A stretch of 64,000 nt of DNA, taken from IMG/VR virus record IMGVR_UViG_3300034102_002101, positions 56,667 through 120,666 of that record. One strand, 5' to 3'. The notes below the pieces were generated by a model. It searched no databases. It was not told the origin of the DNA and saw nothing but the letters and a program-made list of their open reading frames with translations. The DNA comes from a virus. Shown here piece by piece: positions 1-64,000 of the stretch (the stretch's first letter is position 1; the number at the start of each line of letters is the position of its first letter). The position numbers were made by a program, and so were the translations under genes.

Positions 1-1
1 A

Positions 2-343
2 CCGTTATTGGATGAACTATCAATATACGTCGATGAATTTTACTGGCTTCCACTTTATACGCAAGCTGGATTATTCGATAACTCTACCGTTGTTGGAAAT
101 GTAGGTAGACACGACAATCAACGAACTGGTATACCTTGCTGGTCAATATTTACTGGAGCACATATCACGCACGAGGGATTATTATCGGCGTGCTGTTTCG
201 ATCATAAGAATGAATTTATTATGGGGGATCTAAAAAGCGACACGTTCGCAAAATCGTGGAATTCTACTGATTTCATCGAATTAAGAAAAGCACATATTAG
301 TGGTGATATACACAATACACAATGTAGAAATTGTATATTGTGA
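2..343 (+). CDS. Radical SAM/SPASM protein, C-terminal part (cut by window edge)
   Basis: The reading frame is open to the left edge of the window, so only the C-terminal ~113 residues are seen. It has the layout of a SPASM-type auxiliary Fe-S domain: a PCW motif, a Cys-Cys pair (ACCFDHKNE), the stretch MGDL followed by SFAKSW-like spacing and FIELRKAH, and a terminal CRNC. SPASM domains follow radical SAM cores in enzymes that modify peptides or sugars. The core is outside the window, so the substrate cannot be named. A TTG at position 8 is not taken as a start because the frame continues upstream. Confidence 0.6.
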   Translation, partial: PLLDELSIYVDEFYWLPLYTQAGLFDNSTVVGNVGRHDNQRTGIPCWSIFTGAHITHEGLLSACCFDHKNEFIMGDLKSDTFAKSWNSTDFIELRKAHISGDIHNTQCRNCIL

Positions 344-439
344 TATACCGATACTCAGTATACAGACCGAGAAATCGGGTTATTATGTAAGAATAACGTT
401 GATATAGTAGAGAAAAATAAAAATTATTAATTATTGTTG

Positions 440-467
440 TTGACAATAAGTAGTATTTTCATATTAT
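440..467 (+). promoter_or_regulatory. Sigma70-like promoter, leaderless type
   Basis: TTGACA (440-445), a 16-bp spacer and TATTAT (462-467). The start codon at 476 lies 36 nt from the TTG, so transcription should begin near the ATG. It drives the small membrane protein and probably the sigma factor behind it. Confidence 0.6.
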
Positions 468-475
468 ATATTGAT

Positions 476-742
476 ATGAATGTACTACTTATTTTTTGCG
501 TAATCTTACTTCTATCAACATCGATAGTATTATATATATTATTGGAAAAGTCTCTAATCAGAGAAAAGAGGTGTATATCATGGATGATAACCACGGAAAA
601 TGATATATCAAATACATACGAGAAGCTAAAAGAGATTGATGATCGTCAAATATTTGAAAAAGATGATGAAATAGGATTCATGTTCACCGAATTAACAACA
701 ACCCTAGAAAAATTAAATGACAAAATTAAAAATATCAACTAA
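476..742 (+). CDS. Small single-pass membrane protein
   Basis: 88-aa protein with one strongly hydrophobic N-terminal segment (about residues 1-22, MNVLLIFCVILLLSTSIVLY) followed by a charged, probably coiled-coil tail. ATG 476 is chosen over an upstream TTG because the promoter at 440-467 would place the transcript start there and because no Shine-Dalgarno is used in this genome. Its 3' end overlaps the start of the sigma-factor gene by 26 nt, which suggests co-transcription. The function is unknown; the layout is that of a membrane-anchored accessory protein. Confidence 0.55.
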   Translation: MNVLLIFCVILLLSTSIVLYILLEKSLIREKRCISWMITTENDISNTYEKLKEIDDRQIFEKDDEIGFMFTELTTTLEKLNDKIKNIN

Positions 743-1691
743 GAAGAAGGTAAAGAGTAAGAATGTAAAGGGTAAAAAGATTAAGAAGGTAATATCTAAG
801 TTACCGGCTCTAAAGTTATCTACCCCACCCAAAATTCCTTTTCAGGATATAGAATCCGATAACTACCAAACTACGAATGTTACGGATGATGAATTTAATA
901 AGATAAGAGACAACTCAAAAAAGAAATCGGATAAGCCTTGTATATATTGGACAAAGGATACCGAGAGTAGTATAAATGCATATAATGAATCTATATGCGA
1001 TAAGGAAAAAAACAGAATTTACGAAACCGAATTAAAATGGTCTTTAAATAAGTTAATAGAAAATATATTCAACACGTTCAAGTTCAGCTACTTTGAAACA
1101 AATCAATCGGACGCGAAGAGTGAGTGTTTGTCACATTTAATGGCGAATATATCTAAATTTAAATCAGAATTTGTCGGTAAGTCTTTTGGGTATTTTAGTA
1201 TTATGGCAAAAAACCATTTCATATTGATAAATAATGCGAACTACAAAAAGTGGAAAATTCATGATCAAATTGATCCAACACCAGAACATCCAAAAGAATT
1301 TGTTATTGACGATCACGTAAAGTACAAATTAAAAGAGAAGAATGAATTTATAATATTGATGGTCGAATATTGGGAAGATAATATAGAAAAAATGTTTTCC
1401 AAGCAGAGAGATTATGAGATAGCATCCGCGATAATTGAACTATTCAGACAAAGTGATAGAATAGACTTCTTCAATAAAAAGGCACTATATCTATATATTA
1501 GAGAAATTTCTGGTTGTAGAACTCAACAAATCACCAAAGTGATTAATAAAATGAAGAGTGCGCAGAAGTTGATAACAAAAGAATATCTTCGTAGCGGAAC
1601 CATACTAATGAAGAAGAAAAAGGTAGAAATACAGGTCGATGAAGAAGATGATTTCGAGAAAATTCTACAAGAACCGTTAAATCTAGTTTAA
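717..1691 (+). CDS. 55: Late-transcription sigma factor (T4 gp55-like)
   Basis: 324-aa protein with a Lys-rich N-terminus. A central helical block (about residues 105-170; SECLSHLMANISKFK and KSFGYFSIMAKNHFI) looks like sigma region 2 of T4 gp55-type late sigma factors, which recognise an 8-bp -10 element without a -35. It is longer than T4 gp55 (185 aa); the extra C-terminal part (residues ~230-300) is helical and may be a region-4-like or clamp-contacting domain. It stands directly before the virion genes, many of which carry the ATATTTATA motif proposed here as its target. The family call rests on motif resemblance only. Confidence 0.6.
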   Translation: MTKLKISTKKKVKSKNVKGKKIKKVISKLPALKLSTPPKIPFQDIESDNYQTTNVTDDEFNKIRDNSKKKSDKPCIYWTKDTESSINAYNESICDKEKNRIYETELKWSLNKLIENIFNTFKFSYFETNQSDAKSECLSHLMANISKFKSEFVGKSFGYFSIMAKNHFILINNANYKKWKIHDQIDPTPEHPKEFVIDDHVKYKLKEKNEFIILMVEYWEDNIEKMFSKQRDYEIASAIIELFRQSDRIDFFNKKALYLYIREISGCRTQQITKVINKMKSAQKLITKEYLRSGTILMKKKKVEIQVDEEDDFEKILQEPLNLV

Positions 1692-1694
1692 TTA

Positions 1695-1704
1695 GATATT
1701 TATA
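1695..1704 (+). promoter_or_regulatory. Putative late promoter motif GATATTTATA
   Basis: GATATTTATA followed by three bases and the ATG of the next gene. The same motif at the same distance recurs before several virion and homing-endonuclease genes. Confidence 0.5.
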
Positions 1705-1707
1705 CCC

Positions 1708-2124
1708 ATGCCATTTGAAGACATCGAATTATATAAAGGGAAGAAATTTTCAGACTTAGCGAAAGATATCGTAACTAATTCTGAAAATACTAAGGGTCAG
1801 ATAGATCTACTGATTAGTGATCTTAGACAATTAATAAAGGGGCCGAATGATGCTATAATGATCGTTCCTCTATTACGCGATTACATCGACATAGGGATAA
1901 AAAATGACGATGAATTAGTTAAGTTAGCAGCAATCGCACAGAGAATAATATCTAATCAACAAAAGGCGGAATCTATGGGTGGAGATGGTCTAGGTATAAC
2001 ACAAGAAGAACGCGATGAGTTAATGGCAGAAATAAACGGAATAAATAAAGAAAAGGACGTTCTTGACAAGAAAAAGACAAAAGTCTTAAATTTCGGATTA
2101 TCTGATAAAGAGGAGACTAAGTAA
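1708..2124 (+). CDS. Hypothetical protein in the virion gene block
   Basis: 138-aa, largely helical protein (KGQIDLLISDLRQLIKGPND, then PLLRDYIDIGIKNDDELVKLAAIAQRI) with a Lys/Glu-rich coiled-coil C-terminus. It is preceded by a late-type motif and ends two bases before the spike-like gene, so it is probably late and virion-related. I do not recognise the family. Confidence 0.55.
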   Translation: MPFEDIELYKGKKFSDLAKDIVTNSENTKGQIDLLISDLRQLIKGPNDAIMIVPLLRDYIDIGIKNDDELVKLAAIAQRIISNQQKAESMGGDGLGITQEERDELMAEINGINKEKDVLDKKKTKVLNFGLSDKEETK

Positions 2125-2125
2125 C

Positions 2126-3547
2126 ATGGCTTATTACGATAAATCAACAAAAAGATCGGAGTTACGTCAAAGACAAGAGTCTAGCTTAGTTTCTCGAAGT
2201 GAACTATTAAATAGAAAACCAGATCCCGATAAGTTCTTCGAGTATGAATCTGCTGTCGTAGTGGACATTATATTGGACGAAAATCATCCGATATTCAAAT
2301 TAAATAATGGTCCGAAAATAGATGTGAGTAATCATCCAGGAACTCCAATTAATAATGATATTGACTATTCTTATATAGGAAGGGCACTTGTGCGGATGAC
2401 AACTAGCGATTCTGGTAAAATAAAAGATACCTTATCATGGGCAATACCAATCAACGGTACTGGTGGAGAAGAATATCCATTGAAGAATGAAATAGTATAT
2501 GTCGTTAAGTATCTGGAACAATTATTCTATGGTAAGGTTAATATTAGAAATTTCATAAATCACAATGCCGACTTTCGATATGAAAAGAAATATGGGCTTA
2601 ATGATGGTGTGGAAAAAACAAAAGCCATAAGCTATACTAGAAATAAAAATTTAAAAGATACCAATAATGATTATAATGGTAGTCTCGGAGATTACTTCAA
2701 GTCGAATGATAATATACGAGCGATTAGGAGGTTCGAGGGTGATTCCGTGATTGAAAGCAGATTCGGACAAAGTATACGATTCTCGGCGTATGATAACAAT
2801 AGACTAAATGACGTTGGTAGCATAAACTACAAGAATTATATTGATGGTGGTGGAAATCCGATGATACTCATCAGAAATAGACAAGGAGACACTACAGTAA
2901 AACCAGATGTCAGTAAAAATGTAGGAGGGACGGTAGAAGAAGATATAAATAATGATGGGACTTCTGTACAAATAACTAGTGGATTAACTATATCCAAATG
3001 GAATAAGGATACGATAACGGTTCAACCGTTCCAATCTGGTTTAGGTATAAATAACAAACATTCTTCTGCGTTTTCTCCAGCTGGTTCAAGTGACTTCACA
3101 TACCCTATACTAGATGGCGATCAATTAATAACACAATCGGATAGAGTAATTATTTCGGCGAAGAAAAATGAGATGTTCCTGTGTTCGAAGAAAAGAATGT
3201 CACTATGTACCGACTCAGAATTTAACACGATGTCAGAAAAACAATCGGTGTTCATATCAAATACTTCACATCAGATACTTGCTCCGTTCATACATTTAGG
3301 AGATTATAACGTCAAGGAAGAACCAATCGTATTGGGTGCAACCACAGCGATATGGTTATCTGATCTAATAGATTGGTTAAAGGTTCATACTCACATATAT
3401 AAACATACGCACCCAAATAGCCCACAAGCATCACCGGATAAAACACAAATTACGCCGGAATTAGCCGGATTGATTGGTTTGCAGCAACGTATACCATCGC
3501 TTCTGTCAAATCGAGTATTTACTGTTGGTAGACAACCATTGAAATGA
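2126..3547 (+). CDS. Baseplate central spike/hub-like protein
   Basis: 473 aa. The middle and C-terminal parts are rich in short beta strands with Asp/Ser/Gly turns (DGDQLITQSDRVIISAKKNE and the following strands), as in beta-helical spike proteins. Near residue 421 a histidine cluster (HTHIYKHTH) resembles the HxH motifs that bind iron at the tip of phage tail spikes. In T4 the order is gp5, gp53, gp25, gp6; here this gene lies two genes before the gp25 homologue, which supports a gp5-like role. No lysozyme domain is visible. The exact orthology is inferred. Confidence 0.5.
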   Translation: MAYYDKSTKRSELRQRQESSLVSRSELLNRKPDPDKFFEYESAVVVDIILDENHPIFKLNNGPKIDVSNHPGTPINNDIDYSYIGRALVRMTTSDSGKIKDTLSWAIPINGTGGEEYPLKNEIVYVVKYLEQLFYGKVNIRNFINHNADFRYEKKYGLNDGVEKTKAISYTRNKNLKDTNNDYNGSLGDYFKSNDNIRAIRRFEGDSVIESRFGQSIRFSAYDNNRLNDVGSINYKNYIDGGGNPMILIRNRQGDTTVKPDVSKNVGGTVEEDINNDGTSVQITSGLTISKWNKDTITVQPFQSGLGINNKHSSAFSPAGSSDFTYPILDGDQLITQSDRVIISAKKNEMFLCSKKRMSLCTDSEFNTMSEKQSVFISNTSHQILAPFIHLGDYNVKEEPIVLGATTAIWLSDLIDWLKVHTHIYKHTHPNSPQASPDKTQITPELAGLIGLQQRIPSLLSNRVFTVGRQPLK

Positions 3548-3574
3548 TTTAGATTGAAAAAAACCAAAAACAAT

Positions 3575-3584
3575 AATATTTATA
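3575..3584 (+). promoter_or_regulatory. Putative late promoter motif AATATTTATA
   Basis: The motif ends 9 bases before the ATG at 3594, slightly further away than at other sites. Confidence 0.4.
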
Positions 3585-3593
3585 ATAAATAAT

Positions 3594-4028
3594 ATGACTA
3601 CGAAAGAATTACGATCAATAATACAGGAAATAGTTGCTAAGGAAATAAAAGAACAATTTCCAGCACTTATTAGTGAGATATTAGGAAGCAAGAACGCGAA
3701 GTTACCATTACAACGCAGAGAATTCGCACCAATAGCGGAGCAGAAGAGATCAACAGTGACAATAAAAACAGGAAATCCAGCACTCGACAAGATACTATCA
3801 GAAACTACTGGTCTCCCTAGGGAAGCATCTTCTCCAAACGTATCCAGTGAATTTGGTTTGATTGGGGAAGGTACTGTTATTCCACAGACAGATATAAATG
3901 GGAATGAGGTCAATATAGATGCCCTACCAGAATCAATATCAAACATATTTAAGAAAGATTATTCGGCATTACTAAAAAAAGCAGATAGCATAGCAAAGAA
4001 GACACATCGTGGCAACTCCCCTCTATAA
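3594..4028 (+). CDS. Hypothetical virion-block protein
   Basis: 144 aa. The N-terminus is an amphipathic helix (ELRSIIQEIVAKEIKEQF); the rest is low in predicted structure and rich in Pro/Ser/Thr. The 3' end overlaps the gp25-like gene by 20 nt. Position between spike and gp25 suggests a baseplate or gp53-like accessory role, but no motif supports that. Family not recognised. Confidence 0.55.
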   Translation: MTTKELRSIIQEIVAKEIKEQFPALISEILGSKNAKLPLQRREFAPIAEQKRSTVTIKTGNPALDKILSETTGLPREASSPNVSSEFGLIGEGTVIPQTDINGNEVNIDALPESISNIFKKDYSALLKKADSIAKKTHRGNSPL

Positions 4029-4422
4029 AAAGTCACCTGTCGGTATATCATTTCCTATACAACGAGGAAATACTGGGTTTTTTGAACAAACGTTCGATTC
4101 TAACGAATCTTCTAAGACAAACATAAAACTATTGTTATCAACGTATATAGGAGAAAGAAGACTAAATCCATCTTACGGGACAAAGTTATGGACATATCTA
4201 TTCGAAAACATAGATGACACATCCGAAGAAATATTAAAAAACATAATAAGTGAGGATGTCAATAAATGGATACCAGATATTAAAATAATATCTGTTAGTG
4301 TAGCAAAAAAAGCAAACTCTGCTGATAATTATACATTTATAATAACCATGACATTTTATTCTTCACAATACGCAAAAGAGTTGCAGGTTTTAAGTGTGGA
4401 AAATAGTGTTAGTATCAAATAA
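4009..4422 (+). CDS. 25: Baseplate wedge protein gp25 (GPW/gp25 lysozyme-like family)
   Basis: 137 aa starting at GTG 4009. The core (NIKLLLSTYIGERRLNPSYG, then TKLWTYLFEN) is the classic gp25/GPW fold signature: a leucine-rich strand, an invariant Arg, N/PxYG and a following LF. gp25 is a conserved contractile-injection-system baseplate component that contacts gp6 and the sheath. It overlaps the preceding gene and is followed after five bases by gp6, as in T4. Confidence 0.9.
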   Translation: MATPLYKKSPVGISFPIQRGNTGFFEQTFDSNESSKTNIKLLLSTYIGERRLNPSYGTKLWTYLFENIDDTSEEILKNIISEDVNKWIPDIKIISVSVAKKANSADNYTFIITMTFYSSQYAKELQVLSVENSVSIK

Positions 4423-4427
4423 TAACC

Positions 4428-6278
4428 ATGTCAACCAATAAAACATTTACACAGAACAAGAAAAATATTTCTTATCTATCCAAGGATTTTAATCAATTAA
4501 AACAATCTCTGGTAGATTTTTCTAAGTATTACTACCCAAACACATATAAAGATTTTGGTGAAAGTTCTCCCGGTATGATGTTTATAGAATTGGCATCATA
4601 TGTCGGTGATGTTATGGCATTTTACGCAGATTCTCAGGTACAGGAAAGCATATTAACATTGGCGACCGAGAGAAAGAACATAATAAACGAAGCTAATTCT
4701 GCCGGATATAAAATAAAAAATACGTCTCCGTCACAAGTAGTATTGGATGTTTATCAAGTTATTCCGAGCACAGTAGATAGTAATGGTGATACTGTTCCTA
4801 ATTATAACTATGTACAAACAATAAAAGAAGGAATGTCAACGTCAACATCGGACGGTATTTCCTTTATAACTAGCGAAATCATAGATTTTAATGTGGATAC
4901 ATCAATTTCTCCTCGCGAATTATCGGTATTCCAAAGAGATCAAAATGGTATACCGCAAAATTACATATTAAAGAAAAGCGCGAAAGCTTTTTCCGCGAAT
5001 AGGAGAGCGATTGACGTTATCATCAATGCAGCGTCAAAATATTATACAATAAATTTAGAAGAATCTAACGTTATATGTGTAGAAAGTATGGTGGATAGTG
5101 ATGGGCAGAAATGGTATGAAGTTGATTGTTTGGCGCAAGAATTGGTACCAATCACCGTAAAAAATAGTTACACAAATAATCAAAATTTATACTTGGAAAA
5201 GTCAACAGTCCCATACATATTAAAATACATAAGGACATCGAACAGATTCATAACTAGGATAGATACCAACAATTTAACATCGATAGAGTTTGGTGCGGGG
5301 ACAGATGAGTTATACGATGAGGAGTTCTTGATGTCTCCAAATAATCTGGCACTTAGTAGCGCAAGAATTAATTCAGCAACAGATCCATCAAATGTACTAA
5401 ACACAAGAAGCTATGGAAGGGCACCAGCAAATACCACATTAACTGTTACGTATCTATATGGTGGTGGAGTAAATACAAATGTATCTGCAAATTCAATAAT
5501 AAACGTAAATTCTATCGAGTTTGATGGTGATGATAGGGATTTAACTGCCGACGAAATTAACACAATAAAAGCAGCGAGAGCGTCTATACGGGTAACTAAT
5601 CCGTCACCAGCTTCGGGTGGTGGTGACGCAGAAACGGATGAGGAGATTAGGAATAACGCAATATCGCATATCAATTCACAGAAGAGAGCAGTGACTGCCG
5701 AAGATTATGTACTACGTTGCTATTCATTACCAACCAAATATGGTTCAGTTGCCAAGGCTTTTTCAAGAAAATCAGAATTTGGTGTTAATTCTATAGACAT
5801 ATATGTGTTATCATACGACGAGAATAAAAAATTAACATCGATAAACTCATCCCTTAGTGAAAATCTAAAGACATATTTAGGTACATATAAGCTAATGACT
5901 GATTCCATATCTATTGTAGACGGTAATATTATCAACGTAGGAATAGATTTTAAAATATCCGTACAAACAGGTTACTTAAAAAAGGAAGTATTATCCAATT
6001 GCATAAAAGTTGTTCAAGGCTTCATGAATATAGATAATTGGCAATTCAATCAGCCAATAGACATAAGTAGAATACAGATGGAGATAGGTAATGTTGATGG
6101 TGTACAATCCGTTATGTTCGTAAAGGTAAAGAACTTAACCAAAGCCGATGGTAACTATTCATTAAACGTATACGATATCGCGTTCGCAACACAGGATAAT
6201 ATAGTATATCCATCTATCGACCCTTGTATATTCGAATTAAAATATCCAAGTAAAGACGTTCGTGGAGAATACTTATAA
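4428..6278 (+). CDS. 6: Baseplate wedge protein gp6 (baseplate J family)
   Basis: 616 aa, close to T4 gp6 (660). The N-terminal block (SYLSKDFNQLKQSLVDF, SSPGMMFIELASYVGDVMAF, then YADSQVQESIL) is characteristic of gp6/baseplate-J proteins, and a central Gly-rich turn (SPASGGGDAETDEEIRNNA) marks the J-like domain. gp6 dimers form the inner ring of the baseplate wedge. It lies directly after gp25, as in T4-type gene order, and starts without a ribosome-binding sequence. Confidence 0.9.
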   Translation: MSTNKTFTQNKKNISYLSKDFNQLKQSLVDFSKYYYPNTYKDFGESSPGMMFIELASYVGDVMAFYADSQVQESILTLATERKNIINEANSAGYKIKNTSPSQVVLDVYQVIPSTVDSNGDTVPNYNYVQTIKEGMSTSTSDGISFITSEIIDFNVDTSISPRELSVFQRDQNGIPQNYILKKSAKAFSANRRAIDVIINAASKYYTINLEESNVICVESMVDSDGQKWYEVDCLAQELVPITVKNSYTNNQNLYLEKSTVPYILKYIRTSNRFITRIDTNNLTSIEFGAGTDELYDEEFLMSPNNLALSSARINSATDPSNVLNTRSYGRAPANTTLTVTYLYGGGVNTNVSANSIINVNSIEFDGDDRDLTADEINTIKAARASIRVTNPSPASGGGDAETDEEIRNNAISHINSQKRAVTAEDYVLRCYSLPTKYGSVAKAFSRKSEFGVNSIDIYVLSYDENKKLTSINSSLSENLKTYLGTYKLMTDSISIVDGNIINVGIDFKISVQTGYLKKEVLSNCIKVVQGFMNIDNWQFNQPIDISRIQMEIGNVDGVQSVMFVKVKNLTKADGNYSLNVYDIAFATQDNIVYPSIDPCIFELKYPSKDVRGEYL

Positions 6279-6280
6279 TT

Positions 6281-7378
6281 ATGCATACGTTTTTATACCC
6301 AACAGCTACTACATTTATAAACTCCCAGCCAAGTTTGATGGATCAAAACATGGGCAAGGATGAAATATTGGAAATAGAAAAGATAGTTACTGATGGTGCT
6401 GTTATTATAAGCGGGTCAATCACTAACTTTTCCGCTTCGGTCTATATATCCAGAACGCTACTAAAATTTGATACTTCTGATATATCTAGGAGTGTTTCTG
6501 TCGGTGATATTCCCTTCCCGACGATGCAATTAAAATTGTACTCCATCGAGTCTAAAAACATCCGCGATACTTACAAAATAGAATGCTTTCCGATAAGCGG
6601 GTCGTGGAGAAATGGTATCGGAAAAAAGTATGATGCTTATAATAGCAACTATGGAGTATCGTGGGTAAGCAGGGGAGATAATTCTCTCGGTGATTGGAGT
6701 AATGTTGGTGGAGACTTTTATAGTGGGTCACATTCCTCGGTAATTATAACACAAAAACAGGACATTTCAATCGATGTATCGAACTTGATTTCTGATTTTT
6801 TCTCTGGGTCTATTGTGGATGATGGATTTTTGTTAAAGCTATCGGACGAAACATCGTCGGTAGATTATGGAACAATAAGACATTTCTCCATGAATACCAA
6901 CACTATATATTCACCATTCCTTGATATTGGTTGGGATGATTCGGAATATAATATTGTAAGTTCTAGTGTATTAGATTCAAATAAACAAGAATATTTAGTT
7001 ATACCGAAAAATATAAAAAAAATATATAATGTTGATGAAATAGTTAGAATAAATTTAGCCGTTCGCCCGAAGTACGTTAATAAAACTTTCCAGAAATGGC
7101 CAAATCAAACATACCCTTATAACGATTATGTTGCTTCTTACGTGTTACCATCAAGTTCGTATTATGCTATAGTCGATGCCGTAACTAATGAACACATATT
7201 AAATTATGATCAATTTACAAAAGTTAGTTCAACAGATTCCGGCAGTTACTTCTTCGTTGATTTTAGTTGCTTCCCTAGAGAGAGATATTATAAAATTCAT
7301 ATAAAGGTTATAGAAGAAAACCAAACGGTCAATATTTATGATACGGGTATTCCTTTCAGGATAACCGGTACATCATAA
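6281..7378 (+). CDS. Tail/baseplate structural protein, DNRLRE-like fold
   Basis: 365 aa, beta-rich. The start (FLYPTATTFINS) and the lines SRTLLKFDTSD, QLKLYSIES and WRNGIGKKYDAY resemble DNRLRE/CBM96-like beta-sandwich modules found in secreted and virion proteins. It follows gp6 after two bases and is itself followed after one base by the next gene, so it is co-expressed with the wedge genes. Its place matches T4 gp7/gp8, but sequence identity to either is not evident. Confidence 0.55.
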   Translation: MHTFLYPTATTFINSQPSLMDQNMGKDEILEIEKIVTDGAVIISGSITNFSASVYISRTLLKFDTSDISRSVSVGDIPFPTMQLKLYSIESKNIRDTYKIECFPISGSWRNGIGKKYDAYNSNYGVSWVSRGDNSLGDWSNVGGDFYSGSHSSVIITQKQDISIDVSNLISDFFSGSIVDDGFLLKLSDETSSVDYGTIRHFSMNTNTIYSPFLDIGWDDSEYNIVSSSVLDSNKQEYLVIPKNIKKIYNVDEIVRINLAVRPKYVNKTFQKWPNQTYPYNDYVASYVLPSSSYYAIVDAVTNEHILNYDQFTKVSSTDSGSYFFVDFSCFPRERYYKIHIKVIEENQTVNIYDTGIPFRITGTS

Positions 7379-7379
7379 A

Positions 7380-7796
7380 ATGAAAATAACATATAGTAAC
7401 CCAAATCTATCAGAGCATAGTGTAAAGAATATAGAATCGTCATATGTCTTTGATAGTAATTCGAACTTAAAGCTATTCGTTAATTCGTCTTCTGTTGGTA
7501 ACAACATAGCTATGGATTTTATTGGTTATAACCCAAACCAATCGGTAATATCTGAATTTTATGATGTTGAATTTACCGAATTAAAACCTGTTAATGTGTT
7601 AGTTGTTACTCCATCTACTTCGATACCGACCGAAACATCAACACAAGTAAGTTCAACGATAATCATCGATAATCCATCGACTATATCCGATAGTATGATG
7701 ACAAGAGATGTGATAGTGAAATTAAGAATTGGTCTAGGTGAAGGGCGTAATTCGGATGATTTTTCGACTACCTTCCCATATGGAAAGATAACATAA
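7380..7796 (+). CDS. Hypothetical structural protein
   Basis: 138 aa, beta-rich and Ser/Thr/Pro-rich in the C-terminal half. It is packed between two structural genes with one-base gaps on both sides, so it is very likely a baseplate or tail part. No family recognised. Confidence 0.55.
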   Translation: MKITYSNPNLSEHSVKNIESSYVFDSNSNLKLFVNSSSVGNNIAMDFIGYNPNQSVISEFYDVEFTELKPVNVLVVTPSTSIPTETSTQVSSTIIIDNPSTISDSMMTRDVIVKLRIGLGEGRNSDDFSTTFPYGKIT

Positions 7797-7797
7797 A

Positions 7798-10700
7798 ATG
7801 CAAACATACATCACTTCACAATCGGCAGCGATAAACTACTCGACGTTTATAACCCAAGAGGATATAAATAAATTATCACTGTCCACCATTTCACCAATGT
7901 ACAGCGATTTTGGTGAATTTGCGGATGATGTCATTGAGTTTTCTATATACAATAACTACGGGGAGTTAGTTTCGTGGGAGACGATATATCCGGAAGTTAG
8001 TAGTACAAAGTATACTGGTTTCTATATCGATCAGAACAATATAAAGAACACTTTTGATGCGTACAACACATACACAAATTATTCAATAGTAACTACTAAC
8101 GGAATAAGAAGAATAGTATTTCCTGTCCTTTCTGATATACAGAAATTAGGATTATCTACCGGTGAGTATAATATCCAATACTTCCCCGCAAAAAACGTCA
8201 TAGGCAACAACGAAAATGGAATAAAGGTGTCCGAGATATCGTCATCCGGCACAGAAATATCTGTTATCTGTAATGATGTAAACCTATCTCAGTCGTTTAC
8301 TTCTTTCTGTAAGAACCTGATACCGGCTTCTGAGTGGACAAGTTATTTGATTGATGGAATGGATTCGGTTAACATATATTCTAAGTTCATAACAGAAAAG
8401 GACAGTATCGGTCTAGACTTCAACGCAATAAAGTTCTTTTTCAATTTCAAGACAGATAATGAGGTACTGTTCTTCGTCTATGATATATTTAATGGTGTAT
8501 ATTCGGGAAAAAAGAAGTCTAATGGTGATGTATCTAGGACAGACATAGCATCAATAAAAACGCAAGTAGAAAATTATTGTTACTCCCTATACAATACTCC
8601 GTCCAGCTTAGATTCTGTTTTTTTGACCTCTCTAGACATTATAAAAAATATTATAGAAATAGAACTAAAAAAGATATCGAGCAGCGCAACGAACGAAAAA
8701 ACGGTATCGTTTTTCTACAATATATTTACCTCTGTGCTATTAGAGGTGTTCGGTGAAATAAAGAAAAAGGTAATATCTAAATTGTTTTCTCCGATGAAAA
8801 CATGTATAAACTTAGGCAATGGAAAAATATTTCCAGTATTAAATAGATACTATGTAGTGTTGGATGATGGTAGTCTCAAGTTATATTTGAAATTGAAGGA
8901 TAGCATATCTAACATAATTTCGTCGGGTGATATAGTATACGTTACAAATTTTAATACATTAACCGGAATATACCAAAATATTTCTTTAATCAATAAAAAT
9001 TTAATAAATTTTAATTATTTAGGTGGTCCAAACTTCAATGATAGAATCAAGCACGTACAGACCGGAAATTCCGGTAGATCGTATAATTCAGATGAATTAA
9101 ATAGTTCCATATCATCAGTAACAACGATAAATGCGAGCGATAAGATCAACGTCGATTACAGATACTTCGAGAATTTCATAAAGTTCTCATCGGTATCATC
9201 CAGATTGGAAGTATATACAGGTAAAATAAACTTGGTGGAGAATATCGACTCCAGTATAGAGCTACTAAGTAATGTAGAAAATTCAGAAACCGATATTTCG
9301 TTACTTACGGAGAATAAGAATGAGATAATAAAATCGTTTGATGGATATGAAAACTTTCTATACACTAATCCATATTGGTTCGGTGTACATACTACACAAT
9401 ACGGCACGTATTCCATAAGTGGGGATGCACCAGAAACGTCTGGAAGTTTATATGATAGGGATAATACCGAATCGTTATTCAACAATACTCCGGAAACAAT
9501 AAGAGAATCTACTGAGAGTTCCGACTATGTTAAATTTGTTAACATGGTCGGTCACATGTTTGACAATATCTGGATTTATATCGATAATTTTCCACGAACA
9601 AAAACTATAAAAAATAACCCATCTGGTTCCCTGTCTCCATCTATAATAGGTGACATCATAGAATCGTATGGGTGGGAGTGTAATAATGGGAATCATAACC
9701 TAGAACTCCTACAGGGTCTATATAATAATAGTAATGGGAATTCGAACCAAACTCTTTCCGGTAATGAAAGAACTAATGAGATATGGTCAAGAATAATAAA
9801 TACACTACCAGAAATATTAAAAACCAAAGGAACATTAAAATGTGTCGAGTTAATATTGGCTTGCTACGGTATTCCCAAAAACATAATAAAAATAAAAGAA
9901 ACATCAACATCGAATAGTGACGGTGAACTATATCATAATGATATAATAAAATATTCTCCTAAGTTCACAAAGTATAACGAATACGTTGAGTGTGCATGGT
10001 TAAATGGTTGTAGATCATTAGAATTAACAATAAAATATCAGTCGTCCGATTACACAAAAAATTCAACTAATAGATTAGTTCAGTGTGGGGATAAATGGTC
10101 AATAGGGACGATAAAAGGAAGCAAAGATAATGGAAATGTATTTTTTACCATAAGGGATGTATCCGGTTCTGTTAATTCACTAATCGTCCAAAATGTACCT
10201 ATTTTTAGTGGAGATAATTATGATGTACTATTAAGAAAATATGACACTGAATTAATAACCGTACCTACTCGATTTGAACTTACGGTGTTAAAAATGGAAA
10301 ATGGTTCACCATCTTTTGTAGCCTCAGAAGATATATACCTAAGTGGTAGTTTCTTAGACACATTTAATTCCGGTTCAGAGTTAATCAGATTTGGTAATTA
10401 TAATGCCGACCAAAACAACTACTTCATCGGTAATATCGACGAGATAAAAATATGGAATAGCTTTATCGCCGATGTTGAGTTTATAGATCATTCTACGATG
10501 TATGACAACTTTTCTACAGATGATCTATCCAAGGCTCGGGATAATTTAATATGTAGAATGGCATTTGACACACCAGTTGATTTATATAATCCAACCGGTT
10601 CGTTCTATCTACACGCGAATAACGGATTACAAAATAATGGTGTAGAATATATCAAGATGTATAACTTTAGAGAAGCAGATATTTCTACTAAAGTTGTTAA

Positions 10701-12153
10701 TGTATGTGATGTAGTAGAATCGTACAAATACCCATATCAGTTTGATCGATACGAAGTAACGCAGGATATTTCCAGTAACAATTTATACACATCAGACTTA
10801 TCATCACAGAACATAAAGAAGGAATCTCGCTCGTTAAGTGCGTATCTTAGTCCATTAAGAAGCTCGGAAGAAATTACTGATCAGGCTATATCGAAAAACA
10901 AAATAGGAGTATACTTTTCACCAACCGATTTGTATACAAAAGATAAGATAAAATTTACATCACTAATAAAAATCGATAATCTAATAGGAGATCCAGCAAA
11001 ATCAAAATTGGTAAGGTATAAAGATCTAGAATCTTTTAAGAGAACGTTTAATAGTTATTTATATTATAATATAGACAAGAATCAATATATAAACAATATA
11101 AAAAACTTTATAGATAAGTCTCTATTCAAACAATTGAGTAAGGTTTTCCCGGAAAACGCGAATGTGACTACTGGGATCTTAATAGAATCTACGCCACTCG
11201 AAAGGACAAGAATAGAGCAACCAAATCAAGGGATCGAAAGTATACATAGATTAAAACAAGAGCTATCTATAAAACCAACGTTGGTGTCTACCCCGAACTT
11301 AAGTAAGCCGTCCGAAATCATACCAAATATAAAGGGAAAATTAACGAATAAAAACTTTTTCGAAAATGGGTTTTATGAAACTAACGACGGGCTGATAAAT
11401 CCATATGGGATCGCTACCGATTTCTCTCCGAGCGGTGGATATTTCATGATAGATGGCGATGATTACTATGTTAGTAAAGTTGATTATAAATTGAACCAAG
11501 TTCGCAAAAATAATGATGGCACAACAGGAATATCGGAGTCATTTATAACTAGACAAAAATTATCGTTTATTAAATTCCCAACATTAAGTTCGGTATTGTT
11601 TGGTGGTACGGTATCCGGTAGTTTTATTGGGTCTTCATCGGTAATTGGAATAAATACTTATCATATAAATGGGAAATTTAATGGGACTGTTTCGATTGAT
11701 AGTTCGATGCATAATTCAACAATAACTGATCAAATTATATTGTCTGGTTCGTATGTAGGAATAGATCCGGTTTCATCTTCCTTAATTTCGGACTTGGATG
11801 GGTTTAATGGTTTATTTATTACTACAGATGGTTCCGATATATATAAATGGTGCGTAAATAATTTAAGTGGTGCTTGCTTGAACGAAATGATGTATTACGA
11901 AAAACAGGCAAGATATAATAGTATATTAGCAGAATCTCCATTGACGACTAGATGGAAAAGCAAGGAAGAATTCTCCGTTTTACGAAAAAACGTCACGAAA
12001 GCAAAAGAATACAATAAACAAACAACATCAACGACGATAGAACCAACCAATGGGTTGTTAGATGGATCTTTACCATTCTATTCAGTCGGAGTAGATAGTG
12101 GTAGAGTTAAAGTATTCAATCAGAGCAGTGGTAATATTTTAAATTCGAACTAA
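7798..12153 (+). CDS. Large baseplate protein, gp7/tail-protein-I-like with LamG domain
   Basis: 1451 aa, the largest gene in the window. Near residue 661 the stretch IWSRIINTLPEILKTKGT, followed by LILACYGIP, matches the signature of tail protein I/gp7-like wedge proteins (helix, then KGTxxxIxxLIxxYGIP). Residues ~750-890 form a LamG/concanavalin-like jelly roll (WSIGTIKGSKDN, FFTIRDVSGS, GNIDEIKIW). The rest is beta-rich with many Ser/Asn/Tyr. It likely spans the wedge from inner ring to periphery and may bind a glycan. Assignment to gp7 rests on the signature, size and place after gp6. Confidence 0.65.
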   Translation: MQTYITSQSAAINYSTFITQEDINKLSLSTISPMYSDFGEFADDVIEFSIYNNYGELVSWETIYPEVSSTKYTGFYIDQNNIKNTFDAYNTYTNYSIVTTNGIRRIVFPVLSDIQKLGLSTGEYNIQYFPAKNVIGNNENGIKVSEISSSGTEISVICNDVNLSQSFTSFCKNLIPASEWTSYLIDGMDSVNIYSKFITEKDSIGLDFNAIKFFFNFKTDNEVLFFVYDIFNGVYSGKKKSNGDVSRTDIASIKTQVENYCYSLYNTPSSLDSVFLTSLDIIKNIIEIELKKISSSATNEKTVSFFYNIFTSVLLEVFGEIKKKVISKLFSPMKTCINLGNGKIFPVLNRYYVVLDDGSLKLYLKLKDSISNIISSGDIVYVTNFNTLTGIYQNISLINKNLINFNYLGGPNFNDRIKHVQTGNSGRSYNSDELNSSISSVTTINASDKINVDYRYFENFIKFSSVSSRLEVYTGKINLVENIDSSIELLSNVENSETDISLLTENKNEIIKSFDGYENFLYTNPYWFGVHTTQYGTYSISGDAPETSGSLYDRDNTESLFNNTPETIRESTESSDYVKFVNMVGHMFDNIWIYIDNFPRTKTIKNNPSGSLSPSIIGDIIESYGWECNNGNHNLELLQGLYNNSNGNSNQTLSGNERTNEIWSRIINTLPEILKTKGTLKCVELILACYGIPKNIIKIKETSTSNSDGELYHNDIIKYSPKFTKYNEYVECAWLNGCRSLELTIKYQSSDYTKNSTNRLVQCGDKWSIGTIKGSKDNGNVFFTIRDVSGSVNSLIVQNVPIFSGDNYDVLLRKYDTELITVPTRFELTVLKMENGSPSFVASEDIYLSGSFLDTFNSGSELIRFGNYNADQNNYFIGNIDEIKIWNSFIADVEFIDHSTMYDNFSTDDLSKARDNLICRMAFDTPVDLYNPTGSFYLHANNGLQNNGVEYIKMYNFREADISTKVVNVCDVVESYKYPYQFDRYEVTQDISSNNLYTSDLSSQNIKKESRSLSAYLSPLRSSEEITDQAISKNKIGVYFSPTDLYTKDKIKFTSLIKIDNLIGDPAKSKLVRYKDLESFKRTFNSYLYYNIDKNQYINNIKNFIDKSLFKQLSKVFPENANVTTGILIESTPLERTRIEQPNQGIESIHRLKQELSIKPTLVSTPNLSKPSEIIPNIKGKLTNKNFFENGFYETNDGLINPYGIATDFSPSGGYFMIDGDDYYVSKVDYKLNQVRKNNDGTTGISESFITRQKLSFIKFPTLSSVLFGGTVSGSFIGSSSVIGINTYHINGKFNGTVSIDSSMHNSTITDQIILSGSYVGIDPVSSSLISDLDGFNGLFITTDGSDIYKWCVNNLSGACLNEMMYYEKQARYNSILAESPLTTRWKSKEEFSVLRKNVTKAKEYNKQTTSTTIEPTNGLLDGSLPFYSVGVDSGRVKVFNQSSGNILNSN

Positions 12154-12154
12154 T

Positions 12155-12191
12155 TATAAATAAAGATTTTTAATATTCTTCCATATTTATT
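12155..12191 (+). promoter_or_regulatory. Late promoter region (TATAAATA and CATATTTATT)
   Basis: TATAAATA at 12155-12162 equals the classical T4 late consensus; CATATTTATT at 12182-12191 ends four bases before ATG 12196, the spacing seen at other sites of this phage. Either could be the functional element. Confidence 0.45.
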
Positions 12192-12195
12192 GCAT

Positions 12196-12825
12196 ATGGC
12201 ACAAATAGATAATAGAACAGTAACGGTAACAGCTACATTAACAAAACGAGGAAGAGAACTCCTAGCTCAAAACGGATCATTAAACATAACATCGTTCGCG
12301 CTATCCGATGATGAAATAGATTATGATATGTATCAACCTACACACCCACAGGGGTCTGCCTTTTACGATGCTGCTATAATAAATACACCAGTTCTTGAAC
12401 CATTTAGCGACGAGACACAAAACTTAAAGTACAAATTGGTTACTTTAAATTCGGGCATTACATCTATTCCTACAATAACATTAGGACAAACAGAGATCCG
12501 TGTATCTAAGACATACACCGGAGAAGTAGTTATAACCCCGTCAACCAATCCGTCATATAATACAGTTTCTGGCTATACCGCTATTTTGGCAAATAAGAGT
12601 GCTGGAACCATAATTGGTGAACTATTAAATGGTTCCAATTCATCAACAATTCCTAGCTTTTTTGGTGATACTTCATCATCTACAGCACAAACAGCAATAG
12701 GATTAAGATTTAGATTCGTTCCTAACGGATCTCTCACAACAACAACAACAACGACATTAACAATTATTGGAAATGAATCTGGTGGTAGCGTATCTATCCC
12801 TGTTACTGTTCAAATAGAAAACTAA
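12196..12825 (+). CDS. Tail/baseplate structural protein
   Basis: 209 aa. The N-terminal segment (TATLTKRGRELLAQNGSLNI, then FALSDDEIDYDMY) looks like the start of collar/fibre-connecting proteins of large phages, where a short helix is followed by a beta domain. Residues ~110-209 form an Ig-like beta-sandwich rich in Thr, with a poly-Thr run near the end. ATG 12196 is preferred to TTG 12190 because of the promoter spacing. The next gene starts four bases after the stop. Confidence 0.5.
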   Translation: MAQIDNRTVTVTATLTKRGRELLAQNGSLNITSFALSDDEIDYDMYQPTHPQGSAFYDAAIINTPVLEPFSDETQNLKYKLVTLNSGITSIPTITLGQTEIRVSKTYTGEVVITPSTNPSYNTVSGYTAILANKSAGTIIGELLNGSNSSTIPSFFGDTSSSTAQTAIGLRFRFVPNGSLTTTTTTTLTIIGNESGGSVSIPVTVQIEN

Positions 12826-12829
12826 TCTC

Positions 12830-13954
12830 ATGGCATCAGGATCATCAATTTTTAAACCTTTCGATTCCGGTGACATAGTTTCCGGAAGAGTTCAATCGTT
12901 ATCGTATGGGACATGGGCAGATGGTGCTATCTCTCAATCGAACTTCTATACCTCACCATCACAAGTAGCAAACAGTGGTAGCAGCCAATTAGAAATTGGT
13001 AACGGGGCGTACTATTGGGATGTATATAACTTAGCAAACCCAGACACAACGGTGGAATCAGAAAAGTATTTCTCTATCGCTTATGGTCACATAAATGGAA
13101 GTGGGTCTGGTACTTACGATGAAACCGTAACTAAATACTACCCGACAAAGGCTGTTTATAAACAATACAAAAACATATTGTTATCACCAGGCGATGAATA
13201 TTTTAGTTTTGCTACTGGTAGCAGTGGAGCTACACAGACCGACGACGTTTACATAATAAACTTTTCTACCGACAAAGCTAAAGATAGACTTGATTCTGGA
13301 CAATTTGAGATAACGATAGCCGGTCCTAATGGAATAATATCATTGATCGACGATAGTTCTTATCAGTTATCTACTACCGGCGTAAGAAATAAAGGAATAT
13401 ATAATTTAGTTTCTGGTTCGTTGGCTAATGGAATTTATTACGGTGGTGGACAACTTTACGAGGGGATTGGATTGATGTATCCTACTGTTGGTATATTAAT
13501 ACTAAACCCAGCAATGATCGCGACAAAAACTGGATTGCCTGTACCTATTATAAATTCGACAACAATAACGTCCGGTGGTAGTTCTGTTGGTAATCGATTT
13601 TCGTCCAATCAAGCAATATTGTTATATGGATCGCCATCTACCGCGACTACGTTCACTAATTACGGTATAGTAAAATTAGTATCCAGAACAACTGAATATG
13701 TCCCTACCAGACATTATTTCGTAAGAGTTAAGAATCAGGAGTTTAATTATTCCAATAACCCAAGTTTCGTTCAGACTGGTTCTAATGCTGGTCAATTAAA
13801 GATTGACTCTTTTATTGATGACCCAAAGGTTTATATAACCACTATTGGTTTATATGATGATCAAAACGATTTGTTAGCTGTTGCAAAATTAAGTCAACCG
13901 TTACTGAAAAGCTTCGACAGTGAAGCACTAATAAAGATCATGCTTTCGTGGTAA
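12830..13954 (+). CDS. Tail structural protein with shared C-terminal attachment motif
   Basis: 374 aa, beta-rich. The last ~40 residues (ITTIGLYDDQNDLLAVAKLS, then QPLLKSFDSEALIKI) are paralogous to the end of the next gene (TGIGLY...MVGKLGTPIKN), which suggests a common module for docking on the same baseplate or neck partner. It starts four bases after the preceding stop. Exact family not known. Confidence 0.55.
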   Translation: MASGSSIFKPFDSGDIVSGRVQSLSYGTWADGAISQSNFYTSPSQVANSGSSQLEIGNGAYYWDVYNLANPDTTVESEKYFSIAYGHINGSGSGTYDETVTKYYPTKAVYKQYKNILLSPGDEYFSFATGSSGATQTDDVYIINFSTDKAKDRLDSGQFEITIAGPNGIISLIDDSSYQLSTTGVRNKGIYNLVSGSLANGIYYGGGQLYEGIGLMYPTVGILILNPAMIATKTGLPVPIINSTTITSGGSSVGNRFSSNQAILLYGSPSTATTFTNYGIVKLVSRTTEYVPTRHYFVRVKNQEFNYSNNPSFVQTGSNAGQLKIDSFIDDPKVYITTIGLYDDQNDLLAVAKLSQPLLKSFDSEALIKIMLSW

Positions 13955-13972
13955 TTATCATGGGTACAGGAA

Positions 13973-16900
13973 ATGATAAAACAACTAAAAAAACAACAGA
14001 AATCAATAGTAGATGTCGTCACGAAAAAGGATTGGGTAGTTGACACCACAGTAAACCCAGACATTTACGTATCCAATTCTATTTTCCCAGTATTAAAAGG
14101 GAAGAAATTAAATGGGTATTTTTATCCAACATCTAGCGCATATTACGATGGTAATATCAATGGTCTTAATTGGGACGGTAGTTACGAATCGTTAATATAC
14201 AATCGGGATTATTCGATGTTCTATAAAAATGTAGGAAATCCTGCATTAAATTTTGGTGTTCTAAATTATCCGAAAGAAGTCAGGAAAATAAATGGAGAAA
14301 TAACATCTGTCCATATTCCAAAAAATAGGTACGGCGAAAGAATTATCCCGAACTCATTATATATAAAAGACTATTCCAATCCAGAATTGGTGATCGAGGT
14401 GATAGATGACGGAAATTCAAATATAATAGCAAGTGGATCGATATTAAAGACCGTAGGCAATATTACTGGATCAATAGAGATCGATGAGCTAGTCTATAAC
14501 AATCTGGTTGTATATAAAGATTCTTCTGGAAACATAATAACTAAAGCAGCCTCGATTGAATTATATAAAGCTGGACAGGAAGTTTTTATAGAAACTTCTA
14601 GCGAATCGTTCACGGCGAGAAGTAAGAGGAAGGAATATTACGATCCAACGTTCGAGAGATTCGGTGAGTCTATCGATACGTACGGAAACTACATTTTGGT
14701 ATCTAGTACGATGGACAAAGAATCATTCTCTGCTGCAAAAAATGGTACAGTTTGTTTATACACAAAAGAGAATACCACGTATAAACAAATAAAAACGTTT
14801 AAGTCTCCATTTTCACAGAAATCACTATCGTTAGAGAGTTCTGAGTATGATATTATTACTACAGAGTACGGTGACTTTATACTCTACGATGATATTGGCG
14901 AACTTTGTGGATTTTCTATCCCCACAGGATCGTCCAGACTAGATAATTATGGTATCGCTATATCTATAAACAAAAAAAATTGCGCTATTTCTAGCACTGG
15001 TTATGATAAGTGTTCAAATTCTACTTGTGAAAGTGGGTCCGGTTTAGTTTTTTGTTATAGAGAAGATAAAGGTGGTCCGGATAATTGGGGTATCATAAAC
15101 GTGCTAGAGGGAGAGAACTATACCGACAAGTTCGGACATTCCGTGTCAATTGGTGGAGATGTAATGGCCATAGGGGCACCTGGATATGGCGGAACCGGTT
15201 CCGTTTATGTATATAGACTAAAAAGATATATGTCGAGTGGGTGTGACTATATACCAACATCATCAATAATAAATTCAGCAAGCTTGTCCGATTGGTCCGG
15301 ATCATTGTTATATGGAACCGGCTCGATTGGTGGATTTGAACTAGACATCATCGATTTAAAACAAAACTTCTGGTCCCCAATAAATAGCAAATGTTTGACA
15401 ATGATATCGTCAGACTTATACGAACCAATAATATCAAATTTTTCCTTCGAATCTCTAGTCGCTGATAGCTACGATACCTCCGGATTCAATGATTTCTCGG
15501 TGGTTCCTAGTTTCGTAAGTGGTAGTTTCAGCTGGCAACTGGAAGCAATGATCGTTGGTCCACATCGTGGTAGTGGATTTGGTGGATGTGTAGAAGTAGA
15601 CGATGGAAAAATATTAATAGGGAATAACATATTATCACCATCATCAAGTGCTTGGTTATACGTTTCTAGCGCTAGTTATTCCGGTAGTTGTCCAACATAT
15701 GGTTGGAAATTATCTTCTACATTAGAACGAACTGATGGCGACATATTTGAGGATCTCCCAGTCGGATTAGACGGAAAAAATAATTATAGTGGATTTGGTA
15801 ATTCTGTATCCATTCGTGGAGAATATATGTGCGTTGGTTGTCCATATGATAGATTAGTATCTGGTTATACTTTAGGAACATCAACAATATATAGATATTC
15901 AAACTTCGATAATGTGTGTGGGACGGCATCAATATACGTGAAGCCTATCCAAAAAATCATACCGATGTTGTTGGAAAGTGAGCAATCTAACTTTGGTTAC
16001 TCGTGTAATATATCGGAGAAGTACTTGGTAATAGGAGCACCAGCATCGAGGGATAAAACATTAAATACGGTAGCAATTAGTTCAGCATCAACGTTTGTTG
16101 TGCATGATTATTATTCAACTGGTTCCATCGATAGTTCGATAGGAAAGGCTTACGTATATGAATTAAAGGATAACATATTCTCTGAAGTATTACCTATGAA
16201 GTTAAACAAAGAATATGGAAACGTTAAAAAGACTTTCGGGAATAGTGTATCTATATCCAACATGAACATATTTGTTGGTGCTCCGGTAATTTCAGTACAA
16301 GATACTTCTTCCATATATTACAATAGTGGGTCATATTACGACCAACACATATTAACCAGATCATCTAGTTGGGAAAATAATAGCGGAGGGAAAATGTTTG
16401 GAGGAGTATATAATTTTGAACTAAATACAGACGAATTAATATATATTGGTAATGTATTTTACAACACAGGTACAATAATAATAACAAATACATCATCGAT
16501 ATATAAAAATATGTTGAGTGGAGTAAATGAACGTGGGTTCTACGTATCGTACAAAGGACAACATACATTACAGGAATGTGAATATATCGTAAATATAGAT
16601 GTTGGCGAATTTAACGTAAGTACTAACCCAACATCTATACGTGGAAGATATCCTGTTATAGACGTAAATTCGGATAATGCGATTGACATCAATGATATCA
16701 ATATAATAATGAAATATATAAATGGTGATGTTGCTGTTGGTGATACCGAATCTATACCATCATTACTAGAGAGTGAAAACAATAAATCGTGGTGGAAAAA
16801 TGACTTAATCATTTCTGAAGCGGAAGATGCTATAATCGCGAATAGCTTACTGATAAATTTAAATAGTGATAAATCTATACTAACAGCAACCAGATACGAT

Positions 16901-17380
16901 TATATTACCAATAACCTAATAAAAACTGGCGTATTGGATATAAATGGTGATGGTTTTGTTGATGCGTCGGATGCGAAACTACTATGGAACTATTGGTTAG
17001 GAAAATTAAGCGTAGATATTGTTGATTCATGTGTAACAGATGGATCTACACGTATATACTTGAATGATATATTAGAATATATAAAACGTATAATGGGCAG
17101 AGTTCCACCATATCCTACAAAGCAACAATCGAAATTATTATACCCAGATTCTTCCGGTTCGATTTATTCCGAGAATAATGGTGGGCTTTCAAACGAGTAC
17201 TTTAAAAATTACTCAGTAAGTTCTTCATACGATCCAACCGGTTCATATTTAAGTACGTATATAACTGGCATCGGGTTGTATGTAGGTGGTGACCTAGTGA
17301 TGGTGGGTAAATTGGGAACTCCCATAAAAAATATAATCGACTACCCTCTTAATTTTTCTATTAAGTTCGACGCTTTCTAA
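13973..17380 (+). CDS. Large tail protein: FG-GAP-like beta-propeller plus dockerin-like repeats
   Basis: 1135 aa. Seven FG-GAP-like units, each roughly FGxSVSIxxxxxxIGAP followed by a GxVYVY strand, begin near residues 229, 323, 386, 535, 606, 673 and 755, which is the number needed for an integrin-like seven-bladed propeller. Two calcium-binding repeats of dockerin type follow near residues 897 (DVNSDNAIDINDINIIMKYI) and 988 (DINGDGFVDASDAKLLWNYW). The C-terminus shares the GLY...VGKL motif of the preceding gene. It is probably a receptor-binding or decoration protein. The start codon is ATG 13973; a nearby ATG at 13960 is out of frame. Confidence 0.65.
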   Translation: MIKQLKKQQKSIVDVVTKKDWVVDTTVNPDIYVSNSIFPVLKGKKLNGYFYPTSSAYYDGNINGLNWDGSYESLIYNRDYSMFYKNVGNPALNFGVLNYPKEVRKINGEITSVHIPKNRYGERIIPNSLYIKDYSNPELVIEVIDDGNSNIIASGSILKTVGNITGSIEIDELVYNNLVVYKDSSGNIITKAASIELYKAGQEVFIETSSESFTARSKRKEYYDPTFERFGESIDTYGNYILVSSTMDKESFSAAKNGTVCLYTKENTTYKQIKTFKSPFSQKSLSLESSEYDIITTEYGDFILYDDIGELCGFSIPTGSSRLDNYGIAISINKKNCAISSTGYDKCSNSTCESGSGLVFCYREDKGGPDNWGIINVLEGENYTDKFGHSVSIGGDVMAIGAPGYGGTGSVYVYRLKRYMSSGCDYIPTSSIINSASLSDWSGSLLYGTGSIGGFELDIIDLKQNFWSPINSKCLTMISSDLYEPIISNFSFESLVADSYDTSGFNDFSVVPSFVSGSFSWQLEAMIVGPHRGSGFGGCVEVDDGKILIGNNILSPSSSAWLYVSSASYSGSCPTYGWKLSSTLERTDGDIFEDLPVGLDGKNNYSGFGNSVSIRGEYMCVGCPYDRLVSGYTLGTSTIYRYSNFDNVCGTASIYVKPIQKIIPMLLESEQSNFGYSCNISEKYLVIGAPASRDKTLNTVAISSASTFVVHDYYSTGSIDSSIGKAYVYELKDNIFSEVLPMKLNKEYGNVKKTFGNSVSISNMNIFVGAPVISVQDTSSIYYNSGSYYDQHILTRSSSWENNSGGKMFGGVYNFELNTDELIYIGNVFYNTGTIIITNTSSIYKNMLSGVNERGFYVSYKGQHTLQECEYIVNIDVGEFNVSTNPTSIRGRYPVIDVNSDNAIDINDINIIMKYINGDVAVGDTESIPSLLESENNKSWWKNDLIISEAEDAIIANSLLINLNSDKSILTATRYDYITNNLIKTGVLDINGDGFVDASDAKLLWNYWLGKLSVDIVDSCVTDGSTRIYLNDILEYIKRIMGRVPPYPTKQQSKLLYPDSSGSIYSENNGGLSNEYFKNYSVSSSYDPTGSYLSTYITGIGLYVGGDLVMVGKLGTPIKNIIDYPLNFSIKFDAF

Positions 17381-17388
17381 TATTATTT

Positions 17389-17398
17389 AATATTTATA
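17389..17398 (+). promoter_or_regulatory. Putative late promoter motif AATATTTATA
   Basis: The motif ends five bases before ATG 17404, following the common spacing. Confidence 0.5.
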
Positions 17399-17403
17399 CC
17401 ATT

Positions 17404-17598
17404 ATGGCATCATTAAATCCAATTGTAACAGGAACATCAAAGAGACTAGAAGACCTATACACCAGTAAGAAAAAGGGAAAAATCAGAAAGCCTGCTCGTG
17501 TAAATGGTAGAGAATCATCCGTTGGAACTTTCGATGATAAGAGCCTAAACCACTCCTCTCAGGTTCTAAAGGTAGACCCAAAGAAAAGATATTCTTAA
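17404..17598 (+). CDS. Small basic protein
   Basis: 64 aa, Lys/Arg-rich (SKKKGKIRKPARVNGRES), with a late-type motif directly upstream. It sits two bases before the RuvC-like gene. The strong basic charge suits a nucleic-acid- or virion-associated peptide; the family is unknown. Confidence 0.5.
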   Translation: MASLNPIVTGTSKRLEDLYTSKKKGKIRKPARVNGRESSVGTFDDKSLNHSSQVLKVDPKKRYS

Positions 17599-17600
17599 AA

Positions 17601-18107
17601 ATGATCTCATTTGGTCTGGATGCCAGTACACGAACCGCTGGTTTTGCTATTGTCGAAGATGGAAATATATTGGAAATAGGTTGGATAGATTTATCAAAAA
17701 AAGAAACTACTAGAGATAAAATTTCTTTGGTTGTGGAATTTATTAAAAACAACAAACATTTCGACAAAATAGAGAATATTATTCTAGAAAGCGCATTATC
17801 TGGTTTTGCTGGTGGATTTACGTCGCAACAAGTGCTGATGGCGTTGGCTCGGTTTAACGGCATTTTAGAATATGTTCTAGAAGAGACATTTACAACAAAA
17901 AAGATAAAATTAATCGGTGCAATGACTGCGAGAAAAAAGATATTTGGGATGGCTCGCAAAAAAGGAATAAAGTCTAAAGTATTCGTTCGGACACAATTAG
18001 ATTTGCGATTTGACCTTTCTCTATTTTTAAAGAAAAATAAGCTCGGGAACGAGGATAAGAAGAACGAAGATGCGTTAGATGCGTTGGTTCTGGCTTTGGG
18101 ACACTAA
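17601..18107 (+). CDS. RuvC-like Holliday junction resolvase
   Basis: 168 aa with an RNase H/RuvC fold signature: FGLDASTRTAGFAIVEDG (Asp7), IILESALSG (Glu63) and NEDALDALVLAL (Asp157, Asp160) at the C-terminus, which supply the four acidic metal ligands. Such enzymes resolve branched replication and recombination intermediates before packaging; T4 uses the unrelated endonuclease VII. It follows the small basic gene after two bases and precedes the primase operon promoter. Confidence 0.75.
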   Translation: MISFGLDASTRTAGFAIVEDGNILEIGWIDLSKKETTRDKISLVVEFIKNNKHFDKIENIILESALSGFAGGFTSQQVLMALARFNGILEYVLEETFTTKKIKLIGAMTARKKIFGMARKKGIKSKVFVRTQLDLRFDLSLFLKKNKLGNEDKKNEDALDALVLALGH

Positions 18108-18113
18108 AAGGTC

Positions 18114-18141
18114 TTGACAATTCTTGTTTTGTGTGAAATCA
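18114..18141 (+). promoter_or_regulatory. Early-type promoter before primase
   Basis: TTGACA at 18114-18119, 16-bp spacer, weak AAATCA -10. The GTG start at 18149 is 35 nt from the TTG, the spacing found at other leaderless promoters here. Confidence 0.45.
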
Positions 18142-18148
18142 TTTATGA

Positions 18149-19111
18149 GTGATTCATATTCAGAATTTAAAATCTATTCTAGATAAAGCCTTCGGGGAAG
18201 TTGGTACAGAACGAAATACGGATGACGTAAAGTATCATTGCAAGGCGCATGGTTGTAACCATTCCAAACAAAAACTAGAGGTAAATCTAGTATCGGGCCA
18301 ATATCACTGTTGGGTATGTGGTTTTAAAGGTGGTGGAATCCCAAATCTAATACGTAAAGTGGGTGGAAGTGATGTATTGGTAAAATCTGCACAAGCGATA
18401 GTTGGGGAGTCGGAAAAGCGAATAAAAGTAGAAAATGCACCGGACTTCTTCGGTAACGTAACCAATAAAGATAAAACGGAACAATTGGAATTGCCGATTG
18501 ATTTTAATTACCTACGCAATAAGAGGGACAACAGAGCATGGAGAGCTTGTTATAACTACGCGAAGAGGAGAAAGTTTACGGATATCCAGATTTATAGATA
18601 TAACATGGGATATGTCGATGACAGTGAACTAAAAGATAGATTAATTGTTCCTAGTTACGATAGCGAAGGCAAATTAAATTATTATAGCGCACGCAGTTTT
18701 TTCGATGATTCATTTTTAAAATATATTAACGCGACGGTGAAATCTAGAGACTTGATCGGGTTTGAGCATCTTATTGATTTTAAACAGCCGATTAACCTAG
18801 TAGAAGGCGCATTAGACGCAATTACTTTAGGAATGAATACTATTCCACTGTTTGGCAAAAGTATACCGAATAAATTGAAACAACGGATTATCCAAGAAGA
18901 TACACCGGAAATAAGAATCATATTGGATGATGATGCTTTCGCTGATGCTATTAGACTATCGGAACGAATGATAAAATTGGGGAAAAATGTTAAGTTAGTA
19001 AAATTAGACGGAAAAGATCCGAACGTGTTGGGGAAATTTAAAACTATGGAAATTATAGACAATACAAAGAAACTTGACTTTTTTGATCTTATATCATATA
19101 AGATTAAATAA
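18149..19111 (+). CDS. 61: DNA primase (DnaG/T4 gp61-like)
   Basis: 320 aa. The N-terminus is a CHC2-type zinc ribbon (His30/Cys31, Cys36, Cys54, Cys57; the last two in YHCWVCGFKGG). The middle and C-terminal parts form a Toprim domain with NLVEGALDAITLG (Glu) and IILDDDAFAD (acidic triad). It makes RNA primers for lagging-strand synthesis with the replicative helicase. GTG 18149 is the only possible start: the codon before it is TGA, and the nearby ATG 18145 opens only a 13-codon frame. The SbcD-like gene follows after seven bases. Confidence 0.85.
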   Translation: MIHIQNLKSILDKAFGEVGTERNTDDVKYHCKAHGCNHSKQKLEVNLVSGQYHCWVCGFKGGGIPNLIRKVGGSDVLVKSAQAIVGESEKRIKVENAPDFFGNVTNKDKTEQLELPIDFNYLRNKRDNRAWRACYNYAKRRKFTDIQIYRYNMGYVDDSELKDRLIVPSYDSEGKLNYYSARSFFDDSFLKYINATVKSRDLIGFEHLIDFKQPINLVEGALDAITLGMNTIPLFGKSIPNKLKQRIIQEDTPEIRIILDDDAFADAIRLSERMIKLGKNVKLVKLDGKDPNVLGKFKTMEIIDNTKKLDFFDLISYKIK

Positions 19112-19118
19112 ATAATTT

Positions 19119-19820
19119 ATGAAAGTAACTAAACTAAAGCTACCGTTCACTAAGGTAGAAAAGATTCTACAATTTGCTGACGTACATATCAGATTAAACT
19201 CTAGACATGACGAGTACAGAAAAGTATTCGAATCATTATATACAGCATGTGAATCATTACCAGAGAATTCACTGATAGTTTGTTGTGGTGACGTACTTCA
19301 CCAAAAAGTAAACTTGTCACCGGAAGCAATTTCGTTGGTTTCTGAACTATTTGGTAAGCTATCCGCAATTAGACCATTAATAGTAATACCCGGTAATCAT
19401 GACGCACTTATAAACAATAAGTCGAGGATGGATAGTTTATCTCCTATTATACAGAATCTAAATAACGAAAATATTCATTATCTAAAGGATAGTGGACTTT
19501 ATGCTGCTGGTGATATACTATTTAATCATTTTAGCGTATTCGATGATAAGGAATCTTATATCTTGGATAAAGATATTTCCCACCAAATTAGGGTTCAGTA
19601 TAAGAAGATAGTGGGACTCTATCACGGTCCTGTATGTGGGATGACCACTGCTCTCGGTCACATAATAAATGACATAAAGGTTACACCGGATATGTTTATT
19701 GGTCAACAATTTGCGCTACTTGGAGATATACATTCTCAACAAAATGTTTATATTGAAAAGGACATATTAGACGGTGAGATAGAAGATTATAAAAAACAAG
19801 GATGGGAAGAGAAACTATGA
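19119..19820 (+). CDS. 47: SbcD/gp47-like nuclease, phosphoesterase domain only (split gene)
   Basis: 233 aa covering the calcineurin-like metallophosphoesterase domain: QFADVHIR (Asp21, His23), CCGDVLH (Asp58), PGNHD (Asn93-Asp95), LYHGPV and LLGDIHSQ. T4 gp47 and bacterial SbcD continue with a capping domain, but this protein stops right after the last metal motif. The missing part (GSIVAQNHSEPIHGHGY...) is found two genes downstream, fused to SbcC/gp46. The stop overlaps the next gene's start as ATGA. It is expected to work with the SbcC-like ATPase in recombination and end processing. Confidence 0.8.
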   Translation: MKVTKLKLPFTKVEKILQFADVHIRLNSRHDEYRKVFESLYTACESLPENSLIVCCGDVLHQKVNLSPEAISLVSELFGKLSAIRPLIVIPGNHDALINNKSRMDSLSPIIQNLNNENIHYLKDSGLYAAGDILFNHFSVFDDKESYILDKDISHQIRVQYKKIVGLYHGPVCGMTTALGHIINDIKVTPDMFIGQQFALLGDIHSQQNVYIEKDILDGEIEDYKKQGWEEKL

Positions 19821-20566
19821 ACCTAATTGGTATGATAAATGAAAATTTGATATCATTGGAAGAAGTAAATTCTGGTATGTTGAGTAGCAATGGGTTTAAG
19901 AAGATACTCGATGAGATTTACAATTCTATTACCGAAAAAGTAAAAAGATTTCCAAATAACAAGAAATTTTCAGAACTTCCTACTAACTTACTGGACTTTT
20001 CAATTTTTATTAATTATTACAAGAAAAACGATCTAGATTTTCCTGTGTCAGAAACTCTCGAAATATTTCTAAAACCTACGGATAACCCCCCGAACGAATC
20101 TAGAAAAATAATATTCCCATCCGCATTTGCGGTCACGGAAGAAAAACCATATAAAATAATAATTGGTGTAAATAAAGAAGCAACAAAAAATGAAGTATTG
20201 GATAGATCAGATATACTATCATTACAAATTTCACATGAATTGACTCATGTGATGAAGGCGTTATATGGAGAATACCAAAAAACATTACCATCTATACCAA
20301 AAACGTTATATGGTTGGAAAAGGTATCTTTCTACACCAAGCGAAATTGAAGCTTTTATATCTCAAATAGGAACCGAGTTAGAAAAAATCAAAGAAGCCGA
20401 CCCAACATTGACATTCAATTCTGCGCTAGAAAAATCAAAAACATATGAAATCTTCTTCGTTAATTTTTCCAAAGTATATAAAGAAAAACCACACGTCGTT
20501 AGTAAGTTACGAAAATATATGATATCTAAGTTATTCAACTATTGGAACACAGATTTTAAAAAATAA
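19817..20566 (+). CDS. Putative zinc metalloprotease (HELTH) inserted in the SbcD locus
   Basis: 249 aa from ATG 19817 (ATGA overlap with the SbcD fragment). The motif ISHELTHVMKALYG (HExxH at residues 140-144) is a zincin zinc-binding helix; a downstream Glu in SEIEAFISQI could be the third ligand. The N-terminal half is helical. It does not resemble any known part of SbcD, so it interrupts that gene rather than belonging to it. A protease in a recombination operon is unusual; it might instead be a virion- or lysis-related protein that moved here. Confidence 0.65.
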   Translation: MNLIGMINENLISLEEVNSGMLSSNGFKKILDEIYNSITEKVKRFPNNKKFSELPTNLLDFSIFINYYKKNDLDFPVSETLEIFLKPTDNPPNESRKIIFPSAFAVTEEKPYKIIIGVNKEATKNEVLDRSDILSLQISHELTHVMKALYGEYQKTLPSIPKTLYGWKRYLSTPSEIEAFISQIGTELEKIKEADPTLTFNSALEKSKTYEIFFVNFSKVYKEKPHVVSKLRKYMISKLFNYWNTDFKK

Positions 20567-20568
20567 TT

Positions 20569-20982
20569 ATGAACGAAACAAAAACAGCAGAGTTGTATTA
20601 CTTATACAAAATAGATCCAAATAAACCTATTTCTGTGTGTATGGGTATGCATAGTTGTGACAGGACTTATTTTTCTTCTGTGTTAGAAGCAAGAGAATCA
20701 AATTACCAAGGAACGTACAAAAACAGAGCAAAGTATAAAATAGGAAAAGTAGAAATAGTAACATCAACACATATTATTGATGCGGACGTTGATCCAGCTT
20801 CATTGGAAGAGATAATAAAAAATAAAATCGAGGAAGATGAAAATACATACATTCAGAGTAAAGTTGAAGAATACGCTAAAACTATTAATACCACTAACGT
20901 AGAAGATTATATGGGCAAATTAATGAGCTATGAGATCGATTTAAGATTTATAAGAACAATAGAGAAATTTCTAACAAAATGA
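20569..20982 (+). CDS. Hypothetical protein inserted in the SbcD locus
   Basis: 137 aa of mixed alpha/beta content; residues ~5-65 (ELYYLYKIDPNKPISVCMGM) look like a small sheet, residues ~70-137 are helical. It starts two bases after the metalloprotease and overlaps the following fusion gene by ATGA, so the four genes from 19119 to 23543 are translated together. Family not recognised. Confidence 0.5.
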   Translation: MNETKTAELYYLYKIDPNKPISVCMGMHSCDRTYFSSVLEARESNYQGTYKNRAKYKIGKVEIVTSTHIIDADVDPASLEEIIKNKIEEDENTYIQSKVEEYAKTINTTNVEDYMGKLMSYEIDLRFIRTIEKFLTK

Positions 20983-23543
20983 AAATATATAAAAAACTAC
21001 CAGTTATCCGACAAGCAGGCTCAATCGTCGCTCAAAACCATTCTGAACCTATTCATGGTCATGGATATACCGTCTGGGATGTTGCTACAAACACACCAAC
21101 ACATCACGATATAAAAAATGAGATGTCTCACTTTACGATAAACGTAAAGAGTAATAAGATAGTAACTGATTTATCTATATTACCAAAAACTCCACGAATT
21201 CGCCTATTCTACGAGAATACTTCACCGACCGAATTAAAGGAAGTTATCGTAGAAATAAAAAAATTGTGTGAACCAATCGAGCTTATACCATTCAAGAAAC
21301 AAAATTCGGAAGAAATTGACCACACATTGGGAACAGGTGGAGAAAAGAAAGAATTAAAGGATCTAAATGATGTTGATTACCAGAATTCGTTAATCAGAGA
21401 TTATTACAAAGAAGATCCTAATATTAGTGAGGAGATTCTTGATGAAATAATAAGTATCAACAAAAAAACCAATTCCAAATTGGAAAATTATGTTGCTACC
21501 CAAGAAGTAAATTGGGTTCCACATAAATTGACGTTCTCAAATATGTTTTCGTATGGGGAAAACAATATAGTTAACTTTGATAAGATGGATGGTATTATTG
21601 GATTGTTTGCCAAAAATACGTACGGAAAATCATCTATACCATACGTAACATCATTTTGTTTGTTTGATAAGTGCCCGACAACGAATCTCGCTGGTAATAT
21701 ATTAAATTCAGAAAAAGATAATATGTCCGCTCGGTTGGATTTTTCTGTCGGTGATAATAAGTATTTCATCGAAAAGACTTCAACAAAAGACAAGAAGGGT
21801 AACGTTCCTGTTAAGGTGTTATTTAAGCGTGATTCCGGCGATAATAAGAAGTTTATAGACCTTGAAGGGGAAAGTAGGGCTGGTACCAATGATATCATCA
21901 GAAAATACGTAGGAACGTACGATGACTTCATCTTAACTACTCTATCTATCCAAGGATCGAAAGGTAAGAATCTAGTTGAAATGGGACAATCGGAAAGAAA
22001 GGAATTACTATCTAGATTTACTGGACTGGATATCTACGATAAGCTTAATAAATTAGGGGTCGAGGATAGTAAGGAAATTCTCACAAAGTTAAAACTATTT
22101 AAACGGGATGAATTCGAAACAGAATTAGTTAACTTAAAGGCGGAAGTAGAAAACAGGAAAATAAAATCTACTGAACTGTCAATAGAATTGAGGGATATCG
22201 ATGAAATTATCACCAAATTGACGGATAATATAGAGGACGTTACTCGCAAACTAAAACCTATAAATATAGAAATTTTAGATGTTAAGACATTAAGTAGTCA
22301 ATTGTTACAATTAGAAGCTACGAAAGAAACGTGTAAGAAAAAGGTCGCCGAATTAACTGCTAAAAAAGCCACAATTGAGGAAGAAAAGAAAAACATAGAA
22401 GATACGGTAAAGAACCTAAATATAGAAAAAATAAAACAAGATAAGATCAATAATGATATATTAAAGACAGAATTGGTCGGTATCGAAAAAAAGTTAACTG
22501 CTATAAAGGTAACGGTAAAAAATAAATTAGAGAAATTAAAGCATCTAGATAATCACAAATACGATCCTAATTGTAGTTTCTGTGTGGACAACGATTTTGT
22601 GAAGGATGCTATGAAAGCTAAATCTGAACTAGAATCTGATAAGGGAATCGTTCGTGAGTTATTAGATTCGGAATCTTCTATAAAAATTAAAATAAACGAT
22701 AATATAGATACCGAATATAGCGATTATCTCAATTTGAGGGAGGCTTTTTCTAATGTTGTCACTAGATTAAATGATGTTAATTCTCAATTATCTAAATTAT
22801 CACCTACAGAAAACGACACAAAGATAGAAAAAATCAAAACTTCTATTGAAAATATAAAAAATAATGAAGATATCATCAATTGGAACCAGAATGTTGAACT
22901 TGAGATAACTAAATTAAAACAACGAAGATCAAGTGTCCAACAGTCGGATAAGAAGTTAGTAGAAAAAGATATAAAAGATAATTCTGATAGACTTTCTATT
23001 ATTTCCAATAAGATTGTAGAAATTGACAATAAGATCATATCGATTAAAAAAATAGAAATTGAAGCCGCTGCGTATCAAGCATATGTAAAAGCTACAGGAA
23101 AAAATGGAATACCGTTTAAACTTCTCGGAAATATTCTTCCGGAAATCGAAGATGCTACTAATGAAATACTATCAAAGATTGTGGATTTTACCATATCTAT
23201 TACTACAGAAGAAGGTGATATCTCGATTAGAATCCTATATGGCAATAGAAGTTGGCCAATAGAAATGACTAGTGGAATGGAAAGATTCGTATCTTCCGTT
23301 GCTTTACGAGTAGCGTTAATAAATGTAAGTCGTATACCAAAACCATCATTTATAACTATAGATGAAGGTTTTGGAGCACTAGACCCAGATAATCTATCTG
23401 CACTACCAGTCCTTTTCTCGTACCTTAGAAACGAATTTAAGTTCGTTATTATCATCAGTCATTTAGATGGTATCAAGGATTATGTCGATGATACTATCGA
23501 AATAACAAAGAACGGGACATTTTCGCATGTCGAATATCTCTAA
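20979..23543 (+). CDS. 46: Fusion of SbcD/gp47 capping domain with SbcC/gp46 ATPase
   Basis: 854 aa. Residues ~1-160 are the C-terminal part of an SbcD/gp47 protein (AGSIVAQNHSEPIHGHGYTV, capping domain and tail). From ~185 on it is an SbcC/Rad50 ATPase: Walker A-like GLFAKNTYGKSS (~207), long coiled coils around a zinc hook CSFC (~531), the ABC signature TSGMERFVSSVAL and Walker B ITIDEGFGALDP. The first Gly of the usual Walker A is replaced (AKNTYGKS). SbcCD/gp46-47 processes DNA ends in phage recombination. The domain junction means that the phosphoesterase and its cap come from different polypeptides. Confidence 0.8.
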   Translation: MKIYKKLPVIRQAGSIVAQNHSEPIHGHGYTVWDVATNTPTHHDIKNEMSHFTINVKSNKIVTDLSILPKTPRIRLFYENTSPTELKEVIVEIKKLCEPIELIPFKKQNSEEIDHTLGTGGEKKELKDLNDVDYQNSLIRDYYKEDPNISEEILDEIISINKKTNSKLENYVATQEVNWVPHKLTFSNMFSYGENNIVNFDKMDGIIGLFAKNTYGKSSIPYVTSFCLFDKCPTTNLAGNILNSEKDNMSARLDFSVGDNKYFIEKTSTKDKKGNVPVKVLFKRDSGDNKKFIDLEGESRAGTNDIIRKYVGTYDDFILTTLSIQGSKGKNLVEMGQSERKELLSRFTGLDIYDKLNKLGVEDSKEILTKLKLFKRDEFETELVNLKAEVENRKIKSTELSIELRDIDEIITKLTDNIEDVTRKLKPINIEILDVKTLSSQLLQLEATKETCKKKVAELTAKKATIEEEKKNIEDTVKNLNIEKIKQDKINNDILKTELVGIEKKLTAIKVTVKNKLEKLKHLDNHKYDPNCSFCVDNDFVKDAMKAKSELESDKGIVRELLDSESSIKIKINDNIDTEYSDYLNLREAFSNVVTRLNDVNSQLSKLSPTENDTKIEKIKTSIENIKNNEDIINWNQNVELEITKLKQRRSSVQQSDKKLVEKDIKDNSDRLSIISNKIVEIDNKIISIKKIEIEAAAYQAYVKATGKNGIPFKLLGNILPEIEDATNEILSKIVDFTISITTEEGDISIRILYGNRSWPIEMTSGMERFVSSVALRVALINVSRIPKPSFITIDEGFGALDPDNLSALPVLFSYLRNEFKFVIIISHLDGIKDYVDDTIEITKNGTFSHVEYL

Positions 23544-23547
23544 GCCA

Positions 23548-23557
23548 GATATTTATA
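23548..23557 (+). promoter_or_regulatory. Putative late promoter motif GATATTTATA
   Basis: Ends four bases before ATG 23562 of the fibre-like gene, separating it from the recombination operon. Confidence 0.5.
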
Positions 23558-23561
23558 GTGA

Positions 23562-25586
23562 ATGAATAAATATGGGAAGACACTAAATTTAAAGAATGTA
23601 AAAGCGGATATAATAGATACCGACCCGTTTTCCTCATATTTTGTCGTTTCGGAATTACCTAATATATTAACGTCAGGAAAAAATGGATTTTCGATAAACG
23701 GATCGAATTTACTGAAAGTTGGTTCTGAGGTGTATATAGAGGTATTGAACGTAAATGGTTCAAACATATACGTTGAAGTGGCAAAAAATTCATCCAAGGT
23801 ATCGTATAAGGAAGGTTCTAGTATAGTATACTCAATACAAATATACGCCGATACCCCAGTTGGTGTCGGTATTATATATCTAGTTGGTACGGATACTTAT
23901 GGGAAATTAGTAAAGTGGAAGAAAAATATAGAGATAAATCCATCTATACAAAACAAGTCGAAGGTTAGATTTTATAATAAACCATCGATACAAGTTACTC
24001 CGTTCATAAATGTAACATCAGAAACAGATGTTATTGAGACAAATATAAATGGAACATTTAAAGGAATACCAGTTAAGCCTATGGCTGGATATCCTATTAG
24101 CTACATAGACCAAGGTAGGGAAGAGTATGAATATATCATAGATATTACTTCTGGTGGGAGTCTCACCAGTGATATGGTCGGAAGAACAATAACGTTGAAT
24201 GGGAATGATTACATAATACAAGAGGTAATAAACTCATCTAAATTAAAAATTGCTTACCCAATAACAAAAAATGGAAAAATATCTAGTGATTCTGGTGACT
24301 TAAGTATCGAGTATTACCCATATAATAATCCAACAACGATATCTAGCAACGCATTTAAAAAGATAGGTACTGCCGAAATATTATTCAGAAACATAGAAAC
24401 ATTTACTGGTAAAATTTATAGATATAAAATATATAGATCCAGTATAAATGCACCATACGATTCTGAATGTATATCTACAGGAATTTTTTATGCTACCGAG
24501 CATATATATGATTCAGAGACGCCGTATAGACACCAAAGCGTTCTTGGTAAAATATTAAACTCCGAGTTTTTAGATCAACATTGGTTTGTCAGTAATCCGT
24601 CTACTGATCTATCACACTCACCAGACAAGATGATAGATTCATTCGAGACTAATGGATTCGAAAACTCGACAAGAAAATCCGACTACATTATTGTAAAGTC
24701 CGGTGTAAGTGGTAGTGTTGATTATGTTCCATATGATAATGTTACTTATATGGATAGATCTAGTGATGTATACAATTCAAATTTTATTAGGTTATATAAA
24801 AATATCGAATATATATTTTCCGCCGACGTAATAAAAACTAGTAACACGCACGATACTTCTGGTATAGAATTCTATCTAAAGAGTTCTTTCAGTAACGCAA
24901 TGAACAATAAAATTTGCGATTCTACTGGTTTGAAATTATTCGAATTAAGTGATAATAAAACTGGTACGATATACTATGGAAAAGTTAATGGATCATTTAT
25001 ATTAGAGGAGGATTGTTATGGTACGTTAGTTATATATCCATACAGGTCCAATTACGTATTATCTAATATTAGCATAAAACCATATACCGATTATTCATAT
25101 GGACCGGACATATTTTCTATCCGAGTTCCATTTGACGTTAGAGCTAAGAACGAAGGAAATAAAATAACCTGTGAGTTACTGGATGTTGATAATAAGTTAG
25201 TAATCGGTGAATTATCTACGATACAATATTTTGATCCATATGGAGTAACGTATCCGTTTAACGTAATCAAAGATAACGCCGAATTAATACTAGACTTAGC
25301 CGATATAGAAATGGAGATGGGCGTGTTATCTGGCAGTTTATATAGTACCAGCCAATCGTTAATATCGTTGTCCTCCGAATTTTATTCTACTTCAGAAAGC
25401 TTCGAAAGTAGATTCATACAATTAAGCGAGTCTGTTTCCCGTATTAGTGGATCTACTGTCAGTGGGTCTTTTGCTATAGCAACTACGACAACCCTCGGAT
25501 CGGTGTCAGTAGGAAATGGATTGAAAATAAACGTGAATGGTTCACTTTCACTCGACTATGCCGCGATTACTTGGGGAGGAGTTTAA
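23562..25586 (+). CDS. Fibre-like structural protein
   Basis: 674 aa, beta-rich and Ser/Tyr/Asn-rich. The last ~110 residues contain a heptad-like segment (SESFESRFIQLSESVSRI) followed by a fibre-tip-like repeat (TTTTLGSVSVGNGLKINV, then NGSLSLDY), a pattern common near the ends of trimeric tail or neck fibres. It has its own late-type motif. Its 3' end overlaps the convergent glycosyltransferase gene by four bases. The precise fibre class is not known. Confidence 0.6.
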   Translation: MNKYGKTLNLKNVKADIIDTDPFSSYFVVSELPNILTSGKNGFSINGSNLLKVGSEVYIEVLNVNGSNIYVEVAKNSSKVSYKEGSSIVYSIQIYADTPVGVGIIYLVGTDTYGKLVKWKKNIEINPSIQNKSKVRFYNKPSIQVTPFINVTSETDVIETNINGTFKGIPVKPMAGYPISYIDQGREEYEYIIDITSGGSLTSDMVGRTITLNGNDYIIQEVINSSKLKIAYPITKNGKISSDSGDLSIEYYPYNNPTTISSNAFKKIGTAEILFRNIETFTGKIYRYKIYRSSINAPYDSECISTGIFYATEHIYDSETPYRHQSVLGKILNSEFLDQHWFVSNPSTDLSHSPDKMIDSFETNGFENSTRKSDYIIVKSGVSGSVDYVPYDNVTYMDRSSDVYNSNFIRLYKNIEYIFSADVIKTSNTHDTSGIEFYLKSSFSNAMNNKICDSTGLKLFELSDNKTGTIYYGKVNGSFILEEDCYGTLVIYPYRSNYVLSNISIKPYTDYSYGPDIFSIRVPFDVRAKNEGNKITCELLDVDNKLVIGELSTIQYFDPYGVTYPFNVIKDNAELILDLADIEMEMGVLSGSLYSTSQSLISLSSEFYSTSESFESRFIQLSESVSRISGSTVSGSFAIATTTTLGSVSVGNGLKINVNGSLSLDYAAITWGGV

Positions 25587-26842
25587 ATCCTCTTCCAATT
25601 ATAGAAATCATCGTTATTTATTAACTTATTTCTATAATCTTCTAATTTACTTATGTGTATCTTGAATATATCGTATTCAAAATCACCAACTTCTCCGGAA
25701 TCAGATAATATCTGAGATAAGTTTCTGATGAAATCAAATTGATCGTGTCTGGTTAATTGTCTCGCATCGAAACTGATAATTATATCGGTCGTCAATAGAC
25801 CGAGCGTTTCTTCCATAATCTTGTCTGATAGATTGAATATAGTATTTGGTTGTTCGTTCTTGATGTACTCTTTTGATATCTTGGAATTAGTTAAGTGCAT
25901 TTGGTCACACCATGGCTCCAGAAGTGCCAATAGTTGAGCGTTACAATGATTTATATTCAAACCTATGTCGTAGCGTGGATGTGTGATTGGTTTCATTAAA
26001 TCATCATGTAGAACGTCAGTATGCCATTTTCTCCACCAATCTCTGAATTTAATATTTCTTAGTTTCGTGTATTCTTCTGAATCCTTTGGTTTGTACCATT
26101 TAGATCCATCCGGTAAATCAACCACTCTTTCTATTTCGAGTCTACCTTTGAACCTAGAACCTCTGCAAGTCATATGATAGACAAAAGAATCTCTCGATTG
26201 AATTATTCGTAAGTTGTTCAATACGAACCGATTAAAAATATCCGAATCCTCCAATTCCATTGGCGCGAACAATTTTTTATCATGTCCTCCTATTTTTTTG
26301 AAGTCTGATACGTGCATTCCCCATGGAGCGAATATACCTTCTGTCGTCTTGTTTTTATACTCGATTTCACTTATCTCAACAAACTGATCGAATTCTTTCT
26401 TTTTAAATTCTTCTGGCTCTAATCCGAGATTTTTTGTCATTTTTTCGATTCCTGATGGGTGGAGATTTGGTTCTATCCTCGTCGCAGACACCACAATTCC
26501 AACTTCCATATATTTCAACATATTCCTAATATAATTTGGTGATGCTATCATGTCAGCATGAAATATACTAAACACTTCCTTCGTTGCTAATTCGGCTCCT
26601 ACATCGTATAAAACAGTATGTCCCTTCCTTTCCGGTCCCTCGTTTCTATAAATTATAACATTCTCGTCTAACTTCTTTGTCTCATTCATCCATTCCCAAG
26701 TTCCATCGGTAGATGCATCATCCAGCAGAATTATCTCATGTTTCTCTGCTACATTATCACGTATACTGTTATACGCCGATTTTAAATATTTTAGATTATT
26801 CCTACTAGGGATGACGATTGAAATTATTGTGTGTTTATCCAT
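25583..26842 (-). CDS. Family 2 glycosyltransferase (GT-A)
   Basis: 419 aa. The N-terminus is a GT2 domain: ISIVIPSRNNLKYL, IILLDDASTDGTWEWM and SIFHADMIAS (a DxD-like site). The middle has the acceptor-side motif MELEDSDIFNRFV. The ~150-residue C-terminal extension is of unknown fold. It probably adds a sugar to phage DNA, virion protein or a host-surface polymer. It is the promoter-distal member of the glycan island but has its own promoter (26852-26879). Confidence 0.85.
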   Translation of the reverse strand: MDKHTIISIVIPSRNNLKYLKSAYNSIRDNVAEKHEIILLDDASTDGTWEWMNETKKLDENVIIYRNEGPERKGHTVLYDVGAELATKEVFSIFHADMIASPNYIRNMLKYMEVGIVVSATRIEPNLHPSGIEKMTKNLGLEPEEFKKKEFDQFVEISEIEYKNKTTEGIFAPWGMHVSDFKKIGGHDKKLFAPMELEDSDIFNRFVLNNLRIIQSRDSFVYHMTCRGSRFKGRLEIERVVDLPDGSKWYKPKDSEEYTKLRNIKFRDWWRKWHTDVLHDDLMKPITHPRYDIGLNINHCNAQLLALLEPWCDQMHLTNSKISKEYIKNEQPNTIFNLSDKIMEETLGLLTTDIIISFDARQLTRHDQFDFIRNLSQILSDSGEVGDFEYDIFKIHISKLEDYRNKLINNDDFYNWKRI

Positions 26843-26851
26843 GTTATACCA

Positions 26852-26879
26852 ACAATATACCGATAAATTAAAAAGTCAA
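26852..26879 (-). promoter_or_regulatory. Leaderless-type promoter for the GT2 gene
   Basis: Minus strand TTGACT, N16, TATTGT. The TTG is 37 nt from the ATG at 26842. It is divergent from the PARP promoter only 10 bp away. Confidence 0.55.
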
Positions 26880-26888
26880 TCATTTTTG

Positions 26889-26916
26889 TTGACATCCACC
26901 TTAGATTGTGCTTTCT
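26889..26916 (+). promoter_or_regulatory. Leaderless-type promoter for the PARP operon
   Basis: TTGACA at 26889-26894 with a weak -10 (CTTTCT at N16). The TTG is 37 nt before ATG 26926, mirroring the divergent promoter. Confidence 0.45.
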
Positions 26917-26925
26917 TTTAGAAAG

Positions 26926-28161
26926 ATGAAACAAATTAAAACTATTTTCAAATTAATAAAAGTTGATTCCAAGGAAAATTCAAATAAATTCTGGAATGGG
27001 ATTATTTATGACGATGGTTCTGCTCGCACGGAATGGGGGCGGGTCGGATATTCTTCACAGTCAAAAGATTTCTCGTGTTCATTGGTAATAGAAAAAAAGA
27101 AAAATGAGAAGTTAAAGGATGGTTATGAAGAACTAAAAATTGTATTAGAAGGAGTTTCTAATCTATTACCAGCATTGGATCAAAAGAAATCACTACTAGA
27201 AATCGCAAAGAAGCAAATAAAAACATCGTCTTCCAAGTTGGACGACCTGATTCAGAGACTGGTGAAGAGTAATATCCATAATATTACGAGTTCCACCCAA
27301 TTGAAGTTTGATTCGTCAACTGGATTGTTCCAGACCCCACTAGGAGTCGTTTTACCGGAAGCAATAACAGATGCACGCGACTTGTTGGTAGAGATTAAAC
27401 AAAATTACCAAAGTCCAGCTAAATTAGAAAAACTTGTCGTGAAATACCTAAGACTTATTCCACATGATATCGGAATGAAGTTTAATGTTAGAAACATTTT
27501 CCCAGACGAGAAACAAATCGAAAAGGAAAATGATATTCTTGACTCATTGAATGCCTCTTATGATGCTATTCAAAATAACTCAAATTCTAAGTTATTTAAG
27601 AAGTTAGAAGAAAAAATATTTGACATTGAAATTGACATATTACAGGACAAAGCAGAATTCGATAGAATCTCTAAGTGGTTTTATCGTAGCAACCACGCGA
27701 CTCATGGATACAAGAATGTAAAAATTGCTAATTGCTATAAATTGAATACGGGATTTGACTTCGATGGTAAGCTAGGAAACATAACCGAAGTATTCCATTC
27801 AACTGGAGAAGCAAATCTATTGAGCATTTTAAAGTCCGGTCTTCGTGTATCTCCACCAGCTACTGCTTATATTAGTGGATTATTGTATAGTTCTGGTGTG
27901 TATGGTGCTGTCGATAGCTCAAAATCCCTACAATATACATTCGGTAGATTCGGTGGGAGTGTTGGTAGTTCTGGTTGGTGCTTTATTGCCGAATTTGCGA
28001 TGGGAAGACAATATAATATAACTACGTATGGGGGTAAATTACCGATTGGATATGATTCGATTTATGCAAAAAAAGAATTGACGGGGCTTAGATTTGATGA
28101 ATTGATCGTCCCACAGTCAACTCAAGTAAAATTAAAATATTTGCTAGAAGTAACAAAATAA
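26926..28161 (+). CDS. WGR-domain poly(ADP-ribose) polymerase-like protein
   Basis: 411 aa. Residues ~5-60 are a WGR domain (NKFWNGIIYDDG, RTEWGRVGYS), which binds DNA in PARP1-3. After a helical regulatory-like region, residues ~280-411 form a PARP catalytic domain with the full H-Y-E triad: His291 (VFHSTGE), Tyr326 (SSGVYGAV) and Glu392 (RFDELIV), ending in VKLKYLLEV as eukaryotic PARPs do. It should transfer ADP-ribose from NAD+ to protein or nucleic acid. An upstream TTG start (26908) is rejected in favour of ATG 26926 on promoter spacing. It is followed by a helical DNA-binding-like gene and a strong terminator. Confidence 0.85.
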   Translation: MKQIKTIFKLIKVDSKENSNKFWNGIIYDDGSARTEWGRVGYSSQSKDFSCSLVIEKKKNEKLKDGYEELKIVLEGVSNLLPALDQKKSLLEIAKKQIKTSSSKLDDLIQRLVKSNIHNITSSTQLKFDSSTGLFQTPLGVVLPEAITDARDLLVEIKQNYQSPAKLEKLVVKYLRLIPHDIGMKFNVRNIFPDEKQIEKENDILDSLNASYDAIQNNSNSKLFKKLEEKIFDIEIDILQDKAEFDRISKWFYRSNHATHGYKNVKIANCYKLNTGFDFDGKLGNITEVFHSTGEANLLSILKSGLRVSPPATAYISGLLYSSGVYGAVDSSKSLQYTFGRFGGSVGSSGWCFIAEFAMGRQYNITTYGGKLPIGYDSIYAKKELTGLRFDELIVPQSTQVKLKYLLEVTK

Positions 28162-28172
28162 ATAAAAATAAA

Positions 28173-28706
28173 ATGAAAACATTAAAAGATGTAGTGGAAA
28201 TGATCGTAAATAGCATGAATATGCCGAATTTTTCAGCATATGACATTACCGGATTGATTAGGCATCATGTTGAATGGGCTAAGTCCAGAGAGAAGTTTGA
28301 CATTGCACTATCCCCACCAAATTCACAACATTGGTACAATATCAAACACGAAGATGTCCGTGCTATTATTGTTGATATGTATAAGTCAGGTAAATTGACT
28401 AGAAAGCCAAATGGTGATTATTATACATATAATATTGCAACTCCATTGGTTTCCACACATAAGATTGCCTCCGTACCAACAAAGCAAGTTAAGGTTGTGG
28501 CAAACAAAAGTACAAGTAACGATCTTGCTGATTTAGTTTATAACTTTTTGCTCAGAAGAAAGTCTCCAGCAATTGTTTCACTGAAACAGATCCAGAGCGC
28601 ATTGAAGCGTCGTGGGAATTTCACATGCAAAGAAATTAGTGAGATTAAGCACCCACTATTGCGGCTGGTTGTTAATCCAAGTCTATCGAAGTCATACTTC
28701 CAATAA
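28173..28706 (+). CDS. Hypothetical protein co-transcribed with PARP
   Basis: 177 aa. The N-terminal ~85 residues (DITGLIRHHVEWAKSREKF, then HEDVRAIIVDMYKSGKLTRK) look like a winged-helix unit with a basic wing; the C-terminal part is basic and helical. It lies 11 bases after the PARP gene and before a shared terminator, so the two form one operon. It could be a target-recognition or regulatory partner of the PARP; that is inference. Confidence 0.5.
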   Translation: MKTLKDVVEMIVNSMNMPNFSAYDITGLIRHHVEWAKSREKFDIALSPPNSQHWYNIKHEDVRAIIVDMYKSGKLTRKPNGDYYTYNIATPLVSTHKIASVPTKQVKVVANKSTSNDLADLVYNFLLRRKSPAIVSLKQIQSALKRRGNFTCKEISEIKHPLLRLVVNPSLSKSYFQ

Positions 28707-28710
28707 AAGA

Positions 28711-28740
28711 AAAACCCCCGATTTAAATCGGGGGTTTTTT
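28711..28740. terminator. Bidirectional intrinsic terminator
   Basis: Perfect inverted repeat of AAAACCCCCGATTT with T runs on both strands, between the PARP operon and the convergent methyltransferase gene. Confidence 0.9.
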
Positions 28741-28741
28741 G

Positions 28742-29254
28742 TTACTTAATTTCGGCGATCAATATATCGTCTTCTTCTATTCCACGCTCATATGAAATAG
28801 AATACTCAGGATTAATTTCCAATACTTTGGATATCAATTGTTCCAATGTAGTTGTAAAGTGACCGTTCTTATATAGTCGAATATCATCAATATAAATTAT
28901 ATGATTTTTTATATGGTGATTTTTTATAGCTTCCAATTCAAAAATAATCGGATCTTCGACCACACCATTTCCAGTATCTCCACCGGAAAAATGACCATCC
29001 AACCAAAACGTTATGGGTTCGTTTATTTCTTCTATTGCCCCATATAGGCAATTAGCAGCATCACCTTTTAGAATTGATACTCTGATATCTCCACGAAACC
29101 TATCAACACAGATATCAGAAAACTTATCCGTCAATTCTATGGATATGACGTTATTAAATCCAGAATCCAATGCTTGTTGGATTCCGTCACCCATAAAGCA
29201 TCCGGTTTCAACGAACACGTTGTTAACCTTCTTAAAAGGCGTTGGTTTAGGCAT
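28742..29254 (-). CDS. SAM-dependent methyltransferase-like protein
   Basis: 170 aa. FVETGCFMGDGIQQALDSG with the following VISIEL resembles the glycine-rich loop and acidic residue of a Rossmann methyltransferase, and ITFWLDGHFSGGD and IIYIDDIRLY fit later strands of the TylF/FkbM-like group. It ends the glycan operon next to the terminator. Substrate unknown, probably a sugar hydroxyl. Confidence 0.6.
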   Translation of the reverse strand: MPKPTPFKKVNNVFVETGCFMGDGIQQALDSGFNNVISIELTDKFSDICVDRFRGDIRVSILKGDAANCLYGAIEEINEPITFWLDGHFSGGDTGNGVVEDPIIFELEAIKNHHIKNHIIYIDDIRLYKNGHFTTTLEQLISKVLEINPEYSISYERGIEEDDILIAEIK

Positions 29255-29255
29255 A

Positions 29256-29894
29256 TTAGTTTATCTTTCTTGCCATTATATCACCTTCACCGAATGGATG
29301 TCCATCAGCAGCATAAAATTCAAATTCAAATCCATTATCAGTCAAGAACTTCTCGATTGATTCTTTGGATGAATGTCCTTTATAATATGCAACTTGTGCG
29401 GCTTCTAGGTGAATATATTTTACATTCTTGATGATCTGTTCAAAACCTTCAAGTACAGCTAGTTCATGTCCCTGTACATCCATCCATACAACTAATGATG
29501 TTGTGTCTAATTGTGGATTTTCTGACATAAATGCATTTACTGTAGTCGCATCAACTTCTATTTTGCTCTTATCTTGACTACCAAACGGAACATGGATTGG
29601 TTCCAGTATTGATGAGCATCCAATATTCCCATCAGTTACCCAAAAATCAACTTTTCCTACATAATTGCTAAGTGCTAAATTATGGACTTTTATATTTGTA
29701 TATCTGCGGCTCTTGTCTTCACAGATATTATACTGATTTGGTGTTGGTTCAAATGCTGCAATTTCACATCCACGCCAAATAGCGTCAAATTCTTCTGACT
29801 GGTCTAAGTCTCTGGAACCAATATCCAATATTAGCGATGGGACGAATGCTGGTTCGTATTTTTGTATGTAATTTATAAATTTTGATATAAGCAT
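29256..29894 (-). CDS. FkbM-family methyltransferase
   Basis: 212 aa with FkbM motifs: LILDIGSRD (SAM loop), AFEPTPNQY, NLALSNYVGKVDFWV, SLVVWMDVQGHELAVLEG (the conserved D-V/I-QG-E-x-x-VL-x-G) and YIHLEA. FkbM enzymes O-methylate sugars or polyketides. One-base gap to the next gene; part of the minus-strand glycan operon. Confidence 0.88.
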   Translation of the reverse strand: MLISKFINYIQKYEPAFVPSLILDIGSRDLDQSEEFDAIWRGCEIAAFEPTPNQYNICEDKSRRYTNIKVHNLALSNYVGKVDFWVTDGNIGCSSILEPIHVPFGSQDKSKIEVDATTVNAFMSENPQLDTTSLVVWMDVQGHELAVLEGFEQIIKNVKYIHLEAAQVAYYKGHSSKESIEKFLTDNGFEFEFYAADGHPFGEGDIMARKIN

Positions 29895-29899
29895 ATTTG

Positions 29900-30514
29900 T
29901 TATCCTAAGTATGTTGATTTGTGATATTCGTAATGTTCGTTTGTTAAATTATACTTTTGCCAATAAAAGTCAATATTATTTTCTGGTAATTTATTAATAC
30001 AATAATCGAAGTATTCTTTCGATTCTTCGAAAGACACTATATTCGTTCCGTGTTTCTTATTATAATTATTTAGTAGTATTCGCTCGGCAAATTCTCCATT
30101 ATGTTCATCTATTGTCCAGAAATCTATTAGATCGTCTGTTTTTCCATACATCAGATAGTCAACCATATAACCATCTACGTGCCATGTGTAAAATATTATC
30201 TTACCCGTATACATTTCTTCAAGTATACTTGCGAATTCCTCTATTTTAGGTATAGAAAAATCAGTTCTGATCTTTAATGAAAATTCATATCCCATTAATT
30301 TAGCAAGAGCCAATCCACATAAAGTAGTATTAGCTTGTCTATTTATATTTCCTACTCCACCGTCAGCGACATCTTGACATTGGTATATATTAATTATATT
30401 ATCGTAGTTATAATCATTGGTAAATATTATATGGTGTGCCTTTGTATAATTTGTTACTAAATTATACAAATTTCCTTTCACTGGTCCTTGTATGACTACT
30501 GCGGATTTATTCAA
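29900..30514 (-). CDS. WavE-like glycosyltransferase
   Basis: 204 aa. AVVIQGPVKGNLYNLV at the start, GNINRQANTTLCGLALAKLM and FSLKIRTDFSI are signatures of the WavE lipopolysaccharide-synthesis family (QGP, NRQ, KIRTD). These transferases act in outer-core or O-antigen assembly. It overlaps the RuBisCO-like gene by eight bases. Confidence 0.7.
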   Translation of the reverse strand: MNKSAVVIQGPVKGNLYNLVTNYTKAHHIIFTNDYNYDNIINIYQCQDVADGGVGNINRQANTTLCGLALAKLMGYEFSLKIRTDFSIPKIEEFASILEEMYTGKIIFYTWHVDGYMVDYLMYGKTDDLIDFWTIDEHNGEFAERILLNNYNKKHGTNIVSFEESKEYFDYCINKLPENNIDFYWQKYNLTNEHYEYHKSTYLG

Positions 30515-31718
30515 CTTTTAATCCCCACTTTTTAATAGCCGCTTGATATTCGATCCCATAATCCTTATCTATAGATTGGCGCATTGCCTTGGTTCCAGCC
30601 AAAGTGCCGAGTGGATGGGAGCTTAATGCGCCACCAACATTCGCCATCCAGTCAGAGTGTCCAACTGTTTTTATTATGTATTCAATCAAACCAGGATGCA
30701 TTCCGCAACTCAAAGCAGCAACGCTATTCTGTTTAGTTAGTGTATCTATTGACTTTAATGTATTTTCCGCATCATCCAAATAACCACCGATCATACCTGC
30801 ATGTAGAGTATCGCAACCAGACATAGATACAATTTTAAATAGTAGATTTTGTGATATGTGATAATCGTGAGTCGGGTGAGTCAGTAGACGATCACCGCTC
30901 TTCTGATAATGTAATAAAATCGGTAAGTCTAATTGGCGTATTGATTTGTATATACCAAACCCACAGTGGAAATTAGTATGTACTCCATTTATACCGTTCT
31001 GTTCATGTAGCTTTACTATTCTGTCTAGAAGGAACGGGGAGTCCGCATTAATAGATACACAATAAAATACATTAGATTTCTGGCTTCTGATATAATTCAT
31101 CACCAAGTCAGTTCTCTTGTATACATCACAATGTTTCGGATTGCTCAATATTTCGTCTTCTTTTATGAAGTTACACCCACCATCAATTAATTGCTTAACT
31201 AAATCTAAATGACGTTCTGGGGATAGTCCTATCTTTGGTTTAACTATCCCACCGAACAATGGTTTTCTGCTATCTACGTTACATATCTTACGCATACCAG
31301 ATAGACCAATCTTTGGTCCGAGCAATACCTTTTCCATGTTAGTGGTGAATGTTATATCATTCAAATAGCATTTCTTAATTATATCTATATCCATCTGCCC
31401 ACCCATACATTGAACCAATAATTGAGAAATTCCATCGGTAGCGAAATCTATATTATTCTCCGGAAATGCGATAAACACTATTCCTTCTGTTTTTCCCTTT
31501 AATTCATCTTCATCAGCAAGAATTAAACAACTATGATCGTCTATTAGTTCCTGCGTTTCAAATTCAGATCTAGCGGATGGATTACCTATCGATTGACCGA
31601 TTGCCAAATTCCATGCCGCTTCTCTTAAAGTTGATGATGACTTTAAGTAGTACTCACAAATGTAATGTGTATCTTTTAATGTTCCGGTATTTATGTTTTT
31701 AAAAATATTGTAATTCAT
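30507..31718 (-). CDS. RuBisCO-like protein (form IV)
   Basis: 403 aa, the usual length of RuBisCO-like proteins. Visible family motifs: GGIVKPKIGLSPERH (Lys160, Lys162), FIKEDEI (Lys186, Asp188, Glu189; the carbamylated-lysine motif), LLHYQKSG (His270), LHAGMIGGYL (His306) and GGALSSHPLGTLAGTKAMRQ. The loop-6 lysine of true RuBisCO (GKLEG) is replaced by Tyr (GGYLDD), and the Arg after the catalytic His is also lost, so it should not fix CO2. RuBisCO-like proteins act as enolases, isomerases or decarboxylases on sugar-acid phosphates. Its place between a cupin, a nucleotidylyltransferase and glycosyltransferases points to synthesis of an unusual sugar. Confidence 0.88.
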   Translation of the reverse strand: MNYNIFKNINTGTLKDTHYICEYYLKSSSTLREAAWNLAIGQSIGNPSARSEFETQELIDDHSCLILADEDELKGKTEGIVFIAFPENNIDFATDGISQLLVQCMGGQMDIDIIKKCYLNDITFTTNMEKVLLGPKIGLSGMRKICNVDSRKPLFGGIVKPKIGLSPERHLDLVKQLIDGGCNFIKEDEILSNPKHCDVYKRTDLVMNYIRSQKSNVFYCVSINADSPFLLDRIVKLHEQNGINGVHTNFHCGFGIYKSIRQLDLPILLHYQKSGDRLLTHPTHDYHISQNLLFKIVSMSGCDTLHAGMIGGYLDDAENTLKSIDTLTKQNSVAALSCGMHPGLIEYIIKTVGHSDWMANVGGALSSHPLGTLAGTKAMRQSIDKDYGIEYQAAIKKWGLKVE

Positions 31719-31719
31719 A

Positions 31720-32040
31720 TTATACTTCGTATTTATCTCCGACGATTGATGGGATCTTTACTACTATTAATTTAGAGTCTTCTACTGGAGTCGCAAATAC
31801 TACCTCATTTGGGTGAAGAATAAATACTTGACCAGCCAAAATCGTTTCACTGTTTATTATCATTTTCCCCTCGACTAGTAAATTTATTTCTGTTGCTATC
31901 TTGTGATAATGTGGGGTTATTACCTCGTCCTTATGGTGGATTTTATAGCAAACTTCCGCTTTATCGGTTTTGAATGCTGTTGGTAAAAAATCACCAACAA
32001 ACCAATTTCCCTTCATTTCATTTAAATTAAGTATTGTCAT
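31720..32040 (-). CDS. Cupin-domain protein
   Basis: 106 aa, a single cupin barrel: PHYHKIATEINLLVEGKMI (metal ligands HxH and Glu) and GQVFILHPNE (second cupin motif). Small cupins of this type are sugar isomerases, epimerases or regulators. One-base spacing to the RuBisCO-like gene suggests that the two act on the same intermediate. Confidence 0.8.
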   Translation of the reverse strand: MTILNLNEMKGNWFVGDFLPTAFKTDKAEVCYKIHHKDEVITPHYHKIATEINLLVEGKMIINSETILAGQVFILHPNEVVFATPVEDSKLIVVKIPSIVGDKYEV

Positions 32041-32042
32041 TT

Positions 32043-32753
32043 TTATAGATTTCTTAGAGCTTTATATGATTCGTAATCCTCGGGAGTTCCTATTGGATAA
32101 TGGAGGTTAAATTGAAACGGCATTAACTTCTTACCACATGCTATCAAATTATTGAACGTTTCTGACAAGTAATATTCCCCATTAACTGTTTTTCCACTGG
32201 CAATCAATTCTTCTGTTGATTTTACGAATAAAATGCCAGACTTCCAGTAATGAAAACCGTTGGTTGCTGTGTTGCTTATTACTTGCTTCTCTCGCAACTC
32301 AATTATTTCGTTCTTTTCGTTTACTTTTACGTAGCTATTTTTTGGACTAGTGGAATGGAATGTTCCTAAGCATCCATCTAAATTATTGGTTTCACAATAA
32401 CTTAAAAATAGTTCCATGTTTAGATCTTCTATTATCTGGTCACAGTTCGTTACTATTAATGGAACATCGTTATTTACATATTCGCGTGCAAGCAACGCTG
32501 AACATGCTGGTCCAGATGGAACATAATCAATCTCGATAACATTTACGCCCAATAGACACAGTTGATCTTTGGTAATTTGATTCTTATTAATTATAATTGT
32601 ATAATCAGCATTTTCATATCTCAAATTCCATAATACTGCATGTATCATTGATGTGCGCCCTATCGGAAGAAGAGCCTTTGGTACTGTATATCCAGCATCA
32701 AAAAACCTTTGACTTTTTCCTGCCATTGGTATCACTATGTTTATTTTACTCAT
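32043..32753 (-). CDS. Sugar-phosphate nucleotidylyltransferase
   Basis: 236 aa with the NTP-transferase signature VIPMAGKSQRFFDAGY followed by PKALLPIG, the metal site VTNCDQII and the sugar-site segment NGFHYWKSGILFV. It activates a sugar 1-phosphate to NDP-sugar for the glycosyltransferases of the island. It overlaps the next gene by four bases. Confidence 0.85.
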   Translation of the reverse strand: MSKINIVIPMAGKSQRFFDAGYTVPKALLPIGRTSMIHAVLWNLRYENADYTIIINKNQITKDQLCLLGVNVIEIDYVPSGPACSALLAREYVNNDVPLIVTNCDQIIEDLNMELFLSYCETNNLDGCLGTFHSTSPKNSYVKVNEKNEIIELREKQVISNTATNGFHYWKSGILFVKSTEELIASGKTVNGEYYLSETFNNLIACGKKLMPFQFNLHYPIGTPEDYESYKALRNL

Positions 32754-33184
32754 TTTTTAAATTTTTCTATGTAATCTGAACATATACCTATACTTCCAGT
32801 TGGTATATTAAACCCATGAAGCTCCGGTAATACACATATTCCCCCACTCGAATCTAATCCGGTATAATACCAAGAATGTCCATAACTAGTAATAACTACT
32901 GGTTCTGTTGTATGATAAAATACGTGGTATCGTTGTTCTGATAGTATCTTAAATGCTTCTAAATTTTTCGCATGAATCCATATGTTTTCTCCCCAACCAT
33001 CTAGCGTAGATTGACTTATTCCGTAGTCTGGTTTGTCATGACCTAACCAGAAAGTTCTGTTTTTATACCACACATCGATCTCGACAATATATCCTTTGGA
33101 TATCGCCGAGCTTATGTATATTGGCTCGTTCTCCCAATTTTCGAGTCTACCGTTAATGTTTCCTCTATGTGAAATTAAGATCAT
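32750..33184 (-). CDS. Glycerophosphodiester phosphodiesterase-like protein
   Basis: 144 aa from ATG 33184. MILISHRGNINGRLEN, AISKGYIVEIDVW and TFWLGHDKPDYG reproduce the GDPD/PI-PLC barrel start (HRG, E-x-D, HD), with the catalytic His pair and the metal-binding acids present. It is shorter than bacterial GDPDs (~250 aa). It may process a glycerol-phosphate-containing glycan. Its start overlaps the end of the FkbM gene by four bases. Confidence 0.72.
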   Translation of the reverse strand: MILISHRGNINGRLENWENEPIYISSAISKGYIVEIDVWYKNRTFWLGHDKPDYGISQSTLDGWGENIWIHAKNLEAFKILSEQRYHVFYHTTEPVVITSYGHSWYYTGLDSSGGICVLPELHGFNIPTGSIGICSDYIEKFKK

Positions 33185-33795
33185 TTTACTTTCTGGTAGA
33201 ACGCATCTCCCCAACCATGGTTGGTGTCGTGCATATGTGTGCGTTTAAATCCGAATTGACTCAAATATTTATCGATACCATCCACAGTGACGCACCCCTC
33301 ATATAATTCCTCGTAATTGACCTCGGTATATACATAATCAATATCGTTAGTCAGTAGTTTTTCCGCCCCACACAAAACTTTATATTCTGCTCCTTGAACG
33401 TCTATAAAAAGAGCGTTAAAGTTTCCTTCTTCGTTTACATAAAATTCATCGAGGGTAACGCAGTCTACTTCTATCTGTTTCTCATAATTTATGTGTGGAT
33501 AATAATTTTTGTGATTCTTGAGATTTAAGATAGACGAAGATGAACCATCATTATTTGATACGTTAAATTTTATCTTACCATTAAAGTCAGAAACAGCATG
33601 GTTATAACCATCTTGATTAGGATACTGCGATAATCTATCCATCAATCTTTTATATATCTCTGGGTTAGCTTCATGCCAAATAACAAATTCGGCACCCATC
33701 TGCTGGTAAAAGTCACGCTCCTGTCCTTCATGCGCTCCGACATGAATGACTCCACGCAGTTTTCCATGTAATTCCTTTACTAGATTTATTTCCAT
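33181..33795 (-). CDS. FkbM-family methyltransferase
   Basis: 204 aa. GVIHVGAHEGQERDFYQQMG (SAM loop), VIWHEANPEIY, NHAVSDFNGKIKF, VDCVTLDEF and ALFIDVQGAEYKVLCGAE are the FkbM motif series. A second FkbM gene at 29256-29894 is only distantly similar, so the two probably methylate different positions. Confidence 0.9.
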   Translation of the reverse strand: MEINLVKELHGKLRGVIHVGAHEGQERDFYQQMGAEFVIWHEANPEIYKRLMDRLSQYPNQDGYNHAVSDFNGKIKFNVSNNDGSSSSILNLKNHKNYYPHINYEKQIEVDCVTLDEFYVNEEGNFNALFIDVQGAEYKVLCGAEKLLTNDIDYVYTEVNYEELYEGCVTVDGIDKYLSQFGFKRTHMHDTNHGWGDAFYQKVK

Positions 33796-33798
33796 AAT

Positions 33799-34467
33799 TT
33801 ATAATGTTCCACGATCACTAAAATCAATATTATATTCTTGTTGTAGTAAAGTCAACTCTTTTCCATATTCACTCACGTTCCATTTGCCTTTATTTATTGC
33901 GGTGGCTATATAGGGCCAAACATTGGAATCGTAATGGAATAATCCGCGTTTATCCCCTACCCATTCTTTTGGTAAAAATTTACTTTCATATTCTCCTATA
34001 GAACATTGGGATAAGAAACCTTCTTGCCTAATCGAGTCTATTTGATATTTTTCGTAAAATGATATGAACTTATCTATGCTATGTACCGCAGCTTGCATAC
34101 AATATTCCGTTCCTCCGCTTTTTATCAATTTAACGAAACCAGTCTTATTAGAATTTATTTCTTCTATCGCCGTATGAATTGCGTTTATATCAATGTCGGA
34201 GTATAAAATAAAATCTTCTTGTGAGTATATGAAATATTCATATCCATTCGCTTTAAGAAATTCAAGTACATGCAACCATTGGTTTGAATATGGTTCGTTG
34301 TTATCATACTTGAAACAGTAATGTCTACCAAAATCATTGATATCTTCATTGCATAACCAGAATGATGGTAATTGATTAGCATGTTTATCGAGTCTATCGA
34401 AATACGGTTTCCACAAATCTTTGCAATTTGTGTGTGAATATGTAATTATACAAAGTTTATTATCCAT
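33799..34467 (-). CDS. Probable glycosyltransferase
   Basis: 222 aa. CIITYSHTNCKDLWKPYFDR at the N-terminus and YFIYSQEDFILY (acidic metal-binding-like site) suggest a small GT-A-type transferase. It is followed by one-base spacing to the GT-D gene. The family is not certain. Confidence 0.55.
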   Translation of the reverse strand: MDNKLCIITYSHTNCKDLWKPYFDRLDKHANQLPSFWLCNEDINDFGRHYCFKYDNNEPYSNQWLHVLEFLKANGYEYFIYSQEDFILYSDIDINAIHTAIEEINSNKTGFVKLIKSGGTEYCMQAAVHSIDKFISFYEKYQIDSIRQEGFLSQCSIGEYESKFLPKEWVGDKRGLFHYDSNVWPYIATAINKGKWNVSEYGKELTLLQQEYNIDFSDRGTL

Positions 34468-35199
34468 TTAATTTATCTCCATTTCGCAGATTTGTTTATT
34501 GTAAAAACTTCCTTCTATCATGTATGGTCTAGTTTTTCTCCCATGCACAAATTCATCTAGCGCACTACCTACGTCAATGTATTGATTTCGTGGGTTGAGT
34601 TTCCATAATAAGTATATTATGGCTTCACTTAGTGGTCCGACTGATATGAAAAAGGTTTGTCCTGATGTATTATTAAAGGACTCTCCTAAAATTTGCATTA
34701 TTTGTCCCTTATTTTCTTCCCACACGTTAACACAATCATTTCCGAATGACATATAATCACTTACATTAAACGGATATTTTTTATTTTCTCCGTTTTCATT
34801 AGCGATTATAGTAATGTCTTTCTTTAGCGTTGTCAGTCTATCGATAAATCTATTGTAGTTTCCATTTATCCATAGATTCGCAAACGTTACATATTCTCTA
34901 TCTTGCTTTATGTTATTCAATAGCCATTGTTTATCTTCGGTATTGGATGAGTCACATGATATTGCATAATAATAATATGGATCAACACAACTTAAAGATT
35001 CACGTAGATCTTTTCCCAATTTTGTAATTCCTGTTGGTGCAGACCATCTATCAACATCTGTTGCTTGGCTTCCTCCACCAATTGGGATTCCTTTCATTAA
35101 ACATATTTCACCATCCGCATATCTAGCATGTGCGAATGGCAAATTAGATTCTATTCTATTCCACGCATTATCGAAATCCTCTTTAAATAACTTTTTCAT
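34468..35199 (-). CDS. GT-D fold glycosyltransferase-like protein
   Basis: 243 aa. LPFAHARYADGEICLMKG contains the RYxDGE motif that marks the metal-binding loop of GT-D (DUF1792) glycosyltransferases; later SVGPLSEAIIYLLWKLN and YIDVGSALDEFV also fit that fold. It overlaps the epimerase gene by 17 bases. Confidence 0.68.
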   Translation of the reverse strand: MKKLFKEDFDNAWNRIESNLPFAHARYADGEICLMKGIPIGGGSQATDVDRWSAPTGITKLGKDLRESLSCVDPYYYYAISCDSSNTEDKQWLLNNIKQDREYVTFANLWINGNYNRFIDRLTTLKKDITIIANENGENKKYPFNVSDYMSFGNDCVNVWEENKGQIMQILGESFNNTSGQTFFISVGPLSEAIIYLLWKLNPRNQYIDVGSALDEFVHGRKTRPYMIEGSFYNKQICEMEIN

Positions 35200-36181
35200 T
35201 CTTTAATATTTCTAGTATTTTCTGTGCGCTATTACCATCACCATAAGGACAATGATTCATCATTGGTGTAGGATTCTTTATGTGCTCATAAAACAAATCC
35301 TTTAGGTTTTCTATGGTTGTTAGAAAGCTGGTATTTCCAACCGATTCTGGTCTTTCTGTTGCATCTCTACACACTAATATCTTCTTATTTAGAAATGAAC
35401 ATTCCTCCTGCAATCCACCACTATCAGAAATAACCAGCGAACAAGACAACAATTCGTTTATCATTTCGTCATATGGTAACGGTTCAATAACATTTACATT
35501 ACAAAGTATTTCTCTGTGTTTTCTTACATTTGGGTTTGGGTGGATAGGAAATACAAAATTATAATCCAAAAATTCTGTTGCTAGTTCATTTATTTTCTTG
35601 AACCACTCGTCGATCTTATCATGATTTTCTCTTCTGTGTAAGGTAATTAAAATCTTTTTCGCCAATGTTGTTCTTTCCCGCATATTGACCAATCCATCTA
35701 ATCCAGTATTACCAACAACATATATAGATTCATATTTTATATTTTCTCTTAGTAAATTTATTATATTATCCGTTGTTGGGCATAGATGTATATCTGCTAA
35801 TTTTGTTATTAAGCATCGGTTCATTTCTTCTGGATACGGATTGTTGAAATCTCCGCTTCTGAGCCCAGCTTCTAAATGTATTACTTTTATTTTTCTGTGA
35901 TATGCCGTCAATGCCATACCAAATGCGGAAGAAGTATCTCCCTGAACTAATACGTGGGTTATGCCATCAAATATATAACCACGATTTAAGCACGATTGTA
36001 TCACTGAATCTAACCTATTATCACCGTCAGATATCTCCAACTTATAATCAAAATCTACACCGAATAGTAGAGTCGTATGCTGTCCCGTAAAAACTGTTTT
36101 ATATGACTCTCTAGGTAAAATCTTCAATAGTGAAGACACCTTTATCATCTCGGGGCGTGTGCCTATTGCTATAAGTATCAT
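35183..36181 (-). CDS. wecB: UDP-N-acetylglucosamine 2-epimerase (WecB-like)
   Basis: 332 aa from ATG 36181. MILIAIGTRPEMIKVSSLLK, FTGQHTTLLFGVDFDY, VLVQGDTSSAFG, HLEAGLRSGDFNNPYPEEMN, VVGNTGLDGL and VISDSGGLQEECSFLNKK are the full motif set of this GT-B-fold enzyme, which interconverts UDP-GlcNAc and UDP-ManNAc. The upstream in-frame ATG at 36205 lies inside the preceding gene and is less likely. Confidence 0.92.
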   Translation of the reverse strand: MILIAIGTRPEMIKVSSLLKILPRESYKTVFTGQHTTLLFGVDFDYKLEISDGDNRLDSVIQSCLNRGYIFDGITHVLVQGDTSSAFGMALTAYHRKIKVIHLEAGLRSGDFNNPYPEEMNRCLITKLADIHLCPTTDNIINLLRENIKYESIYVVGNTGLDGLVNMRERTTLAKKILITLHRRENHDKIDEWFKKINELATEFLDYNFVFPIHPNPNVRKHREILCNVNVIEPLPYDEMINELLSCSLVISDSGGLQEECSFLNKKILVCRDATERPESVGNTSFLTTIENLKDLFYEHIKNPTPMMNHCPYGDGNSAQKILEILKNEKVI

Positions 36182-36957
36182 ACGTTTTCCTTTATCAACT
36201 TCCAACCAGCAATTCTCTGATCTACGAATGCTTGGTTCATCAAATGTTTAAATGGTACCCCTTCCGGTGATCTTTGGTTGGTTTCCCACATTGAATTATT
36301 ATCGCACGCATACTTGATATGTGCTATATTGCACCACATGTCTTTATTATCAATTGGGTGTGGAGGAACGTATGTTTTTATGTTACCATATTTTTGTAAC
36401 ATATGACTAAAATGCATATCCTCTTTACATATAAAATATTTTGGATCTGGTAATTCTCTCCAATACATACTTAACCAATCTCGCCTAAAAAACCAGGAAT
36501 GTCCTACGAAATCTACCTCGGTAATTTCATTGGATTGTCCACCATCTACCCAACCGAAACGTGTATAATGCTCGTAATATGAACTTCGTTCTGGTGGGTT
36601 TGGTTGTGAGTATAATAGACCTACTCCACCCATTAAACCATTCTTAATGTTTATAGAATTTATACAGTTTTCCAACCACAGTGGACCTGGAACCATATCA
36701 TCGTCAAATACACAGACATATTCGGTTCTAGAATTTAGTGCATATGCAAATCTCGCCCATACTCCGAGATTTTCATTTGATATGGCGCTGCTTACTTTTT
36801 CTGTGATACCGTAGTTAACATCACCTTTATCCGGATAATTGTACCACAACATTATTTTTTTTGGTACTATACTTCCATTGTTCAATGCGTTAACTTGTTC
36901 ATCTAGACATTCCCCGCGACGGAACCCATTCAAAATTACGGTTACTTCTTTGTTCAT
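36178..36957 (-). CDS. Family 2-like glycosyltransferase
   Basis: 259 aa. VTVILNGFRRGECLDEQ, CVFDDDMVPGPLWLENCI (DxD), VDFVGHSWFFRRDWL and FICKEDMHFSHMLQKYG (the ED acceptor motif) are GT-A glycosyltransferase features. Four-base overlaps on both sides place it firmly in the glycan operon. Confidence 0.82.
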   Translation of the reverse strand: MNKEVTVILNGFRRGECLDEQVNALNNGSIVPKKIMLWYNYPDKGDVNYGITEKVSSAISNENLGVWARFAYALNSRTEYVCVFDDDMVPGPLWLENCINSINIKNGLMGGVGLLYSQPNPPERSSYYEHYTRFGWVDGGQSNEITEVDFVGHSWFFRRDWLSMYWRELPDPKYFICKEDMHFSHMLQKYGNIKTYVPPHPIDNKDMWCNIAHIKYACDNNSMWETNQRSPEGVPFKHLMNQAFVDQRIAGWKLIKENV

Positions 36958-37973
36958 AAATTATTTAATATAGTAAACATCTTTTCCTTCCAAATGTCAA
37001 TACTAAAATAATTTTTATAATTTGTTTTTGCGTTTGTGCTGCATTCCTCGTAGAATCCAACATCATCCACTAACCTCTTGGCCAATTTCCTCGCAGTTTT
37101 TATATCTTCAACATCAACAGATAACTCCGGAAATATTAATTTTTGAGTATCCATCTTATAATTTCCTATACATGGTATTCCAAAGTATCCACAATTCTTC
37201 GAAAAAGTGCCAGCAGCCACCGTTGGCATCAAATGTATCGCATATCTATATGTTGATAATTCTCTCATCCATTCTAACCACGACATTCTTGGTAAGTGAT
37301 TTAAATCATCTATAAGACCTTCATCTTCTCTTTTTGAGTGAGAATCCATTACATGCTTAGAACTCTCGTAAAACTCGTCGGAAACCATATAGGAATTGAA
37401 ACCACCATAAAACTTACTAAAATTTCCACCGATCATTACTTTATTATAAGTTCTTGAGTCAGGTATAATATCTGTTAACAGATCTTCTATCATCAAACTC
37501 GATATCACATTTACCGGTTTATTTGGAAACATTCCTTCGTAATATGGTTTATCTGATTCATTGTGGCAAAATATGGAATCAAACGAATGAACGGTGTTAT
37601 ACCAATTAAATTGATCTCTCACAGTATAATCCATTGGCCATGAACTTGGTCCTTCCTGTATAAAATGTATTTTTTTGTTATTTTGTTTTCTTAATTGTCC
37701 AACAAAATCGAATTCCAATAATTTAGATACTGGATTAATTCCATCAATTACCTTACATCCTTCTGCACTAAGAAATACCCGCCCTTTCGGTATTATTACG
37801 AAAACATGATCGTAATTGATTATATTAATCAACTGGTTAAATTGGTAATGTGTTGAGTCTAACGCTTGCTGCCATGCAATTTCCGTTCGTGCGTTATTGA
37901 ATTTTTCTGGATATTTTCCACTAAATGGCGACTCGGTAATAAATGCAACTTTTCCAAAGTTATAGGATTTCAT
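36954..37973 (-). CDS. GT-B-like glycosyltransferase
   Basis: 339 aa. The C-terminal half (YRYAIHLMPTVAAGTFSKNC, then GYFGIPCIGN, LAKRLVDDVGFYEECSTNAK) resembles the nucleotide-sugar-binding domain of GT-B transferases; the N-terminal half is a divergent acceptor domain. It is the first gene of the 28.7-38.0 kb minus-strand operon, preceded by an AT-repeat. Confidence 0.65.
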   Translation of the reverse strand: MKSYNFGKVAFITESPFSGKYPEKFNNARTEIAWQQALDSTHYQFNQLINIINYDHVFVIIPKGRVFLSAEGCKVIDGINPVSKLLEFDFVGQLRKQNNKKIHFIQEGPSSWPMDYTVRDQFNWYNTVHSFDSIFCHNESDKPYYEGMFPNKPVNVISSLMIEDLLTDIIPDSRTYNKVMIGGNFSKFYGGFNSYMVSDEFYESSKHVMDSHSKREDEGLIDDLNHLPRMSWLEWMRELSTYRYAIHLMPTVAAGTFSKNCGYFGIPCIGNYKMDTQKLIFPELSVDVEDIKTARKLAKRLVDDVGFYEECSTNAKTNYKNYFSIDIWKEKMFTILNNL

Positions 37974-37990
37974 ATATATACATATATATA
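37971..37990. repeat. AT repeat at start of the glycan operon (possible operator)
   Basis: Two tandem copies of CATATATATA overlapping the start codon at 37973. A closely related element overlaps the start codon of the ribbon-helix-helix gene at 44226. Confidence 0.4.
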
Positions 37991-38009
37991 GAAATCGAAA
38001 TAACGCAAT

Positions 38010-38036
38010 AAAAAACCACCTTTTACGGTGGTTTTG
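38010..38036 (-). terminator. Intrinsic terminator
   Basis: Stem AAAACCACC/GGTGGTTTT with a T run on the minus strand, downstream of the acidic repeat protein gene and upstream of the glycan operon. Confidence 0.85.
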
Positions 38037-38044
38037 TTTTTGTA

Positions 38045-38614
38045 TTATTTTCTAACTATGTGTAGCCTATTACCAGCAGTTACTGAGTATATAGGTGGTT
38101 CTCCAATAATAGCGTCGAGTGAATGTCCCTCTATCACGAAAGTAATGTCTCCGTTTTTATTTGTTTCCCTGCTCAATATTGCATATCCTTGTTTATGCAA
38201 CCAAGTAAAGAATGTAGGTGTGGATCTGATAAACGTATCAGATACTATCAATTTTCCTATTCTTGATGGTTGTATTGTTGGAATAGATGGAACTACTGGT
38301 TCTGGTGAGATTTCAATAATCTGTTCGGCTATAGTTTTCTCGACCACATTTTCAATTATCGGTTCTATCGCTGGAATTATCGCCGGTATTTGTTGTTCAA
38401 TAATATCGTCTACCTTAACATCTAATAATGGTTCTTCTATAATAACCGGAATCGGCTCTGTCACTTCTTCAACCACGGATTCTTGTAATACCTGTGCTTC
38501 TACTTGCACTTCTTGTATTGCTTCCGTAACTGTTTCGGTTGATACGATGGGATCAATAGTTGGTTCAATTTCCTGTTCAGTTGTATTCTTTTTATATTTT
38601 GATGCTTTTGCCAT
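38045..38614 (-). CDS. Acidic, low-complexity protein with folded C-terminus
   Basis: 189 aa. A basic N-terminal dozen is followed by ~110 residues of Glu/Val/Ile/Pro-rich low-complexity sequence and a folded C-terminal ~65 residues (GKLIVSDTFIRSTPTFFTWL, then VIEGHSLDAI). The composition explains a long mirror reading frame on the other strand. It ends at a terminator. Possibly a structural or scaffold-like protein; family unknown. Confidence 0.6.
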   Translation of the reverse strand: MAKASKYKKNTTEQEIEPTIDPIVSTETVTEAIQEVQVEAQVLQESVVEEVTEPIPVIIEEPLLDVKVDDIIEQQIPAIIPAIEPIIENVVEKTIAEQIIEISPEPVVPSIPTIQPSRIGKLIVSDTFIRSTPTFFTWLHKQGYAILSRETNKNGDITFVIEGHSLDAIIGEPPIYSVTAGNRLHIVRK

Positions 38615-38638
38615 AATGTTTATAAGTATTGCTAACCT

Positions 38639-39316
38639 TTAATTGTGACCCATATTTTCTTTGTTGGAGAAATTCGTATTGTAGAACATGTTTTGGTTTT
38701 TTTGTCTATCTATAGTTTTTACATGTATCAATGATAAATCTGGTTCTGGTGGTATTTCTGCTATTACCTTTGCCCCAACTATTACTTCATGTAATCTATT
38801 TTGCCAGAAGATTTCTAATTTGTTGCGGTAGATGCGACATTGAAAATCCGGGAAATTTATATAATTCTTCCCAAGTATATCACTCACTCGCCACCCCCAT
38901 TGCTTCACATCGGAATCAGTCATTCCATCGATATAATTTAATCTAGGCACTCGCATTAATTCTACTTCCGGATTTAATTCTATAAAGTCATGAATATTTT
39001 CTAGTAGAGTTTCCGATAGTATTTCATCTCCGTCTATTAGAAATATCCAATCTCCGGAGCACGCACGCGATCCTATCGTTTTGTGTCTACCAAAATGATA
39101 CTCTCTACCATCATATAATTGATGATTTACTACTTTTGCTTGGTACTTATCTTTTGCCAAGCTTATGCTTGATATAGTTGAATCATCGGTTGACATATCA
39201 TCCAGTATAACAAATTGATCATTCGTTTTTTTACAGAATTCACCGATTTGATCGAACAGCGGTAATAGATATTTTTCACCTTCGTTGTGTGTACAAATTA
39301 GGAATGATATTTTCAT
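38639..39316 (-). CDS. Family 2 glycosyltransferase
   Basis: 225 aa from ATG 39316. MKISFLICTHNEGEKYLLPL, FVILDDMSTDDSTIS and DWIFLIDGDEIL (DxD) are GT2 motifs, and WQNRLHEVIVG is a common acceptor-side feature. It overlaps no gene but lies one base from the next, in the operon starting at 41002. Confidence 0.88.
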   Translation of the reverse strand: MKISFLICTHNEGEKYLLPLFDQIGEFCKKTNDQFVILDDMSTDDSTISSISLAKDKYQAKVVNHQLYDGREYHFGRHKTIGSRACSGDWIFLIDGDEILSETLLENIHDFIELNPEVELMRVPRLNYIDGMTDSDVKQWGWRVSDILGKNYINFPDFQCRIYRNKLEIFWQNRLHEVIVGAKVIAEIPPEPDLSLIHVKTIDRQKNQNMFYNTNFSNKENMGHN

Positions 39317-39317
39317 C

Positions 39318-39704
39318 TTAATAATCCACCAGACCATTACTTCTCTTTGTGTTTATGTCTTTCCTTATGTCGGTAAGAATTTCATTATATTCAGCATTAT
39401 AATGCCCAATAACAGATTGCTGTGATTTAATTGGTGGTACTACTAAACATTCGATATTATTATCTTTGAGGTATTGTGCATTATCATCAACAAAGTCTTG
39501 TGTAACTATACAGAAATTCGTTCCTTTTCCATGTGATTCTTTAATTCTATCCTTAGCCTTATCTATAGCTTTCATAAGATCAGCAAAATCTCTATCTTTA
39601 TCGAACATATGCTGTATTGCATACTTTATAGAAGAGATCTTACCTGTCCTCTTAAACTTTCTACTGTATTTGTATTCAACTATTGCTTTACTTATTATAT
39701 TCAT
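39318..39704 (-). CDS. Hypothetical protein
   Basis: 128 aa, basic N-terminus, mostly helical (DKDRDFADLMKAIDKAKDRI), with a central TNFCIVTQDFVDDNAQYLKD alpha/beta segment. It overlaps the GT-B gene upstream by four bases. No family recognised; operon context suggests a helper of glycosylation. Confidence 0.5.
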   Translation of the reverse strand: MNIISKAIVEYKYSRKFKRTGKISSIKYAIQHMFDKDRDFADLMKAIDKAKDRIKESHGKGTNFCIVTQDFVDDNAQYLKDNNIECLVVPPIKSQQSVIGHYNAEYNEILTDIRKDINTKRSNGLVDY

Positions 39705-41002
39705 GATTGTTTATTTAGACCACCAATTCTTTTCAATTTCGGTAACACTAATTTTGCCTTTACAGCAAACTCAGGAATATTCTTATCGAATATTTCTTTT
39801 AATTTTTCGCTCATCTTATCCATGGAAAACTTTTCTTTGTTTTCTTCGGATAAACCAGAACACTTATCTGAATATTTATCATAGTTATAGAATATATCTT
39901 TTAAGGTAATGTTTGCTTCTTGGTAATTTACATAGAACCAACCAGACTCCTTAATGATCCAGTCATTTACTGATGATGCATGGACGGGCTTAACCGAACC
40001 GCGCAATAGGACAGATTTATCTTTATTCAGAAAGTCCAAATGACCTGACCAATTTGGTGCTACCACTGGTTTTCCTGACATTGATGCTTCTATCAATGGG
40101 CGACCGTATCCTTCACCATGAGTGAATGATACGTGTGCTTTTACCTTTGAATGGTTGTATAGATTATTCATATCGGTATCCGTGAGTTCTCCGTGAATAA
40201 CGTACACATTTGGGAGTGTTCCGATGATTCCTTCGCGAGCAGAAATAACACGCTTTAGAACCTCTTGTTGATCCATATAGGAATTATTTCCACATGAAGT
40301 CTTCAATATCAATGCTGGTGGATTATCTATGTTCTTAAAGGTTTCGGAGAATGTTCTAACTAATCCACCGACATCCTTTCGATCATGTCCAATATCACCA
40401 CCCAACCAATGTCCTACGAATAGATATGCGAAACTCTCTGGTACATTATCTAATTCGGATACGGATGTAACATCAGTCTTAAAAAACTTTGTAACATCAA
40501 CTCCCTCAAATAATACTTCTATTGGTTTTGTTACCTTTAGATCGGTTTCTGCTCCCGTATTTTGGTCTTTTCTCTTATATACGGTCTTCATGAAAACATC
40601 CTTGGCAAACTGCGATGATACGATAGTTAAATCCATCTTATTGATCCCTTCTATCCATTCACCTCTAGGCAACGTGGTTTCTATACCAGCAGTAAATAAT
40701 ACGTTGTACTTCGCTGGAGTTATTGCTTCCGATGGTATACTGACTTGAACGAATACATCTGGTTGTTCTGTCAGTGATGCCGTAAGAATTTTTGACAGCA
40801 GAATTCTTATTTCATCGTCAGCTTTACTTGCTTCCTCTAGATTTATTTGTGGAGTTGATCCCCATCTAGTAGGAACAACCTTAATATCGTACTTGTCCAT
40901 TCTCAGGATAGACTTTGCTAAGTCTAGGCTACGCAATCCATAACCGGATTGTGTAAATAATGGTGCTTGTATAACTAGGACTGGTTTTATAATTTCGCTC
41001 AT
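39701..41002 (-). CDS. Group 1 (GT4-type) glycosyltransferase
   Basis: 433 aa GT-B enzyme. SGYGLRSLDLAKSIL near the N-terminus and VSFTHGEGYGRPLIEASMSG followed by KPVVAPNWSGHLDFL give the E(x7)E-like donor-binding motif of GT4 enzymes. It leads an operon with the genes down to 38639 and has an upstream promoter with a ~35-nt leader. Confidence 0.85.
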   Translation of the reverse strand: MSEIIKPVLVIQAPLFTQSGYGLRSLDLAKSILRMDKYDIKVVPTRWGSTPQINLEEASKADDEIRILLSKILTASLTEQPDVFVQVSIPSEAITPAKYNVLFTAGIETTLPRGEWIEGINKMDLTIVSSQFAKDVFMKTVYKRKDQNTGAETDLKVTKPIEVLFEGVDVTKFFKTDVTSVSELDNVPESFAYLFVGHWLGGDIGHDRKDVGGLVRTFSETFKNIDNPPALILKTSCGNNSYMDQQEVLKRVISAREGIIGTLPNVYVIHGELTDTDMNNLYNHSKVKAHVSFTHGEGYGRPLIEASMSGKPVVAPNWSGHLDFLNKDKSVLLRGSVKPVHASSVNDWIIKESGWFYVNYQEANITLKDIFYNYDKYSDKCSGLSEENKEKFSMDKMSEKLKEIFDKNIPEFAVKAKLVLPKLKRIGGLNKQS

Positions 41003-41043
41003 ATTTTAAATTTTTTATTGTGTATATCTTGTATATTATTCTT

Positions 41044-41072
41044 AATATAAATGGTAAAACTTATTTAGTCAA
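41044..41072 (-). promoter_or_regulatory. Promoter with leader, before GT4 gene
   Basis: Minus strand TTGACT, N17, TATATT. The TTG is 70 nt from the ATG at 41002, so unlike most promoters here this one would make a ~35-nt leader. Confidence 0.45.
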
Positions 41073-41073
41073 C

Positions 41074-41773
41074 TTATAATAATTCATTTATTATATCATC
41101 AACCAATTTTGGTAAAATTTCCGAGGATTTCCCATATATAGTTTTATGGAATCTACCATCAAGAAAACACTTTTCTTCATTTACGAATATTGTATAACCA
41201 CCCAATTGTTTTACTTGCAATACAAAATCAGACGCAGGAAACACTGTCATTGACGTACCTACAGTAATATATAGATCCGTAAAATTCAATATAGAATCAA
41301 TTGTATGTCCATGCATAATTTCTTCTCCGAACAATACAACTTCCGGTCGTTCTAAGTCTGGATTTAGTGGTTCATTACCCCAATCAACGGCAACATTAGT
41401 GTCTATCCTTCTCTTTTTCGATAAACTTCCATGCATATGGATAACATGATTAGATCCAGCCTGTTCGTGTAAAATCATCGATATTTTGCGTGACAATATT
41501 AAAGCATCCAATTTTATTATTCCTCCAATGATTTTCTAATTTAACCAACGCAAAATGACCAGCGTTTGGTTTATAATCATTTTCAATATATCTTCTCTTT
41601 CTTTCATTGAATGCTTCTATTGATTTAACTCGATTGGTTCGTAGTGATTGTATGGTAGAAAATTCCTTAAAATCAGTTCCCCATAACTTATCTTCTCCTG
41701 TTCGGTATGTTGGTATTCCACTCTCAGCGGATATACCAGCACCAGTCAATATTGTTACATTCTTATATTTCAT
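41074..41773 (-). pseudogene. Sirtuin (NAD-dependent deacylase), frameshifted
   Basis: Two overlapping frames together make one Sir2-family protein. The first (from ATG 41773) has VTILTGAGISAESGIPTYRT and FNIVTQNIDD; the second continues LHEQAGSNHVIHMHGSL, DWGNEPLNPD, RPEVVLFGEE and YITVGTSMTVFPA. They join at a run of four T (minus strand; 41471-41474), where one extra T breaks the frame. Without it the conserved TQNIDDLHEQAG...HG active-site segment is restored. The two Cys pairs of the usual zinc ribbon are not seen. It may be a disrupted gene, a programmed +1 shift or a sequence error. Confidence 0.8.
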
Positions 41774-41787
41774 ACGATTATTGATTC

Positions 41788-42368
41788 TTATCTATTTCCT
41801 TTTCTAAAGTTTTCCTCTTGCCACAATGGTTGTAAATTTTTATAATTGAAACATTTCTGTTGTTGTTCTATATCCGTCAAGTTAAACGCAGAGCATGGAA
41901 TTATATGATCTATATGCCATTTATCTTTTCCAAAACCGTGATTATTAAATGTCATCCCCTGTTGGAATTTTTCTGCCAGATGTATTTTTAGCGTTCGATA
42001 TCACAACCAAGTAAAGACATCGTATTGTCAGATTTATTCTTTCCTTTCAATGCGTCCCACAATCGTTTTCTCAATATTTCTTTCAATTTAAAGTTTATAT
42101 CTATCTTTTTCCTATCTTTTTTATAATTTTTCCCATAATTTAATATTTTTTCTTTATTATTTATCCTGTATTTCTTCTTGATTAACAGAACCTTTTCCCT
42201 ATTCTTTTCTCTATATAACTTATTTCTAGTATCGATAACTTTCTTATTTTTGAAGTATGCTTTACTATCACAAGATTTACAGTACACTCTATACCCATCC
42301 CGACAACTTGTTGATTTACTGAAACAAGTATAATCTTTTTCTGTTATACAGGATGGGCATAATCTCAT
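41788..42368 (-). pseudogene. HNH homing endonuclease with N-terminal zinc finger, frameshifted
   Basis: The N-terminal frame (from 42368) has CPSCITEKDYTCFSKS and YCKSCDSKAYF zinc knuckles and ends at a stop after LLGCDIER. The -1 frame continues at once with LKIHLAEKFQQGMTFNNHGF, KWHIDHIIPCSAFN and NYKNLQPLWQEENFRKGNR, the HNH catalytic part seen in this phage homing-endonuclease family. One base appears to be missing near 41998-42000. It lies directly beside the sirtuin, itself frameshifted. Confidence 0.75.
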
Positions 42369-42372
42369 ATTA

Positions 42373-43905
42373 TTAAATTATATTTAAATTACTATTAAAT
42401 ATATCTATCTCTATACCGATCTTCTTCTTATTTATTTCTGGAATAATAAATCCCATGGAAGATTTATCGAACATCTTATTCCCGACGTAATCATTTTCAG
42501 TTATTATTGAAAACTTTTTACGTGGCATCCACTTAGATAGTGTCAAATCAATTACTTTCTTCATTTCGGTAGACATATTATCAGAAGATAATCCGCCTTC
42601 ATTTATTAACCACCTGCGACCTTCTTTTCCGGCTAAATCTCTTTGTTCTCTCGGAATGCTATACCAATAATACATGGCTTCACCAATATCCTTCCAGTCA
42701 GTCAAGTCGTCAAATATATATGGTGTTGGTGGACTTCCTTGTAATGTCCTGTTAGTGGGATATAATGGCTTAGTCCATACACCGTAGGTCTTGTATCTTC
42801 CGTCAGCGTTAGTTCCCCATGTAGGGGAGAATTCCAATGGTATACCATTATCATCAACTTGTCCGATTTGATCTTGTTGACCACCTGTTACTGGCATAAT
42901 TGTTACTGTCCCAGCTGATATACTTTCAGCTGTAGATATACCGAATCCCTCATTTGATGTTGCCGATACCGTTACATCGGCAATATTATACATCAAATTC
43001 AATTCTTCTGGTGGAATTTTATTAGTAGAAAATACAATATTACCATCTGGACACATTGCATCCTTAACGGCGTTTAGATCTGTACCGGCATCGTCTACTG
43101 GAGGAGTATGCATTAATAATACGCACTTCTCTCTTTGTTCTTGAGTCAATGATTCTAAGAATACTCTATATCCAAGTATTATGTTACTGGTGCGCTTGCG
43201 TTGGATATTTCTGTTATTGTAAAACAACACGAAATCATATTGCTTATCACCGAACAATTGCTTCTTCTTCTTCTCGATCTTTAGAAGATCATCGGATGAA
43301 TATAGTGGTTTATATATTTTTGGATTAACCCCGTGTGGAACATAATGGATTATACTCTTATCCAAGAAATTATCGGATTTTTGTGCATCATCTAGAGATA
43401 ACCAATTTTTATTACCTAGTACATTTTTACAAATATTTTCCGTTTGTTTAGAAATGCATAACAACGCATCGCAGGATCTATAATATGCATGGTTGAACAT
43501 AGGGTACGGAATTGAATCCCAAATTGTATAATATAGAATTGGCATCTTCTGACGAATTTCGTGCTCCATTTGATACATCCATGTCCAAAATCTAGGATCG
43601 GTAAAATGCATTATGCAATCCGGATTCTCTCTTTGGATTATGCTCTTTAGTACATCTGGGTTGCCATAACCAGTAACTGGATATAACATAACATATGCAT
43701 CCTTTACCCCTGTTTCCTTTTTTATGACCTCTGACATATCAACTATCTTACCTTCTTCTGGATGCTTTCCTGCTCCACCAATATATGCAAAATCGTATGT
43801 ATCTACCATACCTAGAATTAGTTCACGAGAAATTGTCCCGATACCAGAAGTAAATCGGAAATCATCCGCCATCCATAATATTTTCTTTTTCTTTTTTGTA
43901 ATCAT
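42373..43905 (-). CDS. Group 1 glycosyltransferase
   Basis: 510 aa GT-B enzyme. ILWMADDFRFTSGIGTISRE starts the acceptor domain; DVTVSATSNEGFGISTAESI and SAGTVTIMPVTGGQQDQIG give the donor-site E(x7)E-like motif. It has a well-formed promoter with a ~30-nt leader. Together with the GT4 gene at 39701 it may work on the same surface or DNA-linked glycan. Confidence 0.8.
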   Translation of the reverse strand: MITKKKKKILWMADDFRFTSGIGTISRELILGMVDTYDFAYIGGAGKHPEEGKIVDMSEVIKKETGVKDAYVMLYPVTGYGNPDVLKSIIQRENPDCIMHFTDPRFWTWMYQMEHEIRQKMPILYYTIWDSIPYPMFNHAYYRSCDALLCISKQTENICKNVLGNKNWLSLDDAQKSDNFLDKSIIHYVPHGVNPKIYKPLYSSDDLLKIEKKKKQLFGDKQYDFVLFYNNRNIQRKRTSNIILGYRVFLESLTQEQREKCVLLMHTPPVDDAGTDLNAVKDAMCPDGNIVFSTNKIPPEELNLMYNIADVTVSATSNEGFGISTAESISAGTVTIMPVTGGQQDQIGQVDDNGIPLEFSPTWGTNADGRYKTYGVWTKPLYPTNRTLQGSPPTPYIFDDLTDWKDIGEAMYYWYSIPREQRDLAGKEGRRWLINEGGLSSDNMSTEMKKVIDLTLSKWMPRKKFSIITENDYVGNKMFDKSSMGFIIPEINKKKIGIEIDIFNSNLNII

Positions 43906-43941
43906 ATGTTAAATTGTAATGTGTATTCTTTACTATATAAA

Positions 43942-43974
43942 CAAATATAAGTTGAATATATGCTTTTGTCAAAC
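43942..43974 (-). promoter_or_regulatory. Promoter with Bacteroidota-like -33/-7 elements
   Basis: Minus strand TTTGACA and, after a 20-base gap from TTTG, TATATTTG. This matches the -33 TTTG/-7 TAnnTTTG pattern known from Bacteroidota. It serves the gene starting at 43905. Confidence 0.55.
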
Positions 43975-44001
43975 ATATTATTCAACTTATATTTTATAAT
44001 A

Positions 44002-44226
44002 TCAATATGCGCTACCGCTTACCTTTAAATCAGATATCGCTTGTATCTTTTTTCTATATTCTACGTCATTCAAATATAAATATAAACTTCTATTTACTAG
44101 CTTCTGTAAAGTAAAATCTCCATCAGCAACATCTTTAAATGATTGATATTTGTCCTTGAATATTTTTATCGATGTCAACGATGTTTCGTGGGTAACCTTT
44201 TGTTTTTTTGTTAAATTATTTTCCAT
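44002..44226 (-). CDS. Ribbon-helix-helix-like transcriptional regulator
   Basis: 74 aa from ATG 44226. TSLTSIKIFKDKYQSFKDVA and TLQKLVNRSLYLYLNDVEYR fit a beta strand followed by two helices as in MetJ/Arc-type repressors. The start codon lies inside a near-palindromic AT element that also occurs at the head of the glycan operon, which hints at autoregulation. Upstream in-frame ATGs would overlap the next gene and are not used. Confidence 0.55.
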   Translation of the reverse strand: MENNLTKKQKVTHETSLTSIKIFKDKYQSFKDVADGDFTLQKLVNRSLYLYLNDVEYRKKIQAISDLKVSGSAY

Positions 44227-44257
44227 ATATACATATATATATCGCATATATATGGAA
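44221..44257. promoter_or_regulatory. Inverted repeat TTCCATATATA...TATATATGGAA (operator candidate)
   Basis: Near-perfect palindrome spanning the start codon of the ribbon-helix-helix gene. Its left part shares CATATATATA-type repeats with 37971-37990. Confidence 0.45.
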
Positions 44258-44266
44258 ATTATCGAA

Positions 44267-45238
44267 TTATTTCTTAGTCTTTTTCTTTTTTCCTTTATCG
44301 CATACCACATTACCATCTTTATCTAACATAGTAGCAAATTTACAGTATTTGCAATTTTTGTTGGCTTTTTCTGGATTCTTAGGGAAATCTTTGGTTCCAT
44401 CTCTATTTCCATTAGCATCGAATGCGTTCGTAACAAACTCTTTCAGTCTCTCATACGATTCTTCTACATCGATCTTGCGATTTAGTGGTTGTACGATCTG
44501 CAATGGTGTTTGTTCATATTGAGCATCCTCGAATAATTGACGCTTTAATATAAAAAACTGCACATCTATATCAGATAACTTTACTTCGAACCTATCAGAA
44601 TAGAATTTTTTATATAATAATACCTGATCTAACTTTAATAGATCTTCTTTTTGGTATTTGTTCCATCCACGGGTAGATGTTTTTATATCCAATATTTTTA
44701 TTTTCTTGGTTATCTTATTAAAAAGAACCAAGTCGATAAATCCCTTGATTTTTACGTTATTACAAATTTCTTCGTCTATCTCTATTTCTATACCAACTAA
44801 CTCATATTCATTCCTAGAAAAATGTTTATCTCTCACTTTTCTGGATAATACATATTCAAGTATTTCTTTACCATCTTCAATGTGTTCCTTACAGTCTTCT
44901 AATGCTATGACTGTTCCCCGTGCGGTTTCCTTCTTAAATTCGGAAATGAACACATTCTTGAACTTTGATAGGTAATCAAATTGTTCTGCTTCTACTGAAC
45001 CTTTACCAAAATATATAGTTAAATAGTCCTGAATAGCCTCGTGGATAGCTGTTCCGAATATAGTCGATACATTGCCATCAAACTTACCGAGCTTATCAAT
45101 TTTATCGAACTTCCAAGATGCTGGACATTTACTCCATTGCGCATATTGCGAATAACTTATGTATCCTTTGCCTTCTTCATATGTTCCCTTTTTCTTATCG
45201 ATGGGAATATCTACCACAATTTCCGTTAATTCGCTCAT
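44267..45238 (-). CDS. PD-(D/E)XK nuclease (RecB/Cas4-like)
   Basis: 323 aa. YISYSQYAQWSKCPASWKF and FGTAIHEAIQDYL (His), GFIDLVLF (Asp) and KILDIKTST (D-x-K) are the RecB-type nuclease motifs. A C-terminal cysteine cluster (NCKYCKFA plus CPASW upstream) is compatible with an Fe-S or zinc site as in Cas4/AddB-like enzymes. The C-terminus is a Lys-rich tail. Likely an exonuclease in recombination. It overlaps the dNMP kinase gene by four bases. Confidence 0.82.
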   Translation of the reverse strand: MSELTEIVVDIPIDKKKGTYEEGKGYISYSQYAQWSKCPASWKFDKIDKLGKFDGNVSTIFGTAIHEAIQDYLTIYFGKGSVEAEQFDYLSKFKNVFISEFKKETARGTVIALEDCKEHIEDGKEILEYVLSRKVRDKHFSRNEYELVGIEIEIDEEICNNVKIKGFIDLVLFNKITKKIKILDIKTSTRGWNKYQKEDLLKLDQVLLYKKFYSDRFEVKLSDIDVQFFILKRQLFEDAQYEQTPLQIVQPLNRKIDVEESYERLKEFVTNAFDANGNRDGTKDFPKNPEKANKNCKYCKFATMLDKDGNVVCDKGKKKKTKK

Positions 45239-45792
45239 AGCTTGAAATTTTTATTATAGAAATCAGAAACGATTGGTTGTAGCGAATCGAATGTTGGGTC
45301 TGTGTTCCACGAAATAGTTTTATCCATTAACTTCATTAATTCTGGTATATTTCTTTTTTCTTCGTCTGTCGGGTCTGGTGCGCCAATTCTTTCGATATTA
45401 ATAAACAACGCAGATTCTCCGTATATTTTTCTAAAATAATTATACTCATTACTAAATCTACCGTCAGTAATTATTGGTATAACCGTTGGGTCTACTGAAG
45501 TTCTATTGTTGATCTGCATATGTACCTGTTTTACCCAATAATCTTCATCGATTGATCGGAATAATCTACCAACTTCAATTAATATTGGTCTAAACATTTC
45601 TTTTTCGCTCGGTTCTAACTGAAATACATTCTTCCCAAACGCTTCTCTACATAATGTCTCGCAGTACTCTTTCAATACATCAGCAAATGCCCATCTCTTA
45701 AATCTACTATCATGTTTACTCAACAACGAAAAGAATGTATCTTTTCCGGTCATGCGTGAACTTCCCAACATTATAAGTTTTATGTTTTTCAT
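45235..45792 (-). CDS. 1: Deoxynucleoside monophosphate kinase (T4 gp1-like)
   Basis: 185 aa. The P-loop LGSSRMTGKDTFFSLL, the nucleotide-site segment KRWAFADVLKEYCETLC and IITDGRFSNEYNYF are typical of phage dNMP kinases, which phosphorylate dTMP, dGMP and modified dCMP. T4 gp1 is longer (241 aa). Overlaps on both sides show translational coupling with the nuclease and the gp62-like gene. Confidence 0.82.
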   Translation of the reverse strand: MKNIKLIMLGSSRMTGKDTFFSLLSKHDSRFKRWAFADVLKEYCETLCREAFGKNVFQLEPSEKEMFRPILIEVGRLFRSIDEDYWVKQVHMQINNRTSVDPTVIPIITDGRFSNEYNYFRKIYGESALFINIERIGAPDPTDEEKRNIPELMKLMDKTISWNTDPTFDSLQPIVSDFYNKNFKL

Positions 45793-46253
45793 TTTAATAA
45801 TTTTTTAATTTCTTTATCGTCAAATCCGTGTTCTTTATAGATAGCAATAATAATATCTTCTGATAATAAGTCAATATATTCCTCGATCTCTCTGGTTGAT
45901 ATAAGAAAATACTTGGCTAGAAACTCAATAACCTCCGATGAATATATCGAAGTTTTTGTCTTTTTGATGTACTTCGAATATATTCTCTTTTTTGGTATAA
46001 TGCTTATCAGAACCTTATAATAAAGCTCTGGTTCTAAATTGATGGAATATCTCTGCAACTCATTCGTAGTTTCTATATATTCTGGTATCATGGATAATAA
46101 TTTATTTATCATCCAATTCGACCAAGTTTTCTTGTCTCCTTCCGTCAACGTAGAAAAGTAATCAGGAGACTGTGAAGACAATAAATGACCAAAATGATCA
46201 AATAATGTCTTCACTTTCTCCGTAGGGACTTTTACCTTTTTTGGTAGTGCCAT
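45789..46253 (-). CDS. 62: Clamp-loader small subunit-like protein (gp62-like)
   Basis: 154 aa, all helical. WMINKLLSMIPEYIETTNEL and KVLISIIPKKRIYSKYIKKT reproduce the FxxNxxLSxxPDxxxxxNEMN ... LxxxIxKKKRFxKWxKK pattern of gp62 proteins of T4-like phages. gp62 joins four gp44 subunits to load the sliding clamp, which in T4 also activates gp55-dependent late transcription. The call is by pattern only. Confidence 0.55.
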   Translation of the reverse strand: MALPKKVKVPTEKVKTLFDHFGHLLSSQSPDYFSTLTEGDKKTWSNWMINKLLSMIPEYIETTNELQRYSINLEPELYYKVLISIIPKKRIYSKYIKKTKTSIYSSEVIEFLAKYFLISTREIEEYIDLLSEDIIIAIYKEHGFDDKEIKKLLK

Positions 46254-46257
46254 TTTA

Positions 46258-46500
46258 TTAATATATCTCTCCGTTAGTTTTATCTACAAACCATCTACCA
46301 ACGTCCCCACATACACTATTACTTGTTCCCCGTACGTCACGCAGGTTTTCGATCTGATATATATACGTGGTATTTGTATTTCCGGTTACTAAATTAACTT
46401 TAGTAATCTTATTTTTCTCATGTGTACAATAATGACAATCTTCCTGTATATCATTAAAGTAATACTTACAATTCACGCATATTTTTGGTTTATTTTCCAT
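46258..46500 (-). CDS. Small zinc-ribbon protein
   Basis: 80 aa with CVNCKYYFNDIQEDCHYC (two Cys pairs) and a later Cys, which suggests a zinc-binding fold. It lies between the gp62-like gene and the GIY-YIG endonuclease with four-base gaps. Function unknown. Confidence 0.6.
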   Translation of the reverse strand: MENKPKICVNCKYYFNDIQEDCHYCTHEKNKITKVNLVTGNTNTTYIYQIENLRDVRGTSNSVCGDVGRWFVDKTNGEIY

Positions 46501-46504
46501 ATTG

Positions 46505-47440
46505 TTATTTTCTTAATTTATTCATGTTTCTATATCTCGTTATTCGTCCACATTTTATATATATACCAATTTCTTCTAACTTTTTTGATATCTTAGCAAC
46601 AGACATCGTTGGATTATCGGTTATGACTTTTTTGGCTTCGTCACAAATAATCATATAATTCTTGTGTCTTTTTCCATCTTTTAACGTTAACCCTTCGGAT
46701 ATTTTTTTCCTATGTTCATCTGAGAATTTTCTCCCCTTTAATGCTTTCGATAAATTTTCTCTGTGTTCCGATGACATTACTTTTAATTTACCCGATTCAC
46801 TTTTTCGTCGTCGTGTCTCATCTGAGTCTTTCCTTCCTTTATATATAGAAGAGAAATATTCTCTTAATTCATCTGAGACTATTTTTCCTTTATGTGCCTT
46901 CGATATCTTTTGTTTTGCTTCGTCTGACAATTTTTTTCCGGTGGACTTTATCCGCATTTTTTCGATAGTTTCTTGTTTGTGTTTTTTACCATACATACCA
47001 TTCTTATCACCAGAAACTCGTAATGACATATTCTCTCGTTCTTCGTCACTAACTTTTCTCCCCACTCCACCCAAACTTATTTTTTTCTTATGTTCTTCGG
47101 ACAATTTTCTACCCAATAATTTTGATGGGTTCTTGTCTCTAAATTCCTTGGTATTACAATGAAACCAAGATCCTTTTCCGCCAACTGTTAAGTTATATGA
47201 ATTTTTATCAGCAACTACAGATTCTGTTACGATAGATGCTTCATATTCAAGTGCGTCCTCTTCTGTATCAAATTCCTTGATAATTTCCTTCTTGAAGTTT
47301 TCGATTCCATACTTTTTATGTGCTCGCATCATTGCCATACCAGATCCATAATAGTCGTCATTTATATCATTTGTAGAATGTTTACCGAAATAATATTTAT
47401 TATTTATAACATTTGTTATTTTATATACGTAGTGTCTCAT
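46505..47440 (-). CDS. GIY-YIG homing endonuclease with NUMOD3 repeats
   Basis: 311 aa. The N-terminus (VYKITNVINNKYYFGKHST, then DDYYGSGMAMMRAHKKYG) is a GIY-YIG nuclease domain (here VYK/YYFGKH variant). Residues ~105-265 contain about eight NUMOD3-type DNA-binding repeats of the form GRKLSEEHKKKIS. The C-terminal part (NPTMSVAKISKKLEEIGIYI) is an HTH-like end. It is free-standing and preceded by a late-type motif, as in T4 where homing endonucleases are late genes. Confidence 0.92.
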   Translation of the reverse strand: MRHYVYKITNVINNKYYFGKHSTNDINDDYYGSGMAMMRAHKKYGIENFKKEIIKEFDTEEDALEYEASIVTESVVADKNSYNLTVGGKGSWFHCNTKEFRDKNPSKLLGRKLSEEHKKKISLGGVGRKVSDEERENMSLRVSGDKNGMYGKKHKQETIEKMRIKSTGKKLSDEAKQKISKAHKGKIVSDELREYFSSIYKGRKDSDETRRRKSESGKLKVMSSEHRENLSKALKGRKFSDEHRKKISEGLTLKDGKRHKNYMIICDEAKKVITDNPTMSVAKISKKLEEIGIYIKCGRITRYRNMNKLRK

Positions 47441-47443
47441 ATC

Positions 47444-47453
47444 TATAAATATC
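47444..47453 (-). promoter_or_regulatory. Putative late promoter motif GATATTTATA
   Basis: Minus strand GATATTTATA three bases before the ATG of the GIY-YIG gene. Confidence 0.5.
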
Positions 47454-47475
47454 AGACAGTAGGTAGAAAGGATAA

Positions 47476-48573
47476 CTAATTCTTAGTTATCTGATATAAT
47501 AATTTCTTTAGATCTTCTTTTGTTAATGATTTACTATTTAGAATCTTAAAAGCAAATCCGGAACGATTTGTCTCTTTTCCCCACATTTGGAATATTTTTT
47601 CTGCTGCATCTTTTCTAGAAAGAAGTTTTAGTGGTTCTACCCGCACCTTCATAGCATCCACCAATTTATTAACCTCTTTCATACCATCACAAATGATACT
47701 AGTAAATCCTAACACCATATTTGCACATTCAAAGTCGAATTTCTCAATTAACTTGGTTTGGAATTCTCCGTACTCGGGCATACCAAATTCAAAGAATAGA
47801 TCTACAGTAGATTCGAAATTTGCATTGGCTTTAAATCTATGCAATTTTAAATACTCTTCCGTCTTTAATTTGGATATACTTTGATCATTATTATGATATA
47901 CGCAGATACCCTCGATTCCAGTCATGGTTGGTAATTTTTCCAACATCTGTGCCATAGAATCGAACGTATATCTTACTGGTCGTTTAAATCCATTTGATTT
48001 TGCAAACATATCTAAACTATTTTGATTTTCATATGAATAATCATAGTGATGTATCATACCAGTTAATATGATATCTGGTTCTCCATGTCGCAAAACTATT
48101 GGATTTGTTGGTGTATTCCACTCAAATATCAATGATATATCAGATGTTCCACCAACAGAAGTTGAATACAAAATCTGATGTATTTGTGGATATCTGTTTA
48201 GAAACAAATCTATTTCATCTCCATTTTCTTGGTTTCTGGCGTTTATGGTTCCACGAGTACGTACAATCAGATTGTCTTTCCATAGGGAAAAAATTAAAGT
48301 TGATCCGTCTTCCTTGTTAATCAACGAACATTTATCGAAATTAATTGGAACTGGAAATATCTCCGGTTTCTCACCCCAATTACAGAATTTCAAAAACGAA
48401 ATACTCACTGGTAATCCGTCCTTATCCCATACAGATGAACGAAATATAACATTCTCTTTCGTCCAAACACAATTAATCTGTTTTGGTGTAACTAGATAAA
48501 CAGACTCTCCACCGAGAATGTGTTCGGTTACATAGAAAGATTCTCTATCGATGTCGCGTAAATTTATTTTCAT
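47476..48573 (-). CDS. rnlA: RNA ligase (T4 Rnl1-like)
   Basis: 365 aa, close to T4 RnlA (374). The adenylation motif is INKEDGSTLIF (Lys87); further nucleotidyltransferase motifs are VRTRGT, LIFEWNTPTNPIVLR, IEGICVYH and SKLKTEEYLKLH. Rnl1 repairs tRNAs cut by host anticodon nucleases together with a 5' kinase/3' phosphatase. In this genome a HAD phosphatase lies in the tRNA cluster. A leaderless-type promoter precedes it. Confidence 0.88.
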   Translation of the reverse strand: MKINLRDIDRESFYVTEHILGGESVYLVTPKQINCVWTKENVIFRSSVWDKDGLPVSISFLKFCNWGEKPEIFPVPINFDKCSLINKEDGSTLIFSLWKDNLIVRTRGTINARNQENGDEIDLFLNRYPQIHQILYSTSVGGTSDISLIFEWNTPTNPIVLRHGEPDIILTGMIHHYDYSYENQNSLDMFAKSNGFKRPVRYTFDSMAQMLEKLPTMTGIEGICVYHNNDQSISKLKTEEYLKLHRFKANANFESTVDLFFEFGMPEYGEFQTKLIEKFDFECANMVLGFTSIICDGMKEVNKLVDAMKVRVEPLKLLSRKDAAEKIFQMWGKETNRSGFAFKILNSKSLTKEDLKKLLYQITKN

Positions 48574-48579
48574 TATCGC

Positions 48580-48607
48580 AATTTACACGAACATCTCGGT
48601 TTGTCAA
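48580..48607 (-). promoter_or_regulatory. Leaderless-type promoter before RNA ligase
   Basis: Minus strand TTGACA, N16, TAAATT with an upstream TG. The TTG is 34 nt from the ATG at 48573. Confidence 0.6.
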
Positions 48608-48610
48608 GAA

Positions 48611-49927
48611 CTACTTACTAGAATTTTCGGAATAAAAATCTAGACACTTTTTGTTTGCTCGAATTTTACTTGCTCTGAATTCTGTTAGTGATAACGCTTC
48701 CAAGTTTCTTACTCTGGATAATGCTACATAAACCATTCCTTCGGCAAACGCACTAGAAACATCTATCACCGCTCTATCTAGCGTGCTTCCTTGAATTTTA
48801 TGCACGGTACATGCGAAAGCTACACGTAAAGGGATTTGTGTTCGCGAAGCAGCTACAGCCATTTGCATTTTACCTTTTGATGGTCGCTGTTCACGTATTT
48901 CCGTTACTTGATTGGTTATGATATGGTCGCCAGTTCTAAAGTGGACAATTACCCCATCAGGTGTATAACCTTTCACTTTTCCCATAGAACCATTAACTAA
49001 ACCTTTCGTAACATCGATATTCTTCAACAACATTACTTGCGCATCTATTTTTAATTCCAATACTTCTGGTATTGGTGTATGTTTATTAAAGAAATCCACA
49101 TGGAATGGAGAACCAGTATCTTTGGCATAAAATTTCTTTATTGTGCCTGGTATTTCATTTAACATTTCCTTGTTTAATATATCTACATCCGAATTTTTAC
49201 AATAAAGAAAAACTGGGTCGATTCCGTCATCGTCAAAATTTGCATCTATTCTACTTTCAAGTAATTGTAGGCTCGAAAAATCCCCTACACGCACCTCATT
49301 TAACATATTAGCAAATGACTTATCGTTAATTTGTCTAACGATTTCGGTCAGCAATACCACTTGTGGAGTTGCTTCTATCCAAGAATCAGACTCAAACGCA
49401 AACATTTCATCTTCCCCATTTTTCCATACGGGGGTAAGTTGCATAAAATCTCCACAGAAAATTATTTGCATACCGCCAAATGGATTTGATCTGTCAAATC
49501 TTATTGTTTTAAATATCTGATCTAATTTATCTAGTAAGTCCGATTTTAACATCGATACTTCATCTATTACCAATAAATCAGTTTCTACGATTCTATTATT
49601 TGCTATCTTATTTCTACTTACTTTTTCTACCAAATCTATGACATCCAAATCACCAAGACCTATTCCCGCCCACGAATGGATAGTTTGTCCACCAACATTA
49701 TACGCAGCAACACCAGTTGTTGCTGTTATGGCTACGTTTACTCCATTATTGCTAAGGAAATCACACAGCCCTTTTAATGCGTATGATTTACCTGTTCCAG
49801 CCGCGCCCGTCAAACATATATTTCTATCTCCGAAGTAAGCTTCATAGAACTTCTTCTGACAATCGGTTGAATTTTGATACAATTCGGTTTGTTCAAATTT
49901 CTCTTTCAGTTTTTTATTATTACTCAT
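48611..49927 (-). CDS. dda: PIF1/Dda-like DNA helicase
   Basis: 438 aa, matching T4 Dda (439). Walker A LTGAAGTGKS (residues ~39-48), ITATTGVAAYNVGGQTIHSW, Walker B LLVIDEVSML, IIFCGDFMQLTPV, and the C-terminal FACTVHKIQGSTLDRAVIDV and VYVALSRV are superfamily 1B motifs. Dda unwinds 5'-3' and acts in origin firing and recombination. A promoter lies inside the 3' end of the upstream gene. Confidence 0.92.
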   Translation of the reverse strand: MSNNKKLKEKFEQTELYQNSTDCQKKFYEAYFGDRNICLTGAAGTGKSYALKGLCDFLSNNGVNVAITATTGVAAYNVGGQTIHSWAGIGLGDLDVIDLVEKVSRNKIANNRIVETDLLVIDEVSMLKSDLLDKLDQIFKTIRFDRSNPFGGMQIIFCGDFMQLTPVWKNGEDEMFAFESDSWIEATPQVVLLTEIVRQINDKSFANMLNEVRVGDFSSLQLLESRIDANFDDDGIDPVFLYCKNSDVDILNKEMLNEIPGTIKKFYAKDTGSPFHVDFFNKHTPIPEVLELKIDAQVMLLKNIDVTKGLVNGSMGKVKGYTPDGVIVHFRTGDHIITNQVTEIREQRPSKGKMQMAVAASRTQIPLRVAFACTVHKIQGSTLDRAVIDVSSAFAEGMVYVALSRVRNLEALSLTEFRASKIRANKKCLDFYSENSSK

Positions 49928-49937
49928 TTTTAGATAT

Positions 49938-49966
49938 TCATTACACTAAGCCACCATCTTTGTCAA
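49938..49966 (-). promoter_or_regulatory. Leaderless-type promoter before Dda-like helicase
   Basis: Minus strand TTGACA, N17, TAATGA with GTG just before the -10. The TTG is 39 nt from the ATG at 49927 and lies within the preceding coding sequence. Confidence 0.5.
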
Positions 49967-50399
49967 ACTCTTCTTGCGTCATTCTGAAATATTTAGTTTG
50001 ATTATTTTCCGGTAGTTTTTCCAATTCATCATTCCACGCCCCATCTTTTATCATGGAATCTTTTATTGGTTCTTGTGGTTGTTGGTTTCTCTTAATGCAG
50101 CACCATTTAGTTGATCCCCACTTACTGTCCGCAGCAAACATTTTATATAATTTTGGAATTTCATCATATGTCAAATCTTCGGCATCGGCGCATCCCCATG
50201 CAAACACATCACCACAATTCACAACCACAACAATTGAATTTCCACCCGATTTATACACATCACCAAATTTCATCGGTACATAAGAAAAGTCTCGATTGAA
50301 AGAAACGAATAATACTTCTTCCTTCAATAGAATAGAAACCGCAAGTTCCTCGTCACAATATTCTACACCATTTACTTCGTACATTACTTCATTACTCAT
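49941..50399 (-). CDS. Hypothetical protein
   Basis: 152 aa of mixed alpha/beta content with a hydrophobic strand ILLKEEVLFVSFN, a DVFAWGCADAEDLTYDE segment and a tryptophan-rich middle (SKWGSTKWCCIKR). It overlaps the small gene upstream by four bases. Not recognised. Confidence 0.5.
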   Translation of the reverse strand: MSNEVMYEVNGVEYCDEELAVSILLKEEVLFVSFNRDFSYVPMKFGDVYKSGGNSIVVVVNCGDVFAWGCADAEDLTYDEIPKLYKMFAADSKWGSTKWCCIKRNQQPQEPIKDSMIKDGAWNDELEKLPENNQTKYFRMTQEEFDKDGGLV

Positions 50400-50578
50400 A
50401 TATTATTTAGGTTTATTATTCTATTCGGTTCACCACTAGCGATAACTCTATCATTGATAAAATCATAAAAACACCAAGGGGAATATGTCGTTTTGTCTGG
50501 CATCCAATACATATTCCCCATTTTCCATCGTTGGTGTTCATCATCCCAAATAGAATCCTTATTTGGTGGATTGTTCAT
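50396..50578 (-). CDS. Small hypothetical protein
   Basis: 60 aa rich in Trp, Asn and Asp (WDDEHQRWKMGNMYWMPDKT). Four-base overlaps with both neighbours argue that it is real and translated from the ThyX operon. Function unknown. Confidence 0.45.
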   Translation of the reverse strand: MNNPPNKDSIWDDEHQRWKMGNMYWMPDKTTYSPWCFYDFINDRVIASGEPNRIINLNNI

Positions 50579-51492
50579 TTTTTAATAACTCTGACATCTT
50601 TTAAATTTTCATCTTCGTACTTTTTTCTATATTGTTTAAATCCACAAAAATTACCGATATATTTGTCGGAATCCGTTGCTTGAGCGACATGTTCGGTTGG
50701 TGATAAATGTCTCGGTACGCTCCCAAATAACTTATCACACGTATCGATATCCTTCATATAATCATCCTTACCATCAAAGTTATAATAACTAATCCGAGCG
50801 CAACGGGCAATTGCGATTTTTTGTTTAATTGTGTCGGACGTTATAACTGGATTCCAGTTTGCCCAACACATTCTGTTTAGTATCTCATCTATTCGATCAT
50901 TATCGAACTTGTCACCAAACGGAATATGCCATTGACCACGTATCAATTGTTTCGGTACTGACTTATTATATTCTTCTAGCATTCTATATGCTAGAACCCG
51001 AAATTCTGGTTGTGCGTCGTCATGTGCTCTCAGAGCGAAGAAATTTTCAAAATCTGTTCCTGATATGATGATCTTCATGACAAACCATGGTTCAAGAAGT
51101 CTATTACATGTTTGTTTGTGTAGACCTATCTTACTTAACCCATACGCAAGCGCACATGCGAAATATCTAGATTTCAACCATAGTTGCTTAGATAGCCATT
51201 TTCTTATCCCGTTCAATTGAACGTTAGCCTGCATACCCGATTGGTTTTTCCCCCACCATACTGGTATTGCAGGATTGTTGATTACTTGATTAATAACCTT
51301 ACTAATAGGTATTGCTCTCGAAGATGCTGCATTTTTAGACAGCATCCTATGTGTCATTACCTCACTATGGAAAAACCGCTGATATTCCAGAACAAACGTA
51401 GTTAGTCTGTGACCTTTTGGTGATAGTGAGTCTGCTACAATCCCAACAGAAATACAATTTAACCCATCATTATCTAATTTTGAATAGTCCAT
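50575..51492 (-). CDS. thyX: Flavin-dependent thymidylate synthase ThyX
   Basis: 305 aa. The ThyX signature appears as MTHRMLSKNAASSRAIP (HR, S and R of RHRxxSxNxxSxR; the leading Arg is replaced by Thr), and the FAD/dUMP site as FFALRAHDDAQPEFRVLAYR. It makes dTMP from dUMP with methylene-THF and FAD, supporting DNA synthesis. It is longer than most bacterial ThyX (~230 aa), with insertions in the middle. T4 uses the unrelated ThyA. Confidence 0.9.
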   Translation of the reverse strand: MDYSKLDNDGLNCISVGIVADSLSPKGHRLTTFVLEYQRFFHSEVMTHRMLSKNAASSRAIPISKVINQVINNPAIPVWWGKNQSGMQANVQLNGIRKWLSKQLWLKSRYFACALAYGLSKIGLHKQTCNRLLEPWFVMKIIISGTDFENFFALRAHDDAQPEFRVLAYRMLEEYNKSVPKQLIRGQWHIPFGDKFDNDRIDEILNRMCWANWNPVITSDTIKQKIAIARCARISYYNFDGKDDYMKDIDTCDKLFGSVPRHLSPTEHVAQATDSDKYIGNFCGFKQYRKKYEDENLKDVRVIKK

Positions 51493-51498
51493 AATATT

Positions 51499-51801
51499 TT
51501 ATCTTTTAATTTCTCTTTTAAATTTTGCGGAATCTCTTTCTAGATCATTAATATCATTCTCCATTAAACGAACCCTCTTCAATAGCGAAGAATGGTCATT
51601 CACCATTTTAACACAATCATTTAACGCAGCAATGCATCTATCGTTGTCATCCTTGGCGTATTTAGCTGCCTTTACGATCAATATATTCATCCAGCGCATG
51701 AAGACTGCGGATAGGACTATAAATAACGGTAAAACGTATTGTGGGAAGAAATAAGCAGTTACTGCTAATGTCAACGTAATCAACCAATATGAGTATTTCA
51801 T
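51499..51801 (-). CDS. Small membrane protein with coiled-coil tail
   Basis: 100 aa. One long or two short hydrophobic segments (residues ~4-35) are followed by a charged coiled coil (LLKRVRLMENDINDLERDSA). Its promoter overlaps the terminator of the HNH gene upstream. Family unknown; could be a holin-like or membrane-tether protein, but no evidence favours either. Confidence 0.5.
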   Translation of the reverse strand: MKYSYWLITLTLAVTAYFFPQYVLPLFIVLSAVFMRWMNILIVKAAKYAKDDNDRCIAALNDCVKMVNDHSSLLKRVRLMENDINDLERDSAKFKREIKR

Positions 51802-51812
51802 ATTGGCACAAT

Positions 51813-51843
51813 AAAAAATCCGCTTGATAAAGTCAAGCGGATT
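51813..51843 (-). terminator. Terminator of the HNH gene with overlapping promoter
   Basis: Stem AATCCGCTTGA/TCAAGCGGATT followed by T6 on the minus strand. The right arm contains TTGACT (51836-51831), 35 nt before ATG 51801, so terminator and the next promoter share bases. Confidence 0.75.
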
Positions 51844-51850
51844 CGTGTGC

Positions 51851-52504
51851 TTATTCGGTTTTTTTCTTCGTTATCATGAATGGACCCCATGTTGGATGTC
51901 GCATCTCATTGATAGTTGTGCTAATAGGAACTGGTGATGGTTCTTGTGGTATCTTAATTAACTTCAAACCTACCTCGTGCACCATTTTATCTGCTTTCAT
52001 GCGGTTTATGTTTATATCACACGTTACCATGTTTGAGAAAGTATTTTTTCCTCCGCGAGAAACAGGTATGATATGGTCAATATCCAACTCTTTATTGGAT
52101 AATTTTTTACCCGTGTATTGACAAACATTACCATCTCGCTTACGAATAGAATCTTTCGTTGGTCGTGGACGCTTAATAGGAACCTTGTTGTAATTTACCG
52201 CAATAAGGACGATTGGTGCGCGAATGGCCAACTTAGATGAATGTATTACTAGATCATATTCCCTAACGGGTAACAAAACCCACTTATCCCAACTAACAGG
52301 ATTCATGTAGGTTGGATGATCAAAGTCCCATTCACCATCTTCACCTCGTTCATATTCAATGTCCAAAGCAAGTGCATTTGGGTGACCAATGGAATATCCA
52401 CCACCAGTTAAATCAACAATCGCTTGCTTAACGGTGGAAAATCCAACAGGCATCCAGTTTGCATTTAATTTGAGAACTATAGATTTATTTGTAATATCCG
52501 ACAT
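51851..52504 (-). CDS. HNH endonuclease (McrA-like)
   Basis: 217 aa. The C-terminal half is a HNH nuclease: SIRKRDGNVCQYTGKKLSNK, LDIDHIIPVSRGGKNTFSNM and CDININRMKAD. The N-terminal ~110 residues (VLKLNANWMPVGFSTVKQAI) are the RRXRR-like part found in the common phage and bacterial HNH family with this layout. It has an early leaderless-type promoter, unlike the homing endonucleases here, so it may serve host DNA breakdown or packaging. Confidence 0.85.
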   Translation of the reverse strand: MSDITNKSIVLKLNANWMPVGFSTVKQAIVDLTGGGYSIGHPNALALDIEYERGEDGEWDFDHPTYMNPVSWDKWVLLPVREYDLVIHSSKLAIRAPIVLIAVNYNKVPIKRPRPTKDSIRKRDGNVCQYTGKKLSNKELDIDHIIPVSRGGKNTFSNMVTCDININRMKADKMVHEVGLKLIKIPQEPSPVPISTTINEMRHPTWGPFMITKKKTE

Positions 52505-52513
52505 AATATCCAG

Positions 52514-52541
52514 ACATTACACTAATAACTCACGTTGTCAA
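52514..52541 (-). promoter_or_regulatory. Leaderless-type promoter before HNH gene
   Basis: Minus strand TTGACA, N16, TAATGT, with TG before the -10. The TTG is 37 nt from ATG 52504. Confidence 0.6.
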
Positions 52542-52556
52542 TAACTTTTTTCGAAA

Positions 52557-53147
52557 TTAATTAGTTCGATACAAGACGAACATTTTATTGATGTTTGTCC
52601 ATCCGTGGTATTTCGATAATTCATCTGGTGATTTAATTGGTATTTTTCCTTTATTCCCTTTATCGAAAACTATCATCTTTCCGCCTTTTCCCCGCACGAA
52701 TTTTATAAATAACCATTTCCAAAATTCTAGACCAAATTTTGATAATGATATATCGGAAACTATTACTGGATATTTTGGTATAACATATTCAGAAAACCAA
52801 TTTTTCATGAATCCCTTTTCAGATTTCATCTTCCATATAAAACTATTCTGTATTGCTGGTCTGCCATCTATAGTAGTATCTATGAATGAATGTACTGCTA
52901 ATAGCACGGTTTCTTCTGGATTTAAAAAGTAAAAATATTTATACTTTCCATCTTGTGTGTCCGTATACATCACATAATGTTTTCCGCCCACTACTTTATC
53001 ACCAACTAATTTCGCTTTGCTTTTTACTTTAGCTACTTCTTCTTTATTTGCTTCTGGTTGATCCCACTCACCTACAACATCAGAATCATAAGAAATATCT
53101 GTCGGTGCTTCGTTTAACAGTTCTTTATAGAAATCTTTGTATTTCAT
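52557..53147 (-). CDS. Hypothetical protein (possible acyltransferase-like fold)
   Basis: 196 aa from ATG 53147. The central part (YKYFYFLNPEETVLLAVHSF) and the end (NINKMFVLYRTN) recall the strand layout of GNAT-like proteins that occur in phage maturation gene sets, but no acetyl-CoA loop is obvious. It overlaps the metalloprotease gene by four bases. Low certainty of function. Confidence 0.5.
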   Translation of the reverse strand: MKYKDFYKELLNEAPTDISYDSDVVGEWDQPEANKEEVAKVKSKAKLVGDKVVGGKHYVMYTDTQDGKYKYFYFLNPEETVLLAVHSFIDTTIDGRPAIQNSFIWKMKSEKGFMKNWFSEYVIPKYPVIVSDISLSKFGLEFWKWLFIKFVRGKGGKMIVFDKGNKGKIPIKSPDELSKYHGWTNINKMFVLYRTN

Positions 53148-53548
53148 AAGTCGTATATCCATCTACCGAAGTTAGCAGCATATTCCTTTAATAGAATACC
53201 AGCCATTATATTTGCTTCGTCCTCAATTGGTCCACCAATATTCTGAACAGGTACTCCCTCTTTTATCTTACCTTCCTGTTTTTGTTTTAGATGTACAAAT
53301 TCATGTGCCAATGTTCTGGCGCAATCTATTGGTGCTCTTTTTTCTATACGAGAGATAACGTCATTCGTTATTGGATCAAATCCACCAGTAGATATTCCTT
53401 GTATCTGACCTACTTTTGATAATATAATGACACAATCTAATGTTATTCCCAATCTCTTTATCGTCCACGCACAAAAGTGTACCAAAAATTTCTTAACTTC
53501 TGGTTCAAGAGTATTTCCCTTGTATATTTTTATAACTTTTGTTGGCAT
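53144..53548 (-). CDS. Putative zinc metalloprotease (HEFVH)
   Basis: 134 aa from ATG 53548. CARTLAHEFVHLKQKQEGKI contains HExxH, and IEDEANIMAGILLKEYA supplies a downstream Glu as likely third ligand; the length and the DEAN-type helix are typical of small phage zincins. It may process virion proteins or act as a Spr-T-like protease. A second HExxH protein lies in the SbcD locus at 19817-20566. Confidence 0.7.
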   Translation of the reverse strand: MPTKVIKIYKGNTLEPEVKKFLVHFCAWTIKRLGITLDCVIILSKVGQIQGISTGGFDPITNDVISRIEKRAPIDCARTLAHEFVHLKQKQEGKIKEGVPVQNIGGPIEDEANIMAGILLKEYAANFGRWIYDL

Positions 53549-53556
53549 AATAACAA

Positions 53557-53976
53557 TTATGTTACGTAAGCTACGACTTCCCAACGTGGAAACTTATTGC
53601 TTTCCATTTGTGGACGTTCCATATTTTCCCAATTAAATGAAATTTTACTGTTTATTACTTCTGGTCCTTCACTGAATGGATCTTCACCGGAGGTTTTCTT
53701 CCTGAATGTCAGTAATCTACCACCCTTTTCTCCCATAAGTATATCACCAGTAACCATATCTAACTCAAAACCAAATTCATTAAGAATTAAATTGATTGTA
53801 GTTAATGCTTTTTCTTTCTTATCTAACTTGATATTACCACCAAGTTCGCCCTTAGAATGGAACTTATTATTAATTTTCGTTCTTTCTTGTTGTGTAAGTT
53901 TATATCCTTCATTCTCTTTTAGAATTTCCTTGATACATTCCTTAATTATTTCTTTTAATTTTTTGTCATTTTTCAT
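53557..53976 (-). CDS. Hypothetical late-type protein
   Basis: 139 aa from ATG 53976 (ATG 53985 is an alternative that overlaps the promoter motif). A Lys/Glu-rich N-terminal helix (KKLKEIIKECIKEILKENEG) precedes a mixed alpha/beta part with GFELDMVTGDILMG. The same kind of N-terminal helix occurs in the proteins at 3594 and 55358, so these may share a targeting or processing signal. Function unknown. Confidence 0.5.
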   Translation of the reverse strand: MKNDKKLKEIIKECIKEILKENEGYKLTQQERTKINNKFHSKGELGGNIKLDKKEKALTTINLILNEFGFELDMVTGDILMGEKGGRLLTFRKKTSGEDPFSEGPEVINSKISFNWENMERPQMESNKFPRWEVVAYVT

Positions 53977-53984
53977 ATTATTCA

Positions 53985-53994
53985 TATAAATATC
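53985..53994 (-). promoter_or_regulatory. Putative late promoter motif GATATTTATA
   Basis: Minus strand motif; ends eight bases before ATG 53976. Confidence 0.4.
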
Positions 53995-54006
53995 AATTAA
54001 TAAAAT

Positions 54007-54042
54007 AAAAAACCCCATAATAAATTAATATTATGGGGTTTT
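54007..54042. terminator. Bidirectional intrinsic terminator
   Basis: Stem AAACCCCATAA/TTATGGGGTTT with A/T runs on both sides, between the divergent genes 53976 and 54109. In the minus direction it would stop read-through from the tRNA region. Confidence 0.85.
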
Positions 54043-54095
54043 GTTTCTCTTTATGGTGGATATGTCGATATTTTTGTATTTTTTATCTCATCCAC

Positions 54096-54105
54096 CATAT
54101 TTATT
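54096..54105 (+). promoter_or_regulatory. Putative late promoter motif CATATTTATT
   Basis: Ends three bases before ATG 54109 of the HNH homing endonuclease. Confidence 0.45.
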
Positions 54106-54108
54106 AAT

Positions 54109-54678
54109 ATGAAAACAATAAATGTAACATGTACACAATGTGGATTAATATTCGATAAATTATTAAAAGAATACAATAGATGTATAAAAAATGATATGAA
54201 GCATTTCTGTAGTCGTTCGTGTACGAGAACATTCACCAACCACAATATGCCTAGTGGATACTGGAACACATGCCCTACCAGTAAAAACGTAGAAGGCTAC
54301 ACTAGAGAAGATGAATTATCTCCATTCAGACAATTTCTTAGGTCTAATAAGTACAAAATCAAGAAAAAAGAAGTATCTATCGATGAGAAATATTTAAAAG
54401 AATTATGGAATTCACAGGATGGTATATGTCCATATACGAAACTAAAAATGGTGTTACCAAAAAATACAAACCGTATACATAACAGTAGAACATTAATTCG
54501 GGCTAGTCTAGACCGAATTGACTCATCTAAGGGTTACATTGACGGAAACGTAGAATTTGTTTGTTACGGTATTAATTTAGCAAAAAATAATTTTTCTAAA
54601 TCCGAAATGTTAAACTTTATAAATAGTATACGTTACGATGGGAATACTCTTGGCATTACTCAGCCGCAACCAACGTGA
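54109..54678 (+). CDS. HNH homing endonuclease with N-terminal zinc finger
   Basis: 189 aa. Residues ~1-45 (MKTINVTCTQCGLIFDKLLK, then EYNRCIKND...FCSRSCTRTF) form a Cys4 finger nearly identical in pattern to the start of the endonuclease at 56490. The C-terminal half (GICPYTKLKMVLPK, SLDRIDSSKGYIDGNVEFVC, YGINLAKNNFS) is a degenerate HNH with D-R-I-D and G-Y-x-x-GN-V motifs. It is the only plus-strand gene of the tRNA region and carries its own late-type motif. It ends 22 bases before the 3' end of the convergent tmRNA. Confidence 0.75.
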   Translation: MKTINVTCTQCGLIFDKLLKEYNRCIKNDMKHFCSRSCTRTFTNHNMPSGYWNTCPTSKNVEGYTREDELSPFRQFLRSNKYKIKKKEVSIDEKYLKELWNSQDGICPYTKLKMVLPKNTNRIHNSRTLIRASLDRIDSSKGYIDGNVEFVCYGINLAKNNFSKSEMLNFINSIRYDGNTLGITQPQPT

Positions 54679-54699
54679 AGGTGGTATTCCTCTGCGACC

Positions 54700-55079
54700 T
54701 GGACGTGCGGAGAGTTGCACTCCGGTGTTTAAAACTGATCAATAACAATATCTACAAGCTTTCTCTTTCTATATAAAATGAAATTGGAAAGAAACCATTT
54801 CAAGTTTTTTTAGCCGTGACTTGACCATTTACTGCTAATTCCTAATGGTGCATTGGTTGTAGTTACACCAATTGAATTACTACCAAAATCTTATTCAATC
54901 GATGGGGCAGTTATTAGGCTGCTACGAGGGCTGTTTCTTCGGTTAGGAGGAAGTCAGCCTTAACTAGATTATTCATCTTGTCATTTATGTTTTTTGGAAT
55001 GTTTATTTAAAAGAGACAACCCCATCTCTTTGCTGTCATTGTTACCTATCCATTCTAAGTCGAATCTAAAAACACGCCC
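54700..55079 (-). ncRNA. ssrA: Transfer-messenger RNA (tmRNA)
   Basis: 380-nt tmRNA. The 5' GGGCGTG pairs with the 3' CACGTCC (one G-U), discriminator A at 54700; CCA is not encoded. The 5' segment TTTTTAGATTCGAC aligns with the D-loop region of bacterial tmRNA (E. coli ATTCTGGATTCGAC). The T arm is CGGAG-TGCAACT-CTCCG. The tag frame ends GCA GCC TAA TAA inside the helix GCAG...CTGC, as in E. coli; the predicted tag is ADFLLTEETALVAA (54917-54958) if GCT is the resume codon. A downstream ATTGGT...ACCAAT pseudoknot-like element is seen. It would release stalled ribosomes during infection. Confidence 0.9.
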
Positions 55080-55092
55080 AAATTATATTAAA

Positions 55093-55299
55093 TCAATACC
55101 AAAAATTAGCGATCCAGTCAACGAACAAGTTCTCATTGTTAATATCCCAACGTTCGAGCGGGAAATCTATTCTTTTCTATTCGAATGTTTTAAAACTCAT
55201 ATAGAGACATCTACTTTAGTGAAAAGACCGAACCGTTTATTTATTATAATACGGTTATGTAATATTTAACGTTTTTAAATCGCTAATTTTTGGTATTGA
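55093..55299. repeat. 21-bp perfect inverted repeat upstream of tmRNA
   Basis: The 21-bp arms at 55093-55113 and 55279-55299 are exact inverted copies (core ACCAAAAATTAGCGAT). The 165-bp interior has a smaller hairpin AACCG...CGGTT and no credible gene. The inner end of the element is 13 bp from the tmRNA 5' end, so it may be a leader RNA, a processing signal or a mobile-element remnant. Confidence 0.7.
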
Positions 55300-55357
55300 A
55301 AATTGTTAAAGAACTAAGGATAAATATACACGACTTACCGATTAAGTCAACATAATT

Positions 55358-55633
55358 TTAATCGATATCTGTCCAATGTTTCTTTGGTTCCTGTGTTGGT
55401 TGGTTTGGTAATTTTTTGATTGCGTATCCTTTGATGCGTTTGGCATCAAGTATTTTTAAACCAATGGATTCACTTCCCTTTAAATTTTGTATTATTACAT
55501 TACTCAACGCTTGTGCCTCCGATGACGCAATTGTTACTCCATCTATTCTTCTACCATTAAGATACACGTTTTTTACCTCATACTTATCTTTTCCTTCCGA
55601 TAGCAATTCTTTTAATATTTTCGTCAATTTCAT
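55358..55633 (-). CDS. Small hypothetical protein
   Basis: 91 aa from ATG 55633, chosen for the late-type motif three bases upstream. KLTKILKELLSEGKDKYEV at the start is an amphipathic helix like that of the 53557 protein; the rest is alpha/beta (NVYLNGRRIDGVTIASSEAQ). Function unknown. Confidence 0.5.
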   Translation of the reverse strand: MKLTKILKELLSEGKDKYEVKNVYLNGRRIDGVTIASSEAQALSNVIIQNLKGSESIGLKILDAKRIKGYAIKKLPNQPTQEPKKHWTDID

Positions 55634-55636
55634 ACG

Positions 55637-55645
55637 TATAAATAT
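55637..55645 (-). promoter_or_regulatory. Putative late promoter motif ATATTTATA
   Basis: Minus strand motif three bases before ATG 55633. Confidence 0.45.
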
Positions 55646-55654
55646 AAACGAACA

Positions 55655-55687
55655 CAAAAAATCCATAACCGATTAAAGTTATGGATT
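55655..55687 (-). terminator. Intrinsic terminator
   Basis: Stem AATCCATAAC/GTTATGGATT with an 8-base loop and a T run on the minus strand. It follows the frameshifted endonuclease gene. Confidence 0.75.
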
Positions 55688-55717
55688 GTTATTCTAATTT
55701 GGCGGAAGACGGAGAAT

Positions 55718-56490
55718 TTATTTATTATCATACATATCAATAAAATTAACTCCATACTTTTTTTTCGCGTATTGGATAAATGGAAAAATTTCGTTCTTTC
55801 CTATAATTGTTAATTTTTTGTTGAATTGTGATTTTTTGGCTATCCACTGTGGAGAATCATATCCTTTTATTTCTAAGTATTCATTTTCTGCGATTTTAAA
55901 ATCTGGGAATACTTTTGTTTTTTATTATTAAAATAATAATCAAAACCATGTGTGTTTCTCTCAAACCATATATTATTGTCGATTGCATGTATTACCCAAG
56001 CTAGTTCCCAAGAACTATCGCACCAATAACCTTTATACCAACCAGATTTTCCTCTTCCACCTTTAGATCTATATCCACCACATTTAGAACAGTCCTTCCC
56101 AGCGTCTGCGCACTTTTTACAACAAAATTTTACTTTTTTTCGAGCGGTTAGAAAATTCTTTTTACATACCTCACAAATTTTATTAACTTTATTTCTTTTT
56201 TTTACAATCAAGCGTTTTGTAACTTCTCTTGTTTTATTTAATTCTTGTGCGCATTCCACACAACAACATTTTTTTATAAATTTTACTTTCTTTGTTGTGA
56301 AAGGGTTATTGCAATTTTTACAATTTATTTCAACTAAATCAGCACGTTTACTTTTTCCATTATGTGTCATTGCACACGAATAACAACAAAAAAATTCCGT
56401 CTTTCCGCGTTTTATTAATCTATTGTATTCTCCTATATATCTATCAAATGGCAAATCACAATTCGAGCAAATTAATGATATGGTCTTCAT
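55718..56490 (-). pseudogene. EDxHD/Vsr-like homing endonuclease with zinc fingers, frameshifted
   Basis: The frame from ATG 56490 encodes three or four Cys pairs (CSNCDLPFD, CKNCNNPF, CEVCKKNF, CSKCGGYR) and SSWELAWVIHAIDNNIWFER, then runs out after FNNKKQK. The -1 frame continues exactly as VFPDFKIAENEYLEIKGYDS and ends at 55718, restoring the PDF...EIKG nuclease core of EDxHD-type homing enzymes. The break is at AAAAAACAAAAG on the minus strand. Its first finger matches that of the HNH enzyme at 54109. Genuine decay, frameshifting or a sequence error are all possible. Confidence 0.75.
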
Positions 56491-56494
56491 AAGT

Positions 56495-56504
56495 TATAAA
56501 TATA
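56495..56504 (-). promoter_or_regulatory. Putative late promoter motif TATATTTATA
   Basis: Minus strand motif four bases before ATG 56490. Confidence 0.45.
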
Positions 56505-56543
56505 CCCCAACAAGTCTTTCTTCCATAATTTTATTTTATTTAC

Positions 56544-56631
56544 TGGAGGAAAGTAATCGGATCGAACGATTGCCGTTTTAGCGACACTATAATTTTCGAA
56601 ATTATTTGAGGAACCAACCTCAGTACCTTCC
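56544..56631 (-). tRNA. tRNA-Ser(CGA)
   Basis: Acceptor GGAAGGT/ACTTTCC with encoded CCA, anticodon arm ATAAT-TTCGAAA-ATTAT, long class II variable arm, T-loop TTCGATC with GG in the D-loop (canonical elbow). Confidence 0.9.
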
Positions 56632-56636
56632 GTAAG

Positions 56637-56726
56637 TGGGGTGAGCAACGAGATTTGCACTCGCACGGAATTTTACTTCCAGCAGCTTCACAGGCTACCA
56701 TGTCTTCTGATTTCATCATACTCACC
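56637..56726 (-). tRNA. tRNA-His(GTG) with extra variable arm
   Basis: Acceptor GTGAGTA/TGCTCAC with an extra 5' G opposite C73, as tRNA-His needs; anticodon arm GTAGC-CTGTGAA-GCTGC. The variable region is 17 nt with a GGAA...TTCC hairpin, unusual for His. D-loop AG, T-loop TGCAAAT (variant elbow). Confidence 0.8.
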
Positions 56727-56735
56727 ATAAATAAA

Positions 56736-56836
56736 TCGTGTGGTTGGATTCGAACCAACGGCCCATGTATTATCCCTCTTTTTCGGTGTCATTTACCATC
56801 ATAGGGTACATTTATCTACCGCTGAATTACACACAA
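56736..56836 (-). tRNA. Oversized tRNA-like gene, anticodon uncertain
   Basis: TTGTGTG/CACACGA acceptor, D-loop with GG and a perfect GTTGG-TTCGAAT-CCAAC T arm, but ~101 nt long and no CCA. Either an ATGTA/TACAT anticodon stem encloses a 37-nt loop, or an ATG anticodon is followed by a ~33-nt variable region. Confidence 0.5.
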
Positions 56837-56839
56837 TTC

Positions 56840-56915
56840 TGGAGCTAGTAGTGGAATTTGCGTCCACATTTTCACATTACCGATGTGACACATCTGCTAT
56901 TTATGTTTTACCAGC
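56840..56915 (-). tRNA. tRNA-Thr(GGT)
   Basis: Acceptor GCTGGTA/TACTAGC with CCA, anticodon arm TCACA-TCGGTAA-TGTGA (C33 instead of U33), D-loop AAATAGCAG, T-loop CGCAAAT (A18G19/G55C56 elbow). Confidence 0.88.
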
Positions 56916-56919
56916 GAAA

Positions 56920-57390
56920 TTAACTTGTTAATAAATTTATGGCATCGATTATATTTTTATCGGATATTCCTTTTTCCATCGTGGTCAATACCAATCTACT
57001 TTTTAATGATACGAAAATATCAACATCATCTAAAATTATAAAGTTATCAATTGGTTTATTTCTAACCAACCAATCAAGTATTTCATCTTCCCTTGTCTTT
57101 TTATACATTTCCGAAAAATCATTGGTATTCCAATCTGTATGTAAGTGATCTAGTAAAAAATTCTCTTTCAATCTATTATATAGATTATGGATATACCCTT
57201 CACCTATGCACATTTCGGAAAATACTCGGTGACTAGATGATATAACAATTTTAGAATTTGTTCTTTTAATTATACCCAACAAAGCACATACGGAATTCGT
57301 GTCAAATTCATAACACAAACCATTTGATGTTTTCTGTGGTTTATTAGTTACCAATACCCCATCGATGTCTAAAAATATAATTTTGTTCAT
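56920..57390 (-). CDS. HAD-superfamily phosphatase (RNA-repair type)
   Basis: 156 aa from ATG 57390; the longer upstream frame runs into a tRNA gene and is rejected. MNKIIFLDIDGVLVTNKPQK carries the DxDG nucleophile motif, SKIVISSSHRVFSEMC motif II and FIILDDVDIFVSLKSRLV the DD metal motif. Small HAD proteins of this layout ('Swiss army knife' RNA-repair group) remove 3' phosphates during tRNA repair. Its location inside the tRNA cluster and the RNA ligase at 47476 support such a role. Confidence 0.75.
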   Translation of the reverse strand: MNKIIFLDIDGVLVTNKPQKTSNGLCYEFDTNSVCALLGIIKRTNSKIVISSSHRVFSEMCIGEGYIHNLYNRLKENFLLDHLHTDWNTNDFSEMYKKTREDEILDWLVRNKPIDNFIILDDVDIFVSLKSRLVLTTMEKGISDKNIIDAINLLTS

Positions 57391-57396
57391 AAATTG

Positions 57397-57472
57397 TGGA
57401 GGACTATCGAGGATTGAACTCGTGTAAGTTGATCCCGAAGGCATCAACAGACATTTCCATATAATATAGCCC
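57397..57472 (-). tRNA. tRNA-Glu(TTC), weak D arm
   Basis: Acceptor GGGCTAT/ATAGTCC with CCA, T-loop TTCAATC, and anticodon stem GTTGAT/ATCAAC around GCCTTCGGG, centring TTC. The D arm is poorly formed and position 33 is C. The 3' end is seven bases from the HAD gene. Confidence 0.65.
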
Positions 57473-57563
57473 ATAAATTGTCACCCCAATTTGAAAAAGG
57501 AGTGAGAAAACTTTTCATGTTTTTTATAGAGTCTCAAGGAAAAGTATAAATAACACTGACTCT

Positions 57564-57637
57564 TGGCTGGGGCTGATGGTATTGCGCCATCTTGTGAAGG
57601 TTCAGAATCTCCCATAATACTTTTATATGAAACCCCA
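57564..57637 (-). tRNA. tRNA-Gln(CTG)
   Basis: TGGGGTT/AGCCCCA acceptor with discriminator G and CCA, as in bacterial tRNA-Gln; anticodon loop TTCTGAA; T-loop CGCAATA with AG and no GG in the D-loop (variant elbow). Confidence 0.82.
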
Positions 57638-57691
57638 AGAATTACCGCGATAACGACAGTATCAACAACATGAACCATTGGTTCATATGAG

Positions 57692-57765
57692 TGGTAGCCC
57701 AACGGAGAATTAAACTCCGACATTCATCTTGAGAGGATGAAAACCTATCCTTAGTTTATTGGGCC
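57692..57765 (-). tRNA. tRNA-Glu(CTC)
   Basis: GGCCCAA/TTGGGCT acceptor with ACCA, anticodon arm TCATC-CTCTCAA-GATGA. D-loop AAGGATA with T-loop TTTAATT gives a G18A19/U55U56 elbow. Confidence 0.88.
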
Positions 57766-57774
57766 ACAAAATAT

Positions 57775-58224
57775 TCAATTACCGAATATTGAAAAATTCT
57801 TTACTTCAATCTTTTCTCCAACCTTTACTTGAAGTGATCGGATCATTTCATTAACTTTAACGAATCCGTCTCTCACGAATGGTTGATCAACTAACTCTTC
57901 TACTGTTTTTGGTTCCATTGCTACAATATGCAAAACCAAATCATTTCCAAGTTTAGAAAATTCTTCCGTGTTTGATACAAAATCTGTTTCAGAAAAAAGA
58001 TGAACCATTGCACCTTTCTTTCCACCAGTATGTATATAAGAAAAAACTCTACCAGAACCAGATTGTCGATTCTGCATTCTTTCTATTTTTCTACCTACCA
58101 AGTCAGTTGATGCCAATATAGCTTTATCTATATCGCCACCATTTTCTTTTAATAGCTTTGAACATTGGGCAATACCAAGTCCAGTGGATTTTCTCAATTC
58201 AGTTACTAATTTTGTTATATTCAT
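57775..58224 (-). CDS. tsf: Elongation factor Ts (compact phage version)
   Basis: 149 aa against ~280-300 in bacteria. Residues ~1-45 form the N-terminal UBA-like domain (LVTELRKSTGLGIAQCSKLL...GGDIDKAI). Residues ~55-110 are the EF-Tu-contacting core (YIHTGGKKGAMVHLFSETDF, then VSNTEEFSKLGNDLVLHIVA), containing the TDFV motif that opens the nucleotide site of EF-Tu. The end (DQPFVRDGFVKVNEMIRSLQ, VGEKIEVKNFSIF) matches the EF-Ts C-terminus, so one core subdomain and the coiled coil are missing. It stops 10 bases upstream of tRNA-Glu. It could recharge host EF-Tu or modulate it. Confidence 0.9.
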   Translation of the reverse strand: MNITKLVTELRKSTGLGIAQCSKLLKENGGDIDKAILASTDLVGRKIERMQNRQSGSGRVFSYIHTGGKKGAMVHLFSETDFVSNTEEFSKLGNDLVLHIVAMEPKTVEELVDQPFVRDGFVKVNEMIRSLQVKVGEKIEVKNFSIFGN

Positions 58225-58268
58225 TTTGTATCATAGATATCATCTCAGTCATTAGAGAAGCATCTAAG

Positions 58269-58358
58269 TGGTGGGTGAGGTTGGAGTTGCACCAACGAAG
58301 CCCGAGGGCTAATGTTTTACAGACACTTGGGACTAGCTGACAGTCCACACTCACACCC
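58269..58358 (-). tRNA. tRNA-Tyr(GTA)
   Basis: GGGTGTG/CTCACCC acceptor with ACCA, anticodon arm AGTGT-CTGTAAA-ACATT, class II variable arm AGCCC/GGGCT. D-loop TGTCAGCTA and T-loop TGCAACT (variant elbow). Confidence 0.92.
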
Positions 58359-58362
58359 GAAA

Positions 58363-58545
58363 TTATTTTTTATCCAATTCAGAAAGAACAGATTTTAAAG
58401 TTCTTCCATTTCTTTCGCAATAGCATTTATATCCATCTTCGTTTTGTTTTAATGTCCATTCTTCTATACACCCAGAACACCAAAATATTTCCTTGATTTC
58501 TTTCTTAGTAAAGAAAGATAAAATTAGATTGAACAATTTTTTCAT
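58363..58545 (-). CDS. Small zinc-binding protein
   Basis: 60 aa. A hydrophobic, basic N-terminus (KKLFNLILSFFTKKE) precedes a CSGC...CYC cysteine arrangement, probably a small zinc ribbon. It lies between two tRNA genes on the same strand, four bases after tRNA-Tyr. Function unknown. Confidence 0.5.
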   Translation of the reverse strand: MKKLFNLILSFFTKKEIKEIFWCSGCIEEWTLKQNEDGYKCYCERNGRTLKSVLSELDKK

Positions 58546-58621
58546 AAATTAAATGTGACCACGACAATAGATTAAATCTATCAACTGTCAACTGTGTAAT
58601 CGTCCTCCCGTATTACACCGC

Positions 58622-58696
58622 TGGTGGGAATACCAAGAATCAAACTTGGACTAAAACCTTCGCAAAGTTTTGTGCGATTCATTACACTATACTCCC
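58622..58696 (-). tRNA. tRNA-Arg(GCG)
   Basis: GGGAGTA/TATTCCC acceptor with ACCA, anticodon arm AAACT-TTGCGAA-GGTTT. D-loop TAATGAATCG and T-loop TTTGATT give a G18A19/U55U56 elbow. GCG (rather than ACG) is uncommon for bacterial Arg. Confidence 0.88.
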
Positions 58697-58794
58697 ATAA
58701 TTTTACTTGGTCCGATTCACACGGAACATTTCCTGTTTGTTGGAAATTTAAGAGCAGAATAGATATAACTCTAGTCTCGTTTCGCTCTAAGCAG

Positions 58795-58894
58795 TGGTGG
58801 TCTAGTTAGATTTGAACCTATTTCATTACTATGTACATCTGGTAGTACAATTTCCGACTCATAGTAACTACACGGAACTTATTTCCGTTAGACC
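58795..58894 (-). tRNA. Oversized tRNA-like gene, anticodon uncertain
   Basis: Acceptor GGTCTA/TAGACC with ACCA, T-loop TTCAAAT; ends lie 4-5 bases from neighbouring tRNAs, as processed genes do. It is 100 nt: an 8-bp stem TTACTATG/CATAGTAA encloses a 26-nt loop with an inner GTAC hairpin where the anticodon arm should be. Confidence 0.55.
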
Positions 58895-58898
58895 GTAA

Positions 58899-58973
58899 TG
58901 GTGCTCCATGACGGTTACGCTCCGTCCTCTGAAAATTGGCAATTTCCCATATTAACTAATATACGAATGAAGC
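58899..58973 (-). tRNA. tRNA-Gly(GCC)
   Basis: GCTTCAT/ATGGAGC acceptor with ACCA, anticodon loop TTGCCAA, D-loop ATTAGTTA, T-loop AGCGTAA (A18G19/G55C56 and A54/U58 swap). Confidence 0.9.
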
Positions 58974-59054
58974 ATAAATATAAACCATAAATCATCTTTC
59001 GATGCTTCTTCACATATAGGAATTAACCACCAATGAAGATGTATTTATATTTAA

Positions 59055-59140
59055 TGGCAGGGAGGGTGAGACTTGAACTCACAGGAATCTTTCGATATGC
59101 AGTTTTGGAGACTGCTGCAATGCCATTATGCGACCACCCT
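59055..59140 (-). tRNA. tRNA-Trp(CCA) with extra variable arm
   Basis: AGGGTGG/CCTCCCT acceptor with discriminator G and CCA, anticodon arm GCAGT-CTCCAAA-ACTGC. The variable region is 16 nt and holds an ATC-GAAA-GAT hairpin. Canonical GG/TTC elbow. Confidence 0.88.
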
Positions 59141-59235
59141 ATAAACTTGTAATAATTTTAAGACAGGGTGTTTAATCAACCTCGACCTCGGTGTTGAATA
59201 TTACGCCACCCAAGAGATCTCAATTTAATGAGAAT

Positions 59236-59319
59236 TGGAGCAAGTGGTGGGAATCGAACCCACTGCATAGTTTCCCATAAAGGCTTATGAAACCTCTTTT
59301 CACCCGGAGAATCACTTGC
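59236..59319 (-). tRNA. tRNA-Met(CAT) with long variable region
   Basis: GCAAGTG/CACTTGC acceptor with TCCA. Best anticodon arm GAGGT-TTCATAA-GCCTT, leaving a 16-nt variable region; an alternative fold GTTTC/GAAAC encloses a 14-nt loop. Canonical elbow. Confidence 0.78.
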
Positions 59320-59324
59320 GTAAA

Positions 59325-59597
59325 TTAACTTAAAATGGACTTACACCATTTACTTTTTAGTTCGATTGATAGTGTACTAACTAAAATACTTTCTATCTTA
59401 TCGACGATATCTGATATTATTGAATCAATCACTACATTTGTTGTGTATTTATCATATGGACTTTCTAAACACATACATTCATATTCTTTACCAATCCTTA
59501 ACAATCTTTCTTGGAAGATACTATCTTCAAATTTAGGTGTTTTAAATTTGGTATCGAACCTTATTTCGTAGATACTTAATTTTTCTCTTATTGTCAT
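59325..59597 (-). CDS. Small hypothetical protein
   Basis: 90 aa, alpha/beta N-terminus (REKLSIYEIRFDTKFKTPKF) and a helical C-terminal half (VVIDSIISDIVDKIESILVS). It has its own leaderless-type promoter, which supports a real gene within the tRNA cluster. Family unknown. Confidence 0.55.
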   Translation of the reverse strand: MTIREKLSIYEIRFDTKFKTPKFEDSIFQERLLRIGKEYECMCLESPYDKYTTNVVIDSIISDIVDKIESILVSTLSIELKSKWCKSILS

Positions 59598-59603
59598 AAA
59601 TAC

Positions 59604-59631
59604 ACATTACTATATAATTTAATATTGTCAA
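59604..59631 (-). promoter_or_regulatory. Leaderless-type promoter
   Basis: Minus strand TTGACA, N16, TAATGT. The TTG is 34 nt from ATG 59597. It may also transcribe the tRNAs downstream (59319 to 56544). Confidence 0.6.
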
Positions 59632-59726
59632 TCAAAAATGTACCTAGTAAAACTCGTCAGTTTTGTTCACATGTTATTTCATGATCTTCTGGTTCGGTGA
59701 TATTTTCATATCGCCCGTTACGGTAA

Positions 59727-59802
59727 TGGTCGAGATACTTGGAATCAAACCAAGATTCCAGATTTAGGAAATCCGTGTATTGTTCATTTATACGATACCT
59801 CG
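59727..59802 (-). tRNA. tRNA-Arg(CCT)
   Basis: CGAGGTA/TATCTCG acceptor with ACCA, anticodon arm CGGAT-TTCCTAA-ATCTG. D-loop AAATGAACA and T-loop TTTGATT (G18A19/U55U56). Confidence 0.9.
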
Positions 59803-59879
59803 ATTATAAATATTATTTCGATCCCAAGTTTAACCACCTGTGGAAGCATTTCATCAACCTTTGTCGAATCGAATATAAA

Positions 59880-59955
59880 TGGTAGGAAACCACGGATTCG
59901 AACCGTGAACCTTTTCGATGTAAACGAATTGCGCTAACCGTTGCGCCAGTCTCCC
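59880..59955 (-). tRNA. tRNA-Val(TAC)
   Basis: GGGAGAC/GTTTCCT acceptor with ACCA, D arm GCGC-AACGGTTA-GCGC, anticodon loop TTTACAT, T arm CACGG-TTCGAAT-CCGTG (canonical). Confidence 0.88.
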
Positions 59956-59968
59956 ATATTACAAACTG

Positions 59969-60040
59969 AGCTAGATGTGGGATTTGCACCCACTTTTCAA
60001 GTTTACGAAACTCGCACATATCTTCATATGTTTATCCAGC
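59969..60040 (-). tRNA. tRNA-Thr(CGT)
   Basis: GCTGGAT/ATCTAGC acceptor, CCA not encoded (CAG follows). Anticodon arm CGAGT-TTCGTAA-ACTTG, D-loop ATGAAGAT, T-loop TGCAAAT (variant elbow). Confidence 0.88.
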
Positions 60041-60042
60041 AA

Positions 60043-60132
60043 TGGTGCCTCCGGTTGGACTCGAACCAACATTTGTGTCCTTGTGTGCCAAACATTTTAA
60101 GTGTTCCGAATAAACCATTCTTCTACGGAGGC
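60043..60132 (-). tRNA. tRNA-Leu(TAA)
   Basis: Perfect GCCTCCG/CGGAGGC acceptor with ACCA, anticodon arm GAACA-CTTAAAA-TGTTT, class II variable region, T-loop TTCGAGT (canonical). Two bases from tRNA-Thr. Confidence 0.9.
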
Positions 60133-60135
60133 AAA

Positions 60136-60222
60136 TGGTGGGTAATGTGGGCAACGATCCCACACGATATTTCTATCCTTAGTTTTTGAAACTAAGCTGT
60201 ATGCCAATTCCAGCAATTACCC
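60136..60222 (-). tRNA. tRNA-Leu(CAA)
   Basis: Perfect GGGTAAT/ATTACCC acceptor with ACCA, anticodon arm TTAGT-TTCAAAA-ACTAA, class II. D-loop has GG; T-loop ATCGTTG shows the A54/U58 swap with U55C56 kept. Confidence 0.9.
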
Positions 60223-60226
60223 AAAA

Positions 60227-61141
60227 TTAAACTTTACTATATTTTACCTTCTCCCAATATCCTCTTGGTTTCATCTGCAAATCGTACGCTTTGCACCATT
60301 TCCTAATAGCGTTGTCTGATACATTATATTGTTTTGCTATTTGTACGATTGGTGTGTTCTCTATCATTTTACTTAAATCTTCTTTTGATGGTCTATCTTT
60401 TACTCTTCTATTAGATAAACCAATTTTAGTTACCCATTCCTTCGACTTATTCGATCCGTTATATTCACTCTTTTGATGTGATACTTCAATACTATCGATT
60501 GGTTCTACAAATGGTTTCTTTACTAGATGTGGAAGTAATTTTTTTAATCTGTTATAATTTGTTCCAGTTGTCATGTTCATCTTTAACATCACTTGTCGTA
60601 TGTTTGTGCAGTTTTCGGAAGCTTTTTTGATATCTTCGTCCGAATATCTATTTTGAACATTTGAACAATATGTGTCAGTTTGTGAGTGACAATTTGGACA
60701 TAAAAATCTCAAATTTTCTAATCTGTTATCGTTATTTATTCCATTTATATGATCTAAGTGCAGGTTTATTGGTCTGTTATTCCAATTGTCGATTAACCCA
60801 CATTCTCCGCACATATATGGAATAAATTTTTCTTGTATTATACACTTTTTTATCATCGATCTACCCGTCTTTGAATTAACACAAAAATGTTTTTCCATTG
60901 GATTACCAGACTTCGTTGGATACGTTATTATATTCTTTCCCTTTGACCATCCTTGCCCAAGAAAATGTTCCGTTGAAATATTGTATTTTTTTATTGCATT
61001 TTTTAGTCGCCTAATCGCACCGTTACCCTGCTTAAAATTCATATTTTTTATTAAGCACGTAAAAGAAGTTGATATTTTAACATTTTCACGTAACAATTTT
61101 ATATTTTCATCTGTCCATTTATACCATTTAAATTTGTTCAT
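60227..61141 (-). CDS. HNH homing endonuclease with HTH-like C-terminus
   Basis: 304 aa. The HNH core is YMCGECGLIDNWNNRPINLH, LDHINGINNDNRLENLRFLC and PNCHSQTDTY with its two Cys pairs. After it come two copies of a helix-turn-helix-like segment (SDEDIKKASENCTNIRQVML and PSKEDLSKMIENTPIVQIAK), which may read the target. It sits between tRNA genes, five bases from tRNA-Leu(CAA), so the intergenic space of the tRNA array is its likely homing site. Confidence 0.9.
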   Translation of the reverse strand: MNKFKWYKWTDENIKLLRENVKISTSFTCLIKNMNFKQGNGAIRRLKNAIKKYNISTEHFLGQGWSKGKNIITYPTKSGNPMEKHFCVNSKTGRSMIKKCIIQEKFIPYMCGECGLIDNWNNRPINLHLDHINGINNDNRLENLRFLCPNCHSQTDTYCSNVQNRYSDEDIKKASENCTNIRQVMLKMNMTTGTNYNRLKKLLPHLVKKPFVEPIDSIEVSHQKSEYNGSNKSKEWVTKIGLSNRRVKDRPSKEDLSKMIENTPIVQIAKQYNVSDNAIRKWCKAYDLQMKPRGYWEKVKYSKV

Positions 61142-61194
61142 ATATTATAAGTATAATGGTAAACACGAAAACGTGTAGAATTCTTTATTATTTT

Positions 61195-61272
61195 TGGTAC
61201 TCATTGAGGGATTCGAACCCATCACTTTACAAATTCTAAATTTGTTGCCGCTACCAATTGGGCTAAATGAGC
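61195..61272 (-). tRNA. tRNA with UAG anticodon in a class I body
   Basis: GCTCATT/AATGAGT acceptor with ACCA, D arm GCC...GGC with GG, anticodon arm ACAAA-TTTAGAA-TTTGT, T-loop TTCGAAT. UAG reads CUA (Leu), but the variable region is only ~6 nt, unlike every bacterial tRNA-Leu. Confidence 0.75.
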
Positions 61273-61499
61273 ATAAATATATCTGATTCAACGAGACTTG
61301 CATACCCGTATTTACATTCTAACGAAAATAATGAGTCTCTGCAATATTTTTAATATTCTGTAATCTACGGTATCAACTCTTTACTACCGCAATGCTGTTT
61401 ATATTCTCTCCAGCAGTCAAGCCTATGGATCATCAACGGCTTTCTCTAAATTTTTAGCCCCCAATGTTACAATTTCTCATAACACCGGAAATGGGTAAT

Positions 61500-61575
61500 T
61501 GGTGGTGCCCACGGGATTTGCACCCGTTGCCTTACGGTTATCAACCATATGCTCATCTATATGAGCTTGAACACC
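61500..61575 (-). tRNA. tRNA-Ile(GAT)
   Basis: GGTGTTC/GGGCACC acceptor with ACCA, anticodon arm TATGG-TTGATAA-CCGTA, D arm GCTC-ATATAGAT-GAGC, T-loop TGCAAAT (variant elbow). Confidence 0.92.
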
Positions 61576-61676
61576 ATAAACTAATTTATCTCTGGACAAT
61601 CTTATCTAAATATTGTCGTGTTAGGTTACTGTTAGATCAGTCAATCCAATCACATCACATCACATCAGAAATAAAA

Positions 61677-61767
61677 TGGAGGAAGAAGTAGGATTTGAAC
61701 CCACGGGACGCTATTAACATCCTTCGCATTTCAAGTGCGGTGCCTTAAACCACTCAGCCATTCTTCC
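61677..61767 (-). tRNA. tRNA-Ser(TGA)
   Basis: GGAAGAA/TTCTTCC acceptor with TCCA, anticodon loop CTTGAAA, long variable arm, D-loop with GG and T-loop TTCAAAT (canonical). Confidence 0.92.
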
Positions 61768-61869
61768 TTAAATTGTCCTCCAAATACATGGAGGTAGTAA
61801 CATTTGCCGTTTCTTCCACCATAGTTTGTTCACGTTATATACCGTATATGGTTTAAGTTACCTAGAAAC

Positions 61870-61944
61870 TGGTGCAACGGACAGGATTTGAACCTGCAAC
61901 AGCCTGTTTGGAAAACAGGGACTCTACCATTGAGCTACCGATGC
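61870..61944 (-). tRNA. tRNA-Gly(TCC)
   Basis: GCATCGG/CCGTTGC acceptor (one mismatch) with ACCA, anticodon arm CCTGT-TTTCCAA-ACAGG, D-loop AATGGTA, T-loop TTCAAAT (canonical). Confidence 0.92.
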
Positions 61945-61962
61945 ATTTAATCTAACTTCACT

Positions 61963-61990
61963 AACATAACATAAATATTATCTATGTCAA
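61963..61990 (-). promoter_or_regulatory. Promoter for tRNA genes
   Basis: Minus strand TTGACA, N16, TATGTT; the expected start is ~11 nt before tRNA-Gly(TCC). Confidence 0.5.
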
Positions 61991-62012
61991 ACTTTTTCGT
62001 ATAAATTTATAC

Positions 62013-62106
62013 TGGCGGAAAACGAGGGGATCGAACCCTCACCGGGTTTTAAAGTCCGGAACTGTTTAGCAAACAATCGTAACAAACCAATATTTACCTG
62101 CTTTCC
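62013..62106 (-). tRNA. tRNA-Ser(GCT)
   Basis: GGAAAGC/GTTTTCC acceptor with GCCA, anticodon arm ATTGT-TTGCTAA-ACAGT, class II variable arm, T-loop TTCGATC (canonical). Confidence 0.9.
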
Positions 62107-62109
62107 GTA

Positions 62110-62213
62110 AAATTTCAAGAGGAATTGAACCTCTACTTACCATGCAGTGACACGGGAGAAAGAATTTACTTTCTGCCATCACTACCCAAGCTAACGAGCC
62201 TATGTTAAATAGG
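62110..62213 (-). tRNA. Degenerate or insertion-bearing tRNA-like gene
   Basis: A clear T arm AGAGG-TTCAATT-CCTCT and a D-like segment with GGG, but no pairing acceptor and no CCA. The anticodon region is a 7-bp stem (GTAGTGA/TCACTGC) closing a 28-nt loop with an inner AGAAAG/CTTTCT hairpin. A related hairpin recurs at 63590-63625. Confidence 0.4.
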
Positions 62214-62216
62214 TTT

Positions 62217-62291
62217 TGGAGCCAGATCTCGGTATTGCGCCGAGCTATTTCCTTTTGCAGAGGAACCCATGCACTTGCTTGGTCATCTGGC
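62217..62291 (-). tRNA. tRNA-Cys(GCA)
   Basis: Perfect GCCAGAT/ATCTGGC acceptor with TCCA, anticodon arm TTCCT-CTGCAAA-AGGAA, D-loop AGCAAGTGCA, T-loop CGCAATA (variant elbow). Confidence 0.92.
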
Positions 62292-62584
62292 GAAAATTAT
62301 ACTCATCCATTATTCACATAAAATAAATTAGAGGTGTGATGAGTGTGTTTTTAACTATAAGTTGTGTTGTTACACCAAAAGGATGGTACAGGAGCGACCC
62401 GTGTTAAGCTCTTGTCAATTCAAGAGATCTTACTAACTCATAACTGTTCACCACCATACAGACAACTTTTCAGTTGCCAGAGATCCATTCTATGGAACAA
62501 TCGGGCTGTCTCTTTCGTTAGGTGTTACGATCCTACTCATTATTCGATGGCTACCTCTAGGCCCACGATGCTAATAGATAAAAA
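62292..62584 (-). other. Region with decayed or unconventional tRNA-like pieces
   Basis: No credible protein gene. Visible pieces on the minus strand are a hairpin CTCTTG/CAAGAG near 62410-62427 flanked by weak acceptor-like GGTGGTG/TACCATC halves, and a D-arm-like GGGCCTAGAGGTAGCC near 62560. No intact tRNA could be folded. Confidence 0.35.
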
Positions 62585-62669
62585 TGGCTCCAGAGGAAGG
62601 TAACGCTCCTTCATAGGTCTTTCGACCACGCATTAACAGTGCGCTGCATTGCTTGTCTGCCACTCTGGA
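62585..62669 (-). tRNA. tRNA-Asn(GTT) with extra variable arm
   Basis: Perfect TCCAGAG/CTCTGGA acceptor with GCCA, anticodon arm GCGCA-CTGTTAA-TGCGT. The variable region holds a GGTC-GAAA-GACC hairpin. D-loop with AAGC, T-loop AGCGTTA (variant elbow, A54/U58). Confidence 0.9.
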
Positions 62670-62798
62670 ATGTCGTAATATCTCCTCAATATTGTTACGT
62701 TTATCTCTATGGTTATAACACGTTAAATTAGTTATATATAGATTTGCCCTCACATGTCGATTGAGTGACTACAGGGCTAGTCGCCATGATATTACAAG

Positions 62799-62873
62799 TG
62801 GTGGTACATCGGGGTAACGATCCCCGTTCTCAACCTTAAGAGGGTAGAGCATCACCATTAATGCTTATGTACC
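62799..62873 (-). tRNA. tRNA-Lys(CTT)
   Basis: Perfect GGTACAT/ATGTACC acceptor with ACCA, anticodon loop CTCTTAA, D-loop TAATGGTG, T-loop ATCGTTA (A54/U58 swap, U55C56 kept). Confidence 0.9.
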
Positions 62874-62883
62874 AAAAACTAAC

Positions 62884-62960
62884 TGGCTGGGGCAGGTGGA
62901 GTTGAACCACCGTGTTTCGCTTCAAAGGCGACCATAATAAGACCGTTATATGATACCCCA
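62884..62960 (-). tRNA. tRNA-Gln(TTG)
   Basis: TGGGGTA/TGCCCCA acceptor with discriminator G and CCA, anticodon loop CTTTGAA, D-loop with GG, T-loop TTCAACT (canonical). Confidence 0.9.
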
Positions 62961-63065
62961 GTAAATTTTTCTCTTCATCACAAATAGGAGATTATAGAGT
63001 ATTGCTTTCCATCTTTACTCAAGCCTACTACCAGTGGGTTAATGGTTATTTACAATGAAGAAAAA

Positions 63066-63144
63066 TGGTGGTCCGTGTGGGCGATGCTCCCACTACCTAT
63101 CCGTTATAAGCGGAGTGCTCTAACTAATCGTGAGCTAACAGACC
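63066..63144 (-). tRNA. tRNA-Ile(TAT)
   Basis: GGTCTGT/ACGGACC acceptor with ACCA, anticodon loop CTTATAA, D-loop ACGATTAGTTA, T-loop AGCATCG (variant elbow, A54/U58). Confidence 0.88.
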
Positions 63145-63153
63145 ATAAAAAGT

Positions 63154-63250
63154 GGACGGTGACGAGAGGATTTGAACCTCCAATTAATCGTCTTATACAA
63201 AGAGTGCAATCTCCATATAATCTTAAATTAATTTTTATTTCAGTAACCAT
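63154..63250 (-). tRNA. Possible tRNA-like gene, 3' half only clear
   Basis: T arm GGAGG-TTCAAAT-CCTCT followed by CGTCACCG and TCCA; a matching 5' acceptor is only partial (GGTTACT). No convincing anticodon arm was found. Confidence 0.35.
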
Positions 63251-63307
63251 ATTGAAATTTAAACAGATGCACCCGTTTATTTCTCTCAACTGAACATCCC
63301 GATAAAA

Positions 63308-63455
63308 TGGTTGACTCGACGGGTATCACACCCTAAACCTTTCGCAATTTCTTCGTCGTTTTTATAGCTAATATTACACGAATAATTAATTGTTACTCCG
63401 TTGACATTCCTTCAGCGCGTATATGCTGCTGCTCCAATTCTTGAGCTACAAATCA
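63308..63455 (-). tRNA. tRNA-like gene with ~70-nt insertion
   Basis: Acceptor TGATTTG/CGAGTCA (two G-U pairs) with ACCA; the 5' end directly abuts the CCA of tRNA-Ala. D arm GCTC-AAGAATTG-GAGC is perfect. The gene is 148 nt because ~70 extra bases lie in the anticodon region; the T arm is short (loop TGTGATA). The anticodon cannot be fixed. Confidence 0.6.
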
Positions 63456-63531
63456 TGGTGGAGAATACCGGCTTTGCTCCGGTCGCCTATTGCTTGCAAA
63501 GCAATTGCTCTACTGAATGAGCTAATTCCCC
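63456..63531 (-). tRNA. tRNA-Ala(TGC)
   Basis: GGGGAAT/ATTCTCC acceptor with ACCA, anticodon arm ATTGC-TTTGCAA-GCAAT, D arm GCTC-ATTCAGTA-GAGC, T arm ACCGG-AGCAAAG-CCGGT (variant elbow). Confidence 0.92.
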
Positions 63532-63589
63532 ATAATTAATTTTAACAATAACAGCTTTAAGCTCCCCACCTTCTCATTAGAGTAAAACC

Positions 63590-63625
63590 GTGACATTGAA
63601 CAAAGAATTTACTTTGTTCGATCAC
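63590..63625. ncRNA. Hairpin element related to 62147-62182
   Basis: GTGAC...ATCAC outer pair around GAACAAAG/CTTTGTTC, with the same AATTTA loop as the 62147 copy (inner stem AGAAAG/CTTTCT there). The stem bases differ but still pair, so the structure is conserved. Confidence 0.5.
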
Positions 63626-63822
63626 TAATGGTATCTGTTTATGAGTTACATCGATTGTTAAAAGTAATATATGTAGATTATTTTAACCATTTACATATTA
63701 TGTGGGGCTACGATATTTTTAACGTTGTCTTATCATCCACTTGTATCCCTTCATTAAAGGCAGTATAACAACGAGAACTTGATTAGAATTTCTTCCTATA
63801 CGTGGTCCTTAGTCACGCTTGG

Positions 63823-63900
63823 TGGCCCCACCGGAGAATTTCGCAATCTCGACCTTCGGAGTTTCAAACCGATGCTCTACGTAATCTGAGCTACAGTGGG
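63823..63900 (-). tRNA. tRNA-Phe(GAA)
   Basis: CCCACTG/CGGTGGG acceptor with GCCA, D arm GCTC...GAGC, anticodon stem TCGG/CCGA around GAA, T-loop TGCGAAA (G55C56). The D-loop AGATTACGTA lacks GG. Confidence 0.82.
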
Positions 63901-64000
63901 ATAAAATCTTTAGTTTATACGGTCAGATGAATCGTTTGTTAATCCGTATAATAAACCTACTTCCAAATCATCAGCTTGGGTTTTTCGGAACTAAAATGGT

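Follow-up and report, generated by a model that had tools for sequence, protein, structure and literature searches.

We analyzed a 64,000-nucleotide stretch of viral DNA (the window) from a 120,666-bp IMG/VR virus contig and found that it encodes a RuBisCO-like protein (RLP) which, judged by sequence against the sampled RuBisCO forms, belongs to a distinct form-IV-like clade. The clade occurs in hundreds of uncultured aquatic phages and a few ocean bacteria, and the genes conserved around it are likely to produce an activated sugar for glycans of the surface or the virion. We propose, with a probability of about one half, that RLP works as an interchangeable enzyme, a phosphosugar isomerase or epimerase, that would feed a sugar-phosphate nucleotidylyltransferase (NTP), the product entering such glycans. 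More tentatively, the protein would catalyze a new RuBisCO-fold isomerization or epimerization for an undescribed nucleotide-activated glycan unit, on a modular cassette that phages would disseminate and that would pass between them and bacteria such as SAR11. RLPs with known roles act in sulfur salvage and sugar-acid catabolism, and we know of no role of the RuBisCO family in sugar activation for surface or virion glycans; a phage clade tied to sugar-nucleotide genes would thus be an anabolic, viral role for this fold. A literature search covering few subscription journals and no preprints turned up no account of an RLP from phages or SAR11 or from a nucleotide-sugar cassette.

The RLP gene and its clade

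The RLP gene (positions 30507–31718) encodes 403 amino acids from an ATG start; the first-pass annotation had the span right, but the open reading frame lies on the minus strand. The protein matched Pfam PF00016 (RuBisCO_large) at 1.6e-30, its top PDB sequence match was a form III RuBisCO (1.6e-26), and its top NCBIfam match was also form III RuBisCO, with 141 bits against a cut-off of 497 bits. An AlphaFold model computed from an alignment of 54 relatives had a mean pLDDT of 95.2 and matched the form III RuBisCO of T. kodakarensis (3kdo) in a Foldseek search of the PDB (5e-29, TM 0.85). These matches bear out the RuBisCO fold first proposed for the protein; the gene is real, and its membership in the superfamily is far beyond chance. 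The IV-Photo proteins (C. tepidum 1ykw and RLP2 2qyg) scored about 56–59 bits by phmmer, below form III. A search of the BFVD predicted viral structures with the RLP model found no RuBisCO fold (TM ≤ 0.40), and tblastn with RLP against 50,697 INPHARED phage records gave zero matches. That the gene is phage-encoded, as had been claimed, is upheld by genes for a baseplate wedge protein, a primase, an SbcC-like protein and a Dda helicase-like protein within the window. The window also holds a gene (26908–28161, plus strand) for a phage protein in which a WGR domain is joined to PARP regulatory and PARP catalytic domains (Pfam 6e-05, 2e-08 and 3e-15), a eukaryote-like PARP1 architecture, and a SIR2-family gene (41074–41773, minus strand) in two overlapping frames (41450–41773 and 41074–41511), each half matching PF02146; this split is a frameshift or an assembly error.

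Close relatives of RLP in IMG/VR numbered 15 (47–64% identity), and an alignment-based scan of IMG/VR found the RLP clade on 237 contigs. Clade members scored at least 316 bits, and the next-best RuBisCO-superfamily proteins scored below 135 bits. Close pairs of relatives had dN/dS values of 0.03–0.08, which indicates purifying selection on the gene among them. Among cellular genomes, a scan of GTDB yielded 10 RLP-clade loci, mostly in SAR11 single-cell and metagenome assemblies, together with Azospirillum oleiclasticum and a further alphaproteobacterial assembly. The clade was present in 2 of 297 genomes of the SAR11 order, in 1 of 337 genomes sampled from the class of Azospirillum and in 1 of 345 sampled Bacteroidia genomes, the last on a 3.3-kb Crocinitomicaceae contig. 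Crocinitomicaceae is doubtful as a cellular host, given that contig's length and an RLP 100% identical to that of a viral contig (L065 in our locus numbering). The Crocinitomicaceae MAG contig (L017, DORI01000002.1) is probably a misbinned phage contig.

In a FastTree phylogeny of 94 sequences, from which IV-Photo and named DeepYkr or GOS references were absent, all 55 RLP members grouped together with a support of 0.979 and a stem of 0.65, distinct from forms I, II and III and from OiaX-like, MtnW/4nas and 3qfw-type proteins. The phylogenetic check proposed with the first-pass annotation thus places RLP outside each of these sampled clades.

Active site of RLP

Nineteen active-site positions were mapped on an alignment of 54 diverse clade members, and 18 of them were invariant, the 19th being His or Gln. 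The Mg/carbamate triad K186/D188/E189 (equivalent to K201, D203 and E204) was present in all 54 sequences, as were the equivalents of K175 and K177 (K160 and K162 of RLP) and of S379, G381, G403 and G404. RLP therefore has the Lys and Asp/Glu Mg ligands by which the superfamily is recognized, with a Lys predicted to be carbamylatable. Eight replacements were uniform throughout the alignment: E60G, T65N, N123G, H294Q, R295K, H298D, K334Y and G380C. The clade has its own set of invariant motifs (GQSxGNP, MGGQ, HxQKSGD and GGY).

Most of the active-site features first read from the sequence held up in this alignment. The KEDE carbamylation motif is K186-E-D188-E189 and is invariant in the 54 members; the loop-6 Lys is indeed absent, K334 being replaced by the invariant Y313, and so is the Arg after the His, R295 being replaced by the invariant K273. 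Two catalytic His residues had also been claimed, which is half right: H306 is the equivalent of H327 (His in 49 sequences, Gln in 5), but H270 aligns with H292, and the position of the catalytic H294 is occupied by Q272 in 54 of 54.

With a RuBisCO fold and without the carboxylation residues, RLP is a form IV RLP in the broad sense. The residue pattern may be read as one in which the residues for CO2 addition are gone, one phosphate site is reshaped and the machinery for enolization is left. Since the carboxylation residues are lost and the metal triad is kept, RLP is not expected to be a carboxylase and is probably an enediolate-forming phosphosugar enzyme.

Three known identities were tried and rejected. 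A bona fide carboxylating RuBisCO of forms I–III does not fit, because E60, N123, H294, R295 and K334 are G, G, Q, K and Y in all 54 sequences. MtnW is the DK-MTP-1P enolase, whose step is followed by acireductone dioxygenase, and OiaX is the 3-oxo-isoapionate-4-P decarboxylase. RLP scored 89.7 bits against the NCBIfam cut-off of 513.6 for MtnW, lies outside the MtnW clade and has Gly, not Lys, at position 123; for OiaX it scored 95.2 bits against a cut-off of 700 and lies outside the OiaX-like clade.

The cassette and its variable member

RLP lies in an almost gapless minus-strand run of five open reading frames that encode a GDPD-like protein, NTP, a cupin, RLP and a glycosyltransferase. The small single-domain cupin (31720–32040, minus strand, 106 aa; phrog_24762, 1.9e-29) carries H44, H46 and E51, which are invariant and correspond in the alignment to the metal-site motif; 9 of 11 members of its family matched Cupin_7, at best at 4e-07. 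NTP (32043–32753, minus strand, 236 aa) matched Pfam NTP_transferase (5.5e-09) and phrog_3980 (2.2e-51), and its profile matched PDB 4evw at 3.5e-26. The glycosyltransferase gene (29900–30514, minus strand) shares 8 bp with the stop end of the RLP gene. The neighbors named in the first-pass annotation were therefore correctly placed, with the cupin at 1 bp, NTP beside the cupin and the glycosyltransferase overlapping RLP, but the WavE likeness of the last is weak (Pfam WavE E value 0.001, below the cut-off). Homologs of this WavE-like glycosyltransferase occur near RLP in 13 loci.

That annotation had missed a fourth cassette member, the short GDPD-like protein (32750–33214, minus strand; phrog_34507, 3e-28), whose likely ATG start is at 33184 (residue 11). 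Its motifs HRGN..EN..EID..GHD..H.K are invariant or nearly so. The profile matched GDPD structures at 5e-05 over the N-terminal third only; the protein is half-size, and a structure search with its model (pLDDT 94) gave no clear full-length or full-barrel PDB match. Elsewhere, GDPD-like sequences are fused to a glycosyltransferase-like domain (L032:8206-9276) and to a methyltransferase-like domain (L092:11232-12392), the domain types being assigned by sequence similarity. The surrounding glycan island of the window encodes FkbM-type methyltransferases in the same operon-like run (29256–29894, minus strand; Methyltransf_21, 4.7e-17) and upstream of the cassette (33181–33795, minus strand; Pfam 3.1e-20), and a UDP-GlcNAc 2-epimerase-like protein (WecB; 35183–36205, minus strand; Epimerase_2, 5.6e-69; NCBIfam wecB above the cut-off).

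The cassette is conserved. Within eight genes of RLP, 90 of 94 loci had NTP, 80 had the GDPD-like gene and 75 had the cupin; the complete set of four occurred in 64. The cupin was not found in 19 loci, a count that includes some missed by ORF selection, such as that of A. oleiclasticum (L026). Within three genes in 48 dereplicated loci with enough flank, the corresponding numbers were 43 for NTP, 39 for the GDPD-like gene and 37 for the cupin, nearly all on the same strand as RLP. In A. oleiclasticum, whose RLP is 35% identical, all four genes form an operon (L026: GDPD 3942-4373, RLP 4495-5637, cupin 5647-5964, NTP 6018-6719), and this locus gave the sole strong GDPD-like match among 399 Pseudomonadota genomes. 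Directly after this cassette (6771-9568) lie genes that we identified by eye from sequence motifs as CysD/NodP and CysNC/NodQ, sulfate-activation genes that hint at a sulfated glycan in Azospirillum. The SAR11 copies of RLP lie among genes for GDP-mannose dehydratase-like, epimerase and flippase-like proteins, identified partly by eye. These chromosomal copies, which adjoin polysaccharide genes, point to a glycan of the cell surface no less than to one of the virion. The linkage of RLP to nucleotide-sugar genes, first seen in a single window, is thus conserved across hundreds of phages and some bacteria.

Cultured cyanophages have homologs of NTP, the cupin and the GDPD-like protein but lack RLP. 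In Synechococcus phages Bellamy and SynMITS9220M01, the cupin-adjacent NTP carries a fused ribose-5-phosphate isomerase B (RpiB) domain; the Bellamy fusion matched PF02502 at 3.9e-32, and the SynMITS9220M01 protein, of the same length, was grouped with it by search. The RpiB domain matched PDB 1o1x (1.6e-25), and the catalytic Cys and His-Asn line up in that match. Among 30 IMG/VR loci with this NTP-RpiB fusion, the cupin was directly downstream in 28, the other two lying near a contig edge, and the GDPD-like gene was present in 26. RLP and RpiB were not found together: none of the 30 RpiB loci had RLP, and none of the 94 RLP loci had RpiB. Since the 30 loci are 80–100% identical and represent one cyanophage lineage, the RpiB replacement counts as one event.

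A further sample of 80 loci was drawn by the cupin and not selected for RLP, although it is biased to cupins close to that of the window; RLP was present in 64, and most RLP-less loci had a small C-terminal HAD domain on NTP. Two loci carry RLP plus an NTP-HAD fusion. In SAR11, 13 GDPD-like genes outside RLP loci each adjoin an NTP of ~460 aa with an N-terminal HAD motif (one cut off by a contig end), and the RLP-positive SAR11 genomes have a plain NTP and RLP. A one-to-one swap of RLP and RpiB as the whole story is weakened, because HAD domains fill the same slot. What stays constant is the pair of GDPD-like protein and NTP, to which a cupin is usually added; what varies is the phosphosugar enzyme (RLP, RpiB or HAD). 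The HAD_2-nucleotidylyltransferase fusion (L004:7895-9253, L006:14236-15630 and SAR11 loci L288-L300) pairs with the GDPD-like gene as a two-gene activation cassette of its own, present in phages and in SAR11. At another locus (L209:4850-5965), a 371-aa protein without a Pfam match stands ahead of the cupin and GDPD-like genes, where NTP/RLP would be.

Proposed reaction, alternatives and known systems

Enediols or enediolates are intermediates common to RpiB and the known RLP isomerases. In the reaction that we propose, RLP would be Mg2+-dependent, with carbamylated K186, D188 and E189 as the metal site, and would convert a phosphorylated keto-sugar to its enediolate and then reprotonate this intermediate, most likely as a ketose-phosphate isomerase or epimerase. 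NTP would activate the resulting sugar phosphate, and the glycosyltransferases of the island would place the activated sugar in a glycan on the infected-cell surface or the virion. RLP, RpiB and HAD domains would then be interchangeable phosphosugar enzymes on an activation core of NTP and the GDPD-like protein, usually with the cupin. We infer that RLP acts on a phosphosugar, that it does so as an isomerase or epimerase, in what order the steps run and what the cupin and the GDPD-like protein contribute; the homology, the invariant active site, the clade, the conserved cassette and the exchange of modules are observed. The exchange with RpiB and HAD turns this proposal into a concrete, cheaply testable prediction of the RLP reaction.

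An OiaX-like decarboxylation of a phosphorylated beta-keto sugar acid, with activation of the shortened sugar phosphate, seems unlikely to us. The first-pass annotation had suggested such a decarboxylated sugar, or else a branched one, as a possible decoration of DNA or capsid, which stays conjectural. Profile searches put the OiaX type near the top among RLPs (NCBIfam OiaX, 3.7e-27), and position 123 is Gly both in the RLP clade and in the plasmid OiaX examined; however, the RLP clade is separate from the OiaX-like proteins, which retain K334 where RLP has Tyr, and the cassette showed no sugar-acid dehydrogenase or four-carbon acid kinase of the OiaX contexts. Replacement by RpiB points to isomerization, and together with the HAD replacements it favors isomerization or general phosphosugar processing over decarboxylation, although an enzyme that takes the place of another may catalyze a different reaction, since HAD domains also occupy the slot. 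We give similarly little credence to a two-step module in which RLP, as an MtnW-like enolase or as an isomerase like the one ahead of a cupin lyase in the MTA-isoprenoid shunt, would precede the cupin on a diketo or deoxy sugar phosphate. The adjacency of the two genes in most loci, the documented RLP-cupin pair of Rhodopseudomonas (PMC5893883) and an SG motif near position 294 common to the RLP clade and MtnW speak for such a module, but the cupin also stands beside NTP-RpiB and NTP-HAD without RLP, the Lys at position 123 of MtnW is Gly in RLP, and methylthio-salvage genes were not seen in the loci inspected.

The change of five RuBisCO active-site residues would suit a scaffold or binding protein of the glycan pathway that has lost catalysis; with the metal triad intact, 18 of 19 positions invariant and purifying selection strong, we regard that role as very improbable. 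The fold and the closest structures, which are those of form III RuBisCO, are what a carboxylating RuBisCO encoded by an auxiliary metabolic gene of carbon metabolism would have, yet the replacement of K334, N123, E60, H294 and R295 and a glycan context in which no Calvin-cycle neighbors were seen leave this explanation almost no chance. These data also serve as a warning that phage rbcL-like genes should not be tallied as carbon-fixation genes.

The GOS RuBisCO homologs of Yooseph 2007, a lineage called IV-GOS in later reviews, may include the phage RLP clade, which would offer a possible identity for ocean-metagenome homologs that have lacked an assignment since that year. RLPs as a class are already known, and the 2007 account noticed ocean RuBisCO homologs outside the known forms, with altered active-site residues including N123; it differs from ours in that phage, cassette and function are absent from it (PMC1821046). 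In the CDP-6-D-glucitol pathway of Campylobacter jejuni HS:5, a capsule nucleotidyltransferase activates an open-chain ketose phosphate to CDP-6-D-fructose (PMC10918830); that pathway has a reductase and no RLP, and it serves as a chemical precedent only. The Bellamy and SynMITS9220M01 cassette shares the NTP, cupin and GDPD-like families and the same kind of glycan island but has an RpiB domain in place of RLP. In the MTA-isoprenoid shunt of Rhodopseudomonas, the RLP1 isomerase acts before a cupin encoded by the adjacent gene, a working precedent for the pairing of the phage RLP with its cupin (PMC5893883). The form IV RLPs MtnW, RLP1 (the MTRu-1P 1,3-isomerase, DeepYkr) and OiaX resemble the phage protein in fold, in the Lys/Asp/Glu metal triad and in the loss of the carboxylation residues, whereas the phage clade is separate in the sampled tree, has its own invariant motifs and stands with NTP and GDPD-like genes.
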